Of a stretch of DNA of 64,000 nt, positions 1-64,000 are shown in pieces. Below the pieces are notes generated by a model that saw nothing but the letters and a program-made list of their open reading frames with translations, did no database searches and was not told where the DNA came from. The position numbers and the translations under genes were made by a program. Source of the stretch: Pseudomonadota bacterium (GTDB lineage: Bacteria; Pseudomonadota; Gammaproteobacteria; Eutrophobiales; Eutrophobiaceae). Every line of letters starts with the position of its first letter. The first letter of the stretch is position 1. The stretch covers positions 144,895-208,894 of the forward strand of contig JABFGI010000003.1 of assembly GCA_013112535.1 (NCBI GenBank), read 5' to 3'.

Positions 1-579
1 TTAAGGTTTTTGTGCAATTAACATGGCCTGATTCCTGAATCCTTTATCAATCTTTCCAATAGTGCTTTCTTCGCGATAGACTATTATTCTCCAGTCACTA
101 AATGTTTTTAATAATTCATTTTCATTTAATAAAAAGTCAGGGTTTTTAGGGCCCGATTCATTTACTTTATCTTTGGTATACGTTTGATAAAAAATCAGTC
201 CGCCAGGTCTGATTGAATTTTTAATGTGAACCATTAAATTACGATCGAGAAATCGACTCACAACAATCACATCGAATGTGTTTTTCTCTGGTGGTTGTTC
301 AGAGATATCTTTAGTTACTGTGTGTATACTCAGATTCCTTTCACTTGCTTGAAGCGAAAGTTGTTCAAGAGCTGACGAAGAGATATCCCATGCTGTTGTC
401 TCTAATCCATTTTCTGCAAGACAAAGTGCAATTGCACCACGCCCACAAGCTAAATCCAAAGCAGTACCTTGATCAGGCAATAAGTGTTGGTTCTGAGATA
501 TGACCTCAACTGCTTCAGGAAAGTTATCTAAGCAGGCGTTGTAACGTAAATTCCACTTGTCTTTAGTTTGATTATTCAA
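1..579 (-). CDS. Class I SAM-dependent methyltransferase (TehB-like), substrate unknown
   Basis: A 192-residue soluble protein with the Rossmann-type methyltransferase signature LDLACGRG at about residues 42-49 (SAM binding motif I) and an acidic motif II (AWDIS, about 63-67). The later FDVIVVSRFLDR and RPGGLIFYQTY segments match motifs IV and V of this fold. The most upstream usable start in frame is TTG at 577-579, since a TGA lies just before it; the N-terminus TKDKWNLRY fits relatives well. The gene follows trkH by 14 bases on the same strand and may be the last gene of that operon. The fold is clear, but the substrate cannot be told from sequence. The stop codon is the first three bases of the window, so the gene is complete. 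Confidence 0.8.
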   Translation of the reverse strand: MNNQTKDKWNLRYNACLDNFPEAVEVISQNQHLLPDQGTALDLACGRGAIALCLAENGLETTAWDISSSALEQLSLQASERNLSIHTVTKDISEQPPEKNTFDVIVVSRFLDRNLMVHIKNSIRPGGLIFYQTYTKDKVNESGPKNPDFLLNENELLKTFSDWRIIVYREESTIGKIDKGFRNQAMLIAQKP

Positions 580-593
580 AGTCGTTCATCTTT

Positions 594-2045
594 CTAGCGT
601 CGCCAGAACGTTGGTGTAATTAATACGAGTAAAGTGAATATTTCCAATCGACCTAATAACATGGCAAAACAAAGAATCCATTTAGCAACATCATTTATAT
701 TGCCATAATGCAGGCTCACTTTTCCAAGTCCAGGACCCAGGTTATTCATACAGGCTGCCAATGCTGAAAAGGCTGTTACCTGATCAAGTTCTGTTGCCAT
801 CAGTGCAAGTAATAAGAATGCAAATACTGCGATATAAGTTGCAAAGAAGCCCCAGACAGCCTCGATGATTCGTTCCGGGATCGGTTTATTACCTACCTTG
901 ATAATAAAAATGGCATTGGGATGGATAAGTCGTTTAATTTCACGTATGCCTTGTTTAAAAAGTAACAGGATTCGAATAATTTTTAATCCTCCACCGGTGG
1001 AACCGGCACAGGCACCAAAAAAACTACTAAACAGTAACAGTAATGGCATAAAGCCAGGCCAACTTTGATATTCTGCTGTGGTAAATCCGGTTGTTGTCGC
1101 TATAGATACGGTTTGAAAGATACTGTCTTCAATTGCTTTAAGAAAACTTTCATAGTCATTAACAATGAAATGATAAGTGGAAACAATCAGGCAGACTGAA
1201 GCTAGTATAGTTAGATAAGCACGGAGTTCTGCATCATACCAATACGATTTGACACTCATTTGTCGCCAGGACATAAAATGCAAACTAAAATTTATCCCGG
1301 CGATTATCATAAATAACACGGCGATAGCTTCTATTAAGGGACTTTGATAAAAACCCATACTGGCATCGTGTGTTGAAAAGCCACCAATGGATACAGTCGA
1401 AAAACTATGGCTGATAGCATCGAACAATGACATTCCTGCCAACCAATAAGCTATTGCGCAAAATATGGTAATACTGAGGTAGACATACCAAAGTGCCTTG
1501 GCTGTTTCAGTGATGCGAGGTGTTAGTTTTGAGTCTTTCACTGGACCAGGTGTTTCAGCACGATAGAGCTGCATGCCACCAATACCCAACATTGGCAGAA
1601 TAGCGACGGCCAGAACAATGATACCCATGCCACCTAGCCACTGTAGTTCCTGCCGGTAAAAGAGAATTGATTTTGGTAAATGGTCAATGCCGATAATAAT
1701 TGTGGCACCAGTTGTCGTCAGTCCCGAAATAGATTCAAAGATCGCATCAGTAACAGATAATTCAGGTGTATCAGAAAGTATTAAAGGTACGCTACCAGTA
1801 ATACCCAGGCCTACCCAGAAAAGTACGACAACAACAAAGCCATCACGTAAGCGTAATTCATTTTTAATATTCCTGACCGGAAACCATAAGATTAATCCTA
1901 TTGACAGAATAAGTGCAAATGCAGAAATAAAAGGAATAGTTTGCCCATCAGAACTGACTAGCGAAATCGCCAAAGGAGGAAACATTGTCAGGCTAAATAA
2001 TGAAAGCAATATTCCTAATATGCGTTGAATGACGGCAAGTTGCAT
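594..2045 (-). CDS. trkH: Trk potassium uptake protein TrkH
   Basis: A 483-residue integral membrane protein, the normal length for TrkH. It has about ten hydrophobic segments and the repeated pore loops of the Trk/Ktr/HKT superfamily, including the glycine-rich turns SGLTTTGATI near residue 108 and CAGSTGGGLK near residue 348 that line the potassium filter. TrkH forms the K+ channel in the inner membrane, gated by the cytoplasmic TrkA ring. It lies 11 bases downstream of trkA on the same strand, so the two subunits are almost certainly co-transcribed. TrkH rather than TrkG is the name used for the chromosomal form found beside trkA. Confidence 0.95.
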   Translation of the reverse strand: MQLAVIQRILGILLSLFSLTMFPPLAISLVSSDGQTIPFISAFALILSIGLILWFPVRNIKNELRLRDGFVVVVLFWVGLGITGSVPLILSDTPELSVTDAIFESISGLTTTGATIIIGIDHLPKSILFYRQELQWLGGMGIIVLAVAILPMLGIGGMQLYRAETPGPVKDSKLTPRITETAKALWYVYLSITIFCAIAYWLAGMSLFDAISHSFSTVSIGGFSTHDASMGFYQSPLIEAIAVLFMIIAGINFSLHFMSWRQMSVKSYWYDAELRAYLTILASVCLIVSTYHFIVNDYESFLKAIEDSIFQTVSIATTTGFTTAEYQSWPGFMPLLLLFSSFFGACAGSTGGGLKIIRILLLFKQGIREIKRLIHPNAIFIIKVGNKPIPERIIEAVWGFFATYIAVFAFLLLALMATELDQVTAFSALAACMNNLGPGLGKVSLHYGNINDVAKWILCFAMLLGRLEIFTLLVLITPTFWRR

Positions 2046-2056
2046 GTATATTTACT

Positions 2057-3430
2057 CTATAGAAAAGTGATTCCAACCTGAAATAAAGCTTCAACTTCGG
2101 CTACATATTTTTTATCGGATACAATGAGGATAATATGATCTTCAGCTTCAATAATAGTTTTTTTAGTTGCCATTAATACGTCATCGCCCCGAACTATTGC
2201 ACCTATGGTTGTACTTGGTGGTAAATCAATATCCTTAATTGCCTTGCCAACAACCTTGGAAGACGATTCATTGCCGTGCGCAATAGCTTCAATAGCTTCT
2301 GCTGCACCTCTTCGTAAAGCATGAACAACAACAACATCGCCCTTACGAACATGAGCAAGTAGGCTTCCAATCGTTGCCTGTTGTGGAGAGATAGCAATAT
2401 CAATCGTATTACTTTGTACCAGATCAACATAAGCGGCACGGTTAATTAAAGCCATTACCTTGCGTGCACCAAGTCGTTTGGCAAGCATGGAGGAAATAAT
2501 ATTGGCTTCATCAGCATTTGTCAGTGCACAGTAAACATCCGTTCTATCAATATCCTCTTCGATTAACAAGTCTTCATCCGCCGCATCACCATTTAAAACA
2601 ACGGTATTTTTTAATGTTTCAGAAGCAAAACGTGCTTTGGCTGGATCGAGTTCCAGAAGTTTAACTTTATATCTACCTTCCAGAGATTCAGCCAGGCGCA
2701 AACCAATATTACCTCCACCGGCAATCATGATGCTCTTGTATGGTTTTTCATTATTACGAATAACTTGTAAAAGCTGTCGAATCGATTTCTGTGAACTAAT
2801 AAAAAAGATTTCATCATCGGTTTCTACCATAGTATCACCGTTTGGAATAATGGCTTTTCCCTTTCTAAAAATAATGAATATTTTATATTCAATATCAGTT
2901 AGCAGGTTTCTTAATTCACGTAAAGAATTACCAGCCAATACACCATTGCGTGATGCTCTTAAGGCAACCATCTGTGCTTTACCATCGGCAAAATCAACAA
3001 CCTGAAGTGCTCCAGGGTGAGATATTAATCGTTCAATATAATCTGTAACGAGCTGTTCCGGACTAATTAATACATCAACAGGAAGTGCTTCTTGCGCAAA
3101 TAACGATGCATTATTTAGATACTCAATTTCCCTGATCCGAGCTATTTTGGTTGGTGTGTGAAATAAGGTATAGGCGACCTGACAGGCAACCATATTGACT
3201 TCATCACTGTTGGTTACAGCAAGAATCATGTCAGCATCTTTCGCACCGGCTTGTGCCAGTACCGATGGATGTGATGCGACACCAGTGATCGTTCTCAAAT
3301 CATAACGTTCACTTATTAATTGAAGTATTGCCGGATTGTTATCGACTAATGTTATGTCGTTGTCTTCGTTAACCAGATTGGCGGCTACTGATGTACCGAC
3401 TTGACCTGCACCCAGGATAATAATTTTCAT
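2057..3430 (-). CDS. trkA: Trk potassium system NAD-binding regulatory subunit TrkA
   Basis: A 457-residue cytoplasmic protein with the double RCK architecture of TrkA: an N-terminal Rossmann domain (GAGQVG, residues 7-12), an RCK-C domain, then a second Rossmann domain (AGGGNIG near residue 235) and a second RCK-C domain. It binds NAD(H) or ATP and opens or closes the TrkH channel. The start ATG overlaps the stop of the upstream ntrX-like gene by four bases (ATGA), so translation is coupled. The gene order rsmB, ntrYX, trkA, trkH links potassium uptake with this two-component system, although no functional link is shown by the sequence. Confidence 0.96.
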   Translation of the reverse strand: MKIIILGAGQVGTSVAANLVNEDNDITLVDNNPAILQLISERYDLRTITGVASHPSVLAQAGAKDADMILAVTNSDEVNMVACQVAYTLFHTPTKIARIREIEYLNNASLFAQEALPVDVLISPEQLVTDYIERLISHPGALQVVDFADGKAQMVALRASRNGVLAGNSLRELRNLLTDIEYKIFIIFRKGKAIIPNGDTMVETDDEIFFISSQKSIRQLLQVIRNNEKPYKSIMIAGGGNIGLRLAESLEGRYKVKLLELDPAKARFASETLKNTVVLNGDAADEDLLIEEDIDRTDVYCALTNADEANIISSMLAKRLGARKVMALINRAAYVDLVQSNTIDIAISPQQATIGSLLAHVRKGDVVVVHALRRGAAEAIEAIAHGNESSSKVVGKAIKDIDLPPSTTIGAIVRGDDVLMATKKTIIEAEDHIILIVSDKKYVAEVEALFQVGITFL

Positions 3431-4785
3431 TTTAGATCGATTCCCAGCGTTTTGAGTTTCCGGTAAAGATGTGTTCGTTCAATTCCAACTGTATTTGCCA
3501 CTTTACTAACACTACCTTTTGCTTTTTTTAATTGATATTCAAGATACGCTTTTTCGAAACTCTCTCTTGCGTCACGTAATGGTAAATCAAAATCAAATCC
3601 TTCCATCGTTGAGCTGTTATCTTTTTTCTGGCTATTACCCAGACAGGATTCAACTTCGTCTATATTAATATTTTCATCTGTTCCTAAAATCAATAAACGT
3701 TGAACAATATTTTTTAATTCTCTCACGTTCCCGGGCCATTGATAACTTCTTAAACGATTTTGTGCGGCGACATCGAATTTTCGATAGGGTAATCCTTCTG
3801 TTTCAATAAAGTAATCGACATAATATTCTAGCATTGCTGGCACATCTTCATAATGATCACGAATTGGCGGAATGGAAATAGGTAATACATTTAACAGGTA
3901 ATAAAGATCGTCTCGAAAACGATTTTCCTGAATTAGAGTTTCTATATCGAAACGTGTTGCGGCGATAATGCGCATATCCAGCTCAATTTGTTCGGAGCTG
4001 CCTATATGACTGTATCTCTTCGTTTCCAATACGTCATGTAAATGCGATTGCAGTGTTTTATCAAGTTCACTTATATCCTTAATATAAAGGACACCACCTT
4101 TTGCCTTGTCAAAATAACCTTCCTGAAACTGATTGTTTGTTTTCGATCCAAATAACTCTATTTCTGCATGATCTTTGGCTAATGCTGAAATACTTACCGT
4201 AATAAAGGGACCATCATTTCGTGGGCTTAATGAATGTAAGTAACGTGCAAATAATTCCTTATCCGTTCCTGACTCGCCATATATTAAAACGGGCGTATCA
4301 TGTGCAGCAATACGTGCTATTTGCGACCTTAAATTTAAAATAACCTTGCTTTTTCCTATAGGTTCAAGTCTGGCAGATGTAGTATGACGTAATTGCAGGT
4401 TTTCCTGTTGTAATGACGTTGTTTCAAAAGCATGTTTAATAGTGAGTAATAATTTAGAAATGGACAGGGGCTTTTCTATAAAATCATAGGCACCATGACG
4501 TGTAGCTTCTACTGCCGTTTCAACGTTACCGTGGCCGGACATCATAATTATGGGCGATGTTATACCACCGTCTTCTTTCCATTCCTTCAATAAAGTAATG
4601 CCATCAATATCGGGCATCCAGATATCGAGCAGGATTAAATCTGGTTTAAATGATTCTACTTCCTGACGTGCTTTTGTTGCATTTTCAGCAACGTTAACGC
4701 TAAAGCCTTCATCTTCAAGAATTTCCTGAACCAGACTACGAATATCAGGTTCGTCATCAACAACGAGTATTTGTCGTTTGCTCAT
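3427..4785 (-). CDS. ntrX: NtrX-like response regulator with degenerate AAA+ domain
   Basis: A 452-residue protein with the NtrC-family layout. The receiver domain (1-120) has the phosphorylation site D54, acidic pair D10-D11 and K105. An AAA+ domain spans about 140-365, and a Fis-type helix-turn-helix lies at 415-450. The central domain has lost its signatures. Walker A reads GESGTDKE (170-177, with D175 where Gly is expected), the sigma-54 contact loop GAFTGA is replaced by TNNQFQ at 216-221, and Walker B is GVLYIKDI (231-238) instead of the usual DE pair. Phosphorylation and DNA binding look intact, while ATP hydrolysis and sigma-54 activation look lost. It forms a pair with the downstream-encoded partner kinase at 4790-6979, separated by 4 bases. 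The exact regulon is unknown. Confidence 0.88.
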   Translation of the reverse strand: MSKRQILVVDDEPDIRSLVQEILEDEGFSVNVAENATKARQEVESFKPDLILLDIWMPDIDGITLLKEWKEDGGITSPIIMMSGHGNVETAVEATRHGAYDFIEKPLSISKLLLTIKHAFETTSLQQENLQLRHTTSARLEPIGKSKVILNLRSQIARIAAHDTPVLIYGESGTDKELFARYLHSLSPRNDGPFITVSISALAKDHAEIELFGSKTNNQFQEGYFDKAKGGVLYIKDISELDKTLQSHLHDVLETKRYSHIGSSEQIELDMRIIAATRFDIETLIQENRFRDDLYYLLNVLPISIPPIRDHYEDVPAMLEYYVDYFIETEGLPYRKFDVAAQNRLRSYQWPGNVRELKNIVQRLLILGTDENINIDEVESCLGNSQKKDNSSTMEGFDFDLPLRDARESFEKAYLEYQLKKAKGSVSKVANTVGIERTHLYRKLKTLGIDLK

Positions 4786-4789
4786 CAGA

Positions 4790-6979
4790 TTATGTGTGCT
4801 TTTGTGTTTTATTGGATGAAATATTTATGGGTAATCTTATCACGGCACAAGCTCCTTTTTGTCCGTTGTTGTTCTCAAGCCAGACAGTCCCCATATGTTC
4901 GTCAATAATTTTTTTCACTATCGCCAATCCTAATCCGGTTCCTTTTTGTTTGCTTGTGATATAGGGTTCAAATACGTTATTTATAACAGATGGTTCAATT
5001 CCTGCTCCACTATCCATAACACGAATTTCGAGCATTTCAGTGTTATCAATATCAACCTTTTTTGCACTGATCTTAAGCAGATTATCTTCGCTTACAGAAT
5101 TTGCATCAATAGCGTTTGTTAATAGATTATTGAATACTTGTCTTAATTTTTTTTCATCTCCTATTACTGCAGGAAGATCGGGTTCGATATCTATTTCGAT
5201 TTTATTTTCACCATTAAGATTCGTGAATAAATCAACACCTTCCTGGATTAATCGCTCAATTTTAATTTCCTCAGGGTTATATTCGGGTGATCGAGCATAG
5301 TCTGAAAAATTGTTTACCATATCTTTCATGGTATCGACTTGTTGAATGATAGTATTTGTCATTCTATCCAGCATATCTGCATCGGCTGGATCCATTTTAG
5401 CCAGGTATTTATGTCTCAGGCGTTCAGCAGCCAGTTGAATAGGTGTTAACGGATTTTTTATTTCATGAGCTAAACGACGTGCCATTTCACTCCATGCGGC
5501 ATCACGTTGGCCTTGTATTAATGCGGTGATTTCATCAAAAACAATGACATGCCCGCTGGTAGAGCCATCTGCTTCGGTTAATGTGGCTCCATTAATAATT
5601 ATTATCTGACTTCCGGTCTTGTCAGAAAGTGTTATTTGTTCGCGCCAATCATCCTGACGTTCTTCTATATTGATAGAAATACATTCAAAAAAATCATTTA
5701 GATTAGAATAACCTTTAGCAAGAGATATAATATTTTTATGTTCAACATCTTCTGTTTCAAGTTGTAAGATTTGAGCAGCACTAATGTTGAGTTTTTCCAG
5801 ATTGCTTTCTTTATCGAAAACCATAACGCCAGAAGAAAGTCTTGATAGCACTGTTTCAAGATAGGATCTTTGTGATTCGGCTTCGTGCTGGCTTTTACTT
5901 GCCGTATCCCGTGCCTGAGATATTTTATCAGTCATATCATTAAATGATGCGACAAGGAAACCTAATTCATCATTACTGGGTACGGGTAAACGAGTACTAT
6001 AGTCGCCCTCGGCAATAGCACGGGTACCTTCAGCCAGATTCTTAACTGGTGCAGCTAATTTACGTGCAGAATAAAATGCGGCCCATACGGCACTAAAAAT
6101 ACTGAACAATAAGACCAGCGTTAATATTATGATAAAGCTTACTTTTAATTGTTCGCGTAGATAAGATAATTCCTTATATTCTATGTATGATGTTTGAACG
6201 CTATCAGCAAGATGATTCATACGTTCAGAGATCGGATATAAAGCCTGAACAATACGAATTTCTTTGTCGAGATTTGTAGTTGGTAAATTTGCAACTGCTC
6301 TGATTAGCAGGTTTTTATTTTTGATTACATCCAGTCCTATATAACTTTTGCTCTGAGATAATTGCAGCAAAATTGTGTCATTGGGTGTTTCGGGTACGAG
6401 GTCTTTTATATCATTAGAACTTGAAGCAATAATGGCTCCTTTCCTTGTAAGTAGTGTTAATTCATTTGCATTGATACGTTCTCTAAGTTGATCGATATCA
6501 AACGGTAATTCTGCATCGGAGGTCTCACTGAGTTCTTCAGCTACTTTTTCTGTTGTATTAAGTAGTTCACGCATTCTGACGTCTAATGCAAGCCGACTAA
6601 GTTCAAGTGAATCATCGAGAGCCTGTTCAACTCTTAGATCAAACCAGCTATCTATGCCACGGTGCAAGAAATCCAGTGAAAAAGAATAAACGATAAGGAC
6701 GGGTGTTACCGAGAGCAGTGAAAAAATCATGACCATTCTAACCGTCATGCGAGAACCTATAACATGGTTTTTAAGTTGACGTATCAAACGTTTAAGATTG
6801 ATTAGTATTAAACCAATAAGACTTATCAGTCCTAATGCATTAAATATCAATAACGCGGCATAATAACGGTCGAATAATTCCGGATTTTGTAGGGTCTTGC
6901 TCATCATCAACAATGATGCAAGCATGAAAAAAAACAGGCATGAACCTACAGTTAATATTAATGTGCTACCTTTTTTCAT
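4790..6979 (-). CDS. ntrY: NtrY-like membrane sensor histidine kinase
   Basis: A 729-residue sensor kinase. Three hydrophobic segments lie in the first 105 residues, followed by an extracytoplasmic region of about 175 residues, a further membrane segment near 278-300, a HAMP linker, a PAS domain (about 375-480), a HisKA domain with the phospho-acceptor His in LAHEIKNPLTP, and a HATPase_c domain (NLLTNAIDAN, DSGAGI, GTGLGLAI). This is the NtrY plan. I chose the ATG at 6977-6979, which overlaps the preceding stop as ATGA and has GGAAAG seven bases upstream, over the in-frame ATG 15 bases earlier. It should phosphorylate the neighbouring NtrX-like regulator. In other bacteria NtrYX responds to nitrogen, redox or envelope state; which applies here is not visible. 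Confidence 0.9.
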   Translation of the reverse strand: MKKGSTLILTVGSCLFFFMLASLLMMSKTLQNPELFDRYYAALLIFNALGLISLIGLILINLKRLIRQLKNHVIGSRMTVRMVMIFSLLSVTPVLIVYSFSLDFLHRGIDSWFDLRVEQALDDSLELSRLALDVRMRELLNTTEKVAEELSETSDAELPFDIDQLRERINANELTLLTRKGAIIASSSNDIKDLVPETPNDTILLQLSQSKSYIGLDVIKNKNLLIRAVANLPTTNLDKEIRIVQALYPISERMNHLADSVQTSYIEYKELSYLREQLKVSFIIILTLVLLFSIFSAVWAAFYSARKLAAPVKNLAEGTRAIAEGDYSTRLPVPSNDELGFLVASFNDMTDKISQARDTASKSQHEAESQRSYLETVLSRLSSGVMVFDKESNLEKLNISAAQILQLETEDVEHKNIISLAKGYSNLNDFFECISINIEERQDDWREQITLSDKTGSQIIIINGATLTEADGSTSGHVIVFDEITALIQGQRDAAWSEMARRLAHEIKNPLTPIQLAAERLRHKYLAKMDPADADMLDRMTNTIIQQVDTMKDMVNNFSDYARSPEYNPEEIKIERLIQEGVDLFTNLNGENKIEIDIEPDLPAVIGDEKKLRQVFNNLLTNAIDANSVSEDNLLKISAKKVDIDNTEMLEIRVMDSGAGIEPSVINNVFEPYITSKQKGTGLGLAIVKKIIDEHMGTVWLENNNGQKGACAVIRLPINISSNKTQKHT

Positions 6980-7539
6980 TTGATCACTTTCCATTCAAAC
7001 CATTCACTGGACATGTCCCATTTTGATGAGAAATAGGCTTGAGGTCGTAACGGTGGTGGTAATGAACCAGTATCCAGATAAGTTTTAATTCGTGCAACAT
7101 AATCATTGTCTTTCTGCAGAATATTTTGATCAAATAATTTCATTTTTGAGATTGTATTTATATGATTTAAAGCCGCATCAAGATTGTTATAAGAACTTCT
7201 TAACCCGGTATTGATATCTATGATTAAAAAATTATTGGTTAGTGGTTTATGTTCGAGTTTATAAATAATTTTATTTTCGCTAATTGTTCTGTCCCAAAGC
7301 CATTTTCGTTTTAAACGTAATTGAAATACGGTATGTATTTCCAGGGGGATACCATGAAGTAAAGCCTTGTTAGCTTCTTCTGTTAATTTAAAATCAAATA
7401 ATGTATCCAGATAGTAAATAGACTCTTCTGTATAGGCATGTGTCGACTTTATATTTATAGTTTTAGCAAAAGACAAATTGCATATACATGACAATAAGAT
7501 AATCAAACCTGCCGCTTTTAATAATTTATGTATCAGCAT
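6976..7539 (-). CDS. DUF4390 family exported protein
   Basis: A protein of about 187 residues starting from the ATG at 7537-7539. It has a clear signal peptide: a short basic N-terminus, a hydrophobic core rich in Leu/Ile, and a likely cleavage after SFA near residue 25. The mature part ends in the WDMSSEWFEW pattern I associate with DUF4390. Its position between rsmB and ntrY is the usual place for this family in beta- and gammaproteobacteria. Two further in-frame ATGs upstream (to 7578) would overlap the end of rsmB and would put a polar stretch before the signal peptide, so I prefer the internal start. It may sense or modulate the envelope for NtrY, which is inference from gene order only. 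Confidence 0.75.
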   Translation of the reverse strand: MLIHKLLKAAGLIILLSCICNLSFAKTINIKSTHAYTEESIYYLDTLFDFKLTEEANKALLHGIPLEIHTVFQLRLKRKWLWDRTISENKIIYKLEHKPLTNNFLIIDINTGLRSSYNNLDAALNHINTISKMKLFDQNILQKDNDYVARIKTYLDTGSLPPPLRPQAYFSSKWDMSSEWFEWKVIK

Positions 7540-7543
7540 GAGA

Positions 7544-8842
7544 TTAATTTTTTTCGAGACAAGCATAAAAAAAACCATCCATATTATCCTGTCCAGTTAA
7601 TATTTGTCTGCCATAGCCTGTGTCTACACCCCATTTAGCTTTAATAGGCTTAAGATAACAATCCTTGTTATTAGCAATGAATTTTTTTATTTGATTTGAG
7701 TTTTCATCTTTCAGGATTGAACAGGTGACATACAATAGTAATCCACCTGTTTTTAATGTTGGCCATAATGTATTCAATAGGCTAGTTTGTAATTCCTGTA
7801 TAGCGTTAACTTCTTCTTTAGTTCTAAGTATTTTTATGTCGGGGTGTCGTCGTATTACACCTGTTGCAGAACAAGGAACATCTAAAAGAATGCGATCAAA
7901 TTGTGTCTTATCCCACCACTGTTCAATGTCATTGATATCTGAAGTTTTTATTATCGCACTTAAATCTAGGCGTTTAAGGGTTTCAGATAATTTAATAGTG
8001 CGATTTGGATCTTTCTCAATAGAAGTTAACGAATTTAGTTTTGCTTGAGTTTCAAGTATATGGGCACTTTTACCGCCAGGTGCAGCACAGGCATCCAGCA
8101 CATTTTGCCCCGATTTTAAATCCAGCAGCTCAGCCGAAAGTTGCGCAGCAAGTTCCTGCACAGAAGCCTCTCCACTATTAAAACCGGGAAGTTGATCAAC
8201 ATCATTTGCTTTATCAAGTAGAATGCCGTTGCTTGAGTAAGGTGTAATCTTTCCTTCAATACCGGCCTCGTTTAATTTCTTTAAATAACTTTCACGATCC
8301 TGGCGTAGTTGATTTACACGAAGATACATAGGTGGTCGCTGGTTATTAGCTTCGAGAATATTTTGCCATTCATCTGGCCAATCCTTTTTCAGGAGTTCAA
8401 TTAACCATTTGGGATGTGAGAACTTTGCTGTTTCATTAGCATTCGATGATGAATCTAGTTGTGCAGATTCTCTGATATATCGACGCAATATTGCATTTAC
8501 CAGTCCTTTAGCCCAGACCATATTTATTTTTTTACAGGTATTCACTGTTTCAGATACAACGGCATGAGCAGGAATCCGCATAAAACGTAATTGATATAGA
8601 CCAATCATGATTAAATATTTAAGGCTGCTATCTTTTTTCTTTATGCGTTTTTCCAGTAGCTGGTCCAGGATATGTTCTAGTTGTATATACCAGCGAAATG
8701 TTCCATAACTTATTTCCTGGATCAATGCTCTTTCTTTTCCGGCATTTTTAAACGAATCATTGTTATTTAATACTATCGATAGCGTCAGTTTTTCTTCTAC
8801 ACTCTGTTGAATAATCTGGCTTGCAATTAGACGTGATGACAT
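7544..8842 (-). CDS. rsmB: 16S rRNA (cytosine-967-C5)-methyltransferase RsmB
   Basis: A 432-residue enzyme that methylates C967 of 16S rRNA. An N-terminal NusB-like RNA-binding domain (about 1-135) is followed by a Rossmann methyltransferase domain with motif I DACAAPGGKSAH. The two catalytic cysteines sit in DVPCSATG and YVTCSIL, the hallmark of RNA m5C methyltransferases. The length matches E. coli RsmB (429). It starts 12 bases after fmt on the same strand, the standard fmt-rsmB arrangement, and its stop lies just before the DUF4390 gene. Nothing is missing. Confidence 0.96.
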   Translation of the reverse strand: MSSRLIASQIIQQSVEEKLTLSIVLNNNDSFKNAGKERALIQEISYGTFRWYIQLEHILDQLLEKRIKKKDSSLKYLIMIGLYQLRFMRIPAHAVVSETVNTCKKINMVWAKGLVNAILRRYIRESAQLDSSSNANETAKFSHPKWLIELLKKDWPDEWQNILEANNQRPPMYLRVNQLRQDRESYLKKLNEAGIEGKITPYSSNGILLDKANDVDQLPGFNSGEASVQELAAQLSAELLDLKSGQNVLDACAAPGGKSAHILETQAKLNSLTSIEKDPNRTIKLSETLKRLDLSAIIKTSDINDIEQWWDKTQFDRILLDVPCSATGVIRRHPDIKILRTKEEVNAIQELQTSLLNTLWPTLKTGGLLLYVTCSILKDENSNQIKKFIANNKDCYLKPIKAKWGVDTGYGRQILTGQDNMDGFFYACLEKN

Positions 8843-8854
8843 AAAAGTGATTGT

Positions 8855-9796
8855 CTAGTTTGCCTGTCTTTTTTCTGTGAAAAAATCAGGGTGGCCGTTG
8901 AAAAACTCTTTTGCTGTCATCATACGTTTTCCGGCTAGTTGAAGTTTAGTAATAGCCAATACACCTTCACCGGTAACAATATCCAGACTTGATTTATTTT
9001 TGAGTACGGTTCCTGGTGTTAAATTTTCTGAATCACTTTTTATGTCGGCTTCCCATATTCTGAAATTGAGATCATTGATCTGTGTGTGTGTAACCGGAAA
9101 TGGGTTAAATGCGCGTACCTTTCTTTCCAGTTCAATAGCCGATTTCGTCCAATCAATTTTTGCTTCCTGTTTTGAAATTTTATTGGCATAAGTTGATTTT
9201 GAATCATCCTGTTTAATTGGATTTAAATTGTTATTAGCAATCTTTGTTAAGAGTTGATTAATATTGTTAGCACCAATTTCAGCTAATCGATCATGTAACT
9301 GACCACCCGTGTCATTAGCATTAATTTCACAAGTGACTTGTTCTAAAATTGGCCCTGTATCAAGTCCCTGTTCCATTTGCATGAATGTTATTCCTGTATT
9401 TTTATCACCGGCTTCGATAGCTCTTTGAATGGGCGCTGCGCCACGCCAACGAGGTAGTAAAGAGGTATGTATATTTATGCAACCAAAATTTGGTTTGACT
9501 AATATTTCGGGTTTTATTAGTAAACCATAAGCTACGACTAGCATTAAATCACATCCATTCAAATATTCTGGTTTTAGATCACTTGATTTTTCAGGCTGCA
9601 GTACAGGAATATTTTTTTCTATTGCACAAAGTTTGACCTCACTTTGTTTTATTTTGCGACCTCTGCCTGCGGGACGATCTGGCTGGGTAAGTACAACCTC
9701 TACAGTATGTTCACCAGCGTCTATTAATGATTCAAGTATTTTGCATGCAAGTTCAGGTGTTCCGGCAAAAGCCAGTTTTAAATTGGGTTGACTCAC
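8855..9796 (-). CDS. fmt: Methionyl-tRNA formyltransferase
   Basis: A 313-residue enzyme that formylates initiator Met-tRNA using 10-formyl-tetrahydrofolate. The N-terminal formyltransferase domain carries AFAGTPE, the catalytic segment NIHTSLLPRWRGAAPIQ and the EQGLDTG motif; the C-terminal OB-fold domain begins near residue 205 (TYANKI). The start is a GTG whose last two bases overlap the TGA of def (GTGA), so the two genes are translationally coupled. Formylation by Fmt and deformylation by Def are opposite steps of the same cycle, which explains the pairing. Confidence 0.97.
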   Translation of the reverse strand: MSQPNLKLAFAGTPELACKILESLIDAGEHTVEVVLTQPDRPAGRGRKIKQSEVKLCAIEKNIPVLQPEKSSDLKPEYLNGCDLMLVVAYGLLIKPEILVKPNFGCINIHTSLLPRWRGAAPIQRAIEAGDKNTGITFMQMEQGLDTGPILEQVTCEINANDTGGQLHDRLAEIGANNINQLLTKIANNNLNPIKQDDSKSTYANKISKQEAKIDWTKSAIELERKVRAFNPFPVTHTQINDLNFRIWEADIKSDSENLTPGTVLKNKSSLDIVTGEGVLAITKLQLAGKRMMTAKEFFNGHPDFFTEKRQAN

Positions 9797-10305
9797 AATG
9801 CTTTTGCATCCTGTCTTTCCAGTTTTTCAATTTTTTTCTTGAGGCGTTGACGTTTTAAAGGGGACAAATAATCAATAAACAGTTTTCCATTTAGATGGTC
9901 AATTTCATGTTGTACACAAACAGCTAATAAACCATCCGTCTCCATGTTAACTATCTCATTTTCAAGTGTTTTATAATTGAATTCGATTTTTTCAGCCCGT
10001 TCGACAGTGTCGAAATAATCCGGTACTGACAAACAGCCTTCTCGCATGGATTCTTTGCCTTCAAGTTTGGTGATTCTGGGATTAACAAGTACTAGTGGCC
10101 GGTTTTTTTCTTCGGACAGGTCAATAACGACAATTCTTTTAAGGATATTAACCTGGGTTGCTGCTAATCCAATTCCATTTTCCGCATACATAGTTTCCAG
10201 CATATTTTCTGCTATTTCTTTGATTTTCAGGTCAATATTATCAACTGGAAGCGCCTTATTACGCAGTCGATCATCCGGAAAATGCAAAACTTCGAGTATT
10301 GCCAT
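9793..10305 (-). CDS. def: Peptide deformylase
   Basis: A 170-residue metallo-hydrolase that removes the N-formyl group from new proteins. All three family motifs are intact: GIGLAATQ (44-51), EGCLSVP with metal ligand C91, and QHEIDHLNG with H133, E134 and H137. The length is normal. It heads the minus-strand operon def-fmt-rsmB. A GGAG lies about 11 bases before the ATG, and a TATACT hexamer on the minus strand at 10344-10349 is a possible -10 box in the 153-base gap shared with the divergent LysM gene; I see no convincing -35. Confidence 0.97.
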   Translation of the reverse strand: MAILEVLHFPDDRLRNKALPVDNIDLKIKEIAENMLETMYAENGIGLAATQVNILKRIVVIDLSEEKNRPLVLVNPRITKLEGKESMREGCLSVPDYFDTVERAEKIEFNYKTLENEIVNMETDGLLAVCVQHEIDHLNGKLFIDYLSPLKRQRLKKKIEKLERQDAKAL

Positions 10306-10458
10306 GGCAATATTAACTCCAAAAATTATTATAACTACCTGATAGTATATAGGAAAATCATAATGTTGCAGTAAAACAACAATAAAATGCTTTAGCTACT
10401 AACATTTTGTTTTACTTTTTGCTAATCTACATTAAGGAACCCACGTAAGGTAATAGAC

Positions 10459-11682
10459 ATGTTGAATAAAATTCTAATTTCATGCGCGATTTTTTTACTG
10501 ACAATCGGTGTAAAAGCGGATGAATTGACCATAAATCCCGATCATCCTGAAACGTACACGGTTGTTAAAGGTGATACTTTATGGGACATTTCCGCCCGTT
10601 TCCTAGAGCAACCATGGCGCTGGTCAGAAATCTGGAATGTGAATCCACAGATTGAAAATCCTCATTTAATTTATCCGGGTGACGTCGTTTCCTTGAGTTA
10701 TCAGGATGGACAACCTGTATTAAGTGTTAATCGAGGAACGGGGCAGGTAGTTTCCGGACGTAACGTCAAGTTGTCTCCGACGGTACGTAGTTTTGATAAT
10801 GTCGAGGCAATTCCAGCGATTCCAATAGATGCAATTCAACAATTCTTAAAAAGACCAGTCGTACTTGATGAAAACGAAATAGAACAGTGGCCTTACGTTG
10901 TATCAAGTTACGATGAGCATTTGATAGCGTCGACAGGAAATACAATATATGTACGCGGGATTGCTGAGGACTCTGATGCTGCTCAGTACTCTATCTTCAG
11001 AAAAGGTAATGCATATGTCAGTCCTAAAGAAAACGAAGATGGAGAAAATGAAATACTGGGTTATGAAGCGATATATATTGGTGATGCAACATTAACTAAA
11101 AAAGGTGATCCTGCAGCAGCGATAGTGACCGAAGTTGATCAAGAAATATTAATAGGTGATCGATTAGTTCCTCAGTCTGATGAAGATGTCAGTACCGAAT
11201 TTTACCCTGGCCCAACAATCAGGGAAGTAGAAGGTAATATCCTGTCTGTTGTAGATGGTGTGTCCCAAATTGGCCAGTATCAGGTAGTTGTACTAAGTTT
11301 AGGTGAAGAACAAGGTTTAGAGGCTGGTAACGTATTAGGAATTTATCAAAGCGGTTATGTTGTACAGGATAAAATAGGACCAAATAGATCTCAAAGTGAG
11401 TCAGAAAAAGAAGCTGAAAGAGCTAAACAGTTAGAAGAAGCAGGTGGTCATGCCAGCAGGACTCTGGCCAGGATAGTCCACGATGTGGAAGATGGAATTG
11501 AGTGGTTAAATGAAACATTCCCAACCATTGCTAACCAACAAGCGAAGACTGAAGATGTCACCTTGCCAGAAGAATATGTTGGTGTAGTGATGGTCTTCAG
11601 AACCTTTAATAAAGTCAGTTATGCATTGGTCATGGAAACTCAAGGTCCTGTGCATGTGTCAGATACAGTTAGAAGTCTATAA
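10459..11682 (+). CDS. LysM peptidoglycan-binding exported protein
   Basis: A 407-residue protein with a signal peptide (about 1-20, ending KADE) and a single N-terminal LysM domain at about 33-80 (YTVVKGDTLWDISARF, then NPHLIYPGD), which binds glycan strands of peptidoglycan. The rest is a long region without a domain I can name; it is rich in beta-prone segments and holds one short charged helix near residue 315 (EKEAERAKQLEEA). AAGG lies upstream of the ATG. The same family sits between def and dprA in Pseudomonas and relatives. The role is envelope-linked but otherwise unknown. Confidence 0.85.
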   Translation: MLNKILISCAIFLLTIGVKADELTINPDHPETYTVVKGDTLWDISARFLEQPWRWSEIWNVNPQIENPHLIYPGDVVSLSYQDGQPVLSVNRGTGQVVSGRNVKLSPTVRSFDNVEAIPAIPIDAIQQFLKRPVVLDENEIEQWPYVVSSYDEHLIASTGNTIYVRGIAEDSDAAQYSIFRKGNAYVSPKENEDGENEILGYEAIYIGDATLTKKGDPAAAIVTEVDQEILIGDRLVPQSDEDVSTEFYPGPTIREVEGNILSVVDGVSQIGQYQVVVLSLGEEQGLEAGNVLGIYQSGYVVQDKIGPNRSQSESEKEAERAKQLEEAGGHASRTLARIVHDVEDGIEWLNETFPTIANQQAKTEDVTLPEEYVGVVMVFRTFNKVSYALVMETQGPVHVSDTVRSL

Positions 11683-11774
11683 TATTAACCATAATTAATT
11701 TTTTATTTATTGCAAGGAAGCAATATAACCTGTCCTTGTAGACAAAGGGCAATAATAAGTTTCTTCACAATGAT

Positions 11775-12884
11775 ATGGATGTCATACAAAACTATAAAGA
11801 TTGGTTGTCTCTAACTTTTGCCAAAGGTATTGGCTCAAGTATCTGTAATAGATTATTAATAGAATTCAATAATCCTCAAACAATTCTTGCCTGCGATTCT
11901 TCAAAACTGGTCCGTTTTGGTTTAAACGAAGTTTCAATTAAATCATTGCTAAATCCAGACGAAGAAAAAATTAATAAAATTCTGGATTGGTTAAATAAAC
12001 CAAATCGCCATTTAATTACAATTCTGGACTCAGATTATCCTGAGTTATTGAAATCAATACACTCCGCACCGCCCATACTGTTTGCTATTGGACAACGTGA
12101 AGCACTTGGGTATATACATTTCGCTATTGTTGGAAGCAGGAATCCTACCACGGGTGGTAAACGGTTAGCGGAAGAATTTGCTGCGGAATTATCAAAAGCC
12201 GGGCTAACAGTTTGTAGCGGGCTGGCTTTAGGCATTGATTACCACAGCCATTTAGGCGCACTAAAAGTAAATTGTTCTACCGTGGCCGTTTTGGGAAATG
12301 GCCTGAACAGTGTTTATCCTGCGCGTCATAAAAAAATTGCCAGTCAAATTATAGAAGAGGGTTTGCTAATATCAGAATATCCACCAGATACAAAACCCAA
12401 TCCAGGCAACTTTCCACAGCGTAATCGTATTATCAGTGGAATGAGTACGGGTGTATTGGTTGTTGAAGCAGCTAAAAAAAGCGGATCATTGATTACAGCA
12501 AACTATGCATTAGAGCAGGGTAGAGATGTTTTTGCGCTTCCCGGTTCAATTCATAATCCTTTAGCACGAGGTACGCATAGTTTGATTAAACAAGGTGCGA
12601 AGCTGGTTGAAACAGTAAATGATATTCTTGAAGAACTAGCGCCTGTCGCAAGTATCGTTTTAAATAAATCATCTTATATCGATTCAGATAAACAAGATTA
12701 TGATAATTTGGAAGAAGATTATAAGTTATTGCTTGATAGTATGGGCTACGATTCAGTTTCGGTAGATAATCTGGTTATATTAACAGGATTGACGGCAGAA
12801 GCAGTTTCCTCCATGCTATTAATACTGGAACTTCAAGGAATGATTGAGTCTCAACAGGGTGGTAGATATTGTCGTTGTTCATAG
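11775..12884 (+). CDS. dprA: DNA-processing protein DprA (Smf)
   Basis: A 369-residue cytoplasmic protein that binds incoming single-stranded DNA and loads RecA during natural transformation. It has an N-terminal SAM-like helical part, the extended Rossmann fold that defines DprA (GSRNPTTGG near 118, SGLALGIDYHSH near 153, GNGLNSVYPARH near 173, NRIISGMS near 218, GSLITANYALEQGRDVFALPG near 240), and a C-terminal winged-helix domain from about 305. The length matches gammaproteobacterial DprA. Presence of dprA alone does not prove competence. Confidence 0.95.
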   Translation: MDVIQNYKDWLSLTFAKGIGSSICNRLLIEFNNPQTILACDSSKLVRFGLNEVSIKSLLNPDEEKINKILDWLNKPNRHLITILDSDYPELLKSIHSAPPILFAIGQREALGYIHFAIVGSRNPTTGGKRLAEEFAAELSKAGLTVCSGLALGIDYHSHLGALKVNCSTVAVLGNGLNSVYPARHKKIASQIIEEGLLISEYPPDTKPNPGNFPQRNRIISGMSTGVLVVEAAKKSGSLITANYALEQGRDVFALPGSIHNPLARGTHSLIKQGAKLVETVNDILEELAPVASIVLNKSSYIDSDKQDYDNLEEDYKLLLDSMGYDSVSVDNLVILTGLTAEAVSSMLLILELQGMIESQQGGRYCRCS

Positions 12885-12910
12885 AGATTGGCCATTAGAG
12901 ATAATAATTA

Positions 12911-13387
12911 ATGAAAGAATCTGTTTTAGATGTACTAATATACTTGTTTGATCATTACGTCGAAGAAGAATTCGAAATAACACCTGATCAGCAGGATTTA
13001 AAAACTCAATTAATTCAGGCCGGTTTTGCCGACAAACAGGTAGATAAGGCAATTGACTGGTTAGAAGGTTTAGCCATGCAAAAGGATAAACTGGATACCA
13101 ATATCGTTCGTTCCATGTCGTTAAGACTGTTTAATGATGTTGAGAATGAAAAACTTGATGTTGAATGTAAAGGTTTTTTATTATTTCTAGAGCAATCGGG
13201 TGTGCTCGACTCGGAAGATCGCGAACTTGTCATTGACAGGGTCATGGCACTTGAGACTGATTTAATAGAATTGCAACAACTTAAATGGGTTGTATTGATG
13301 GTCTTGTTTAATAGGCCAGGGAAAGAAGCCGCGTTTGCCTGGATGGAAGATGTCGTTATGGATGAACTTAGTAGCGTTGTTCATTAG
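12911..13387 (+). CDS. smg: Smg family protein (DUF494)
   Basis: A 158-residue acidic protein of the Smg/DUF494 family. It starts MKESVLDVLIYLFDHY and has the family's conserved helix pattern and a C-terminus near ALETDLIELQQLKWVVLMVLFNRP. It is located 26 bases after dprA, the standard dprA-smg-topA order. The molecular function is not established for the family; in enterobacteria it lies beside smf/dprA. No signal peptide or membrane segment is seen. Confidence 0.9.
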   Translation: MKESVLDVLIYLFDHYVEEEFEITPDQQDLKTQLIQAGFADKQVDKAIDWLEGLAMQKDKLDTNIVRSMSLRLFNDVENEKLDVECKGFLLFLEQSGVLDSEDRELVIDRVMALETDLIELQQLKWVVLMVLFNRPGKEAAFAWMEDVVMDELSSVVH

Positions 13388-13473
13388 TCTGATATTCAGA
13401 GTTTGATATTTCCATCACATACTGGTTCTTATTTTTTATTTCATAATTTAGAAAGTGATATTGTTAATCTAAT

Positions 13474-15921
13474 ATGAGTAGTTCTGTTGTAGTTGTCGAA
13501 TCTCCCGCTAAATGTAAAACACTTGAGCGTTATCTTGGTAAGGGATATAAGGTGTTGGCATCGTATGGTCATGTCCGTGACCTTTTGCCAAAAACCGGCG
13601 CCGTCGACCCTGAGAATAATTTCTTCATGAAGTATGAAGCGATTGATAGAAATACCAAACATGTCGAAGCGATAAAAAAAGCATTAAAGAAAGCAGATAC
13701 TTTATATCTTGCGACTGACCCGGATCGTGAAGGCGAAGCGATTTCATGGCATTTATATGAGTTGTTGAAAGAAAAGAATTGCCTGAAAGACAAAAAAGTA
13801 CAGAGAGTTGTTTTTCATGAAGTCACTAAAAGCGCGATACAGGAAGCAATTCAACATCCTAGAGAATTGGCTTCCGATTTAATTGATGCTCAACAGGCGC
13901 GTCGGGTACTAGATTATCTGGTCGGATTTAACTTGTCTCCTTTACTCTGGAAGAAGGTTCAACGAGGCCTATCAGCTGGGCGCGTCCAATCACCCGCATT
14001 GAGGATGATTGTTGAACGAGAAAAAGAAATTGAAGCATTTATTCCCAGAGAGTACTGGACCATTGAAGCCGATCTTGAACATAAGAATAGTCAGTTTCTT
14101 GGCAAATTAACCCAATTTGATAATGAAAAAGTAAAACAATTCAGTATTGAAAAAACAGAACATGCCGCCGATGTTAAAGCACAATTAGAAAAGGCTGCTG
14201 CTGGTGAGTTACTAATTGAGAAAGTCACCAAGAAACAACGTAAACGTCAACCAGCTGCGCCGTTTATTACTTCTACCATGCAACAGGAAGCTGTTCGAAA
14301 ATTAGGCTTTACTGCACAACGTGCAATGAGAACTGCTCAGCAACTTTATGAAGGGATTGATGTGGGTGAAGGTGCGGTTGGTTTAATCACCTATATGCGT
14401 ACCGACTCAGTAAACCTGGCAGAAGAAGCGATACAGGAAGTTCGCACTTTTATTGAGTCTCGATATGGTAAAGATTCGTTGCCGGACGAACCTAGAGTCT
14501 TTAAAACGAAATCCAAGAATGCTCAGGAAGCGCATGAAGCGATCCGCCCAACATCGTTTGCTCGAGTACCAAAAGAAATAAAAAGTAGCTTGACGCCAGA
14601 TCAATTCAAGCTGTATGAGTTAATCTGGAAAAGAGCAATGGCTTGCCAAATGAAGCATGCAACAATTGATACCGTTGCCGTCGATATGTCATGCGGTGAA
14701 GGTAATTTATTCAGAGCAAATGGTTCTGCTATTGCTGATCCCGGTTTTATGGAAGTCTATCTTGAAGGTCAGGATGATGCTAAAGCTGATGATGACGAAA
14801 AAATGTTACCTCAGTTAGTAGAAGGTGAGAAAGTTAAGCTATTACAGATTCGCGATGAACAACATTTTACTGAACCACCACCGCGTTATTCAGAAGCAAG
14901 TTTGGTTAAATCATTGGAAGAGTATGGTATAGGTCGTCCTTCAACATACGCTAATATTATTTCTACCCTAAGAAACAGAGAGTATGTTGAAGTAGAAAAC
15001 AAGCGTTTTCATCCGACGGACGTTGGGAAAATCGTAAATGGATTTCTGACGAATCACTTTAGTAGTTATGTTGATTATGAATTTACAGCAAAACTTGAAG
15101 ATGATTTAGATGCGATTTCTCGTGGAGAAAAAGAGTGGGTTCCTCTATTAAAAGATTTCTGGACACCATTCATTAAGCAAGTTGAGCATATTGATGATAA
15201 CGTTAGCCGTAGTGAAGTTGCTCAGGCTAGGGTTTTGGGTGTACATCCAAAATCAGGAAAAGAAGTATCTGTTCGTATAGGCCGTTTTGGTCCCTATGCT
15301 CAAGAGGGTACTAAAGACGATGAAGATAAACCCAAGTTTGCAGGTTTACGTCCTGGACAAAAATTGGACACAATTACTCTAGAAGAGGCTTTAGAGCTAT
15401 TTAAATTACCTCGAATATTAGGTGAAACAGCAGAAGGAGAAGAAGTTGCCGCCAGTGTTGGTCGTTTTGGCCCTTATATTCGATATGCAAGTAAGTTTGT
15501 TTCATTACCTAAAGAAGAAGATCCTTATACTGTCACGCTTGAACGCGCACTTGAACTTGTTGCGGAAAAGAAAAAAGCAGATGCAGAAAAACAAATTAAA
15601 ATATTTGAAAATGAGGGTATTTCTGTATTGAACGGTCGTTACGGCCCTTATGTGACAGACGGAAATAAGAATGCCAAGATTCCTAAGGACAAGGAACCTG
15701 CAAGTTTAACGCTTGAGGAATGTCAGGCCATGATAGAAGCTGCGCCTGTGTCACGTCGTGGTAAGAAAAAAACTAAAAAGAAGGCCAGTAAGAAAGTTGC
15801 TAAAAAAACAGAAAGCAAGAAAAAGGTGACTAAGAAAAAAACCAGCAAGAAGAAAACAACCAAGAAGAAAGTTGGTAAAAAGAAAACGACTAAAAAAACG
15901 ACGTCCAGGAAAGCTGACTGA
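13474..15921 (+). CDS. topA: DNA topoisomerase I, lysine-rich C-terminal tail
   Basis: An 815-residue type IA topoisomerase that relaxes negative supercoils. The N-terminal Toprim domain (VVVESPAKCKTLERYLG; TDPDREGEAISWHL) binds Mg2+, and the catalytic tyrosine is Y307 in GLITYMRTDSV. The C-terminus has three repeats of the topoisomerase C-terminal type (RFGPYAQEG, RFGPYIRYA, RYGPYVTDG, about residues 605-755). No C4 zinc ribbons of the E. coli kind are present. The last 60 residues are a chain of Lys/Thr/Ser repeats (KKTKKKASKKVAKK and similar), a disordered basic DNA-binding tail. It shares a direction with dprA-smg upstream and tsaC downstream. Confidence 0.96.
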   Translation: MSSSVVVVESPAKCKTLERYLGKGYKVLASYGHVRDLLPKTGAVDPENNFFMKYEAIDRNTKHVEAIKKALKKADTLYLATDPDREGEAISWHLYELLKEKNCLKDKKVQRVVFHEVTKSAIQEAIQHPRELASDLIDAQQARRVLDYLVGFNLSPLLWKKVQRGLSAGRVQSPALRMIVEREKEIEAFIPREYWTIEADLEHKNSQFLGKLTQFDNEKVKQFSIEKTEHAADVKAQLEKAAAGELLIEKVTKKQRKRQPAAPFITSTMQQEAVRKLGFTAQRAMRTAQQLYEGIDVGEGAVGLITYMRTDSVNLAEEAIQEVRTFIESRYGKDSLPDEPRVFKTKSKNAQEAHEAIRPTSFARVPKEIKSSLTPDQFKLYELIWKRAMACQMKHATIDTVAVDMSCGEGNLFRANGSAIADPGFMEVYLEGQDDAKADDDEKMLPQLVEGEKVKLLQIRDEQHFTEPPPRYSEASLVKSLEEYGIGRPSTYANIISTLRNREYVEVENKRFHPTDVGKIVNGFLTNHFSSYVDYEFTAKLEDDLDAISRGEKEWVPLLKDFWTPFIKQVEHIDDNVSRSEVAQARVLGVHPKSGKEVSVRIGRFGPYAQEGTKDDEDKPKFAGLRPGQKLDTITLEEALELFKLPRILGETAEGEEVAASVGRFGPYIRYASKFVSLPKEEDPYTVTLERALELVAEKKKADAEKQIKIFENEGISVLNGRYGPYVTDGNKNAKIPKDKEPASLTLEECQAMIEAAPVSRRGKKKTKKKASKKVAKKTESKKKVTKKKTSKKKTTKKKVGKKKTTKKTTSRKAD

Positions 15922-15953
15922 TTCAGGCAGCATATAGAGTTTCCATAATTCAG

Positions 15954-16508
15954 ATGAACTCATTACATTTGAAGCGAGCAATTCACCATTGCGAACAAGG
16001 TGGGGTTATTGCTTATCCAACAGAGGCTGTCTTTGGTCTTGGTTGTCTGCCGTTACTCGAGCAATCTGTAGACAGAATATTACAATTAAAACATCGTTCT
16101 ATTGATAAGGGACTTATATTAGTTGCAGCAAATATTGAACAACTTGAAGTATATGTCGACTTTACTAAAGTTGAAGGTACTCAGGTCATTTTCGATAGTT
16201 GGCCCGGTCCTGTTACATGGTTGGTTCCTGCTGAACAAACAACCCCACTCTGGTTAACTGGAAAACACAAAACATTGGCTGTGAGAGTGAGTGCTCATCC
16301 CATTATTCGCGCTTTGTGTGAAAAACTGGGACCTATTGTTTCAACCAGTGCGAATCCGAGTTCTGCTGAGCCAGCGAAGACCAGTCATGAAGTTAGGAAA
16401 TATTTTCAGACAGGGGTCGATTACGTGATTCCGGCTAATATTTCTAATAACTTAACACCAACTGAGATTCGAGATGCTCAAACTGGAAATATCGTTCGAT
16501 CTAGCTAA
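15954..16508 (+). CDS. tsaC: L-threonylcarbamoyladenylate synthase TsaC
   Basis: A 184-residue YrdC/Sua5-fold enzyme that makes threonylcarbamoyl-AMP from threonine, bicarbonate and ATP for the t6A37 modification of ANN-decoding tRNAs. The conserved parts are GGVIAYPTEAVFGLGC near the start, KGLILVAAN, WPGPVTWLVPA, LAVRVSAHP and STSANPSS. The length fits the short TsaC form without the Sua5 domain. It was earlier called RimN or YrdC. It follows topA by 32 bases and precedes a tRNA cluster, one member of which (tRNA-Thr) is a t6A substrate class. Confidence 0.95.
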   Translation: MNSLHLKRAIHHCEQGGVIAYPTEAVFGLGCLPLLEQSVDRILQLKHRSIDKGLILVAANIEQLEVYVDFTKVEGTQVIFDSWPGPVTWLVPAEQTTPLWLTGKHKTLAVRVSAHPIIRALCEKLGPIVSTSANPSSAEPAKTSHEVRKYFQTGVDYVIPANISNNLTPTEIRDAQTGNIVRSS

Positions 16509-16527
16509 TTTTCATAAGGATCTTCTG

Positions 16528-16556
16528 TTGACAGCTGTATTTGATTATCACAGAAT
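16528..16556 (+). promoter_or_regulatory. Sigma-70 promoter of the tRNA-tuf operon, stringent type
   Basis: A perfect -35 box TTGACA (16528-16533) is followed by exactly 17 bases and CAGAAT (16551-16556, four of six matches to TATAAT). Directly after the -10 comes a GC-rich discriminator, GCCGGC (16558-16563), the mark of stable-RNA promoters that are shut down by ppGpp. Transcription would start about 10 bases before tRNA-Tyr. The call is from sequence only. Confidence 0.7.
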
Positions 16557-16571
16557 AGCCGGCTGAATTTT

Positions 16572-16656
16572 GGAGGGGTACTCAAGCGGTCAACGAGGGC
16601 AGACTGTAAATCTGTTGGCACAGCCTTCGTAGGTTCGAATCCTACCCCCTCCACCA
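16572..16656 (+). tRNA. tRNA-Tyr (anticodon GTA)
   Basis: The acceptor stem GGAGGGG/CCCCTCC is perfect, with discriminator A and an encoded CCA end. The anticodon loop gives GTA, the long class II variable arm expected of bacterial tRNA-Tyr is present, and the T arm GTAGG-TTCGAAT-CCTAC pairs fully. It is the first gene of the tRNA-Tyr, Gly, Thr, tuf unit, the same order as in E. coli upstream of tufB. Confidence 0.97.
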
Positions 16657-16723
16657 AATAATTAATTGTATGGAGTTAAGTCTATCAACATTAGATTGAT
16701 AGTTGGCGGGCGATAAGAACGAG

Positions 16724-16797
<74 letters not shown>

Positions 16798-16927
16798 AAA
16801 ACATGGAACAAACATGGTGTATTCATTTAATAGTCATGTTTATTAAGTATTATGCTGTTATTTTTGTAACTGGTTGTTTTTATTGTGTTATCAGTTACGT
16901 GTAAAGGAGTTGCTAAAACGGGTTTTT

Positions 16928-17003
<76 letters not shown>

Positions 17004-17059
17004 CATTTTGGATTTTTTATTAACTAAATTGTAACTATTCATTGAGGAGTGACTTTTCA

Positions 17060-18250
17060 ATGTCCAAAGAAAAATTTGAACGCACAAAACCGCATGTGAA
17101 TGTGGGCACAATCGGTCACGTTGACCATGGCAAGACGACGTTAACGGCGGCGATCACAAAGACCATGGCGGAAGCGAATGGCGGTGAATTCAAGGATTAC
17201 GGCGATATCGATAATGCGCCGGAAGAACGCGAACGCGGTATCACGATTGCGACGGCGCACGTGGAGTATGAAAGTAACGACCGTCATTATGCGCACGTGG
17301 ATTGTCCGGGACACGCGGATTATGTGAAAAACATGATTACCGGTGCGGCACAAATGGACGGCGCTATTCTGGTTTGTAGTGCAGCCGACGGCCCAATGCC
17401 ACAAACCCGTGAGCATATCTTATTGTCACGCCAGGTGGGTGTGCCTTACATCGTGGTTTACCTTAACAAAGCCGATCAGGTTGACGATGCCGAATTACTG
17501 GAATTAGTTGAAATGGAAGTGCGAGAATTATTGGATTCCTATGACTTTCCGGGCGATGACACGCCGATTGTGACAGGCTCAGCCTTAAAAGCATTGGAAG
17601 GAGATACTTCGGACATTGGTATTCCGTCTATCCTGAAACTGGTTGCGGCAATGGATGAGTACTTTCCTTTACCAGAACGGCCAGTAGATCAACCTTTCCT
17701 ATTACCGATTGAAGACGTGTTCAGTATTTCAGGACGCGGTACGGTGGTAACCGGCCGTGTTGAACGCGGTATTGTGAAGGTTGGTGAAGAAATTGAGATT
17801 GTGGGTATTAAAGACACACAAAAGACGACGTGTACCGGTGTTGAAATGTTCCGTAAGTTGTTAGACGAAGGTCAAGCGGGCGACAACGTGGGTGTGTTGT
17901 TACGTGGTACCAAGCGAGAAGAAGTCGAGCGTGGTCAAGTATTATGTAAACCAGGTTCGATTACGCCGCATACCCATTTTGAAACGGAAATTTACGTATT
18001 GAGTAAAGATGAAGGTGGCCGTCATACGCCGTTTTTCAACAACTACCGTCCGCAGTTCTACTTCCGAACGACTGACGTGACGGGAGCGATGGAATTACCT
18101 GAAGGAACAGAAATGGTGATGCCTGGCGATAACATCAAGGTAACGGTGAAGTTGATTGCACCGATTGCGATGGAAGAAGGCTTACGTTTTGCAATACGAG
18201 AAGGCGGCCGTACCGTAGGTGCGGGTGTTGTCTCTAAAATTATTGAGTAA
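17060..18250 (+). CDS. tuf: Elongation factor Tu, copy 1
   Basis: A 396-residue translational GTPase that delivers aminoacyl-tRNA to the ribosome. P-loop GHVDHGKT (residues 19-26), DCPGHADY (G3), NKAD (G4; canonical NKCD has Ala here in place of Cys) and the GSALKALEG region (G5) are intact, followed by the two beta-barrel domains. The true start is the ATG at 17060 behind GAGGAG; an earlier in-frame codon at 17042 would add a short non-homologous leader. The nucleotide sequence is almost identical to the copy at 33730, which points to gene conversion. It is co-transcribed with three tRNAs from the promoter near 16528. Confidence 0.98.
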
Positions 18251-18310
18251 ATCTTAATAATTAATGTTTGTTTTAAAAAAAATAATAGGCAGATTATTTG
18301 AATAGTAAAT

Positions 18311-18386
18311 AGGCCAGTAGCTCAATTGGCAGAGCGACGGTCTCCAAAACCGTAGGTTGGGGGTTCGATTCCCTCCTGGCCTGCCA
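18311..18386 (+). tRNA. tRNA-Trp (anticodon CCA)
   Basis: Acceptor AGGCCAG pairs with CTGGCCT, followed by discriminator G and an encoded CCA. The anticodon stem ACGGT/ACCGT holds the anticodon CCA, and the T arm GGGGG-TTCGATT-CCCTC closes with near-full pairing. It sits between tuf and secE, the standard tuf-trpT-secE-nusG order. Confidence 0.97.
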
Positions 18387-18424
18387 TTTAGAGAAATCTG
18401 GCCTTGGACTAAATACATAAAGAC

Positions 18425-18802
18425 ATGAATTCAACTGTAGAAACGACTGGTGGAAAACTGGATACATTCAAGCTTGGCTTGGCGCTATTAATATTAATTG
18501 CAGCCTTGGTTGGTTTTTATGTTTATGCTGAGCAAGATTTGTTATATCGAGTTATTGGTTTATTGTTAGCAGTCGGCATTAGTATTGCTGTAGCCTATCA
18601 AACCGAAAAGGGGCGAGAAGTTTGGGGTTACTTTCATGATGCTCAAATTGAAGTCCGCAAAGTTGTTTGGCCGACAAGAAAAGAAACGGTAAATACGACC
18701 TTGCTTGTTATAGGGATGGTAATTATCGTTGCCATTATATTGTGGTTACTAGATATGTTCCTTGGTTGGTCAATCGGCGCATTGATGGGGCATGGGTCTT
18801 AA
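18425..18802 (+). CDS. secE: Preprotein translocase subunit SecE
   Basis: A 125-residue inner-membrane protein with three predicted membrane helices (about 17-36, 41-59 and 92-117), the long enterobacterial-type SecE. The essential conserved cytoplasmic stretch [20 protein letters not shown] lies before the last helix. It clamps SecY in the SecYEG channel. I see no good Shine-Dalgarno before the ATG. It ends 1 base before nusG, so the two are co-translated. Confidence 0.95.
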
Positions 18803-18803
18803 T

Positions 18804-19337
18804 ATGGCGAAGCAATGGTATGTTGTTCACGCCTATTCCGGTTTTGAAAGCCAGGTCATGCGATCATTGATTGAACGTATTGAACGTAGTGGTCTCGATG
18901 ATATGTTTGGTGAAATCCTCGTTCCAACTGAGGAAGTGGTTGAAATGCGTGATGGAAAGAAACGCAAAAGTGAACGTAAATTTTTCCCGGGCTATGTTCT
19001 GGTGAAAATGGAAATGAATGACGATACATGGCATTTGGTTAAGGAAGCACCAAAAGTATTAGGTTTTATTGGTGGAACCAGTGATCGACCAGCGCCAATA
19101 TCAGACAAGGAAGCGGATGCGATATTGCAACGTGTTGAAGAAGGCGTTGATAAACCCAGACCGAAAATACTTTTCGAACCTGGTGAAGTTGTTCGAGTAA
19201 AAGAAGGGCCATTTACTGATTTTAATGGTGTTGTTGAAGAGGTGAATTACGAAAAAAGCCGTTTGCGAGTATCGGTTTTAATTTTTGGTCGTTCTACACC
19301 TGTTGAACTTGAATTCGGACAAGTAGAAAAAGAGTAA
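18804..19337 (+). CDS. nusG: Transcription termination/antitermination factor NusG
   Basis: A 177-residue protein with an N-terminal NGN domain ([13 protein letters not shown]) that binds RNA polymerase, the conserved [12 protein letters not shown] and [14 protein letters not shown] stretches, and a C-terminal KOW domain ([19 protein letters not shown]) that binds Rho or S10. The ATG at 18804 directly follows the secE stop; an in-frame ATG at 18792 inside secE would add four residues and is less likely. Confidence 0.97.
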
Positions 19338-19389
19338 AAGATTTTTAGACTCGTTGATGTGATTTATTTGCATCGATAAATTTAACTAT

Positions 19390-19414
19390 GGGGAGCCGCA
19401 AGGCGTTTGCACCC
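19390..19414 (+). promoter_or_regulatory. Predicted L1-binding autoregulatory site in the rplK leader
   Basis: Just upstream of the rplK ribosome binding site the mRNA can fold a hairpin GCC-GCAA-GGC (19395-19404) with a GNRA tetraloop. It is flanked by GGGG (19390-19393) and ACCC (19411-19414), with the conserved unpaired GTTTG on the 3' side. This asymmetric form mimics the L1 site on 23S rRNA and corresponds to the known L11-operon control site where free L1 represses rplK-rplA translation. Confidence 0.6.
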
Positions 19415-19427
19415 GAGGAGAAAGGCT

Positions 19428-19862
19428 GTGGCCAAAAAGATTGATAGCTATATCAAATTACAGGTGCCTGCGGGTCAGGCAAATCCAAGTCCACCTGTCG
19501 GACCTGCATTAGGTCAGCATGGTGTTAACATCATGGAGTTTTGTAAAGCGTTTAATGCGCAAACACAGAGTATTGAACCAGGTCTACCTGTACCAGTCAT
19601 CATTACCGTCTACAACGATAAGAGTTTTACGTTTGTTAGTAAAACTACGCCTGCGTCAATTTTATTGAAAAAAGCTGCCGGTATTAAAAGTGGTAGCGGC
19701 ACACCAAATACTAATAAAGTGGGTAAAGTAAGTCGTGCGCAATTAGAAGAAATTGCCAAGACTAAAGAGCCTGACTTAACCGCAGCTGATTTAGATGCTG
19801 CTGTTAGAACCATTGCTGGTACTGCTCGTAGTATGGGTATTGATACGGAAGGGGTGGTGTGA
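19428..19862 (+). CDS. rplK: 50S ribosomal protein L11
   Basis: A 144-residue protein, near the usual 142. L11 binds the GTPase centre of 23S rRNA and is needed for the RelA stringent response. The family opening [12 protein letters not shown] and the Pro-rich [11 protein letters not shown] loop (thiostrepton region) are present. The start is the GTG at 19428 with GAGGAG at 19415-19420; a longer frame opening at 19407 would cover the predicted L1 site and adds seven non-homologous residues. It ends 2 bases before rplA. Confidence 0.96.
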
Positions 19863-19864
19863 TC

Positions 19865-20560
19865 ATGGCAAAATTATCGAAACGAATTAAAGCGTATCAA
19901 GACAAAGTCGAGCCAGGTAAAGTTTATCTTGTCAAAGAAGCGTTGGATTTATTGAAAGAAGTGTCATCAGTCAAATTTGATGAGTCTGTTGAAGTGGCCG
20001 TTAATCTTGGTGTTGATGCTCGTAAATCAGACCAGCAGGTTCGTGGTTCAACTGTGTTACCTAAAGGTACAGGTAAAACTGTCAGAGTTGCTGTATTTGC
20101 TCAAGGCGAAAATGCAAAAATCGCTGAAGAAGCTGGTGCAGATGCGGTAGGTTTTGAAGACCTTGCTGAATCAATGAAAAAAGGTGATATCGATTACGGC
20201 GTAGTTATTGCGACACCTGATGCTATGCCGGTTGTTGGTAAACTAGGCCAAATTTTAGGTCCTCGTGGTTTGATGCCAAACCCTAAAGTAGGCACGGTAA
20301 GTAATGATGTAAAACAAGCTGTCGAAAACGCAAAAGGTGGACAGGTGCGTTATCGAACGGACAAGAACGGCATTATCCATTGTGTTATTGGAAAAGTATC
20401 ATTTGATGCTGATTCATTGATCGAAAACTTACACATGCTTTTGGGTGATTTAAAAAAAGCTAAACCAAGTGCGGCTAAAGGAGTGTATCTGAAAAAGATA
20501 AGTCTTTCGACAACCATGGGACCGGGATTGTTAGTTGATCAGAGCAGTTTGGCTGATTGA
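19865..20560 (+). CDS. rplA: 50S ribosomal protein L1
   Basis: A 231-residue protein of the L1 stalk near the ribosomal E site and the translational repressor of its own operon. The conserved parts are [41 protein letters not shown] and PNPKVGTV. The start is the ATG at 19865, two bases after rplK stops. An in-frame GTG six bases earlier overlaps the rplK stop and is less likely. Confidence 0.97.
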
Positions 20561-20660
20561 ATGAAAGCAGAATATTAATATGGAAAATAACGTTATTAGA
20601 TTTATGTATAACTAATAACATATAAAAGACTTTGTGACTGGCGATGTTTTTTGCATTAGC

Positions 20661-20770
20661 CAGACGTCAAAGACCGTAGGTGAATTTCTCATGAGATTCT
20701 TAATCTTGCCTACGCAGACGGTGTAATCAATAAACAGGGAAACCTGTGTGGTCACCGTAAACCGGTTTGT
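20661..20770 (+). promoter_or_regulatory. rplJ leader (L10-binding autoregulatory RNA)
   Basis: The 285-base gap between rplA and rplJ carries no gene but has the signature of the L10 leader. GTAGG (20676-20680) pairs with CCTAC (20709-20713), and ACCG (20673-20676) can pair with CGGT (20719-20722) across an internal loop containing GCAGA. A second hairpin with a GAAA tetraloop (20734-20747) and a third (20754-20766) follow. In E. coli the L10-(L7/L12) complex binds this RNA to repress rplJL. Boundaries are approximate. Confidence 0.7.
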
Positions 20771-20845
20771 TTTGAGTTAAATCATGACAAGCTATTTTAG
20801 TAAAAATAAGGTGCAAACCTTATTGAACTTAACAGGAGATGAAGA

Positions 20846-21373
20846 GTGAGTCTTAATCTAGATGCAAAGAAGGCAATTGTAGAAGAGATTGCCGGTGTTG
20901 CTGCGGAGGCTCCTTCTGCAATCGCGGCCGAATATATCGGTTTAACGGTGGCTGAAATGACTGAACTGCGTAACTCTGCGCGTGAGGCGGGCGTCTACTT
21001 GAAAGTAGTCCGTAACACGTTGGCGCGTAGAGCATTTGAAAATACACAATTCGAATGTATGCGTGATGAAATGGTCGGGCCATTAGTGTTGGCATTTTCC
21101 AGTGATGAACCGGGAAGTGCGGCACGTGTTGTTCGCAATTTTGCGAAGGACAATGACAAACTAGTAGTCAAGCTTGTAGCGTTGGATGGAAATCTTTTAG
21201 ATCCGTCTGAACTTGGCAAGCTCGCTAGTATGCCATCGCTTGATGAAGCACGCGCTATGTTACTTGGATTGTTATCCGCTCCGCTTGGTAAATTTGTCAG
21301 AACTGTTGCTGAACCACCAGCTAAATTAGCTCGTGTTCTAGGCGCACAACGCGACAAACAACAAGCAGCATAA
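20846..21373 (+). CDS. rplJ: 50S ribosomal protein L10
   Basis: A 175-residue protein that anchors the L7/L12 dimers to the ribosome. The conserved parts are AAEYIGLTVAEMTELR, REAGVYLKVVRNTLARRAFE and the MVGPLVLAFS strand; the C-terminal helix (KFVRTVAEPPAKLARVLGA) carries the L7/L12 docking surface. It begins with GTG behind AGGAG at 20834-20838. It is slightly longer than the E. coli protein (165). Confidence 0.96.
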   Translation: MSLNLDAKKAIVEEIAGVAAEAPSAIAAEYIGLTVAEMTELRNSAREAGVYLKVVRNTLARRAFENTQFECMRDEMVGPLVLAFSSDEPGSAARVVRNFAKDNDKLVVKLVALDGNLLDPSELGKLASMPSLDEARAMLLGLLSAPLGKFVRTVAEPPAKLARVLGAQRDKQQAA

Positions 21374-21426
21374 GTATCGAGCGGTATAACTTACAGTTTA
21401 GTTTTTAATTTTTGGAGAATTTTAAA

Positions 21427-21807
21427 ATGGCAGTTTCAAAAGATGAAATTAAAGAAGCACTGGGTCAAATGCCTGTGCTTGAACTCGTTGATTTAATCAA
21501 AGAGTTAGAAGACGAATGGGGTGTATCTGCAGCAGCGCCAGTTGCTGTAGCGGCTGCTCCAGGTGCTGGCGGTGACGCTGGTGCTGCAGAAGAAAAGACC
21601 GAGTTTGACGTTGTTATGTCAAGCTTTGGAGATAACAAGGTTGCTGTAATTAAAGCAGTACGTGGTATCACTGGTCTTGGCTTGAAAGAGGCAAAAGAAA
21701 TGGTTGAAGGTGCCCCTACAACTGTTAAAGAAGGTGCAAGCAAAGAAGAGTCTGAAGATATTAAAAAGCAGCTTGAAGAAGCTGGCGCATCAGTAGAAGT
21801 TAAATAA
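21427..21807 (+). CDS. rplL: 50S ribosomal protein L7/L12
   Basis: A 126-residue stalk protein that recruits translation factors. It has an N-terminal dimerisation helix pair ([26 protein letters not shown]), an Ala/Gly-rich hinge (about 37-54) and a C-terminal factor-binding domain ([38 protein letters not shown]). GGAG precedes the chosen ATG; an in-frame start 15 bases upstream would add MENFK and is unlikely. It lies 53 bases after rplJ and is normally translated four times as often. Confidence 0.97.
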
Positions 21808-21840
21808 CTTCAATTGCAGCGTTTAATAAGACAGCAAAAT

Positions 21841-21871
21841 CCGCAGGTAACGATTGTTACCTGTGGTTTTT
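21841..21871 (+). terminator. rplL-rpoB attenuator (intrinsic hairpin with U-tract)
   Basis: An 11-bp stem (21841-21851 with 21856-21866, one G-U pair) with loop GATT is followed directly by TTTTT. It lies in the 173-base rplL-rpoB gap, where E. coli has a partial terminator that lowers rpoBC transcription relative to ribosomal protein genes. Partial readthrough is inferred because I see no strong promoter before rpoB. Confidence 0.8.
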
Positions 21872-21980
21872 GTCGTGCTTATTGATATTGCCGTTTTGTT
21901 TAATTTAATTCGGTATCAGTTGAATATTCGTTAAGTCAGGATGTTCACTATATAACAAACACTATTATTGAGGAATTGTA

Positions 21981-24900
21981 ATGGCCTATTCCTATACAGA
22001 AAAGAAACGTATCCGAAAGGATTTTGGAAAGCGCTCCAGTATTATGGAGATACCTTATCTGGTAGCGACTCAGATTGAGTCTTTTGCACGATTTATACAA
22101 GTAGACGCAAGTCCTGAAGAAAGAACTGATGTTGGGTTGCAGGCGGCATTTAAGTCTGTGTTTCCTATCGTTAGTTTCTCAGGCAATGCTGCGTTGGAAT
22201 ACGTTAGCTATAAACTTGGAACGCCGGTATTTGATGTTAAAGAATGCCAGCTTAGAGGATTGACGTATGCGTCCTCTTTGCGAGTTAAGGTTCGTCTTAT
22301 TATTTATGATAAGGATGCTGGGCTTAACAACAAGGTTGTAAAAGATATTAAAGAACAGGAAGTGTACATGGGTGAAATGCCATTGATGACCCCTACCGGC
22401 ACTTTTGTTATTAATGGTACTGAGCGAGTTATCGTTTCGCAAATGCATCGTTCTCCAGGCGTCTTTTTTGAACATGATAAAGGTAAAACACACTCGTCTG
22501 GTAAATTACTTTATTCAGCGCGGGTCATTCCTTATCGTGGCTCATGGCTCGACTTTGAATTCGACGCAAAGGATCTGGTTTATTGTCGTATTGATCGTCG
22601 TCGAAAAATACATGCCACCATTTTATTGCGAGCATTAGGTTATAGTACTGAAGAAATACTCGATATTTTCTTTGATACTGATTCATTCAAAGTAACCAGC
22701 AAGGGTATTACTCTGGATTTGGTTCCTGAGCGTTTGCGTGGTGAAACAGCATCGTTTGATATAAAAACGAAAAGCGGCAAAATTATTGTTGAAAAAGAAC
22801 GCCGTATTACGGCGCGTCATATTCGTGAAATTGAAAAAGCAAGCTTAACTTCATTAATTGTTCCAGCTGAATTCCTGATTGGTAAAGTTGTTGCAAATGA
22901 TATCGTTGATATTGTCGATGAAGAAACCGGTGAAATTTTATTTCCAGCAAATACAGAAATCACGGAAGAATTACTTGAAAAAATTACCGAGTATAAAGGC
23001 AAGAGTCTTGAGTTACAGACAATTTATACTAATGAATTGGATAGTGGTTCTTTCATTGCAGATACATTACGTGCAGATCCAAGTAATAACCAGTTAGAAG
23101 CACAAGTTGAAATCTATCGCATGATGCGACCTGGTGAACCACCGACAAAAGATGCGGCAGAAAACTTATTCAAGAACTTGTTTTTTAGTCCTGACCGTTA
23201 CGACTTGTCAGCGGTTGGGCGAATGAAATTCAATCGTCGTGTCGGACGAAAAGAGGCAGAAGGTGAAGGTGTTCTTTCAAATGAAGACATTGTTGCCGTT
23301 ATGCAAGTGTTACTGGACATTCGTAATGGTAAAGGTGTGGTTGATGATATCGATCACCTTGGTAATCGTCGTATTCGTAGTGTTGGTGAAATGGCGGAAA
23401 ATCAATTTCGCGTAGGTCTTGTCCGAGTTGAACGTGCTGTTAAAGAACGTTTGAGTCTGGCCGAATCAGAAGGTTTGATGCCACAGGAGATTATCAATGC
23501 GAAACCGGTCTCTGCTGTTATAAAAGAATTTTTTGGTTCAAGTCAGTTATCACAGTTTATGGATCAAAATAATCCATTATCTGAAATTACGCATAAACGA
23601 CGTATTTCTGCATTAGGTCCTGGTGGTTTGACACGTGAGCGTGCCGGCTTTGAAGTAAGAGACGTGCATCCAACACATTACGGTCGTGTTTGCCCAATTG
23701 AAACGCCGGAAGGGCCAAACATTGGTTTGATTAACTCGTTGGCGATTTATGCCAGAACTAATGAATACGGTTTTCTTGAAACGCCTTATCGTAAAGTTGT
23801 CGATGGTAAAGCGACGAATGAGATCGAATACTTATCAGCTATTGAAGAAGGTGATTTTGTTATCGCGCAAGCGAGTGCGACGTTAGATGCAAAAGGTAAT
23901 CTAATTGATGAGCTGGTTTCTTGTCGGTTCCAGAATGAATTTACCATGTCTACGCCAGACAAGATCAATTATATGGACGTGTCGCCAAGACAGATTGTTT
24001 CTGTTGCTTCATCGTTAATTCCATTTTTGGAACATGATGATGCGAACCGTGCATTGATGGGATCCAATATGCAACGACAGGCTGTGCCAACACTAAGAGC
24101 GGATAAACCGTTAGTTGGAACAGGTATGGAAAGACGTGTGGCAATTGATTCGGGTGTTACAGTTGTCTCAGAGCGTGGTGGCGTTGTTGACTCCGTCGAT
24201 GCAAGTCGAATCGTTATACGTGTTAATGATAATGAAGTAATTGCCGGTGAGCCAGGTGTTGATATTTATAACCTGACAAAATATACACGTTCTAATCAAA
24301 ATACCTGCATTAACCAAAAACCATTGGTGAAGACAGGTGACAAGATTACCAAAGGTGATGTGCTCGCTGATGGTCCATCTACAGACATGGGTGAATTAGC
24401 ATTAGGCCAGAACATGCTTGTCGCATTTATGCCCTGGAATGGATACAACTTTGAGGATTCGATCTTGTTATCCGAGAAGTTGGTTAAGGAAGATCGTTAC
24501 ACCACCATTCATATAGAAGAATTAACCTGTGTGGCTCGCGATACAAAATTAGGTTCGGAAGAAATTTCTTCTGATATACCTAATGTCAGTGAAAGCGCTT
24601 TAAATAAACTGGATGAATCCGGTGTTGTTTATATTGGTGCTGAAGTTAATGTGGGAGACATTCTGGTAGGTAAAGTGACGCCAAAAGGTGAAACACAACT
24701 TACGCCGGAAGAAAAACTGTTAAGAGCAATTTTTGGTGAAAAAGCATCTGATGTGAAAGATACGTCTTTACGCGTACCTTCAGGCATGAATGGTACTGTT
24801 ATTGATGTACAGGTCTTTACTCGCGATGGTGTTGAGAAAGATGCGCGTGCATTGGAGATTGAAGAATCAGAATTGAACAGTGTTCGTAAAGATTTGAATG

Positions 24901-26078
24901 ATCAACTTCGAATCATGGAAGCAGGCGTTTATCAACGAATTGAAAAGTTGTTAATCGGTAAAGTTGCTGCAGGCGGTCCTTCAGGATTGGGTAAAGGTGA
25001 CAAGATTACCAAGGATTACCTGGAAGAAACGACTCGCGAAAAATGGTTCGAAATTCGTCTTGAAGATGATAAAGCAAACAAACAGTTAGAAGATGCAGCA
25101 CAACAGTTTGAAGCATTGAAAGAAGACTTTGACCGACGTTTTGAAGAAAAGCGTGCCAAGATTACTTCTGGCGATGATTTGGCTCCAGGTGTTCTAAAAA
25201 TGGTCAAGGTTTATCTTGCTGTTAAACGTCGTGTTCAATCAGGCGATAAAATGGCAGGTCGACATGGTAACAAAGGTGTTATTTCTACTATTGTTCCAGT
25301 CGAAGATATGCCGCATATGGAAGACGGCACACCCGTTGATGTTGTTTTAAATCCATTAGGTGTTCCCTCTCGAATGAACGTGGGGCAGATTCTGGAAACG
25401 CATTTAGGCTGGGCTGCGAAAGGTGTTGGTAACAAGATTGGCAAGATGCTTGAGCAGCAACAAGAAGTCCAGGCAGCTGAAATCAGACAACTTCTGGATA
25501 AAATTTACAACGCGAGTGGTAAAAAAGAAGATCTTGATTCATTTTCAGATGAAGAAATTATTGAGCTTGCTCATAACCTGAAAAATGGTGTGCCAATGGC
25601 AACGCCAGTTTTTGATGGTGCGACTGAAGAAGAAATCAAAGCAATGTTAAAAATTGCCGATCTTCCGGAAGATGGTCAAATGACATTATACGATGGCCGT
25701 ACTGGTGATAAATTTGAACGTCGAGTCACCGTTGGTTACATGTACATGCTCAAGTTGAACCATCTTGTTGATGACAAAATGCATGCACGTTCAACCGGTC
25801 CATACAGTCTGGTTACGCAGCAACCATTGGGCGGTAAAGCACAATTTGGTGGACAGCGTTTTGGTGAAATGGAAGTGTGGGCACTTGAAGCTTATGGTGC
25901 TGCTTATACTCTGCAGGAAATGTTGACTGTTAAGTCGGATGATGTGAATGGTCGTACTAAGATGTATAAAAACATTGTGGACGGTGATCATCAGATGGAA
26001 GCGGGCATGCCTGAATCTTTTAATGTATTAGTTAAAGAAATTCGATCGCTTGGTATCGATATCGAACTTGATACCTAA
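21981..26078 (+). CDS. rpoB: DNA-directed RNA polymerase subunit beta
   Basis: A 1365-residue protein, full length for gammaproteobacteria (E. coli 1342). It forms one jaw of the polymerase and much of the active-site cleft. The rifampicin-binding region reads as wild type ([18 protein letters not shown], then [12 protein letters not shown]), followed by [13 protein letters not shown]-like sequence ([18 protein letters not shown]). The catalytic-region motifs [12 protein letters not shown] and [20 protein letters not shown] are intact. GAGG precedes the ATG. There are 82 bases to rpoC, with which it is co-transcribed. Confidence 0.98.
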
Positions 26079-26160
26079 TAACTGAGCATATAAAAGAAAT
26101 GAATATTAATGATTCAATTTTCGGACGTAAAGCCGAACAAATCTCCACAGGAGGCAAACC

Positions 26161-29100
26161 TTGAAAGACTTACTCAAGCTATTAAAGCAACAAGGACAAG
26201 TTGAAGAATTTGATGCTATTGCTATTGGCCTGGCATCACCTGAAAAAATTCGATCATGGTCTTTTGGAGAAGTTAAAAAACCTGAAACGATCAACTACCG
26301 TACGTTTAAACCGGAACGTGATGGTCTTTTCTGTGCCAAAATATTTGGTCCGGTTAAAGACTACGAATGTTTATGTGGTAAATATAAAAGATTAAAACAT
26401 CGCGGCGTTGTTTGCGAAAAGTGTGGAGTTGAAGTTACGCTTTCAAAAGTAAGACGTGAACGCATGGGTCATATTGATTTAGCCAGTCCGGTTGCGCATA
26501 TCTGGTTCTTGAAATCATTACCATCGAGAATGGGATTGATGCTGGATATGACCTTGCGTGAAATAGAACGTATTCTTTATTTCGAAGCATATGCGGTTAT
26601 TGAACCGGGTATGACTGATTTAGAAAAGGGGCAAATGCTGACAGAAGAAAATTATCTCGAAGCGATTGAGCAATACGGTGATGAGTTTGAAGCGAAGATG
26701 GGTGCAGAAGCTATTCGTTCATTACTCAAGCAAATAGATCTCGATGAAGAAATTGCCGTACTAAGAGAAGAAATTCCGAATACAAATTCTGAAACAAAAC
26801 TACGTAAATTAACCAAACGATTAAAGTTACTAGAGGCGTTTAAAAATTCTGGTAATAAACCTGAATGGATGGTGTTGTTAGTTCTTCCAGTGTTACCACC
26901 AGAACTACGTCCATTGGTGCCATTGGATGGTGGTCGTTTTGCTACTTCTGATCTTAATGATTTATATCGTCGCGTTATTAACAGAAATAATCGTTTAAAG
27001 CGATTATTAGATCTTAATGCGCCGGATATTATCGTGCGTAATGAAAAACGTATGTTACAGGAATCGGTTGATGCTTTGCTTGATAATGGTCGTCGCGGTC
27101 GTGCTATTACCGGAACCAATAAACTGCCATTAAAATCATTGGCAGATATGATTAAAGGGAAGCAGGGTCGTTTTCGTCAAAATCTGTTAGGTAAACGTGT
27201 CGATTATTCTGGTCGTTCAGTCATCGTAGTTGGGCCGACTTTACGTTTACATCAGTGTGGTATTCCTAAAAAGATGGCATTGGAATTATTCAAGCCATTC
27301 ATTTTTAGCAAACTGGAAAGACGTGGTCTGGCGACAACAATTAAAGCTGCCAAAAAACTGGTTGAGCGAGAAGGTTCTGAAGTTTGGGACGTTCTAGAAG
27401 AAGTCATTCGTGAACATCCCATCATGCTTAACCGTGCACCTACATTACATAGATTAGGTATTCAGGCATTTGAGCCTGTACTGATAGAAGGTAAAGCAAT
27501 TAATTTGCATCCATTAGTTTGTACTGCGTTTAATGCTGACTTTGACGGTGACCAAATGGCAGTACATGTACCATTGTCCATTGAAGCACAGCTTGAAGCG
27601 CGAACATTAATGATGTCGACTAATAATATTTTGTCACCTGCAAACGGTGAGCCTATTATTGTTCCGACGCAAGACGTGGTGCTCGGTCTTTATTATTTGA
27701 CTCGCGAATCTGTCGAAGCAAATGGCACAGGTATGGCTTTCGCTAACGTTAATGAAGTTAACCGAGCTTATGAAAGTGGCGCTGTTGAGTTACACGCAAG
27801 AATCAAATGTCGTATACGCGAAGTAACACTTGATGAAAACGGTGAAAAACAGGTTACTTTAAAACGCTATGAAACGACTGCGGGTCGTGCATTACTTTCA
27901 CGCATCTTGCCGGATGAAATTCCGTTTGATTTAATCGATAAAGTAATGACCAAGAAAACCATTTCTCAATTGGTTAATACTTGTTACAGAAGACTAGAAT
28001 TAAAAGAGACGGTTATCTTCTCTGATCAGTTGATGTACACCGGTTTTAAATATTCAACTCGTGCCGGTGTGTCTATCGGTATTGAAGATATGGTTGTACC
28101 GGATGATAAAGAAGACATCATTGGTAAAGCGGAAGAGCAGGTTAAAAGTTTCCAGGAACAATATGCTTCAGGTTTAATTACCGACGGTGAACGTTATAAC
28201 AAGGTTGTTGATATCTGGTCACGTACTAATGATCAGGTTGCGAAAGCAATGATGGATAAACTTGGTGTTGATATGAAAACCGATATTGAAGGTAAAGAAG
28301 TCGAAGAAGATTCCTTTAACTCAATTTATATGATGGCTGATTCAGGTGCTCGAGGTTCTGCAGCACAAATCAGACAATTAGCAGGTATGCGTGGTTTGAT
28401 GGCGAAACCGGATGGTTCCATTATTGAAACGCCGATCACGGCCAACTTCCGTGAAGGTTTAGACGTACTTCAATACTTCATCTCGACACACGGTGCTCGT
28501 AAAGGTCTGGCTGATACCGCATTGAAAACAGCAAACTCAGGTTATCTGACTCGTCGTCTAGTTGATGTAGCACAGGATCTGGTTATTTCTGAAGAAGACT
28601 GTGGTACTGAAGAAGGTCTGGAAATGAGCCCTATCATTGAGGGTGGTGATGTTATTGAGCCTTTGAGAGAACTTGTACTAGGACGAGTGCTATTAAAAGA
28701 CGCAGCAAATATGGATGGCGAAGTGATTGCCAAAGCAGGTACTTTACTTGATGAACACTGGGTTGACGTGCTTGATGAAAAAGGTGTTGATCAAGTCGTT
28801 GTTCGTTCAACCATTACCTGTGAAACCCGTTATGGTGCTTGTCGCCAGTGTTATGGTCGTGATTTAGGTCGTGGTCATCTGGTTAATATAGGTGAGTCAG
28901 TGGGTGTTATTGCGGCTCAGTCAATTGGTGAACCAGGTACCCAGTTGACCATGCGTACTTTCCATATTGGTGGTGCGGCTTCGCGTGCTGCGGCAGTTAG
29001 CAATATCGAAGTAAAGAACGGTGGCACAATTTATTTACAGAATGTGAAAACGCTGGAGCAGGAGAGCGGCAACAAAGTTGTGATCTCTCGTTCTGGTGAG

Positions 29101-30387
29101 ATTCTGCTTCGTGATGAAACAGGTCGTGAACGTGAACATTACAAACTACCTTACGGTGCTGTTTTAACAGCGGGTGACGGTGATAAGGTTCAACCTGGTC
29201 AACAAATCGCATCATGGGATCCGCATACACACCCTGTTATCACAGAGGTAAAAGGTCGTGTTCAGTTCTCCGATATCGTAGATGGTGTCACTGTCACACG
29301 TCATACTGATGAAATTACTGGCTTAACTAATATCGTAGTGATGGATCCAAAGCAACGTGCATCCAGTGCGAAAGATTTGCGTCCTACAGTTAAGTTAGTT
29401 GATGAGAATGGTGACGAAGTCAAAATTCCAGGTACGGAACAAGTAGCTCATTACCTCTTACCAGCAAGAGCGCTTATTAATGTAACTGATGGTAAAGAAG
29501 TGAACATTGGTGAAGTCATAGCTCGTCTTCCGCAAGAATCTTCAAAAACTCGTGATATTACTGGTGGTTTACCAAGAGTTGCGGATTTATTTGAAGCACG
29601 TAAACCAAAAGAGCCTGCAGTTCTGGCAGAAATATCAGGTGTGATTAGTTTTGGTAAAGAAACCAAAGGTAAACAACGAATTGTGATTACCGGTCCAGGT
29701 GAAGACAATGTTTATGAAGAACTCATTCCAAAATGGCGACATGTCAGTGTGTTCGAGGGTGAGCATGTTGTTAAAGGTGAAAACATAGTTGATGGACCTC
29801 CTACACCACATGACATTTTAAGGCTCAAAGGTGTTCGTGCCTTATATGACTTCATTAGTAGTGAAATACAGGAAGTCTATCGTCTGCAGGGCGTGAAAAT
29901 TAATGATAAGCATATTGAAGTTATCGTGCGTCAAATGTTGCGTAAGGCGGAAATTACTGATGCTGGTGATACTTCATTCCTGAAGGGTGAACAAATGGAG
30001 CGTTCCAGAGTTCTGGAAGAAAACGAACGCGTAGAAGCTGAAGGTAAAAAACCAGCTGAATGGGTGCCTATATTATTAGGTATTACCAAAGCGTCACTCT
30101 CAACCGAGTCGTTTATTTCAGCAGCATCATTCCAGGAAACAACGCGCGTCCTGACAGAAGCCAGTGTTTGTGGAAAACGTGATGATCTACGCGGATTAAA
30201 GGAAAATGTCATTGTGGGTCGTCTAATTCCTGCCGGAACTGGTTTGGCTTATCATGCAGAGCGTCGTGAACGTTTAGATGCCCGATCTGAGCCAGAATCA
30301 GCTCCGGAAAACGTGGAAATTGAAGAGGTAGAAATCCCACAAATCGATTCTGATTCCGAAGTGGTCGAAGGCTCGACAGGAACTTAA
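26161..30387 (+). CDS. rpoC: DNA-directed RNA polymerase subunit beta'
   Basis: A 1408-residue catalytic subunit, E. coli length. The first zinc site uses C70, C72, C85 and C88; the active-site loop [16 protein letters not shown] holds the three Mg2+-binding aspartates; the second zinc cluster is around [19 protein letters not shown]; and the trigger loop [10 protein letters not shown] is normal. The start is a TTG at 26161 behind a strong AGGAGG; the residues [11 protein letters not shown] match the usual N-terminus and no nearer ATG would keep it. A strong terminator follows about 60 bases after the stop. Confidence 0.98.
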
Positions 30388-30446
30388 AAAATTAAGTGTG
30401 ATCTTCCTTGACTGATCATCGCCAAGGACATAAAATCCCGCCTCTT

Positions 30447-30488
30447 TGACAGACTGGGTCGCTTTTCCCAGTCTGTCATTTTATTTAT
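30447..30488 (+). terminator. Intrinsic terminator after rpoC
   Basis: A perfect 12-bp stem (30447-30458 with 30467-30478) has an 8-base loop TCGCTTTT and is followed by a T-rich run starting at 30479. It ends the rpoBC transcript. The 288-base rpoC-rpsL gap therefore must hold the str operon promoter in its second half; I find no clear -35/-10 pair there. Confidence 0.9.
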
Positions 30489-30675
30489 AAGTATTGGAAA
30501 TTTCGGCGAATTTTGGAAAATTCGACGATAAATCAGATATGCCTCCAGGTTATTCCGAAGGAATTCTGCACCAGTCCGTACTGTTTAGTAGTTATGGTAT
30601 TCATAAGTCGAATACAACAGTCCGGGTGGGTGAGGCAGTCTGCGCACTTAACAAATTGAAAAATAAGATAATTTT

Positions 30676-31050
30676 ATGACAACAATCAATCAATTAGTCA
30701 GAAATCCGCGTAAGCGGCAACGTGCAAAGAGCAATGTGCCTGCACTGGAAGCCTGCCCTCAAAAACGAGGTGTATGTACGCGTGTGTATACCACCACGCC
30801 AAAGAAGCCGAACTCAGCATTACGTAAGGTTGCACGTGTTCGATTGACTAATGGTCAGGAAGTAACCACTTACATAGGTGGTGAAGGCCATAACTTGCAA
30901 GAACACTCTGTTATTTTAATCAGAGGTGGTCGTGTAAAAGATTTACCTGGTGTTCGATATCATACCGTTCGCGGTACCTTGGATACATCGGGTGTAGCGG
31001 ATAGACGTCAAGGGCGCTCCAAATATGGCGCGAAAAAGCCTAAGTCTTAA
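30676..31050 (+). CDS. rpsL: 30S ribosomal protein S12
   Basis: A 124-residue decoding-centre protein. The two accuracy loops read [13 protein letters not shown] and [18 protein letters not shown], both of the wild-type, streptomycin-sensitive kind. The ATG is preceded by an A/T-rich stretch with no recognisable Shine-Dalgarno, unusual for so highly expressed a gene; an S1-type A/U-rich leader is one explanation. It is the first gene of the str group. Confidence 0.97.
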
Positions 31051-31090
31051 TTAATACATTATATAAAGAATAGATACAGGAATAGTTTGA

Positions 31091-31564
<474 letters not shown>

Positions 31565-31586
31565 TAGAAGTTAATTAATTGAAAAA

Positions 31587-33689
31587 ATGGCTCGCAGTAC
31601 ACCCATTGAGCGTTACCGGAATATCGGAATTATGGCTCATATTGATGCGGGTAAGACAACAACGACTGAACGTGTGTTGTTTTATACAGGGGTGTCTCAC
31701 AAGATAGGTGAGGTTCATGATGGTGCTGCCACCATGGATTGGATGGAGCAAGAGCAGGAGAGAGGAATAACAATAACTTCTGCGGCGACGACTTGTTTTT
31801 GGAAAGGTACAGCATCACAGTTTGATGAGTACCGTATCAATATAATTGATACACCAGGACACGTTGATTTTACGATTGAAGTAGAACGTTCATTGCGTGT
31901 TTTAGATGGAGCATGCGCTGTATTTTGTGCGGTAGGTGGGGTTGAACCACAGTCAGAAACAGTTTGGCGGCAGGCAAATAAGTATTCTGTGCCACGCATG
32001 GCTTTCGTCAATAAGATGGATCGATCGGGAGCAGATTTTCTGCGAGTAGTTGAGCAGATTCGTAAGCGCTTAGGTAGCAACGCTGTGCCGATGCAGTTAC
32101 CGATAGGCGCAGAAGAGAATTTTAAAGGCGTGATTGACCTGGTAAAGATGAAAGCGATTTACTGGGAAGAAGAAAATATGGGAATCAAGTTCGAAGAGCA
32201 AGATATTCCCGAAGCCTTGGTAGCTGAAGCGCAACAATGGCGCGAAGGTTTAGTTGAGCATGCAGCGGAAGCGAATGAAGCTTTAATGGATGCGTATCTT
32301 GAAACTGGTGAGTTGAGTCAAGAGCAAATAAAGCAAGGTATACGTTTGCAAACATTGAGGAATGAAGTGGTACCAGTATTTTGTGGCTCTGCTTTTAAGA
32401 ACAAAGGTGTGCAAACAATGTTGGATGCGGTTATCGAGTATATGCCGTCTCCTATAGATGTTCCTGCAATAACAGGAATTCTAGATGATAAAAATGAGTC
32501 TGAAGGTGAAAGACATGCAGCAGATGATGATCCGTTTGCAGCATTGGCTTTTAAAATTGCAACAGACCCATTTGTAGGCACGCTAACTTTTTTCCGTGTC
32601 TATTCCGGAATATTGAAGTCTGGAGACTCAGTATTTAATCCGGTTAAAGAAAAAAAAGAACGCATTGGCCGTTTGTTACAAATGCATGCCAATAGTCGTG
32701 AAGATATTAATGAAGTCTGCGCTGGTGATATAGCTGCAGCAGTAGGTTTAAAAGATGTAACAACCGGTGACACACTTTGTGATGTCAAAAACGTGATTAC
32801 GCTCGAGCGTATGGAGTTTCCTGAACCGGTAATTGCAGTGGCTGTAGAGCCAAAGACGAAGCCTGACCAGGAAAAAATGGGAATAGCTTTAAGTAAGTTG
32901 GCTCAAGAAGATCCTTCTTTTCGTGTGCATACCGATGAAGAATCTGGCCAAACCATTATTTCAGGAATGGGTGAGCTTCATCTGGATATTATTATTGATC
33001 GGATGAAGCGTGAGTTTAAAGTTGATGCCAATGTTGGTAAGCCACAGGTGGCTTATCGGGAAACGATTAGGGCAACACTTGATAAAGTGGAAGGAAAGTT
33101 TGTTCGTCAATCAGGTGGTCGCGGTCAATATGGACATGTTGTATTTAAGATTGAGCCTAGGAAAGCTGGCGAAGGATTTGAGTTTGTAAACGAAGTTGTC
33201 GGTGGTGCTGTGCCGAAAGAATATATTGCTGCTGTTGAGAAAGGCGTTGTAGAACAGATGGCAAACGGCATTATTGCGGGCTTTCCAGTAGTCGATGTGA
33301 AGGTCACTTTGTACGATGGTTCTTATCATGAGGTTGACTCTAACGAAATGGCGTTTAAAATCGCCGGCTCGATGGGGTTCAGGGAAGGCGCAAGCCAGGC
33401 AAAACCTGTTTTACTTGAGCCAATGATGAAAGTAGAAATTATTACCCCTGAAGAATATATGGGGACTGTAAATGGTGACTTGAACCGTCGCCGAGGTATT
33501 TTACAGGGCGCTGAAGAATCACCTTCAGGAAAGGTGATAAGAGCAGAAGTGCCGCTTAAAGAGATGTTTGGCTATGCGACAGATCTTCGGTCTGCTACTC
33601 AGGGTCGAGCGATATATACGATGGAGTTTGAAAAATATAGTGAAGTGCCAGCAAATATTGCTGAAAGTATTATTAGTAGAAACCAATAA
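31587..33689 (+). CDS. fusA: Elongation factor G
   Basis: A 700-residue translocase GTPase. P-loop [12 protein letters not shown] (residues 17-28), switch [10 protein letters not shown] and NKMD (G4) are intact, followed by domains II-V with the GGRGQYGHV and [13 protein letters not shown] segments typical of bacterial EF-G. It starts at an ATG 22 bases after rpsG with only a weak ribosome site. By eye its codons include more ATA, AGG and GGA than the flanking rps genes, so its codon bias looks weaker than expected for an abundant protein. Confidence 0.97.
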
Positions 33690-33729
33690 TTATTAATTGA
33701 TAACAGATATTTTGAAGAGGTGATTAGCC

Positions 33730-34920
33730 GTGTCTAAGGAAAAATTTGAACGCACAAAACCGCATGTGAATGTGGGCACAATCGGTCACGTTGACCATGG
33801 CAAGACGACGTTAACGGCGGCGATCACAAAGACCATGGCGGAAGCGAATGGCGGTGAATTCAAGGATTACGGCGATATCGATAATGCGCCGGAAGAACGC
33901 GAACGCGGTATCACGATTGCGACGGCGCACGTGGAGTATGAAAGTAACGACCGTCATTATGCGCACGTGGATTGTCCGGGACACGCGGATTATGTGAAAA
34001 ACATGATTACCGGTGCGGCACAAATGGACGGCGCTATTCTGGTTTGTAGTGCAGCCGACGGCCCAATGCCACAAACCCGTGAGCATATCTTATTGTCACG
34101 CCAGGTGGGTGTGCCTTACATCGTGGTTTACCTTAACAAAGCCGATCAGGTTGACGATGCCGAATTACTGGAATTAGTTGAAATGGAAGTGCGAGAATTA
34201 TTGGATTCCTATGACTTTCCGGGCGATGACACGCCGATTGTGACAGGCTCAGCCTTAAAAGCATTGGAAGGAGATACTTCGGACATTGGTATTCCGTCTA
34301 TCCTGAAACTGGTTGCGGCAATGGATGAGTACTTTCCTTTACCAGAACGGCCAGTAGATCAACCTTTCCTATTACCGATTGAAGACGTGTTCAGTATTTC
34401 AGGACGCGGTACGGTGGTAACCGGCCGTGTTGAACGCGGTATTGTGAAGGTTGGTGAAGAAATTGAGATTGTGGGTATTAAAGACACACAAAAGACGACG
34501 TGTACCGGTGTTGAAATGTTCCGTAAGTTGTTAGACGAAGGTCAAGCGGGCGACAACGTGGGTGTGTTGTTACGTGGTACCAAGCGAGAAGAAGTCGAGC
34601 GTGGTCAAGTATTATGTAAACCAGGTTCGATTACGCCGCATACCCATTTTGAAACGGAAATTTACGTATTGAGTAAAGATGAAGGTGGCCGTCATACGCC
34701 GTTTTTCAACAACTACCGTCCGCAGTTCTACTTCCGAACGACTGACGTGACGGGAGCGATGGAATTACCTGAAGGAACAGAAATGGTGATGCCTGGCGAT
34801 AACATCAAGGTAACGGTGAAGTTGATTGCACCGATTGCGATGGAAGAAGGCTTACGTTTTGCAATACGAGAAGGCGGCCGTACCGTGGGTGCGGGTGTTG
34901 TCTCTAAAATTATTGAGTAA
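33730..34920 (+). CDS. tuf: Elongation factor Tu, copy 2
   Basis: A 396-residue EF-Tu whose protein sequence is the same as that of the copy at 17060. Unlike copy 1 it starts with GTG, behind GAGGTG. By eye the DNA differs only in codons 1-3 and at one synonymous A/G site (18217 versus 34887), while the flanks share nothing. It closes the str group (rpsL, rpsG, fusA, tuf) and lies 9 bases before rpsJ, so it is co-transcribed with the S10 genes. Confidence 0.98.
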
Positions 34921-34929
34921 TTAAATAAA

Positions 34930-35244
34930 ATGGCTGAACAACAAGTAATTAGAATTCGCCTTAAGGCATTCGATCATCGTCTAATCGATCAATCTACGAA
35001 AGAGATTGTCGAGACAGCAAGACGTACAGGCGCTCAAATCAAAGGGCCTATACCTTTACCGACGAAAAAAGAACGCTTTACTGTTTTGATTTCACCGCAT
35101 GTTAATAAAGATGCGCGTGATCAATACGAAATTCGTACTCATAAACGTTTAATGGATATCGTTAACCCGACTGATAAAACAGTTGATGCGTTAATGAAAC
35201 TTGATCTGGCGGCGGGTGTCGACGTTCAGATTAAACTTCAATAA
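34930..35244 (+). CDS. rpsJ: 30S ribosomal protein S10
   Basis: A 104-residue protein that also serves as NusE in antitermination with NusB and NusG. The opening [16 protein letters not shown] and the extended loop [15 protein letters not shown] are present. It begins 9 bases after tuf, leaving no space for the long leader through which L4 controls the E. coli S10 operon. Confidence 0.97.
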
Positions 35245-35268
35245 GAATAATTTGGTGGATTTAAAACA

Positions 35269-35925
35269 ATGACGATTGGAATAATAGGTCGAAAACGAGG
35301 AATGACTCGAGTCTTCACTGAAGACGGCGCATCAGTGCCCGTGACCGTTGTAGAAGCGACCCCTAATCATATTACTGATGTAATAACGTCAGAAACGAAA
35401 GGTTACAACGCTGTGCAAGTTTCCTGGGGTTCAAAAAAATCATCATCGTTGACTAAGTCAGAAGCGGGTAACTACGCCAAAGCAAATATCGAAACAGGTG
35501 AAGGACTGGTTGAGCATAGAGTAACTAATGACGAACTTGAGCAGTTTACTGCAGGTTCTGAAATCAAGGTTGATATGTTTGAAGCTGGTCAAAAGGTTGA
35601 TGTAACCGGTACCACTAACGGTAAAGGTTTTGCTGGTGCAATTAAACGACACAATTTCAGCCATCAACGTAATTCACACGGCAACTCTATATCTCACCGT
35701 GCGCCTGGTTCCATTGGTCAATGTCAAACTCCGGGTCGTGTTTTTAAAGGTAAGAAAATGGCTGGTCATTTGGGTAATGTTCAACGTACTACTCAAAACC
35801 TGGAAGTCGTTCGTGTTGATACCGAACGCAATTTATTATTGATTAAAGGTTCAGTGCCTGCGGTTAAAGGTGGCAAAGTATTAATTAAGCCATCAGTTAA
35901 GGCTAAATCAAAGAATTCAGCATAA
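35269..35925 (+). CDS. rplC: 50S ribosomal protein L3
   Basis: A 218-residue early assembly protein near the peptidyl transferase centre. The opening [17 protein letters not shown] and the central loop [16 protein letters not shown] with [28 protein letters not shown]-type sequence are intact, including the Gln methylated by PrmB in E. coli (GSIGQ). Gap of 24 bases after rpsJ. Confidence 0.97.
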
Positions 35926-35934
35926 GGTAAACAC

Positions 35935-36552
35935 ATGGAACTTAAAATTCAAACAGCAGGCAAGAAAAAAGCGGCTAGCATGACTGTTGCCGATAGTATT
36001 TTTTCTGCCGAATTTAATGAGCCATTGATACATCAGGTTTTAACCTCGTATCTGGCAGCAGCTCGTTCTGGTACCAAAGCGCAGAAAACACGTTCTGAAG
36101 TTCGTGGTGGTGGTAAAAAACCATGGCGTCAAAAAGGAACCGGTCGCGCACGTTCCGGTACTATCCGTAGTCCAATTTGGCGTGGCGGTGGTGTTACTTT
36201 TGCAGCCAAGTCACAGGATCACAGTAAAAAAGTAAATAAGAAAATGTATCGTGGTGCTATGCGTTCGATTCTTTCTGAACTTGTACGACAAGATCGATTT
36301 GTTTGTGTTGATGAGTTTGATGTTGCCGAATCAAAAACAAAAGCAGTAAAAGAGAAATTGCAAAGTCTTGGTCTTGAAGATGTATTGGTAGTAACTGATG
36401 AGTTAACTGAAAACCTTTACTTTGGAATCAGAAATCTTCCAAAAGCTGATGTAATAGATACAAATGAAATTGACCCTTATTCTCTGGTCGGTTTTGAAAA
36501 AGTATTAATGACTAAAGCTGCCGTTGAAAAAGTTGAGGCATGGTTATCATGA
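35935..36552 (+). CDS. rplD: 50S ribosomal protein L4
   Basis: A 205-residue protein with a globular domain and the long basic loop ([20 protein letters not shown]) that lines the peptide exit tunnel. In E. coli L4 also represses the S10 operon by attenuation and binds RNase E. Here the S10 leader is absent, so any feedback must act elsewhere. It overlaps rplW by four bases (ATGA). Confidence 0.97.
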
Positions 36553-36845
36553 ATCAGGAAAAATTAATGACCGTTTTACTTGAGCCACGCGTGACAGAAA
36601 AGTCAACGATGGTGGGCGAAACACATAACCAATATGTTTTTAAAGTTGCAAAGAGCGCAACCAAGCCTGAAATCAAAAAAGCAGTTGAGCTTATGTTTGA
36701 TGGTGCTGAAGTTGAATCAGTACAGGTAGCAAACGTGAAAGGTAAATCGAAAATATTCGCACGTAGACAGGGTCAACGTGTTAACTGGAAGAAAGCCTAT
36801 GTCAAACTGAAAGCTGGTTTTGACATTGATTTCATGGGGGCTTGA
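36549..36845 (+). CDS. rplW: 50S ribosomal protein L23
   Basis: A 98-residue protein at the tunnel exit that docks SRP and trigger factor. The [10 protein letters not shown] and [16 protein letters not shown] segments are typical. I take the ATG at 36549, which overlaps the rplD stop as ATGA, over a GTG nine bases upstream within rplD. Confidence 0.96.
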
Positions 36846-36858
36846 TAGGTAACAAATT

Positions 36859-37680
36859 ATGGCATTAGTTAATCCAAAACCAACATCGCCAGGCCGTCGT
36901 TCTATGGTCAAGGTTGTGAGTCCTGAGTTGTATAAAGGCAAACCTTATGAGCCATTGTTGGAAAAACAAAATAAATTTTCTGGTCGTAATAACAACGGTC
37001 GTATCACTATCCGTCATCGTGGTGGTGGTTCGAAACAACGTTATCGCATTATTGACTTCAAGCGAAACAAGGACGGTATTGCAGCTAAAGTTGAACGTAT
37101 TGAATACGATCCAAACAGAACTTCTCATATTGCGTTGTTGCTTTATGCAGATGGTGAAAGACGTTACATCATTGCGCCTGCGAACGTAAAAGTGGGTGAT
37201 GAAGTGATGTCAGGTATAGAAGCGGGTATTAAAACCGGTAACAGCATGCCTTTGAGAAATATGCCATTAGGTTCAACCGTGCATTGTATTGAGTTAAAAC
37301 CCGGCAAAGGTGCACAAATGGCACGTAGTGCTGGCACCTCTGCGCAATTGGTTGCAAAAGAAGGGCAGCATGCAACCTTAAGATTGCGTTCCGGCGAAAT
37401 GCGTAAAGTATTAGCTGATTGTCGTGCAACGATTGGTGAAGTTAGCAATGGTGAGCATCAATTGCGTTCATTAGGTAAAGCGGGTGCCAAACGCTGGCTT
37501 GGAATAAGACCTACGGTTCGTGGTGTCGCAATGAACCCCGTTGATCACCCACATGGTGGTGGTGAAGGTCGTACTTCCGGTGGTCGTCATCCTGTCAGTC
37601 CCTGGGGTACACCTACAAAAGGCTTTAAAACACGAAAGAATAAACGAACTGATAAATTAATCGTTCGTAAACGTAAATAA
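36859..37680 (+). CDS. rplB: 50S ribosomal protein L2
   Basis: A 273-residue primary 23S rRNA-binding protein required for subunit joining and peptidyl transfer. The conserved [29 protein letters not shown] and the [17 protein letters not shown] loop with its essential histidine are all intact. Gap of 13 bases after rplW. Confidence 0.98.
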
Positions 37681-37696
37681 TTAGAGAGGAATACAC

Positions 37697-37966
37697 GTGC
37701 CACGTTCAGTAAAAAAAGGTCCGTTTATTGACCACCACCTTGTAACTAAGGTGCAAACAGCGAAGGAAAGTAACGATAAGCGTCCAATTAAAACCTGGTC
37801 TCGCCGATCTATGGTTATGCCTGAGATGGTTGGGTTAACCATTGCTGTACATAATGGCCGTGATCATATGCCGGTGTATATCTCTGAAAACATGGTTGGA
37901 CATAAATTGGGTGAGTTTGTTTTAACTCGTACTTTTCGTGGCCACCTTGCAGATAGAAAATCTTAA
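37697..37966 (+). CDS. rpsS: 30S ribosomal protein S19
   Basis: An 89-residue protein that binds S13 at the 30S head. [14 protein letters not shown] and the C-terminal [17 protein letters not shown] are typical. It starts with GTG behind GAGAGGA. Confidence 0.97.
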
Positions 37967-37984
37967 TTAGTAGACGAATAAATT

Positions 37985-38323
37985 ATGGCAACTTCAGCAA
38001 CTTTAAAATATACACATTTGTCACCGCAGAAAATGCGATTAGTGGCAGATCAGATTCGTGGCTTGCCAGTTGATCGCGCGATTAACTTACTTGCATTCAG
38101 TAACAAGAAAGGTGCAGACATCATTAAAAAAGTTCTCGAGTCTGCAATAGCAAATGCAGAGAATAATGATGGTGCTGATATCGATGAGTTAAAGATAAGT
38201 GCTATTCAGGTAAACCAGGGTCCAACAATGAAACGCTTGCGTCCACGTGCTCGTGGTCGTGCCGATAGAATCATAAAACGAACCAGTCATCTTACCGTGA
38301 CGGTATCTGAAAACGGAGAGTAA
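37985..38323 (+). CDS. rplV: 50S ribosomal protein L22
   Basis: A 112-residue protein whose beta-hairpin reaches into the exit tunnel. The [15 protein letters not shown] helix and the tip [20 protein letters not shown] (macrolide-interaction region) are wild type. Gap of 18 bases after rpsS. Confidence 0.97.
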
Positions 38324-38331
38324 TTAATAGC

Positions 38332-39012
38332 ATGGGTCAAAAAGTACATCCAACAGGCATACGCCTCGGCATTATTAAAGACTGGACCTCTACCTGGTAT
38401 GCAGATAGTAGCGACTACGCTGACTTTCTACATGCAGATATCAAGGTTAGAGAATATGTTAAAAAGAAACTGGCCAATGCTTCCGTAAGCCGTGTTCAGA
38501 TTGAAAGACCTGCGGGTAATGCGCGCGTCATTATTCATACTGCGCGTCCTGGTATTGTAATTGGCAAGAAAGGTGAAGATATTGAACGTCTTCGTTTTGA
38601 AGTTTCAGAAATGATGGGTGTCCCTGCACACGTTAGTGTCGAAGAAATTCGTAAACCTGAGCTGGATGCGTATCTTGTTGCTGAAAGTGTCGCACAACAA
38701 ATTGAGCGTCGTATCATGTTTCGTCGTGCTATGAAACGTGCAGTAACCAATACCATGCGTCTTGGTGCACAAGGTATCAAGATCACTGTTGGTGGTCGCT
38801 TGAACGGTGCTGAAATTGCGCGTAGTGAATGGTATCGCGAAGGTCGTGTACCGCTTCATACCTTACGTGCTGATATTGATTATGGTACTGCTGAAGCAAG
38901 TACTACATATGGAATTATTGGAATAAAGGTCTGGATCTTCAAAGGTGAGGTTTTTGCTCACGATCAGAAGAAGCTGGAAGAAGAAACCCAAAAAGAAGAA
39001 GCTCAGGCGTAA
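38332..39012 (+). CDS. rpsC: 30S ribosomal protein S3
   Basis: A 226-residue protein at the mRNA entry site with helicase activity. It has an N-terminal KH domain ([17 protein letters not shown]) and a C-terminal domain ([30 protein letters not shown]). It is followed by a short acidic tail rich in Glu and Gln ([11 protein letters not shown]). Confidence 0.97.
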
Positions 39013-39044
39013 GTTAAGAGCTAGTAAAAACAGGATTATATAAA

Positions 39045-39458
39045 GTGTTACAGCCTAAAAGAACAAAATTTAGAAAACAAAGTAAGCTACGCAATCGTGG
39101 TCTTGCGACAGTTGGTAATAAGGTCAGCTTTGGTGAGTTTGGTTTAAAAGCTGTAGGCCGTGGTCGTATTACAGCTCGTCAAATTGAAGCAGCACGACGT
39201 GCTTTAACACGTCATGTAAAACGTGGTGCGAAAATCTGGATACGTATTTTTCCTGATAAGCCGGTTACTAAAAAGCCTTTGGAAGTTCGTCAGGGTAAAG
39301 GTAAAGGTAATGTTGAATACTGGGTTGCCCAGATTCAACCGGGCAGGATGTTGTATGAGATGGAAGGCGTGCCAGAAGAATTAGCGCGCGAAGCGTTTGA
39401 ATTGGCGGCAGCTAAGTTACCAATAAAAACTACTTTTGTAGCGAGGACAATATTGTAA
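39045..39458 (+). CDS. rplP: 50S ribosomal protein L16
   Basis: A 137-residue protein near the A site. [31 protein letters not shown] and [14 protein letters not shown] are typical. The start is a GTG 32 bases after rpsC. The TAA stop overlaps the rpmC ATG by one base (TAATG). Confidence 0.97.
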
Positions 39459-39664
39459 TGAAAACAGCAGAACTAAGAGAGAAGTCACCTGAAGAATTAC
39501 AGACTCTGTTGTTGGAAGAGCTGCGTACGCAGTTTAACTTGCGCATGAGGAAAGGTACGGGTCAGTTAGACAAGCCCAGCGAAGTTAAAAAAACACGACG
39601 TAATATTGCACGAATTAACACGCTAATTAAAGAAAAAGAAACAGCATTAGGTAAAGACGCATGA
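39458..39664 (+). CDS. rpmC: 50S ribosomal protein L29
   Basis: A 68-residue helical-hairpin protein beside the tunnel exit. It is identified by [20 protein letters not shown] and the [18 protein letters not shown] helix. It overlaps rplP by one base and rpsQ by four (ATGA). Confidence 0.96.
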
Positions 39665-39927
39665 GCACAGAAGAAACACAAGCAAAAACAGTAAGTGGTA
39701 CTGTCGTTAGTAACAAAATGGATAAAACCATTTCTGTGCTGGTTGAACGTAAAGTAAAACATCCTTTGTATGGAAAGTTTATGCGTCGTTCGACCAAGAT
39801 GATGGCTCATGATGAAGCTAATGAATGTAATGAAGGTGATGTAGTGGTTATTGAAGCAACACGTCCATTATCGAAGAACAAGACCTGGCGCTTACAGAAA
39901 GTTGTCAGTAAAGCTCAAGTTGTTTAA
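39661..39927 (+). CDS. rpsQ: 30S ribosomal protein S17
   Basis: An 88-residue OB-fold primary assembly protein. [20 protein letters not shown] and [19 protein letters not shown] match the family. It is the last gene of the classic S10 set, 18 bases before rplN with no terminator between, so S10 and spc are probably one transcript. Confidence 0.97.
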
Positions 39928-39945
39928 TCGGGAGATAGAGCAGAA

Positions 39946-40314
39946 ATGATTCAGATGCAAACAATACTTGATGCCGCAGACAACAGTGGTGCTCGTCGCG
40001 TCATGTGTATAAAGGTATTGGGTGGCTCCAAGCGACGCTATGCTAATGTCGGTGATGTCATTAAAGTTAGTGTTAAAGAAGCTATTCCACGCGGTAAAGT
40101 AAAAAAAGGTGACGTTTATAACGCTGTTGTTGTGCGTACTCGCAAAGGTGTCCGACGACAAGACGGTTCTTTAATTCGTTTTGATGGGAATGCGGCGGTA
40201 TTGTTGAATGCGCAGTTACAACCTATTGGTACTCGAATTTTTGGTCCTGTTACCCGTGAGTTACGTGGAGAGCAATTCATGAAAATTGTTTCTCTGGCAC
40301 CGGAGGTACTTTAA
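39946..40314 (+). CDS. rplN: 50S ribosomal protein L14
   Basis: A 122-residue protein, the exact usual length. [22 protein letters not shown] and the [18 protein letters not shown] end are nearly invariant. It is the first gene of the spc group. GGGAG precedes the ATG. Confidence 0.98.
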
Positions 40315-40316
40315 CA

Positions 40317-40637
40317 ATGAGTCGAATTAAAAAAGGTGACAAAGTTGTTGTCATTGCTGGCAAAGATAAAGGCAAGACAGGTGTTGTTTTATCTGTTGAT
40401 AATGATATGGATAAAGTCTTTGTCGAAAATGTCAATATGATAAAGAAACATACCAAGGGTAACCCTCAGATGGGAACACCTGGCGGTATTATTGAGAAAG
40501 AAGCTGCAATTCATATATCTAATGTTGCTATATGGAATCCTGTGACTAATAAAGGTGATCGAGTGGGTTATCGAAATCTTAAAGATGGTCAGAAAGTACG
40601 TTTCTTCAAATCGAATAATGAAGTAGTGGATGTTTAA
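40317..40637 (+). CDS. rplX: 50S ribosomal protein L24
   Basis: A 106-residue assembly initiator protein with an N-terminal KOW motif (KKGDKVVVIAGKDKGKTGVV). It lies only 2 bases after rplN, so the ribosome site is inside rplN (CCGGAGG). Confidence 0.97.
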   Translation: MSRIKKGDKVVVIAGKDKGKTGVVLSVDNDMDKVFVENVNMIKKHTKGNPQMGTPGGIIEKEAAIHISNVAIWNPVTNKGDRVGYRNLKDGQKVRFFKSNNEVVDV

Positions 40638-40647
40638 GGTTTAACTC

Positions 40648-41187
40648 ATGGTCAGATTACAAGAGCATTATAAAAATACCGTATTCAAGCAATTAACCGA
40701 ACAGTTCGGTTACAAATCAGCTATGCAGGTACCAAAGATTACCAAGATCACGCTTAACATGGGTCTAGGTGAAGCTGTTGCAGATAAAAAGGTCGTTGAG
40801 CATGCGCTTGAAGATATGACCAAGATTGCCGGACAAAAACCGATTGTCTGTAATGCAAGAAAATCAGTCGCGAACTTTAAAGTGAGGGAAGGCTGGCCTG
40901 TCGGTTGTAAGGTTACTTTGCGTCGTGAACGCATGTATGAATTTTTAGATCGATTAATTTCTATTGCAATTCCACGTATCAGGGACTTTCGTGGTTTGAA
41001 TGCAAAGTCTTTTGATGGCCGTGGCAATTACAACATGGGTATTAAAGAACAAATTATTTTTCCTGAAATTGATTACGATAAAATCGACACGCTACGTGGT
41101 ATGGATATAACGATTACCACTACTGCACGTACTGATGAAGAAGGCCGTGCATTATTGAAAGCATTTAATCTTCCATTAAGGTCTTGA
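40648..41187 (+). CDS. rplE: 50S ribosomal protein L5
   Basis: A 179-residue protein that binds 5S rRNA and contacts P-site t[40 protein letters not shown]-type sequence and [20 protein letters not shown] are intact. In E. coli S8 represses the spc operon by binding at the rplE start; I did not resolve that fold here. Confidence 0.97.
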
Positions 41188-41199
41188 GGTCTATTTAGA

Positions 41200-41505
41200 A
41201 TGGCAAAAGCATGCATGGTAAATCGTGAAATCAAACGAAATCGTTTGGTTCAAAAGTTCGCGGTGAAAAGAGCAGAATTAAAAGCAGCAATTAAAAATAC
41301 TTCTTTGAGTGAAGAAGAACGAACTGCTGCTCGTGAAAAGTTAAACAAAATGCCTCGGGATGCGAGTCCAGTTCGTATTCGTAACCGTTGTAATATTACA
41401 GGTCGTCCACATGGTTATTATCGAAAATTTGGATTAGGGCGAAACAAATTACGTGAAGCAGCTATGCGTGGCGATGTGCCAGGTTTGGTTAAAGCAAGCT
41501 GGTAA
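41200..41505 (+). CDS. rpsN: 30S ribosomal protein S14 (zinc-independent form)
   Basis: A 101-residue protein of the long, C-minus type: the CxxC zinc ribbon of the short form is missing. [19 protein letters not shown] and [28 protein letters not shown] are typical of gammaproteobacteria. Confidence 0.97.
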
Positions 41506-41522
41506 TAGAGAGAGAATAGATT

Positions 41523-41918
41523 ATGAGTATGTCAGACCCAATTGCAGATATGTTGACGCGAATTCGTAATTCACTGCAAAGAAACAAGTTCGATGTGAAG
41601 ATGCCATCATCAAAGTTAAAAGTGGCGATCGCGAACATTATGAAAGAAGAAGGTTATATCACTGGTTTCAGTGTTGAAGAGCAGAATAAAAAGGCAACAT
41701 TGACGATTGAGTTAAAGTATTTTGATGGTAAGCCTGTAATTGAGTCGATTGATCGCATTAGTCGTCCCAGTCTTCGTAGTTATAAATCAGTTGATGATTT
41801 GCCAAAAGTAATGGGTGGTTTAGGTGTAGCAATTATTTCTACAGCTAAAGGTGTCATGACAGATAAATCAGCACGTGAGCAAGGTATCGGTGGTGAAGTG
41901 CTTTGCTATGTTTCATAA
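41523..41918 (+). CDS. rpsH: 30S ribosomal protein S8
   Basis: A 131-residue rRNA-binding protein and the spc operon repressor in E. coli. [16 protein letters not shown] at the start and the C-terminal [22 protein letters not shown] motif are intact. AGAGAGAA precedes the ATG. Confidence 0.97.
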
Positions 41919-41935
41919 ATGAATTGGATTGAATA

Positions 41936-42469
41936 ATGTCTAGAATAGCGAATAACCCGGTAACAATTCCAAGTGGTGTTGATGTTAACATCGCTGGTAG
42001 TTTGATTACGGTTAAAGGTAGCAAAGGTGAACTGTCTCATGATGTTCATCCTTTGGTTAAAGTCGAACAGGAAGATGGTGCATTAAAGACGAAAGCAAAT
42101 AATGATAGCAAGTCTGCTAATGCGCTTTCCGGTACAACGCGTGCGTTGTTGCAAAATTTAATAACCGGTGTCAGTGATGGTTTTGAGCGAAAACTTGAAA
42201 TTGTTGGCGTTGGTTATCGTGCTGCTGTATCAGGTAAGGTATTGAATTTAAGTTTGGGTTTTTCTCATCCTGTTGATTTCGCCATTCCTGAAGGGATTAC
42301 TATTGAAACACCAAGTCAAACTGAAGTCGTTATAAAAGGTGCTGATAAACAACAGGTAGGTCAGGTCGCTGCGAATATTCGTGCATATCGCCCACCTGAG
42401 CCCTACAAAGGTAAAGGTGTTCGTTATTCGGATGAACGCATCATTCGTAAAGAAGCTAAAAAGGCTTAA
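41936..42469 (+). CDS. rplF: 50S ribosomal protein L6
   Basis: A 177-residue protein with two related alpha/beta domains near the factor-binding site. [14 protein letters not shown] at the start and [20 protein letters not shown] at the C-terminus are diagnostic. Gap of 17 bases after rpsH. Confidence 0.97.
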
Positions 42470-42474
42470 TTGAT

Positions 42475-42828
42475 ATGAGTAAAAAAACAGATAGATTACG
42501 TCGTGCCAGAAAAGCACGTGCCAGAATTAAGCAACAGGGTGCTAATCGTTTATGTGTGCATAAAACGTCACGTCATATGTATGCACAGATAATTGCGCCA
42601 AATGGTTCAGAAGTACTTGCGAGTGCTTCAAGTCTGGATAAAGACGTTAAAAGTCAGATTAAATACACAGGTAATGTAGAAGCTGCCGCAGCTGTAGGTA
42701 AAACATTAGCTGAGCGAGCGAAAAAAGCAGGCGTTGCTAACGTTGCATTTGATCGTTCAGGTTTTAAATATCATGGTCGCATTAAAGCGTTAGCTGATGC
42801 AGCTCGTGAACAAGGTATGGAATTCTAA
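42475..42828 (+). CDS. rplR: 50S ribosomal protein L18
   Basis: A 117-residue protein that carries 5S rRNA into the 50S subunit. [20 protein letters not shown] and the C-terminal [20 protein letters not shown] are typical. Gap of 5 bases after rplF. Confidence 0.97.
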
Positions 42829-42840
42829 AGGAAGATTTTT

Positions 42841-43347
42841 ATGGCATTAGCAAACTCAATAACCGGTAACGAAGATCTTCAAGAAAAACTTGTCACGGTC
42901 AATCGTGTTGCCAAAGTGGTTAAAGGTGGTCGTCAATTTCGTTTTGGCGCAGTTACTGTAGTAGGTGACGGTAATGGTCGAGTCGGTCTAGGTTTAGGCA
43001 AGTCTCGAGAAGTTCCTTTAGCGATTCAGAAAGCAATGGAAGATGCGCGACGCAATATGATTTCTGTACCATTAAATGAAGGTACTCTTCAGTATCCAAT
43101 CGTTGCAGAATTTGGTGCAGCCAAAGTTTATATGCAACCGGCATCTGAAGGTACCGGTATTATTGCCGGTGGTCCTATGCGAGCTGTATTTGAAGTTGTT
43201 GGTGTTCATAATGTATTGGCGAAATCAAATGGTTCAACCAATCCTATTAATGTTATCCGTGCAACCATCGAAGGTTTGAAGCAGATGTCTTCTCCAGAAT
43301 ACATTGCTGCCAAACGCGGTAAATCAATTGAAGAAGTGGTTAGTTAA
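42841..43347 (+). CDS. rpsE: 30S ribosomal protein S5
   Basis: A 168-residue protein with an N-terminal double-stranded-RNA-binding-like domain ([20 protein letters not shown]) and a C-terminal S5 domain. The spectinomycin loop KVVKGGR appears wild type. GGAAG lies before the ATG. Confidence 0.97.
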
Positions 43348-43349
43348 TT

Positions 43350-43541
43350 ATGGCTAAGAGCTCAAATAAATTAAAAGTTACGTTGGTTAAGAGTACTAAC
43401 CGACGTATCGAAAAACACAAAGCGTGTGTAATGGGTTTAGGTTTACGTCGTATTCGTCATAGTGTGACGTTGGATGATACCCCTGAAATTCGTGGCATGA
43501 TAAATAAAGTAAGTTACTTGCTTGCTGTTGAAGAGGTATAA
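43350..43541 (+). CDS. rpmD: 50S ribosomal protein L30
   Basis: A 63-residue protein with the short ferredoxin-like L30 fold. [20 protein letters not shown] and [20 protein letters not shown] are recognisable, with the [13 protein letters not shown] end. It lies 2 bases after rpsE and 2 before rplO. Confidence 0.96.
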
Positions 43542-43543
43542 CG

Positions 43544-43978
43544 ATGCGTTTGAATACACTTAAGCCCCATCCTGATTCAACGTCAGATGCAAAACGACGA
43601 GGTCGTGGTATTGGTTCCGGTCTTGGTAAAACAGGTGGTCGTGGTCATAAAGGTCAAAAATCACGTGCCGGCGGTTACCACAAGGTAGGTTTTGAAGGTG
43701 GACAAATGCCGATTCAACGCCGTTTACCAAAAATCGGTTTTAGTTCGCGCATTGGTCGTGTTACAGATGAAATCAGGTTGAATGAACTAGCAAACCTTGA
43801 TGTTGACGTCATCGATATTGAAGCACTTAAAGCAGCGCGTCTGATAAATAAAAGTGTATTGCGTGTAAAGGTCATCCTTTCCGGTAAATTGGAAAAAGCG
43901 GTGACTGTCAAAGGTCTGATGCTAACTAAAGGCGCTAAAGCTGCAATTGAAGCAGCTGGTGGAAAGATAGAGGCCTAA
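43544..43978 (+). CDS. rplO: 50S ribosomal protein L15
   Basis: A 144-residue late-assembly protein with the long glycine- and basic-rich N-terminal extension ([20 protein letters not shown]) that runs into 23S rRNA and a globular C-terminal domain. Gap of 15 bases to secY. Confidence 0.97.
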
Positions 43979-43993
43979 GGGAAATAATACATA

Positions 43994-45337
43994 ATGTCCG
44001 TATCTAACCCAGCAATACCTGGAGGTGCTTCAGGACTTGGCCAATTAAAAGAATTGCGCCAACGTTTGGTGTTTTTGTTAGTAGCGTTATTCGTGTATCG
44101 AATTTCGTCACATATTCCAGTGCCTGGTATTAATCCGGTTGCTTTGGCTGATCTGTTTGAACAGCAAAAAGGTACGATTCTGGATATGTTTAATATGTTT
44201 TCAGGTGGTGCATTAAGTCGTTTTTCGGTCGTTGCCCTGGGTATTATGCCGTATATTTCGGCATCGATTATTATGCAACTGCTTTCGGTGGTTGAACCGA
44301 AATTAAAGCAGTTGAAAAAAGAAGGTGAAGCAGGTCGTAGAAAAATAACGCAATACACGCGTTATGGCACAGTGGTATTAGCAACGTTTCAGGCTTTTGG
44401 TGTTGCTGTTGCTTTGGAAGGTCAGCAGGCTTCAGGTCTGGCTGTTGTCATGGACCCAGGTGTCGGATTTAGAGTCGTTGCTATTAGCTCACTAGTAACA
44501 GGAACCATGTTTTTAATGTGGTTGGGTGAACAGATAACAGAGCGTGGGATTGGTAACGGTATCTCAATGATTATTTTTGCCGGTATTGTTGCAGGTTTGC
44601 CATCAGCGATTGGTGGAACGATTGAATTATCAAGAACCGGCGAAATGCATTTATTAGCTGTTTTTGGCTTGTTTGCATTAGCGATTGCGGTAACCGCATT
44701 TGTTGTATTTGTAGAGCGAGGTCAACGTCGTATTACGGTTAACTATGCAAAACGACAAGTTGGTCGAAAAATGTATGGTGGTCAGGCGAGTCATTTACCA
44801 TTGAAGTTAAATATGGCGGGTGTTATTCCACCTATTTTTGCCTCAAGTTTGATTTTGTTTCCGGCTACGATAGCGGGTTGGTTTGGTCAAAATGAAGGTA
44901 TGCGTTGGTTGCAGGATATCGCAACAACCTTGTCTCCAGGCCAGCCTATTTATGTATTGTGTTATGCAGCGGGGATTATTTTCTTCTGTTTCTTTTATAC
45001 GGCGATGGTGTTTGATCCGCGTGAAACAGCAGATAACTTAAAAAAATCAGGTGCGTTTATCCCTGGTATGCGTCCAGGTGAACAAACAGCCAGTTACCTC
45101 GATAAGGTATTGACTAAACTGACTTTGGCAGGTGCAGTTTATATTACGTTTGTTTGCTTGTTACCTGAGTTTTTGATTTTGAAATTTAATGTGCCATTTT
45201 ATTTTGGTGGTACCTCATTATTGATTATTGTTGTGGTTGTCATGGACTTTATGTCACAGATGCAGTCACATTTGATGTCCCATCAATATGAGGGGCTGAT
45301 GAAAAAGGCCAACCTTAAAGGGCATGGTCGTCGCTAA
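43994..45337 (+). CDS. secY: Preprotein translocase subunit SecY
   Basis: A 447-residue channel subunit of SecYEG with ten predicted membrane helices. [16 protein letters not shown] at the start, [28 protein letters not shown] (plug and helix 2 area), the [15 protein letters not shown] helix and the cytoplasmic loop [18 protein letters not shown] that contacts SecA and ribosomes are intact. The spc group contains both this and 11 ribosomal genes. Confidence 0.98.
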
Positions 45338-45369
45338 TTGATTAGCATTGAACATGCTGGAGAAAGAAG

Positions 45370-45483
45370 ATGAAAGTTAGAGCATCAGTAAAAAAGATTT
45401 GTCGGAATTGCAGAATTATCCGACGTAATAGAGTTATCCGTGTTATCTGTTCTGATCCGCGCCATAAACAGCGTCAGGGATAG
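45370..45483 (+). CDS. rpmJ: 50S ribosomal protein L36 (zinc-binding form)
   Basis: A 37-residue protein. It reads [19 protein letters not shown] and ends RHKQRQG. The zinc ligands C11, C14, C27 and H32 are all present, so this is the C-plus form used under zinc-replete conditions. It lies between secY and rpsM as usual; AGAAAGAAG precedes the ATG. Confidence 0.96.
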
Positions 45484-45523
45484 AAGCAGACACGATAGAA
45501 AATTATATTGGAGAGATTGAGTA

Positions 45524-45880
45524 ATGGCTCGTATCGCAGGCGTTAACATACCAGACAACAAGCATTTAAATATTGCTTTGACCTATATCTATGGTATTGG
45601 GAATACTCGTGCACAGGGTATTTGTGATGCATTGAGTTTGGCAGGCACAACTAAAGTTAGTGAGTTATCTGAAGCCGATTTAGACAGAATTCGTTCTGAA
45701 ATTACCAGATTTGATCTTGAAGGTGATTTACGTCGCGAAGTTTCAATGAATATTAAACGTTTGATGGATCTCGGTACCAACCGAGGCATACGTCATCGTC
45801 GTGGACTTCCTGTGAGAGGGCAACGTACCAAAACGAATGCCCGCACTCGTAAGGGTCCTAAAAAAATGATTAAAAAATAA
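45524..45880 (+). CDS. rpsM: 30S ribosomal protein S13
   Basis: A 118-residue head protein that contacts P-site t[26 protein letters not shown] and the basic C-terminal tail [18 protein letters not shown] are typical. GGAGAG lies upstream. It is the first gene of the alpha group; only 40 bases separate it from rpmJ, so the E. coli pseudoknot for S4 control is not obvious. Confidence 0.97.
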
Positions 45881-45901
45881 ACATATAACCAGGTTTTAAA
45901 T

Positions 45902-46291
45902 ATGGCCAAAACAGCAGCTAAAAGTCGCAAGCGTGTAAAGAAAACCGTCGTTGATGGTATTGCACATATACATGCTTCATTTAATAACACGATTATTACC
46001 ATTACAGATCGTCAGGGTAATACGTTGTCATGGGCAACTTCCGGTGGAAGTGGTTTCCGTGGTTCACGCAAAAGCACCCCGTTTGCTGCACAGATAGCAT
46101 CACAAAAAGCAGGTGAAGTTGCTAAAGAATTTGGTATGCAAAACCTTGAAGTATTTATTAAAGGCCCTGGGCCTGGTCGCGAATCAGCAGTTCGCGCACT
46201 TAATTCAATCGGATTTAAAATCACTAATATTACTGATGTCACCCCGATTCCACATAATGGGTGTCGCCCACCCAAGAAACGTCGGGTTTAA
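45902..46291 (+). CDS. rpsK: 30S ribosomal protein S11
   Basis: A 129-residue platform protein at the mRNA exit. [20 protein letters not shown] and [18 protein letters not shown] are typical, with the C-terminal [18 protein letters not shown]. Gap of 21 bases after rpsM. Confidence 0.98.
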
Positions 46292-46306
46292 TTCAGGAGC
46301 TTTAAT

Positions 46307-46927
46307 ATGGCACGTTATTTAGGACCAAAATGTAAACTTAGTCGTCGCGAAGGCACAGATTTATTTCTAAAAAGCCGCGCAAGACCACTAGAATCAAAAT
46401 GTCAGATCGATAAGACGCCAGGACTACAAGGTACGCGTCCAGGTAGACTATCTGACTATGCTTTACAGTTACGTGAAAAACAAAAATTACGTCGTATTTA
46501 TTGTGTATTAGAAAAACAGTTTCGTAAATATTATCAGGAAGCGGCACGTCGTAAGGGCGCAACCGGTGAAAACCTGTTACAGATTCTTGAATGCCGATTG
46601 GATAATGTCGTTTACCGTATGGGTTTTGGTTCTACTCGTAATGAAGCAAGACAGTTAGTCAGTCATAAATCAATTTTAGTTAATGGTAAGTCCGTTAATA
46701 TACCTTCATACCAGGTTAAACCGAGTGACACGATTGCGATTCGTGAAAAAAGCAAAAAGCAATTACGTATTCAAAGTTCACTTGAACTTGCTGAACAATA
46801 TGGTTTGCCAGACTGGGTAGATGTAAATACAAAAAACATGGAAGGTGTGTTCAAGTCGGTTCCAGAGAGAAGTGAATTGCCATCTGAAATCAATGAACAG
46901 CTTGTTGTCGAACTTTACTCCAAGTAA
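46307..46927 (+). CDS. rpsD: 30S ribosomal protein S4 (zinc-independent form)
   Basis: A 206-residue primary assembly protein. It begins [20 protein letters not shown] and lacks the four-cysteine N-terminal zinc motif. The S4 RNA-binding domain is at about 96-160 ([33 protein letters not shown]). In E. coli S4 represses the alpha operon. Confidence 0.97.
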
Positions 46928-46949
46928 TTAACGTAGAGGATTATCACGC

Positions 46950-47969
46950 ATGTCATCAACATTTTATGAATTGTTAAAACCACGTCTGGTTGATGTAACG
47001 TCAGTCAGCAAAACTTCTGCGAAAATTACCATTGAGCCTTTAGATAGAGGTTTTGGTCATACTTTAGGTAACGCATTACGTCGTGTTTTATTATCGTCAA
47101 TGCCAGGTTGTGCTGTCGTAGAAGCAGAAATCGAAGGTGTATTACATGAATACACCACCATTGAAGGCGTACAGGAAGACGTTACTGATGTGCTTTTAAA
47201 TCTTAAGGGTCTGGCTATCATGATGCATGCCAAAGACGAAGCAATCTTGACCCTGAAGAAAAGTGGTCCAGGCGCCGTTTACGCCAGTGATATAACACTT
47301 GATCATGATGTTGAAATTGCAAACCCTGATCATGTCATTGCTAACCTGACCAAAGCAGGTGAATTGAACATCACCATGAAAGTGGTTCGTGGTCGTGGTT
47401 ATAAACCGGTTATTATTGGTGGTACTGAAGAAGCGGAACAAACGATTGGTCAACTAAAGTTAGATGCTTCTTTTAGTCCTGTTACTCGTATCGCCTATGA
47501 AGTACAGAATGCACGTGTTGAACAGCGTACTAATCTGGATAAACTGGTTCTGGAAATTGAAACTAACGGTACGATTGACCCGGAAGATGCTGTTCGTGAA
47601 GCGGCAACGATTCTTCGTTCTCAATTCGCTGTATTTGTTGATTTGGAAGCAGAAGAAGCACAGGAAGCAAGTCAGAATAAAGAGCCAGAAGTAGATCCTA
47701 TTTTGTTACGTCCGGTTGATGATCTTGAATTAACGGTACGTTCAGCAAATTGTTTAAAGGCAGAAAGTATTTATTACATTGGTGATTTAATTCAACGTAC
47801 AGAAGTTGAGTTATTAAAAACACCAAACCTGGGTAAAAAGTCTTTGACTGAAATAAAAGATGTTCTTGCCTCACGCGGACTGTCTCTAGGCATGCGCCTT
47901 GAAAACTGGCCACCAGCTGGATTGCAAGAAAGAGAAACCCCTGTTTTATCAGCACCAACATCATTTTAA
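46950..47969 (+). CDS. rpoA: DNA-directed RNA polymerase subunit alpha
   Basis: A 339-residue protein, about ten longer than in E. coli. The N-terminal domain ([20 protein letters not shown]) dimerises and assembles beta and beta'. The C-terminal domain (about 250-325: [40 protein letters not shown]) binds UP elements and activators. Gap of 22 bases after rpsD. Confidence 0.98.
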
Positions 47970-47981
47970 GAGAGAAGAATA

Positions 47982-48377
47982 ATGCGTCATCGTAAAAGTG
48001 GACGACAACTGAATCGTAATAGCTCACATCGTACAGCGATGTTTCGAAATATGGCGGTATCACTAATGGATCATGAAATTATAAGAACGACTTTGCCAAA
48101 AGCAAAAGAGCTACGTCGTGTCGCTGAGCCATTAATTACTATGGCCAAAGTTGATAGCGTTGCTAAACGTCGTTTAGCATTCTCGCGTCTTCGTGATCGT
48201 GATGTTGTGACTAAATTATTTAATGAACTAGGCCCTCGTTATAAGGAACGCCCGGGTGGTTATGTGCGTATACTTAAATGCGGTGTTCGTACCGGTGATA
48301 AAGCACCTATGGCCTATGTTGAATTGGTCGATCGTCCTGAAACAGCAGAAACTGTTGAAGTAGAAGAACAAGCATAA
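47982..48377 (+). CDS. rplQ: 50S ribosomal protein L17
   Basis: A 131-residue protein. [20 protein letters not shown] and the [19 protein letters not shown] helix are diagnostic, with an acidic tail. It is the last gene of the alpha group, followed 29 bases later by a strong terminator. Confidence 0.97.
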
Positions 48378-48406
48378 TAATTTTAATAATAAAGCTTGTA
48401 ATATTT

Positions 48407-48437
48407 AAACCGGGTATTTACCCGGTTTTTCTTTTTT
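48407..48437 (+). terminator. Intrinsic terminator after rplQ
   Basis: A 9-bp perfect stem (48407-48415 with 48420-48428, AAACCGGGT/ACCCGGTTT) with a 4-base loop is followed by TTCTTTTTT. It ends the long ribosomal transcript. Confidence 0.9.
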
Positions 48438-48481
48438 GAGGTAATGAAAGTGACAAAGCTTCCGCTCCTGCTCACGCACCT

Positions 48482-48643
48482 TACCTACGTCCTGTAGGTA
48501 ACTCGTTCCTGACGTCGCTTAAAGCGCCTACTGTTGGTGTCTACCGCCTACATCCCTGTAGGCGAACTCGGTCATTTATATACCTTTACGCCTCGGTCGC
48601 TCTTCTGCATCCATGCAGTCACGACACATGAACTTCCTGTTCA
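48482..48643. repeat. Array of four small hairpins with TCC-type loops
   Basis: The 437-base gap between rplQ and the next gene has no ORF I trust. It holds four compact inverted repeats: 48482-48500 (7-bp arms, loop GTCCT), 48545-48564 (7-bp arms, loop ATCCCT), 48605-48618 (CTGCAT/ATGCAG, CC loop) and 48629-48643 (TGAAC/GTTCA, loop TTCCT). Arms differ but the pyrimidine loop is kept. The spacer text also repeats ACTCG or CTCGGTC motifs. This looks like an intergenic repeat family and not a gene or a CRISPR array. Confidence 0.7.
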
Positions 48644-48719
48644 TCGTATTGAGAAAAAATATACTCCTCAAAAATCTCCGTAAAAAAACTATTCTTTAAA
48701 TTCTCTATATAAGTGATTT

Positions 48720-48751
48720 GTCATTCCCGCGTGTTTTTGGCGGGAATCCAG
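48720..48751. repeat. Short palindromic repeat of the ATTCCC/GGGAAT type
   Basis: ATTCCCGC (48723-48730) and GCGGGAAT (48740-48747) form an 8-bp stem around a 9-base loop, flanked by GTC and CCAG. It resembles the widely scattered proteobacterial element with the core ATTCCC(N)GGGAAT, best known as dRS3 in Neisseria. Copy number in this genome cannot be seen from one window. Confidence 0.6.
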
Positions 48752-48814
48752 TAAATAAATTAATTATCATATTGAATAGATTGACCTTTACTTAATTAAA
48801 ACTAGACTATTCAC

Positions 48815-49540
48815 ATGATATTTCTTTTTACAGATTATGGTTTACAAGGGCCGTACATCGGGCAGGTTGAAACGGTGTTGCATCAAATGGTACCAAATGA
48901 AAAACTGATTCTTTTAATGGCGGATGCGCCGCGTAATAATCCTAAGGCAAGCGCTTATTTACTTTCCTCATTAGTCTCAAGAATTCCGGAAGGTTCAATT
49001 GTATTAAGTGTTGTCGACCCAGGTGTAGGTTCGGATGAAGACAAACCGGTAATGTTAAAAATAGACGGGCGTTGGTTTGTTGGAGCAGATAATGGATTGT
49101 TTGATCTCGTTGCAAGACGAGCAAAAGAGATAGAAGCATATGAAGTAACATGGAAGCCGGAAATCTTATCGAATAGTTTTCATGGACGTGATTTATATGC
49201 CCCTGTCTGTACAATGATTGCTAATGGATATGATGTGTCTTCGACTGCTTTTGAGTGGAAAGACATACATAAATGGCCGGATGACTTGAATGAAATTATT
49301 TATATTGATCATTTTGGAAACTGTATGACAGGTATCCGTGCAGAATCTTTGGATAAACAATTAGTATTACGTATCGACCATCAGGATATAGTTAATGCAG
49401 ATACCTTTTCGGATGTAAAAGAAGGCAAAGCCTTATGGTATGAAAATTCAAATGGTCTGATAGAAATTGCCGTTAATCAGGGAACGGCTGAAGAAACTCT
49501 CCAATTAAAAATAGGCAGTCATATCCTTCTTTCCACCTAG
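48815..49540 (+). CDS. SAM hydrolase / SAM hydroxide adenosyltransferase family protein
   Basis: A 241-residue protein of the DUF62 family, which cleaves S-adenosylmethionine to adenosine and methionine using hydroxide and is related to the fluorinase. The signature positions are FTDYG (5-9), VVDPGVGS near 66-73, ADNGLF near 90, the FHGRDLYAPV motif near 123 and YIDHFGNCMTGI near 165. The N-terminal domain plus the short C-terminal barrel account for the full length. It stands alone, without a recognisable Shine-Dalgarno before the ATG. The role in the cell is unknown for the family; relation to fluorination is by ancestry only. Confidence 0.88.
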   Translation: MIFLFTDYGLQGPYIGQVETVLHQMVPNEKLILLMADAPRNNPKASAYLLSSLVSRIPEGSIVLSVVDPGVGSDEDKPVMLKIDGRWFVGADNGLFDLVARRAKEIEAYEVTWKPEILSNSFHGRDLYAPVCTMIANGYDVSSTAFEWKDIHKWPDDLNEIIYIDHFGNCMTGIRAESLDKQLVLRIDHQDIVNADTFSDVKEGKALWYENSNGLIEIAVNQGTAEETLQLKIGSHILLST

Positions 49541-49640
49541 TTGAAATATTACAATTCAGATTCAAATGTGACAATTGTATGAAAATTGTCTAGTCTTATT
49601 GCCATACTTCACAAAACTGTTCATACAACAGGAGTGGAAA

Positions 49641-50051
49641 ATGGCAGAACTTATATTAAGTTTGATCGTTTGGATTGGCGCTAATAGTGAGTATGAAGTT
49701 GATTTTCCCCAACCTATCGTCGTTATGACTACTCAACACAATATGTGTCAGTTGTTTGGAATCGATGACATGTTCCGCTGTGATATCTCAGGTTTAAAAG
49801 GTTTTTATAATGAAGATATAACTATCTATCTAGGAACTGATTTTAATCAAGATGATCCGCACCATGTTTCAAGGTTACTCCACGAACTCGTCCATTACGT
49901 TCAATATAAAAATGGCAACGGTTATCTTTGTCGAGGTAATATGGAAGTCGAAGCTTATGACATACAGGATGCTTGGCGTGCTGATAAAGGATTGGAACCG
50001 ATATTAGCTGATTTTAATCGGATTATGTTAGAGGCTAATTGTTCAGCATAG
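49641..50051 (+). CDS. Small putative zinc metalloprotein with HELVH motif (DUF6647-like)
   Basis: A 136-residue protein. The ATG at 49641 has AGGAG about six bases upstream; an in-frame TTG at 49575 would add 22 residues with no support. The core LLHELVHYVQYKNG holds an HExxH zinc-binding motif (H81, E82, H85), and E102/E104 in NMEVEAYDIQDAW are well placed as a third ligand, as in small gluzincin-like peptidases. C36, C47 and C97 could form disulphides. The N-terminus is hydrophobic (about 4-13) but is not a clear signal peptide. I recall this layout as DUF6647, without certainty. No substrate is known. Confidence 0.65.
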   Translation: MAELILSLIVWIGANSEYEVDFPQPIVVMTTQHNMCQLFGIDDMFRCDISGLKGFYNEDITIYLGTDFNQDDPHHVSRLLHELVHYVQYKNGNGYLCRGNMEVEAYDIQDAWRADKGLEPILADFNRIMLEANCSA

Positions 50052-50085
50052 TTCTTTTATAAATTGATTTCGCCTTGTACGGCGA

Positions 50086-50111
50086 GGTACTTCTTTTCAA
50101 AAAGAAGTACC
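50086..50111. repeat. 12-bp perfect inverted repeat (possible bidirectional terminator)
   Basis: GGTACTTCTTTT and AAAAGAAGTACC are separated by two bases, giving a nearly loop-free palindrome. It lies 35 bases after the HELVH gene and between two convergent genes. The A/T-rich apex means no strong U-tract follows on either strand, so it may be a repeat more than a terminator. Similar GTACTTCTTTT...AAGAAGTACCCAAG boxes recur between genes in many gammaproteobacteria. Confidence 0.55.
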
Positions 50112-50131
50112 CAAGAAAACCTTCTCCTGAT

Positions 50132-50261
50132 GCCTTGGTCTGCGACTTCCCGAATTATTTAATATCGATAACGCGTCGCGCATACATTCGTCCCTGAATG
50201 AATGCGCTAAAGTAGACGTCCTGTCTATTTTCCGCTATCAATCTTAAATAACTCGGCAAGG
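50132..50261. repeat. Palindromic element of about 130 bp with nested hairpins
   Basis: Left arm 50132-50173 and right arm 50232-50261 form an imperfect long inverted repeat: GCCTTG and CAAGGC at the ends, then CCGAATTATTTAA and TTAAATAACTCGG, then ATCGATA and TATCAAT. The interior holds two further hairpins, 50178-50207 (12-bp arms, one mismatch, loop GTCCCT) and 50213-50227 (5-bp arms, loop GTCCT). The loops match those of the array at 48482-48643. There is no transposase, so it would be a non-autonomous, REP- or MITE-like unit. Confidence 0.6.
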
Positions 50262-50294
50262 CATACGGAGATAAAAATCTATCTGCGGTATTAA

Positions 50295-50651
50295 TTAAAA
50301 TCTTGACGATTTTATTTTTTCACCATCAATAAAAAAATCGTTATTGATGAAATCAAGTTCAGCATCAGGAATATTGGATGAAACAAATTTAATTCCGTTT
50401 ATATCGTGAATTAGATGTTTGGGAATATGCCTATCTATTGGTAAACATCCAATTTTCCATCCACCTTGAGAAGCAATATAAAATACGTTTTCTCCATTTT
50501 CTCCACGTTTATTATCGTATGTATCTTTTGTATTTTGTAAAAATATTGCAGGTGTAAATGTGGAATTCTCTTCAACTAACTTGTTATGTCGAATATATTC
50601 TTCAAGCATTTCTGTCAGTTCTCTTTCTGCGCTATTAGAAATGGTCAACAT
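50295..50651 (-). CDS. Hypothetical protein, unrecognised
   Basis: A 118-residue soluble protein that I do not recognise. The chosen ATG at 50649-50651 has GGAGG 13 bases upstream; an ATG at 50676-50678 would add nine residues. It opens with a short helix (SAERELTEMLEEYIRH), has a Gly/Asn-rich middle and ends in KIKSSRF. The opening and the later NGIKFVSS...FFIDGEKI pattern faintly recall the HesB/IscA fold, but only one cysteine is present, so iron-sulphur function is not supported. It lies 42 bases downstream of the gatB stop on the same strand and may be transcribed with gatCAB. Confidence 0.5.
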   Translation of the reverse strand: MLTISNSAERELTEMLEEYIRHNKLVEENSTFTPAIFLQNTKDTYDNKRGENGENVFYIASQGGWKIGCLPIDRHIPKHLIHDINGIKFVSSNIPDAELDFINNDFFIDGEKIKSSRF

Positions 50652-50693
50652 TTTATATCTAAATCCTCCATGGAACATTAGTTGAAATATAGA

Positions 50694-52142
50694 TTAAATT
50701 TTCAGTTTTTTTCTAAGTAGTTCATTAACTTGTTTCGGGTTGGCTTTGCCTTGTGATTGTTTCATTATTTGTCCGACGAAGTAGCCGATGAGTTTTCCTT
50801 TTTTATCATCGGGTGCAGCTTGATATTGTGCAACTTGGTCTGGGCTGTTTGATATTACATCATCGACCAGTTTTTCAATTGCGCCGGTATCGGTAACTTG
50901 TTTTAAACCTTTGCTTTCTATGATTGAATCAGCATTGCCTTCGCCGTTCCACATGGCTTCGAAGACTTGTTTGGCTATCTTTCCAGAGATGGTGTCGTCT
51001 TTAATACGTTTAACCATTCCGCCTAACATTTCAGCGCTGACAGGACTTTCGGTAATGTCTTTGTTTTCTTTATTAAGTGATGCAGCGAGTTCACCGGTTA
51101 TCCAGTTGCTACTGAGTTTAGCTTCGCCATCTGCTGCTTTGACACAGGTTTCAAAATAATCGGACATTTCTTTTTGAGCTGTTAATACACCACTGTCGTA
51201 TTCAGATAATTTAAACTCATCGATGAAACGTTGTTTCTTAGCATCGGGTAGTTCGGGTAGTTGACCTCGAATCTGCTCAATAAAACTATTTTCAATTTCT
51301 ACCGGTAATAGATCCGGATCGGGGAAGTATCTGTAATCGTTTGCTTCTTCCTTGCTACGCATGGAACGAGTTTCGTTTTTGTTTGGATCGTATAAACGGG
51401 TTTCCTGAATAACTTCGCCACCATCTTCAAGAATATCGATTTGTCTTTCGACTTCGATATTGATCGCTTGTTCGACAAAACGAAATGAATTGATATTTTT
51501 TAATTCTGCTCGTGTACCAAATTCTTCCTGACCTTTTGGTCGAACAGAGACATTGGCATCACAACGAAATGATCCTTCCTGCATATTGCCATCACAAATT
51601 TCCAGATAGCGAACAATGGAATGAATCTTTTTCATATAGGCAACGGCTTCTTTGGCATTACGCATATCCGGTTCAGAAACAATTTCCAGTAAAGGCGTAC
51701 CGGCGCGATTAAGATCAATACCGGTGTAATCTCCAAATCCTTCATGCATGGATTTACCGGCATCTTCTTCAAGGTGTGCACGTGTGACCCCGATGCGTTT
51801 TGTTGTGCCATCTTCCAGTTGAATATCGATGTGTCCTGTGCTGACAATAGGTAACTCAAATTGACTGATTTGATAGCCTTTGGGTAAATCAGGATAGAAA
51901 TAGTTCTTTCTGGCAAATACTGATTTCGGTGGAATTTCAGCTTCAATAGCCAGGCCAAATTTTACCGCCTTGGCGACCACTTCTTTATTAATTACTGGTA
52001 ATACGCCCGGAAGTCCCAGATCAACAGCGCAGGCCTGTGTATTCGGTTCAGCACCGTAAGTTGTTGCTGCACCTGAGAAAATTTTACTTTTCGTGGCAAG
52101 TTGGGCGTGAATTTCAAGCCCGATGACTGTTTCCCATTCCAT
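50694..52142 (-). CDS. gatB: Aspartyl/glutamyl-tRNA amidotransferase subunit B
   Basis: A 482-residue subunit that phosphorylates the misacylated Glu-tRNA-Gln or Asp-tRNA-Asn and receives ammonia from GatA. The opening [20 protein letters not shown], the [14 protein letters not shown] cradle segment, [16 protein letters not shown] and the C-terminal tRNA-binding YqeY-like tail (about 380-480) are all present. The ATG overlaps the gatA stop by one base. The operon order is gatC, gatA, gatB. Confidence 0.97.
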
Positions 52143-53596
52143 TATTCAAAACCCTCTGGAATCGCTTTGTGGTGATCTGTTGCTTGTTGGAATTGATGTG
52201 CAATATTCAGTAATCGAGATTCTTCAAAATAATTTCCAATCAGTTGTAGTCCAACTGGCAGATTATTATCAAAACCGGCAGGTACTGAGATGGCTGGTAG
52301 GCCTGCAAGATTAACCGAGACAGTATAGAGATCGGAAAGATACATACTGACAGGATCATCGATCATTTCATTTAATTTAAACGCAGTACCGGTTGCCGTT
52401 GGCCCGGCAATAACATCAACATCTTTAAATGCATTTTGAAAATCATCACGAATCAAATGTCTTATTTGTTGTGCTTTTAAATAATACGCATCGTAGTAAC
52501 CGGCAGATAAAACATAAGCACCTATCATAATGCGGCGTTTAACTTCCTTACCAAAACCTTCACCACGACTTCGTGTATATAAGTCAGAAAGATCTTTTGG
52601 ATCATCACAACGATAACCAAAACGTACGCCATCAAAACGTGAAAGATTTGACGAACACTCTGCAGGTGCGACAACATAATATGCAGGAATAGATAACTCT
52701 GTATTCGGTAATTCTATTTCTTTACAAGTTGCACCGAGTTTTTCTAATTCTTTAATACCGTCTTCAACAATCTTTGCGATGTTGCTATCAAGACCTTCAC
52801 CAAAATATTCTTTGGGCAAACCTATCTTTAAACCTTCAATAGAATTGTTTAAATTTTTTGTATAGTCATCGACTTGTTGTTCTGCCGAAGTTGAATCACG
52901 TTCATCAAAACCGGCAATCACATTCATCATTAATGCCGCATCTTCTGCAGTTAATGCCATTGGCCCACCTTGATCAAGACTGGATGCAAAAGCAATCATG
53001 CCATAGCGGGAAACCCTGCCATACGTGGGTTTCAGGCCGGTTATACCGCATAGCGACGCTGGTTGTCGTATTGAACCACCGGTATCTGTACCGGTTGCTA
53101 TAGGTGTAAGACGAGCTGCAACAGCACTGGCTGATCCACCGGATGAACCTCCAGGAACATAGTCTGTGTTCCATGGGTTTTTTACCGGGCCATAAAAACT
53201 GGTTTCATTAGATGAACCCATGGCAAACTCATCCATGTTGGTTTTACCTAACATAATAAAACCGGCCGCATTCATTTTTTCAACAACGGTTGCATCATAA
53301 GGTGCGATAAAGTTATCTAACATTTTTGAACCGCAAGATGTTTTTATACCATTGGTACAAAAAATATCTTTTTGCGCAACAGGTATCCCCGTTAACGCAG
53401 TGTGTTTGTTTTCGGCACGTTGTTGATCAGCAAGTTTTGCTTTTTTTATGGCTTCGTCTTCATTGATCGTAATAAAACAATTCAGAGAGTCATTAAATTT
53501 TTTACAACGTTCAAGGTATAAACGTGTTAACTCTTCACTGCTAATTTCTTTTGATTCAAGCGCGGCTGATAATTGTGCCAGAGTAGATTGGTGCAT
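52142..53596 (-). CDS. gatA: Aspartyl/glutamyl-tRNA amidotransferase subunit A
   Basis: A 484-residue amidase that releases ammonia from glutamine for GatB. The catalytic triad of the amidase-signature family is intact: K76 (PVAQKD), S151 ([12 protein letters not shown]) and S175 ([12 protein letters not shown]). It starts 30 bases after gatC. Presence of the complete trio means that the organism makes Gln-tRNA and/or Asn-tRNA by transamidation. Confidence 0.97.
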
Positions 53597-53626
53597 AATA
53601 TATTTCTTAAAAACGTTTAGTAATAA

Positions 53627-53914
53627 TTACTCAATCACTTTAGGAACGAGGTAACAACCTTCATCAGTGAGTGGTGCATGTTTTTGAAAGTGTTCTCTTT
53701 GATCTTTTTCCGTAATTTCATCTCCTCGTAAACGTGCAGGTAATTCCAACGGATGCGCAAGCGGAGAAATACCATCGGTATCGACCGAATTCATACGCTC
53801 AACCAGGTCAAGAATGTTGGATAATTCAACACTGTAATTGGGTATATCTTGCTCATCAATTGCTAATCTGGCTAACCAGGCAATTTTTTGCACTTCTGAT
53901 TTATCGAGGGACAT
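53627..53914 (-). CDS. gatC: Aspartyl/glutamyl-tRNA amidotransferase subunit C
   Basis: A 95-residue protein that wraps GatA and GatB together. SLDKSEVQKIAWLARLAIDE at the start and the VDTDGISPLAHPLELPARLR segment are diagnostic. It is the first gene of gatCAB and divergent from mreB across a 241-base gap, an arrangement common in gammaproteobacteria. I see no reliable promoter in that gap. Confidence 0.95.
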   Translation of the reverse strand: MSLDKSEVQKIAWLARLAIDEQDIPNYSVELSNILDLVERMNSVDTDGISPLAHPLELPARLRGDEITEKDQREHFQKHAPLTDEGCYLVPKVIE

Positions 53915-54155
53915 AACACGCCGTTTTTAATTAGTTGAAAAGTAGGAATTTATCACATTCCTTTGCTTGCCCAAAGCCTCGCCCGTTGTTAAAGTTACGT
54001 ACTTATTGTTTAAGTCGATCTTGGCGCGATTTGAGATTGCTAAAGTACCATGAAAATTTGAGGATCCAGCGTAGATAGTGCTAACTAAATCCTTCCTATA
54101 TAGCCGCCTGGCAAGACTATATCATAATGCTTATATTAACTAACTGGATTACTGA

Positions 54156-55202
<1,047 letters not shown>

Positions 55203-55236
55203 TCCAAAGGGTAATCACTGAAAGCGGAGGTGACAC

Positions 55237-56103
55237 ATTAACACCCTGTTTCAAAGAAGTTCTTCGGTCAATGTCCGTTTTGCAGTATTTATTATTCTCT
55301 CGATTATCTTGATGGTCGTTGACCATCATCAAAGTCACTTAAAAATTATTCGATCTGCTTTATCTACACTAGTCTACCCATTGCAATATGTTGTCAATTT
55401 ACCCATTCAAGCAACGGAGTGGGTTTCAGTTTCACTAGTCACTCATAATAAATTACTGAATGAAAATGATCGTTTAAAACGCGAACATTTATTATTGAGC
55501 TCAAAATTACAACGTTTTGAAATATTGGAAAGTGAAAATCGTCGTTTACGTGAATTACTGGAGTCATCTTTTCGTCTTAATGACAAGGTGCTTGTTGCTG
55601 AATTAATCGCTGTTGAATTACAGCCGTTTCGCCGACAAATTATCATTAACAAAGGACAACGTGAGGGTGCCTATGATGGACAACCTATCGTTGATGCTGC
55701 CGGGATTATGGGACAAATCATTCACGTTACTCCGTTTTCAAGCACCGTTTTGTTAGTCACTGATCCTAATCATGCTTTGCCTGTACAGGTTAATCGTAAT
55801 GGTTTGCGTGCTATCGCTGTTGGTACAGGGCAAGAGGATAAACTGTTGCTCGAGAATCTGCCTAATAATTCCGATATACGTGTTGGTGATCTAATTATTT
55901 CATCGGGCCTTGGTCGACGTTTTCCTTCCGGTTACCCGGTTGGGCAAATTGAACAAATATCGCGAGATCCTGGCGAAGCTTTTGCGAAGGTTGTTATTAA
56001 ACCCAGTGCACAATTAAGTAAGAGCCGGGAAGTATTAATGGTTTGGCCCTATGAAAATATTGAACAGGTAGAAAATGAACCTGAAGAGATGGCGGTAAAA
56101 TGA
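55237..56103 (+). CDS. mreC: Rod shape-determining protein MreC, apparent ATT start
   Basis: From the ATT at 55237 the frame encodes 288 residues: a short basic N-terminus (NTLFQRSSSVNVR), one membrane helix (FAVFIILSIILMVV, about 15-30), then a coiled coil (about 70-110, NENDRLKREHLLLSSKLQR) and the two beta-domains of MreC. GGAGG at 55226-55230 is placed six bases before ATT, which is ideal. The first standard starts in frame, TTG 55309 and ATG 55312, fall at the end of the membrane helix and would remove it; CTG 55246 is possible but badly spaced. The family N-terminus is conserved from the ATT. It links MreB to PBP2 in the periplasm. Confidence 0.88.
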   Translation: MNTLFQRSSSVNVRFAVFIILSIILMVVDHHQSHLKIIRSALSTLVYPLQYVVNLPIQATEWVSVSLVTHNKLLNENDRLKREHLLLSSKLQRFEILESENRRLRELLESSFRLNDKVLVAELIAVELQPFRRQIIINKGQREGAYDGQPIVDAAGIMGQIIHVTPFSSTVLLVTDPNHALPVQVNRNGLRAIAVGTGQEDKLLLENLPNNSDIRVGDLIISSGLGRRFPSGYPVGQIEQISRDPGEAFAKVVIKPSAQLSKSREVLMVWPYENIEQVENEPEEMAVK

Positions 56104-56594
56104 TCCCACTTGAACAACCAAAACAAGGCAAATGGCTAATCATCGTTAGTTTTATTATCGCTATTATGCTAACTGTTCTACCTTTGCCTGATTGGGCAGT
56201 CAATTGGCGACCGGCCTGGGTAGCACTTGTTTTGATTTATTGGTGTATGGCTGTGCCGGATCGTGTTGGCCTGGCAGTAGCCTGGTTTATGGGACTTATA
56301 CTGGATGTTCAACAGGGAACTATACTTGGTCAAAATGCTTTAGGATTGGCACTAATTGCTTTTCTAACGATCAAGTCTTATCAACGTATGCGAGTTTACC
56401 CTCTTGCTCAACAGGCGGTATTGATTTGTTTTTACCTCTTGTTTTATGAATTACTCATGCTGCTAATAACAGGGTATTTAGGTACAGGTTCACGTGACTG
56501 GACTTACTGGATGCCGGCTTTTACAAGTATGTTGTTATGGCCATGGTTGTTTATTATATTGAGAGACTTACGTCGTAAGTACCATATATCCTGA
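56100..56594 (+). CDS. mreD: Rod shape-determining protein MreD
   Basis: A 164-residue inner-membrane protein with about five hydrophobic helices; the family motif AWFMGLILDVQQGTILGQNAL is clear near residue 60. It overlaps the end of mreC by four bases (ATGA). It completes the MreBCD set and lies 17 bases upstream of mrdA. Confidence 0.93.
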   Translation: MIPLEQPKQGKWLIIVSFIIAIMLTVLPLPDWAVNWRPAWVALVLIYWCMAVPDRVGLAVAWFMGLILDVQQGTILGQNALGLALIAFLTIKSYQRMRVYPLAQQAVLICFYLLFYELLMLLITGYLGTGSRDWTYWMPAFTSMLLWPWLFIILRDLRRKYHIS

Positions 56595-56611
56595 GGAGAA
56601 TCATAAGATAT

Positions 56612-58477
56612 ATGGTTAAGGAGATTACTCTTAAAGATAGTGAACATGAAACAGGTGTCATAGCGAAACGTGTCTATTTCGCCGGTTTCGTTATTCTCTT
56701 TTTAGTCATCATTATTATCTTAAGAGTATTCTACCTGACTGTTTTGCAACATGATCATTTTACGACCTTATCTAAATCGAACAGGGTTAAGATAACACCT
56801 ATCCCACCGATCAGAGGATTAATTTACAGTCGTGAAGGTGTTGTTCTGGCAGAAAATAAACCAACGTTTAGTCTAGAAGTTATTCCAGAGCAAATTGATG
56901 ATGTTGAAAATATAATTAAACAGTTAAAAGCAATAATTAGTATTGAAGATAAGGACATCGAACGATTTAAAAAAGCATTAAAGAAACAAAGGCGGTTTGA
57001 AAATGTTGCACTACGATACAACTTAAATGAAGAAGAAGTTGCTTTATTTGCAGTTAATCGTCACCGGTTTCCCGGTGTTGACGTTGTTGCTGGTTTAAAC
57101 CGGTTTTATCCTCTGGGGGAAAAACTGGTACATACCATTGGTTATGTTGGTCGTATTGATGAAGATGATGTTAAACAACTTAATGCCTCGAATTACAGTG
57201 GTACGTCACATATCGGAAAACTGGGAATAGAAAAATCGTATGAATCATTACTTCATGGCGAAGTAGGCTATCAGCAGGTTGAAGTTAATGCTCAGGGTAG
57301 AGTTATCAGGGTTTTAAGTCGTACGCCACCCAAACCCGGGGAAAATCTTAATCTAACTATTGATTTATCATTACAACAAATTGCTATAGATGCTTTAAAA
57401 GATAAGCGCGGTGCTATTGTTGCAATGGATCCGGTTAATGGTGACATTTTAACGTTTGTCAGTTCACCAGGATATGATCCAAATAAATTTGTAAACGGTA
57501 TCGATAGCAAATCTTATAAAGCATTATTATCGTCAAAAGATAAACCCTTAATTAATCGTGTTATTCGAGGTAAGTACCCTCCAGGTTCAACAATCAAACC
57601 ATTTCTTGGGATGGTTGCACTCGATAGCGGTGTTAGGCAATTTCATGATGAGTCATGGTGTCCAGGTTGGTATTCATTAAAAGGACATGAGCATCGTTAC
57701 CGTGACTGGAAAAAGCAGGGACATGGTCATACTGATTTGCATAAAGCAATAACGCAATCATGTGATGTTTATTTCTACATCCTTGCTTATGAGTTGGGAA
57801 TTGATCGGATATTTGAAGGTCTATCTCAATTTGGCTTCGGGAAAGAAAGCGGTATTGATATCGACGGTGAAGCAAAAGGCTTGTTGCCTTCACAAGAATG
57901 GAAGCGAAAAGCATTGGGGCAAGCATGGTATCCCGGAGAAACATTGATTATGGGTATTGGTCAGGGCTATGCATTGAGTACGCCTTTGCAATTAGCCAAG
58001 GCGACTGCATCACTTGCAAATAGAGGTGATGTTGTCCGCCCACGATTAGTATCCAGTACAAGTAATTCAATTACGAGCGATATTATAACATTGCCGGTGA
58101 TTCATGAAGATAAGGTTGCTATTAATGAAAAAGATCATTGGGATAATATTATTAAGTCAATGAGAGATGTTGTGCATGGTGCAGGTGGTACTGCATGGCG
58201 TAGCGGTTTAAATACGGAATACGAGTTTGCTGGCAAAACAGGTACAGCACAGGTGATTGGTATTGCCCAGGACAAGGAATACAAGAAAGAAGAAATTGCA
58301 GAAGAGTTTCAGGATCACGCATTATTTATTGCCTTTGCTCCGGTTGAGGCACCGCGTATCGCCGTTGCCATAATTGTTGAAAATGGTGGTGGAGGATCAA
58401 AAGCAGCTGCGCCCATTGCCAGAAAAATATTTGATGAATTTATGAAAAATGAAACTGACACTGAAACCAAAGGCTAA
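56612..58477 (+). CDS. mrdA: Peptidoglycan D,D-transpeptidase MrdA (PBP2)
   Basis: A 621-residue class B penicillin-binding protein with one N-terminal membrane anchor (about 25-45), a pedestal domain and a transpeptidase domain. The active-site serine is S326 in PPGSTIKPF, the second motif is SCD in ITQSCDVYFY, and the KTGT motif is at K542 (AGKTGTAQV). It cross-links new peptidoglycan along the side wall as a partner of RodA, encoded next. The usual length is about 630. Confidence 0.97.
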   Translation: MVKEITLKDSEHETGVIAKRVYFAGFVILFLVIIIILRVFYLTVLQHDHFTTLSKSNRVKITPIPPIRGLIYSREGVVLAENKPTFSLEVIPEQIDDVENIIKQLKAIISIEDKDIERFKKALKKQRRFENVALRYNLNEEEVALFAVNRHRFPGVDVVAGLNRFYPLGEKLVHTIGYVGRIDEDDVKQLNASNYSGTSHIGKLGIEKSYESLLHGEVGYQQVEVNAQGRVIRVLSRTPPKPGENLNLTIDLSLQQIAIDALKDKRGAIVAMDPVNGDILTFVSSPGYDPNKFVNGIDSKSYKALLSSKDKPLINRVIRGKYPPGSTIKPFLGMVALDSGVRQFHDESWCPGWYSLKGHEHRYRDWKKQGHGHTDLHKAITQSCDVYFYILAYELGIDRIFEGLSQFGFGKESGIDIDGEAKGLLPSQEWKRKALGQAWYPGETLIMGIGQGYALSTPLQLAKATASLANRGDVVRPRLVSSTSNSITSDIITLPVIHEDKVAINEKDHWDNIIKSMRDVVHGAGGTAWRSGLNTEYEFAGKTGTAQVIGIAQDKEYKKEEIAEEFQDHALFIAFAPVEAPRIAVAIIVENGGGGSKAAAPIARKIFDEFMKNETDTETKG

Positions 58478-58480
58478 CTA

Positions 58481-59572
58481 ATGGAAGAACAAAGCCTGAG
58501 TCAACGATTGCATATCGATTTTCCGCTATTGTCAGGAATTATTATTCTATGTCTTATTGGGTTAGTTATCCTATACAGTGCTGGAGGACAGGATATTGAT
58601 CTTGTCTATCGTCAAGCAATAAAATTATCGATTGCTCTGATCGGCATGATCATTGTTGCACAATTACCGCCAGCTGTACTCGAGCGTTGGTCGTTGTGGT
58701 TATTTATTTTTGGTGTTGTTCTGTTGTTACTGGTAATTTTTTTTGGTGATGTCGGGAAAGGTGCACAACGTTGGCTGGATTTAGGGATTTTTCGTTTTCA
58801 ACCATCCGAGATAATGAAACTGACTGTACCGATGATGGTTGCTTCCTATCTTGCTGATAAATCATTACCACCAAAATTTTCGTGGGTCGTTATAGTTTGC
58901 ATCCTGATTACTATTCCAGTTTTATTAATAGCAAAACAACCGGATTTAGGCACATCTTTACTGGTTGCTACAGCGGGATTTTCCGTGCTTTTTATTGCTG
59001 GTATTTCGTGGCGATTATTAATGTCCATGGGTATTTTGGCCGCAGCGGGCGCACCAATACTCTGGTATTTTATGCATGACTACCAGAAACAACGTGTTTT
59101 GACTTTACTCAACCCGGAACAAGATCCACTGGGTGCCGGCTATCACATAATACAATCAAAAATAGCGATAGGTTCCGGTGGCTTTTACGGTAAAGGCTGG
59201 CTAAATGGTACACAATCGCACCTTGAATTTCTTCCGGAACGGTCGACTGATTTTATTTTTGCTGTGTTCTGTGAAGAATTCGGAATGATAGGTGTATTGT
59301 TATTGTTATGTGTTTATCTGTTTATTATTTCTCGTGGATTATATATTGCGATTAATGCGCAAAATACCTATGGACGCTTGTTAGCTAGTGGTTTAACCCT
59401 GACATTTTTTGTATACATTTTTGTCAATATGGGCATGGTGACTGGGCAACTACCTGTTGTTGGTGTACCTTTACCCTTAATCAGTCATGGTGGTACTTCT
59501 ATGGTAACATTAATGATAGGTTTCGGAATTTTAATGGCGATCCATACTCATAGACGTTTTCTTTCATTCTAA
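58481..59572 (+). CDS. rodA: Rod shape-determining peptidoglycan polymerase RodA
   Basis: A 363-residue SEDS-family glycosyltransferase with about ten membrane helices. The invariant SEDS features are present: GKGAQRWLDLGIFRFQPSEIMK, KQPDLGTSLL, the GSGGFYGKGWLNGTQSHLEFLPE loop, DFIFAVFCEEFG and the C-terminal PLPLISHGGTSM. It polymerises lipid II. It begins 3 bases after mrdA, so RodA and PBP2 are made together. Confidence 0.97.
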   Translation: MEEQSLSQRLHIDFPLLSGIIILCLIGLVILYSAGGQDIDLVYRQAIKLSIALIGMIIVAQLPPAVLERWSLWLFIFGVVLLLLVIFFGDVGKGAQRWLDLGIFRFQPSEIMKLTVPMMVASYLADKSLPPKFSWVVIVCILITIPVLLIAKQPDLGTSLLVATAGFSVLFIAGISWRLLMSMGILAAAGAPILWYFMHDYQKQRVLTLLNPEQDPLGAGYHIIQSKIAIGSGGFYGKGWLNGTQSHLEFLPERSTDFIFAVFCEEFGMIGVLLLLCVYLFIISRGLYIAINAQNTYGRLLASGLTLTFFVYIFVNMGMVTGQLPVVGVPLPLISHGGTSMVTLMIGFGILMAIHTHRRFLSF

Positions 59573-59577
59573 AAATT

Positions 59578-60597
59578 ATGTATAAATTAAATTTATTATT
59601 TTCACTTTTTGTTTGCTTGAGCATTAATAGTGTTAATCAAAATGCTTTGGCCACGCCAACTAATAATGTGTCTGTCTCGCCTGATGAATTTATTGCCCAG
59701 ATGGTTGAACGTCATGGTTTTGATAAAGCGAATTTATCAAAAATATTAAATCAAACGGTTATCTCACAAACTATTCTTGATGCGATATCTCGTCCAGCTG
59801 AAAAAAAATTAACCTGGTTTAAATATAGACAAATTTTTATTAAAGATAAAAGAATCAATCAAGGTGTGGAATTCATGCAGAACAATGAATCCAAACTTGC
59901 TGAAGCAGAAAAGAAATTTGGCGTGCCGGCTGAAATTATTACTGCAATAATTGGTGTTGAAACATTCTATGGTCGTATCGCCGGTAGTTATCGTGTAGTT
60001 GATGCGCTAAATACACTTGCATTTCATTATCCAAAACGAGCTGATTTCTTTCGTTCCGAATTTGAACAATTTTTGCTCCTTACACGCGAGCAAGGATTTG
60101 ATCCCAATTCCTTAAAAGGGTCTTACGCCGGTGCGATGGGTATGCCGCAATTTATATCGAGTAGTTATCGTCATTATGCGATTGATTTTGATGGCGACGA
60201 TGTGATTGATATCTGGAATAATCCGGATGATGCGATCGGAAGTGTGGCTAATTATTTTTATGAACATGGGTGGAGTAAGGGAAAGCCGGTAACAGTAAAA
60301 GTTAAAGTCGAGGGTAATGCTTATAAGCAAGCATTAAAACGTGGACTGGCACCTGACATCAATTCATCTGACATAAAAAAATTTGGTATTATTACTAATT
60401 CGATTTTTGAGGAAAATGAAAAGTTAAAGTTGTTTGAGTATGAACAGGAAAAAGATAATGAATACTGGTTAGCTCATAATAACTTTTACGTGATTACTCG
60501 TTATAATCACAGCCATTTATATGCAATGGCGGTATACCAGCTGGCCATGGAGATTAAAGAACGACTTAATAAAAACAAAGTGCTTGTTAAAAAATAA
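59578..60597 (+). CDS. mltB: Lytic murein transglycosylase B
   Basis: A 339-residue periplasmic enzyme that cuts peptidoglycan between MurNAc and GlcNAc. It has a signal peptide (about 1-25), the catalytic Glu in IIGVETFYGRIAG, then GSYAGAMGMPQFISSSYRHYA and an EF-hand-like DFDGDDVIDIW loop typical of family 3 lytic transglycosylases. Unlike E. coli MltB it has no convincing lipobox (the N-terminal Cys is in LFVC), so it may be soluble. Confidence 0.94.
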   Translation: MYKLNLLFSLFVCLSINSVNQNALATPTNNVSVSPDEFIAQMVERHGFDKANLSKILNQTVISQTILDAISRPAEKKLTWFKYRQIFIKDKRINQGVEFMQNNESKLAEAEKKFGVPAEIITAIIGVETFYGRIAGSYRVVDALNTLAFHYPKRADFFRSEFEQFLLLTREQGFDPNSLKGSYAGAMGMPQFISSSYRHYAIDFDGDDVIDIWNNPDDAIGSVANYFYEHGWSKGKPVTVKVKVEGNAYKQALKRGLAPDINSSDIKKFGIITNSIFEENEKLKLFEYEQEKDNEYWLAHNNFYVITRYNHSHLYAMAVYQLAMEIKERLNKNKVLVKK

Positions 60598-60600
60598 ATT

Positions 60601-61440
60601 ATGTTTCTTTCACTGAAGACACAAAAAAATCGGATCTGTATATTTGTTATTATTTGTTTGAGCCTGTCAGCTTGTGGCAGCGTAAAAATAATACCCTCAT
60701 CAGGTGATGCTGCGCCGAAAAAGAAAATTGATGTTAGCAGGGTGCCAAACGCTGTTCCAAAAAATGAACCTAAAAGTAGATATGGCAATCCAAAGTCTTA
60801 TGTTGTTTTTGATAAACGATATTATGTTATGGATAGCAGTGTCGGTTTTGTCGAAAAAGGAATCGCTTCATGGTATGGCACTAAATTTCATGGTAGACGC
60901 ACTTCAAGTGGTGAAACCTATGATATGTATGCGATGACGGCCGCGCATAAAAATTTACCTTTACCGACTTATGTCAAGGTGACAAATCTTAACAATGGTA
61001 AGCATGTCATTGTTAAAGTAAATGATCGTGGCCCCTTCCATGAAAACCGGGTTATAGATCTATCTTATACTGCAGCGATTAAGCTTGATATAGTGAAAAA
61101 TGGAACAGGTCTGGTTGAGGTTCGAGCCATTCAACCTGGTGAACCAATACAGACTGCTTCGAATGAAGCTACACCTGTAAAAACAGTTTCAAGTTATAAT
61201 GACAAGCCTGGGTTTTTTATTCAGGTTGGCTCTTTTGGTCAACTTGCTAATGCAGAAAGTTTACGAAAAAAACTGGGCCCCTTGGGTGAAAGCTTGATTA
61301 AAATTAGTCAGGTTATTGTCGAAGGAAAAACGCTGTATCGAGTAAGAATAGGACCGCTAACGGATATTGATGTTTCTGACTCAATTACCACAAAATTGCA
61401 AAGCTACGGTGTATCTGAACATCGTATTGTCGTTAATTAA
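60601..61440 (+). CDS. rlpA: Septal ring lytic transglycosylase RlpA family lipoprotein
   Basis: A 279-residue lipoprotein. The signal peptide ends with lipobox LSAC (C25), followed by a linker, the double-psi beta-barrel domain (GIASWYGTKFHGRRTSSGE; VKVNDRGPFHENRVIDLS with the catalytic Asp) at about 85-185, and a C-terminal SPOR domain (PGFFIQVGSFGQLANAESL) at about 205-279 that binds denuded glycan. The sequence starts 3 bases after mltB. The two enzymes act on the same wall substrate. Confidence 0.95.
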   Translation: MFLSLKTQKNRICIFVIICLSLSACGSVKIIPSSGDAAPKKKIDVSRVPNAVPKNEPKSRYGNPKSYVVFDKRYYVMDSSVGFVEKGIASWYGTKFHGRRTSSGETYDMYAMTAAHKNLPLPTYVKVTNLNNGKHVIVKVNDRGPFHENRVIDLSYTAAIKLDIVKNGTGLVEVRAIQPGEPIQTASNEATPVKTVSSYNDKPGFFIQVGSFGQLANAESLRKKLGPLGESLIKISQVIVEGKTLYRVRIGPLTDIDVSDSITTKLQSYGVSEHRIVVN

Positions 61441-61455
61441 TTTTTTATAAAGAAT

Positions 61456-62604
61456 ATGATGAGTAAATCTATTAACCTGTTATTTATATTTCTGTTGTTT
61501 ACGTTTAACAGTCAATTTTTACATGCAGAGACTATGATTGTTCCTGCACCACCTAAAATCAAAGCTTCTTCTTATCTGGTCATGGATTTTAATAGTGGGA
61601 AATTACTTGTTGAAGAGAATAGTGAGCAAAGATTACCTCCAGCAAGTTTAACTAAAATGATGACGGTGTATGTTGTCTCCCATGAGTTGGCAAATGGAAA
61701 GATCTCGCTGGATGATGAAGTGTTAGTTAGTGAAAAAGCCTGGCGGACCCAGGGTTCAAGAATGTTCATTGAGGTTGGTAAAAAAGTTAGTCTCAATGAT
61801 TTGTTACATGGAGTCATTATTCAGTCAGGTAATGATGCCAGTGTTGCATTAGCTGAATATGTTTCCGGTACAGAAGATGTTTTCGCTGATCTTATGAATA
61901 AGCATGCCGAACGATTGGGAATGAAAAATACAAATTTTGTCAATAGTACCGGTTTACCAGACGAAAACCATTACACAACGGCTGTCGATTTAGCCAGATT
62001 AGCGCGTGCGATGATTAATGATTTTCCGGAAGAATATGCATTATACAAAGTTAAGGAATATACATTTAATAATATTAAACAACATAATCGTAATAAATTA
62101 TTATGGCGGGATCGTAATGTTGATGGAATAAAAACCGGACATACAGAAGAAGCAGGTTACTGTCTCGTTGCTTCATCATTGAAAGATGGAATGAGATTAA
62201 TTTCTGTTGTCATGGGTACCGATGGTGTTAATGCACGTGCCAAAGCCAGTCAGGCATTATTAAATTATGGCTATCGTTTTTATGAAACACATAAGTTATA
62301 CAGTGCTGGTGAGTTAATAACCGGTGTTAAAATATGGAAAGCAGATGTAGATAATCTAAATCTCGGTGTGGCGGACGACATCTTTGTTACAATACCACGC
62401 GGTCAATATGACAAACTGGAACCTGTGGTTGAAATTGATGATCAAGTTATTGCTCCGGTTTCTAAAGGTGAGCAAAAAGGCTTGTTAAATGTAATGTTAG
62501 CAAAAGATAATCTTGTTTCAGTGCCTTTACTAGCTTTAGAAACTGTTTCCGAAGGTAGTATTATTAATAAATTAAAAGATGAAGTTCGTCTTTTATTTAA
62601 TTAA
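61456..62604 (+). CDS. dacC: D-alanyl-D-alanine carboxypeptidase (PBP5/6 family)
   Basis: A 382-residue low-molecular-weight penicillin-binding protein with a signal peptide (about 1-25). The three active-site motifs are SLTK (S64), SGN near residue 122 and KTGHTEEAGYC near 228. A C-terminal beta-rich domain (about 280-360) and an amphipathic tail (INKLKDEVRLLFN) anchor it to the inner membrane. It trims the terminal D-Ala of pentapeptides, which limits cross-linking. Whether it is DacA or DacC cannot be decided from sequence. Confidence 0.93.
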   Translation: MMSKSINLLFIFLLFTFNSQFLHAETMIVPAPPKIKASSYLVMDFNSGKLLVEENSEQRLPPASLTKMMTVYVVSHELANGKISLDDEVLVSEKAWRTQGSRMFIEVGKKVSLNDLLHGVIIQSGNDASVALAEYVSGTEDVFADLMNKHAERLGMKNTNFVNSTGLPDENHYTTAVDLARLARAMINDFPEEYALYKVKEYTFNNIKQHNRNKLLWRDRNVDGIKTGHTEEAGYCLVASSLKDGMRLISVVMGTDGVNARAKASQALLNYGYRFYETHKLYSAGELITGVKIWKADVDNLNLGVADDIFVTIPRGQYDKLEPVVEIDDQVIAPVSKGEQKGLLNVMLAKDNLVSVPLLALETVSEGSIINKLKDEVRLLFN

Positions 62605-62612
62605 TTTCAAGT

Positions 62613-63446
62613 ATGAGCTCTGTTTACATAAACGGTAAATTTAAACCGCTTGCAGAAGCATCAATCAATGTGCTTGATCGTGGCTTTACATTTGGTGATG
62701 GTGTTTATGAAGTTATCCCCGTTTTCAATAGAAAAATTTTCCGCTTTGATGAACATCTCCAACGTTTGGATAATAGTTTAAAAGCTATCTATATGGATAA
62801 CCCATTAAGTAAAAATGAATGGTCTGACATATTTAATCAGTTGATTGATAATTTCGAAGATAAAGATCAATCTATCTACCTGCAGATTACGCGAGGTGTT
62901 AGCGAACGTGATCATGATATTTCATTAGCAGATAAACCAACTATTTTTGCTATGAGTCGCCCCATAGTGAAAAAAGATTTATCGTCAGGAATAAAAGCGA
63001 TTACCAGTGAAGATATTCGTTGGCAATATTGTGATATTAAAGCAATTACTTTATTACCCAGTGTATTGTTACGACATAGGGCAAAAGAACAAGGTGCAAA
63101 AGAAGCAATCCTGATCCGAAATGGATATGTAACAGAGGGAGCTGCGAGTAATGTATTTATGGTAGAAGGTAATACGGTTTATACACCACCAAAGAACAGA
63201 CATGTTTTGCCAGGTATAACACGTGACCTTGTGGTTGAAATCCTGAAAAGGAATGATATCAATATAATTGAAAAAACTATTGAGCTTGAGCAATTACTTA
63301 AAGCAGATGAAATCTGGATTACTAGCTCTACCTGGGAAATTGTTCCGGTTGTTGAGTTAGATGGTAGGTCTGTAGGCGAGGGTAATACCGGATTAATGTG
63401 GGAGAAAGCAAATGATTTTTATCAAGAATACAAAAGGTCAATGTAA
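62613..63446 (+). CDS. dat: D-amino-acid aminotransferase
   Basis: A 277-residue PLP enzyme of fold type IV that interconverts D-alanine and D-glutamate with their keto acids. The PLP lysine is K143 ([15 protein letters not shown]); the conserved opening [31 protein letters not shown]-type region and the [14 protein letters not shown] motif match D-amino-acid transaminases. Located 8 bases after the carboxypeptidase, it could recycle D-Ala released from the wall. Branched-chain aminotransferase and 4-amino-4-deoxychorismate lyase share the fold but fit less well. Confidence 0.9.
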
Positions 63447-63451
63447 CCAAT

Positions 63452-63808
63452 ATGGAAATCTATAAAGCTTTTACCATTGAAGCGGCGCACCGCTTACCTA
63501 ATCTACCCGATGATCATAAATGCAGTCGTTTACACGGACATTCATTCAGAATTGAAATACATGTGTCCGGTGATGTTGATGAAACGACCGGATGGGTTGT
63601 GGATTTTGCGGAGATTAGTCAGGCATTCAAACCCTTATTTGAATGTCTGGATCATCATTATCTGAATGATATTGAAGGCCTGGAAAATCCAACCAGTGAG
63701 AATCTGGCTAAATGGGTGTGGCAAAAACTTGAACCCGGCTTGCCATTATTGAGCTCTATCGTTGTACAGGAAACTTGTACTGCCGGTTGTATTTATTCGG
63801 GTGATTAA
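63452..63808 (+). CDS. queD: 6-carboxytetrahydropterin synthase QueD
   Basis: A 118-residue enzyme that makes 6-carboxy-tetrahydropterin from dihydroneopterin triphosphate, the second step of queuosine biosynthesis. Zinc ligands H13 (AAHRL), H28 and H30 (LHGHSF) and the catalytic C24 are present, as are DHHYLND and the ENLA and ETCTAG segments. It lies 5 bases after dat and its stop is one base from the convergent permease gene. Confidence 0.94.
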
Positions 63809-63809
63809 A

Positions 63810-64000
63810 CTAGTGTTTTATACCCGTACCTTTATTCAAAAGAATTAAAGCTATCGAAAACAAAACAACAGTAAATAAAACCAGTATTAAAAAGGCACTG
63901 CTAATATTAATGTCTGATTCGCCAAGCATGCCGTAGCGAAAGGCATTGACCATATATAAAATCGGATTTAATGCAGACACTGTTTGCCAAAATTCTGGCA
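63810..64000 (-). CDS. ABC-2 type transporter permease, C-terminal part (cut by window edge)
   Basis: Only the last 63 codons lie in the window, on the minus strand, starting outside to the right. They read PEFWQTVSALNPILYMVNAF, then RYGMLGESDINISSAF, a hydrophobic segment and GTGIKH before the stop. The NPILYMVNAFRYG pattern followed by a last membrane helix is that of YadH-like ABC-2 permeases, which pair with a YadG-type ATPase. The ATPase gene is probably just outside the window. Confidence 0.75.
   Translation of the reverse strand, partial: PEFWQTVSALNPILYMVNAFRYGMLGESDINISSAFLILVLFTVVLFSIALILLNKGTGIKH

Follow-up and report, generated by a model that had tools for sequence, protein, structure and literature searches.

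The mreC gene of the window, the whole 64,000-nucleotide stretch of DNA analysed here, raises the question of where its translation begins: between an upstream in-frame TGA at 55231 and a TTG at 55309, the sequence holds no in-frame ATG, GTG or TTG. A first-pass annotation had placed the start at an ATT codon, 55237, six bases downstream of a GGAGG. Start codons of the AUU, AUC or AUA type (AUH) are best understood from infC, where initiator tRNA reads the codon and methionine is incorporated, and initiation factor IF3 discriminates against AUH codons. The pcnB gene of E. coli also starts with AUU, and to our knowledge the genes in well-studied bacteria with starts of this type can be counted on one hand. 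A reconstruction of 61,358 ancestral AUG starts found one AUG-to-AUU switch (PMC5622118). We therefore read the start region of mreC in the window, in its order and across the Gammaproteobacteria.

The start site in the window

The features of the locus are collected in Table 1. The mreC frame is open from the ATT to TAA 56101–56103, and the spacer between GGAGG and ATT (TGACAC) itself includes the in-frame TGA. As the first-pass annotation had stated, the first canonical codons are TTG 55309 and ATG 55312; these encode MreC residues 25 and 26, where the helix RFAVFIILSIILMVV is nearly finished. A mechanical open reading frame list opens the frame at this TTG, and a start at either codon loses the membrane helix. 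Only with a start at ATT 55237 does the protein have the architecture of MreC, with a short N-terminus in the cytoplasm and a single membrane helix ahead of the coiled coil. The TIGR00219 score is 218 bits from the ATT and 206 bits from TTG 55309 (curated cut-off 92.75), and PF04085 scores 147 bits against a cut-off of 28. In the alignment with E. coli MreC (PDB 7eft) residue 3 falls on residue 3, and the ATT therefore occupies the position of E. coli Met1. The genes lie in the order mreBCD-mrdA, and mreB, mreD and mrdA were also located in relatives.

Table 1. Features of the mreC locus, in window coordinates.
Feature	Position	Strand	Description
mreB	54156..55202	+	ATG start behind weak SD; stop codon 34 nt upstream of mreC start
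Shine-Dalgarno (SD) GGAGG	55226..55230	+	6 nt before ATT
TGA in mreC frame	55231..55233	+	closes frame upstream of ATT
mreC	55237..56103	+	288 codons, rod shape-determining protein MreC; NCBIfam TIGR00219, Pfam PF04085
mreC start codon ATT (probable)	55237..55239	+	ATT/ATC/ATA kept in relatives
MreC membrane helix	55276..55326	+	residues 14-30, RFAVFIILSIILMVVDH; translation, judged by eye
TTG-ATG	55309..55314	+	first canonical in-frame start codons; start for an ATG/GTG/TTG-only caller
mreD	56100..56594	+	canonical start
mrdA / PBP2	56612..58477	+	canonical start

Two other arrangements were rejected. A short upstream open reading frame, GTG ACA CAT TAA (55230–55241), runs from within the SD across the ATT, but is not kept in relatives; a fusion of the mreB and mreC frames is contradicted by the stop of mreB at 55202 in a different frame and by the TGA between the two genes. 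A conserved RNA structure at the mreC start was also rejected, the fold in the window having a z of −1.3 and no Rfam match.

Conservation of codon 1 in the order

The window's order comprises 53 genomes in one family, 52 of which have an mreC match. We fetched and scored 49 of these genes together with the two nearest relatives outside the order. The comparison of starts in close relatives, which the first-pass annotation had suggested, gave a uniform answer: codon 1 was ATT in 37 genes, ATC in 9 and ATA in 5 (51 of 51), and never ATG, GTG or TTG. The columns right after it vary freely in the order's mreC genes. A sequencing or assembly error hiding an ATG is vanishingly improbable, since some 50 independently assembled genomes of the order, and 117 genomes overall, show the same codon class.

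The relatives also bear on translation from a downstream codon (CTG 55246, TTG 55309 or ATG 55312), in which case the conserved N-terminus would not be made. Gene callers do pick such sites, as does the annotation of P. aeruginosa mreC, and an N-terminally truncated proteoform could coexist with the full-length protein. However, codon 4, the position of CTG 55246, moves freely among six leucine codons (CTG 28, TTG 6, TTA 6, CTA 4, CTC 3 and CTT 2, with one Met and one Pro), which discounts the CTG that the first-pass annotation had held open as the start. Moreover, protein-level conservation of the N-terminus and helix extends to residue 1. Starts at 55309–55312 would cost MreC most of its helix, and no strong SD stands immediately ahead of them. 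We consider initiation at any of these downstream codons very unlikely. Taken with the relatives, the sequence bears out the ATT proposed by the first-pass annotation, and mreC of the window is very probably translated from the AUU at 55237.

On an MreC tree of these genes, parsimony required at least 10 changes at codon 1 among ATT, ATC and ATA, and none to ATG. Of the third-base changes at fourfold-degenerate sites in these genes, 41% involve G; from this rate the chance of seeing no G in 10 changes is ∼0.005, by what is a rough test. Neighbouring genes served as controls. All scorable copies of mreB (47), mreD (43) and mrdA (37) at the same loci have ATG, GTG or TTG at or near the aligned start, and infC in the same genomes (L173–L201) has ATC or ATT behind GGAGG, often preceded by a stop codon and one further codon. 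The window's contig was also set against a congener, and 38 gene pairs could be compared. Of the pairs flagged, mreC was on inspection the sole real gene without a shared canonical start, the others being apparent antisense shadow frames or pairs with non-aligned starts.

AUH starts across the Gammaproteobacteria

We extended the reading to the start region of ∼120 further genomes across the class, using a simple rule-based call. Over 170 gammaproteobacterial genomes, 117 mreC starts were called AUH, 44 canonical, 2 ambiguous and 7 unresolved. AUH mreC genes were present in 63 of 111 sampled families (two of the 63 mixed), a proportion that is not a class-wide frequency because the sample is tilted toward relatives of the query and the most divergent matches were partly left out. 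The first-pass annotation had treated the ATT start as peculiar to the window's mreC and ATT starts as very rare; the former is contradicted by its spread through the class (117 of 170 genomes), and the latter is true of genes in general and false for mreC. The mreC start thus appears to be AUU, AUC or AUA in the whole order and in over half of the sampled gammaproteobacterial families, P. aeruginosa included. It reaches far wider than a single-genome reading conveys, and may have a regulatory role.

The survey also addresses whether the isoleucine codon could be internal, with translation starting at an upstream canonical or other codon. Eight of 102 AUH genes do have an upstream in-frame ATG, GTG or TTG, at distances such as 58, 10 or 3 codons. 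Against this, the remaining 94 of the 102 (from the first 130 genomes) have no such codon in the stretch from the preceding in-frame stop to the AUH codon, and the upstream codons are not conserved. In several genes the in-frame stop lies immediately or one codon before the AUH codon (L085, which reads TAA-ATT, L075, L094, L111 and L143). Together with the scarcity of upstream canonical codons, these close stops lead us to regard the AUH codon as the start and not as an internal isoleucine. The distance from SD to AUH peaks at 6 nt and is 5–9 nt in most AUH genes, and the AUH codon aligns with E. coli Met1. An upstream start is thus extremely unlikely, and in the window it is refuted by TGA 55231.

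Canonical mreC starts often share the aligned position with AUH, as in L093 (TAA-TTG-AAA), L142 (GTG) and L134 (ATG). On the MreC tree, the start switches between AUH and canonical a minimum of 20 times, 7 of these switches being forced by well-supported branches, compared with 40 for shuffled labels; E. coli and Aeromonas caviae sit among the canonical-start lineages. Since ∼40% of sampled families manage with a canonical start, AUH is not required for mreC function.

Annotation of mreC in Pseudomonas aeruginosa

The first-pass annotation had predicted that automated annotation would lose the membrane anchor, and P. aeruginosa provides an instance. The short record CP123788.1 (L283, 219–267) has the same site, reading TAG GAG CGG ATC ATC AAA CCG CTA TTC, but the annotated mreC begins at a GTG 16 codons further on, inside the membrane helix. 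Both of the tandem ATC codons are candidate starts, the second having the usual 6-nt spacing. The structure paper on P. aeruginosa MreC gives 330 residues, numbers Pro114 and Phe115, and assigns the first 14 residues to the cytoplasmic part and transmembrane region (PMC8137920). Its numbering is offset from the ATC start by exactly 16, which indicates that the published numbering follows the short version. P. aeruginosa MreC would thus be 16 residues short in CP123788.1, an error in databases that the present finding corrects, and constructs cloned from the short annotation would be missing the cytoplasmic tail and about half of the membrane helix. The mreC start is easily mis-annotated because its codon is of the isoleucine type.

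Shine-Dalgarno strength and start codon

In the order, mreC has the strongest SD of the operon, with a median predicted duplex energy of −9.5 kcal/mol compared with −2.7 for mreB, −2.9 for mreD and −2.8 for mrdA. Outside the order, the energy was −7.4 for AUH mreC and −3.9 for canonical-start mreC (p = 2.5e-6, relatedness uncorrected); once relatedness was removed, seven independent pairs gave a median p of 0.6 for SD strength against start type, which is not significant. Within one genus, two genomes differ in both elements: L164 has ATC with GAGGAGG, whereas L166 has ATG one codon upstream, without an SD. This pair looks like a natural exchange of start codon and SD. Given the strong mreC SD, a low MreC output, as in the fixed low ratio of MreC to MreB suggested by the first-pass annotation, is not to be assumed. 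Over a large part of the Gammaproteobacteria, as read from these genomes, the prevailing pattern for mreC is a strong SD leading to an AUH codon with no alternative start.

These observations could also be explained if the AUH start were real but a neutral quirk, a weak start behind a strong SD giving the same output as AUG behind a weak SD, with no IF3-linked role. Many families with AUG do function, canonical-start mreC tends toward a weak SD, and the L164/L166 pair is what such an exchange would produce. Neutrality would however predict frequent drift to ATG, and none of the 10 changes in the order went that way. Compensation could itself hinder drift, as ATG behind GGAGG may overproduce MreC, and for this reason even the neutral account implies selection on MreC level. 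We give neutrality a substantial share of the probability, somewhat below one half.

Proposed mechanism and comparison with known systems

An alternative to neutrality is that the AUH start acts through IF3. Judging from infC biochemistry, initiator tRNA would decode the AUH codon with a third-position mismatch, MreC would begin with formyl-methionine, and the strong SD would make up for the weak codon–anticodon pairing by keeping the 30S complex in place for long enough. More speculatively, since IF3 proofreads against AUH, mreC output would be responsive to IF3 and would remain a constrained share of the polycistronic mreBCD message, limiting MreC relative to MreB. In lineages that shifted to AUG (E. 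coli, Aeromonas and others) the SD is mostly weak, as if one weakness had been swapped for another and output kept. Reporters in Listeria give less protein from ATT and ATA starts than from ATG (PMC13068326). MreC self-associates (PMC8137920), which makes control of its dosage plausible. We consider it likely that mreC initiation is IF3-sensitive; physiological regulation of MreC through IF3 is a more doubtful proposition.

The infC gene, which starts with ATT in E. coli and ATC in Streptomyces (PMC5472188), is the closest parallel. Like infC, mreC has an AUU, AUC or AUA first codon without a canonical alternative, and related genomes keep it instead of drifting to AUG; in both genes the AUH codon stands behind a strong GGAGG and is widely conserved phylogenetically, and both occur in the same genomes. 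Unlike infC, which is autoregulated through IF3, mreC encodes no initiation factor, and control by IF3 would be one-way and not autoregulation. The E. coli pcnB gene resembles mreC as an AUU-start gene for a protein other than an initiation factor, mreC keeping its start over 63 families. E. coli mreC itself (b3250) is the same gene in the same operon order with Met1 at the aligned position, but it has an ATG start and no evident SD. The sigR gene of Streptomyces, which has a GTC start and demonstrated IF3 repression, is mis-annotated in public genomes (PMC5472188). It shares with mreC a non-canonical start in a gene other than infC and the public mis-annotation; it differs in codon, phylum and function, and its repression by IF3 is experimental whereas that of mreC is a prediction.

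Our search of the open-access literature found no paper linking mreC to an AUU, AUC or AUA start, and the non-AUG mreC start, conserved and almost certainly real, is apparently new to the literature. An AUH start in an essential morphogenesis gene, in 63 of 111 sampled families, would be a new case of selection on start-codon identity. It also makes mreC a candidate for connecting wall growth to IF3, its production perhaps being tied to IF3. We put forward, tentatively and as the less probable outcome, that, away from the E. coli/Aeromonas side of the tree, IF3 governs MreC synthesis in most Gammaproteobacteria through the conserved AUH codon and strong SD, the state of initiation setting the amount of linker. 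If this were true, growth rate would have a built-in coupling to cell shape through MreC, the membrane linker that switches on lateral wall synthesis, and the E. coli model lacks such a coupling.

Start regions of two other kinds were seen. In a Chromatiales metagenome-assembled genome (L048), the aligned mreC start carries GTT behind AGGAG; this may be a GUU start, akin to the GTC of Streptomyces sigR. In L284 and L249, mreC of the Legionella type begins GTG ATT TCC within the end of mreB, and GTG and ATT are both candidates.
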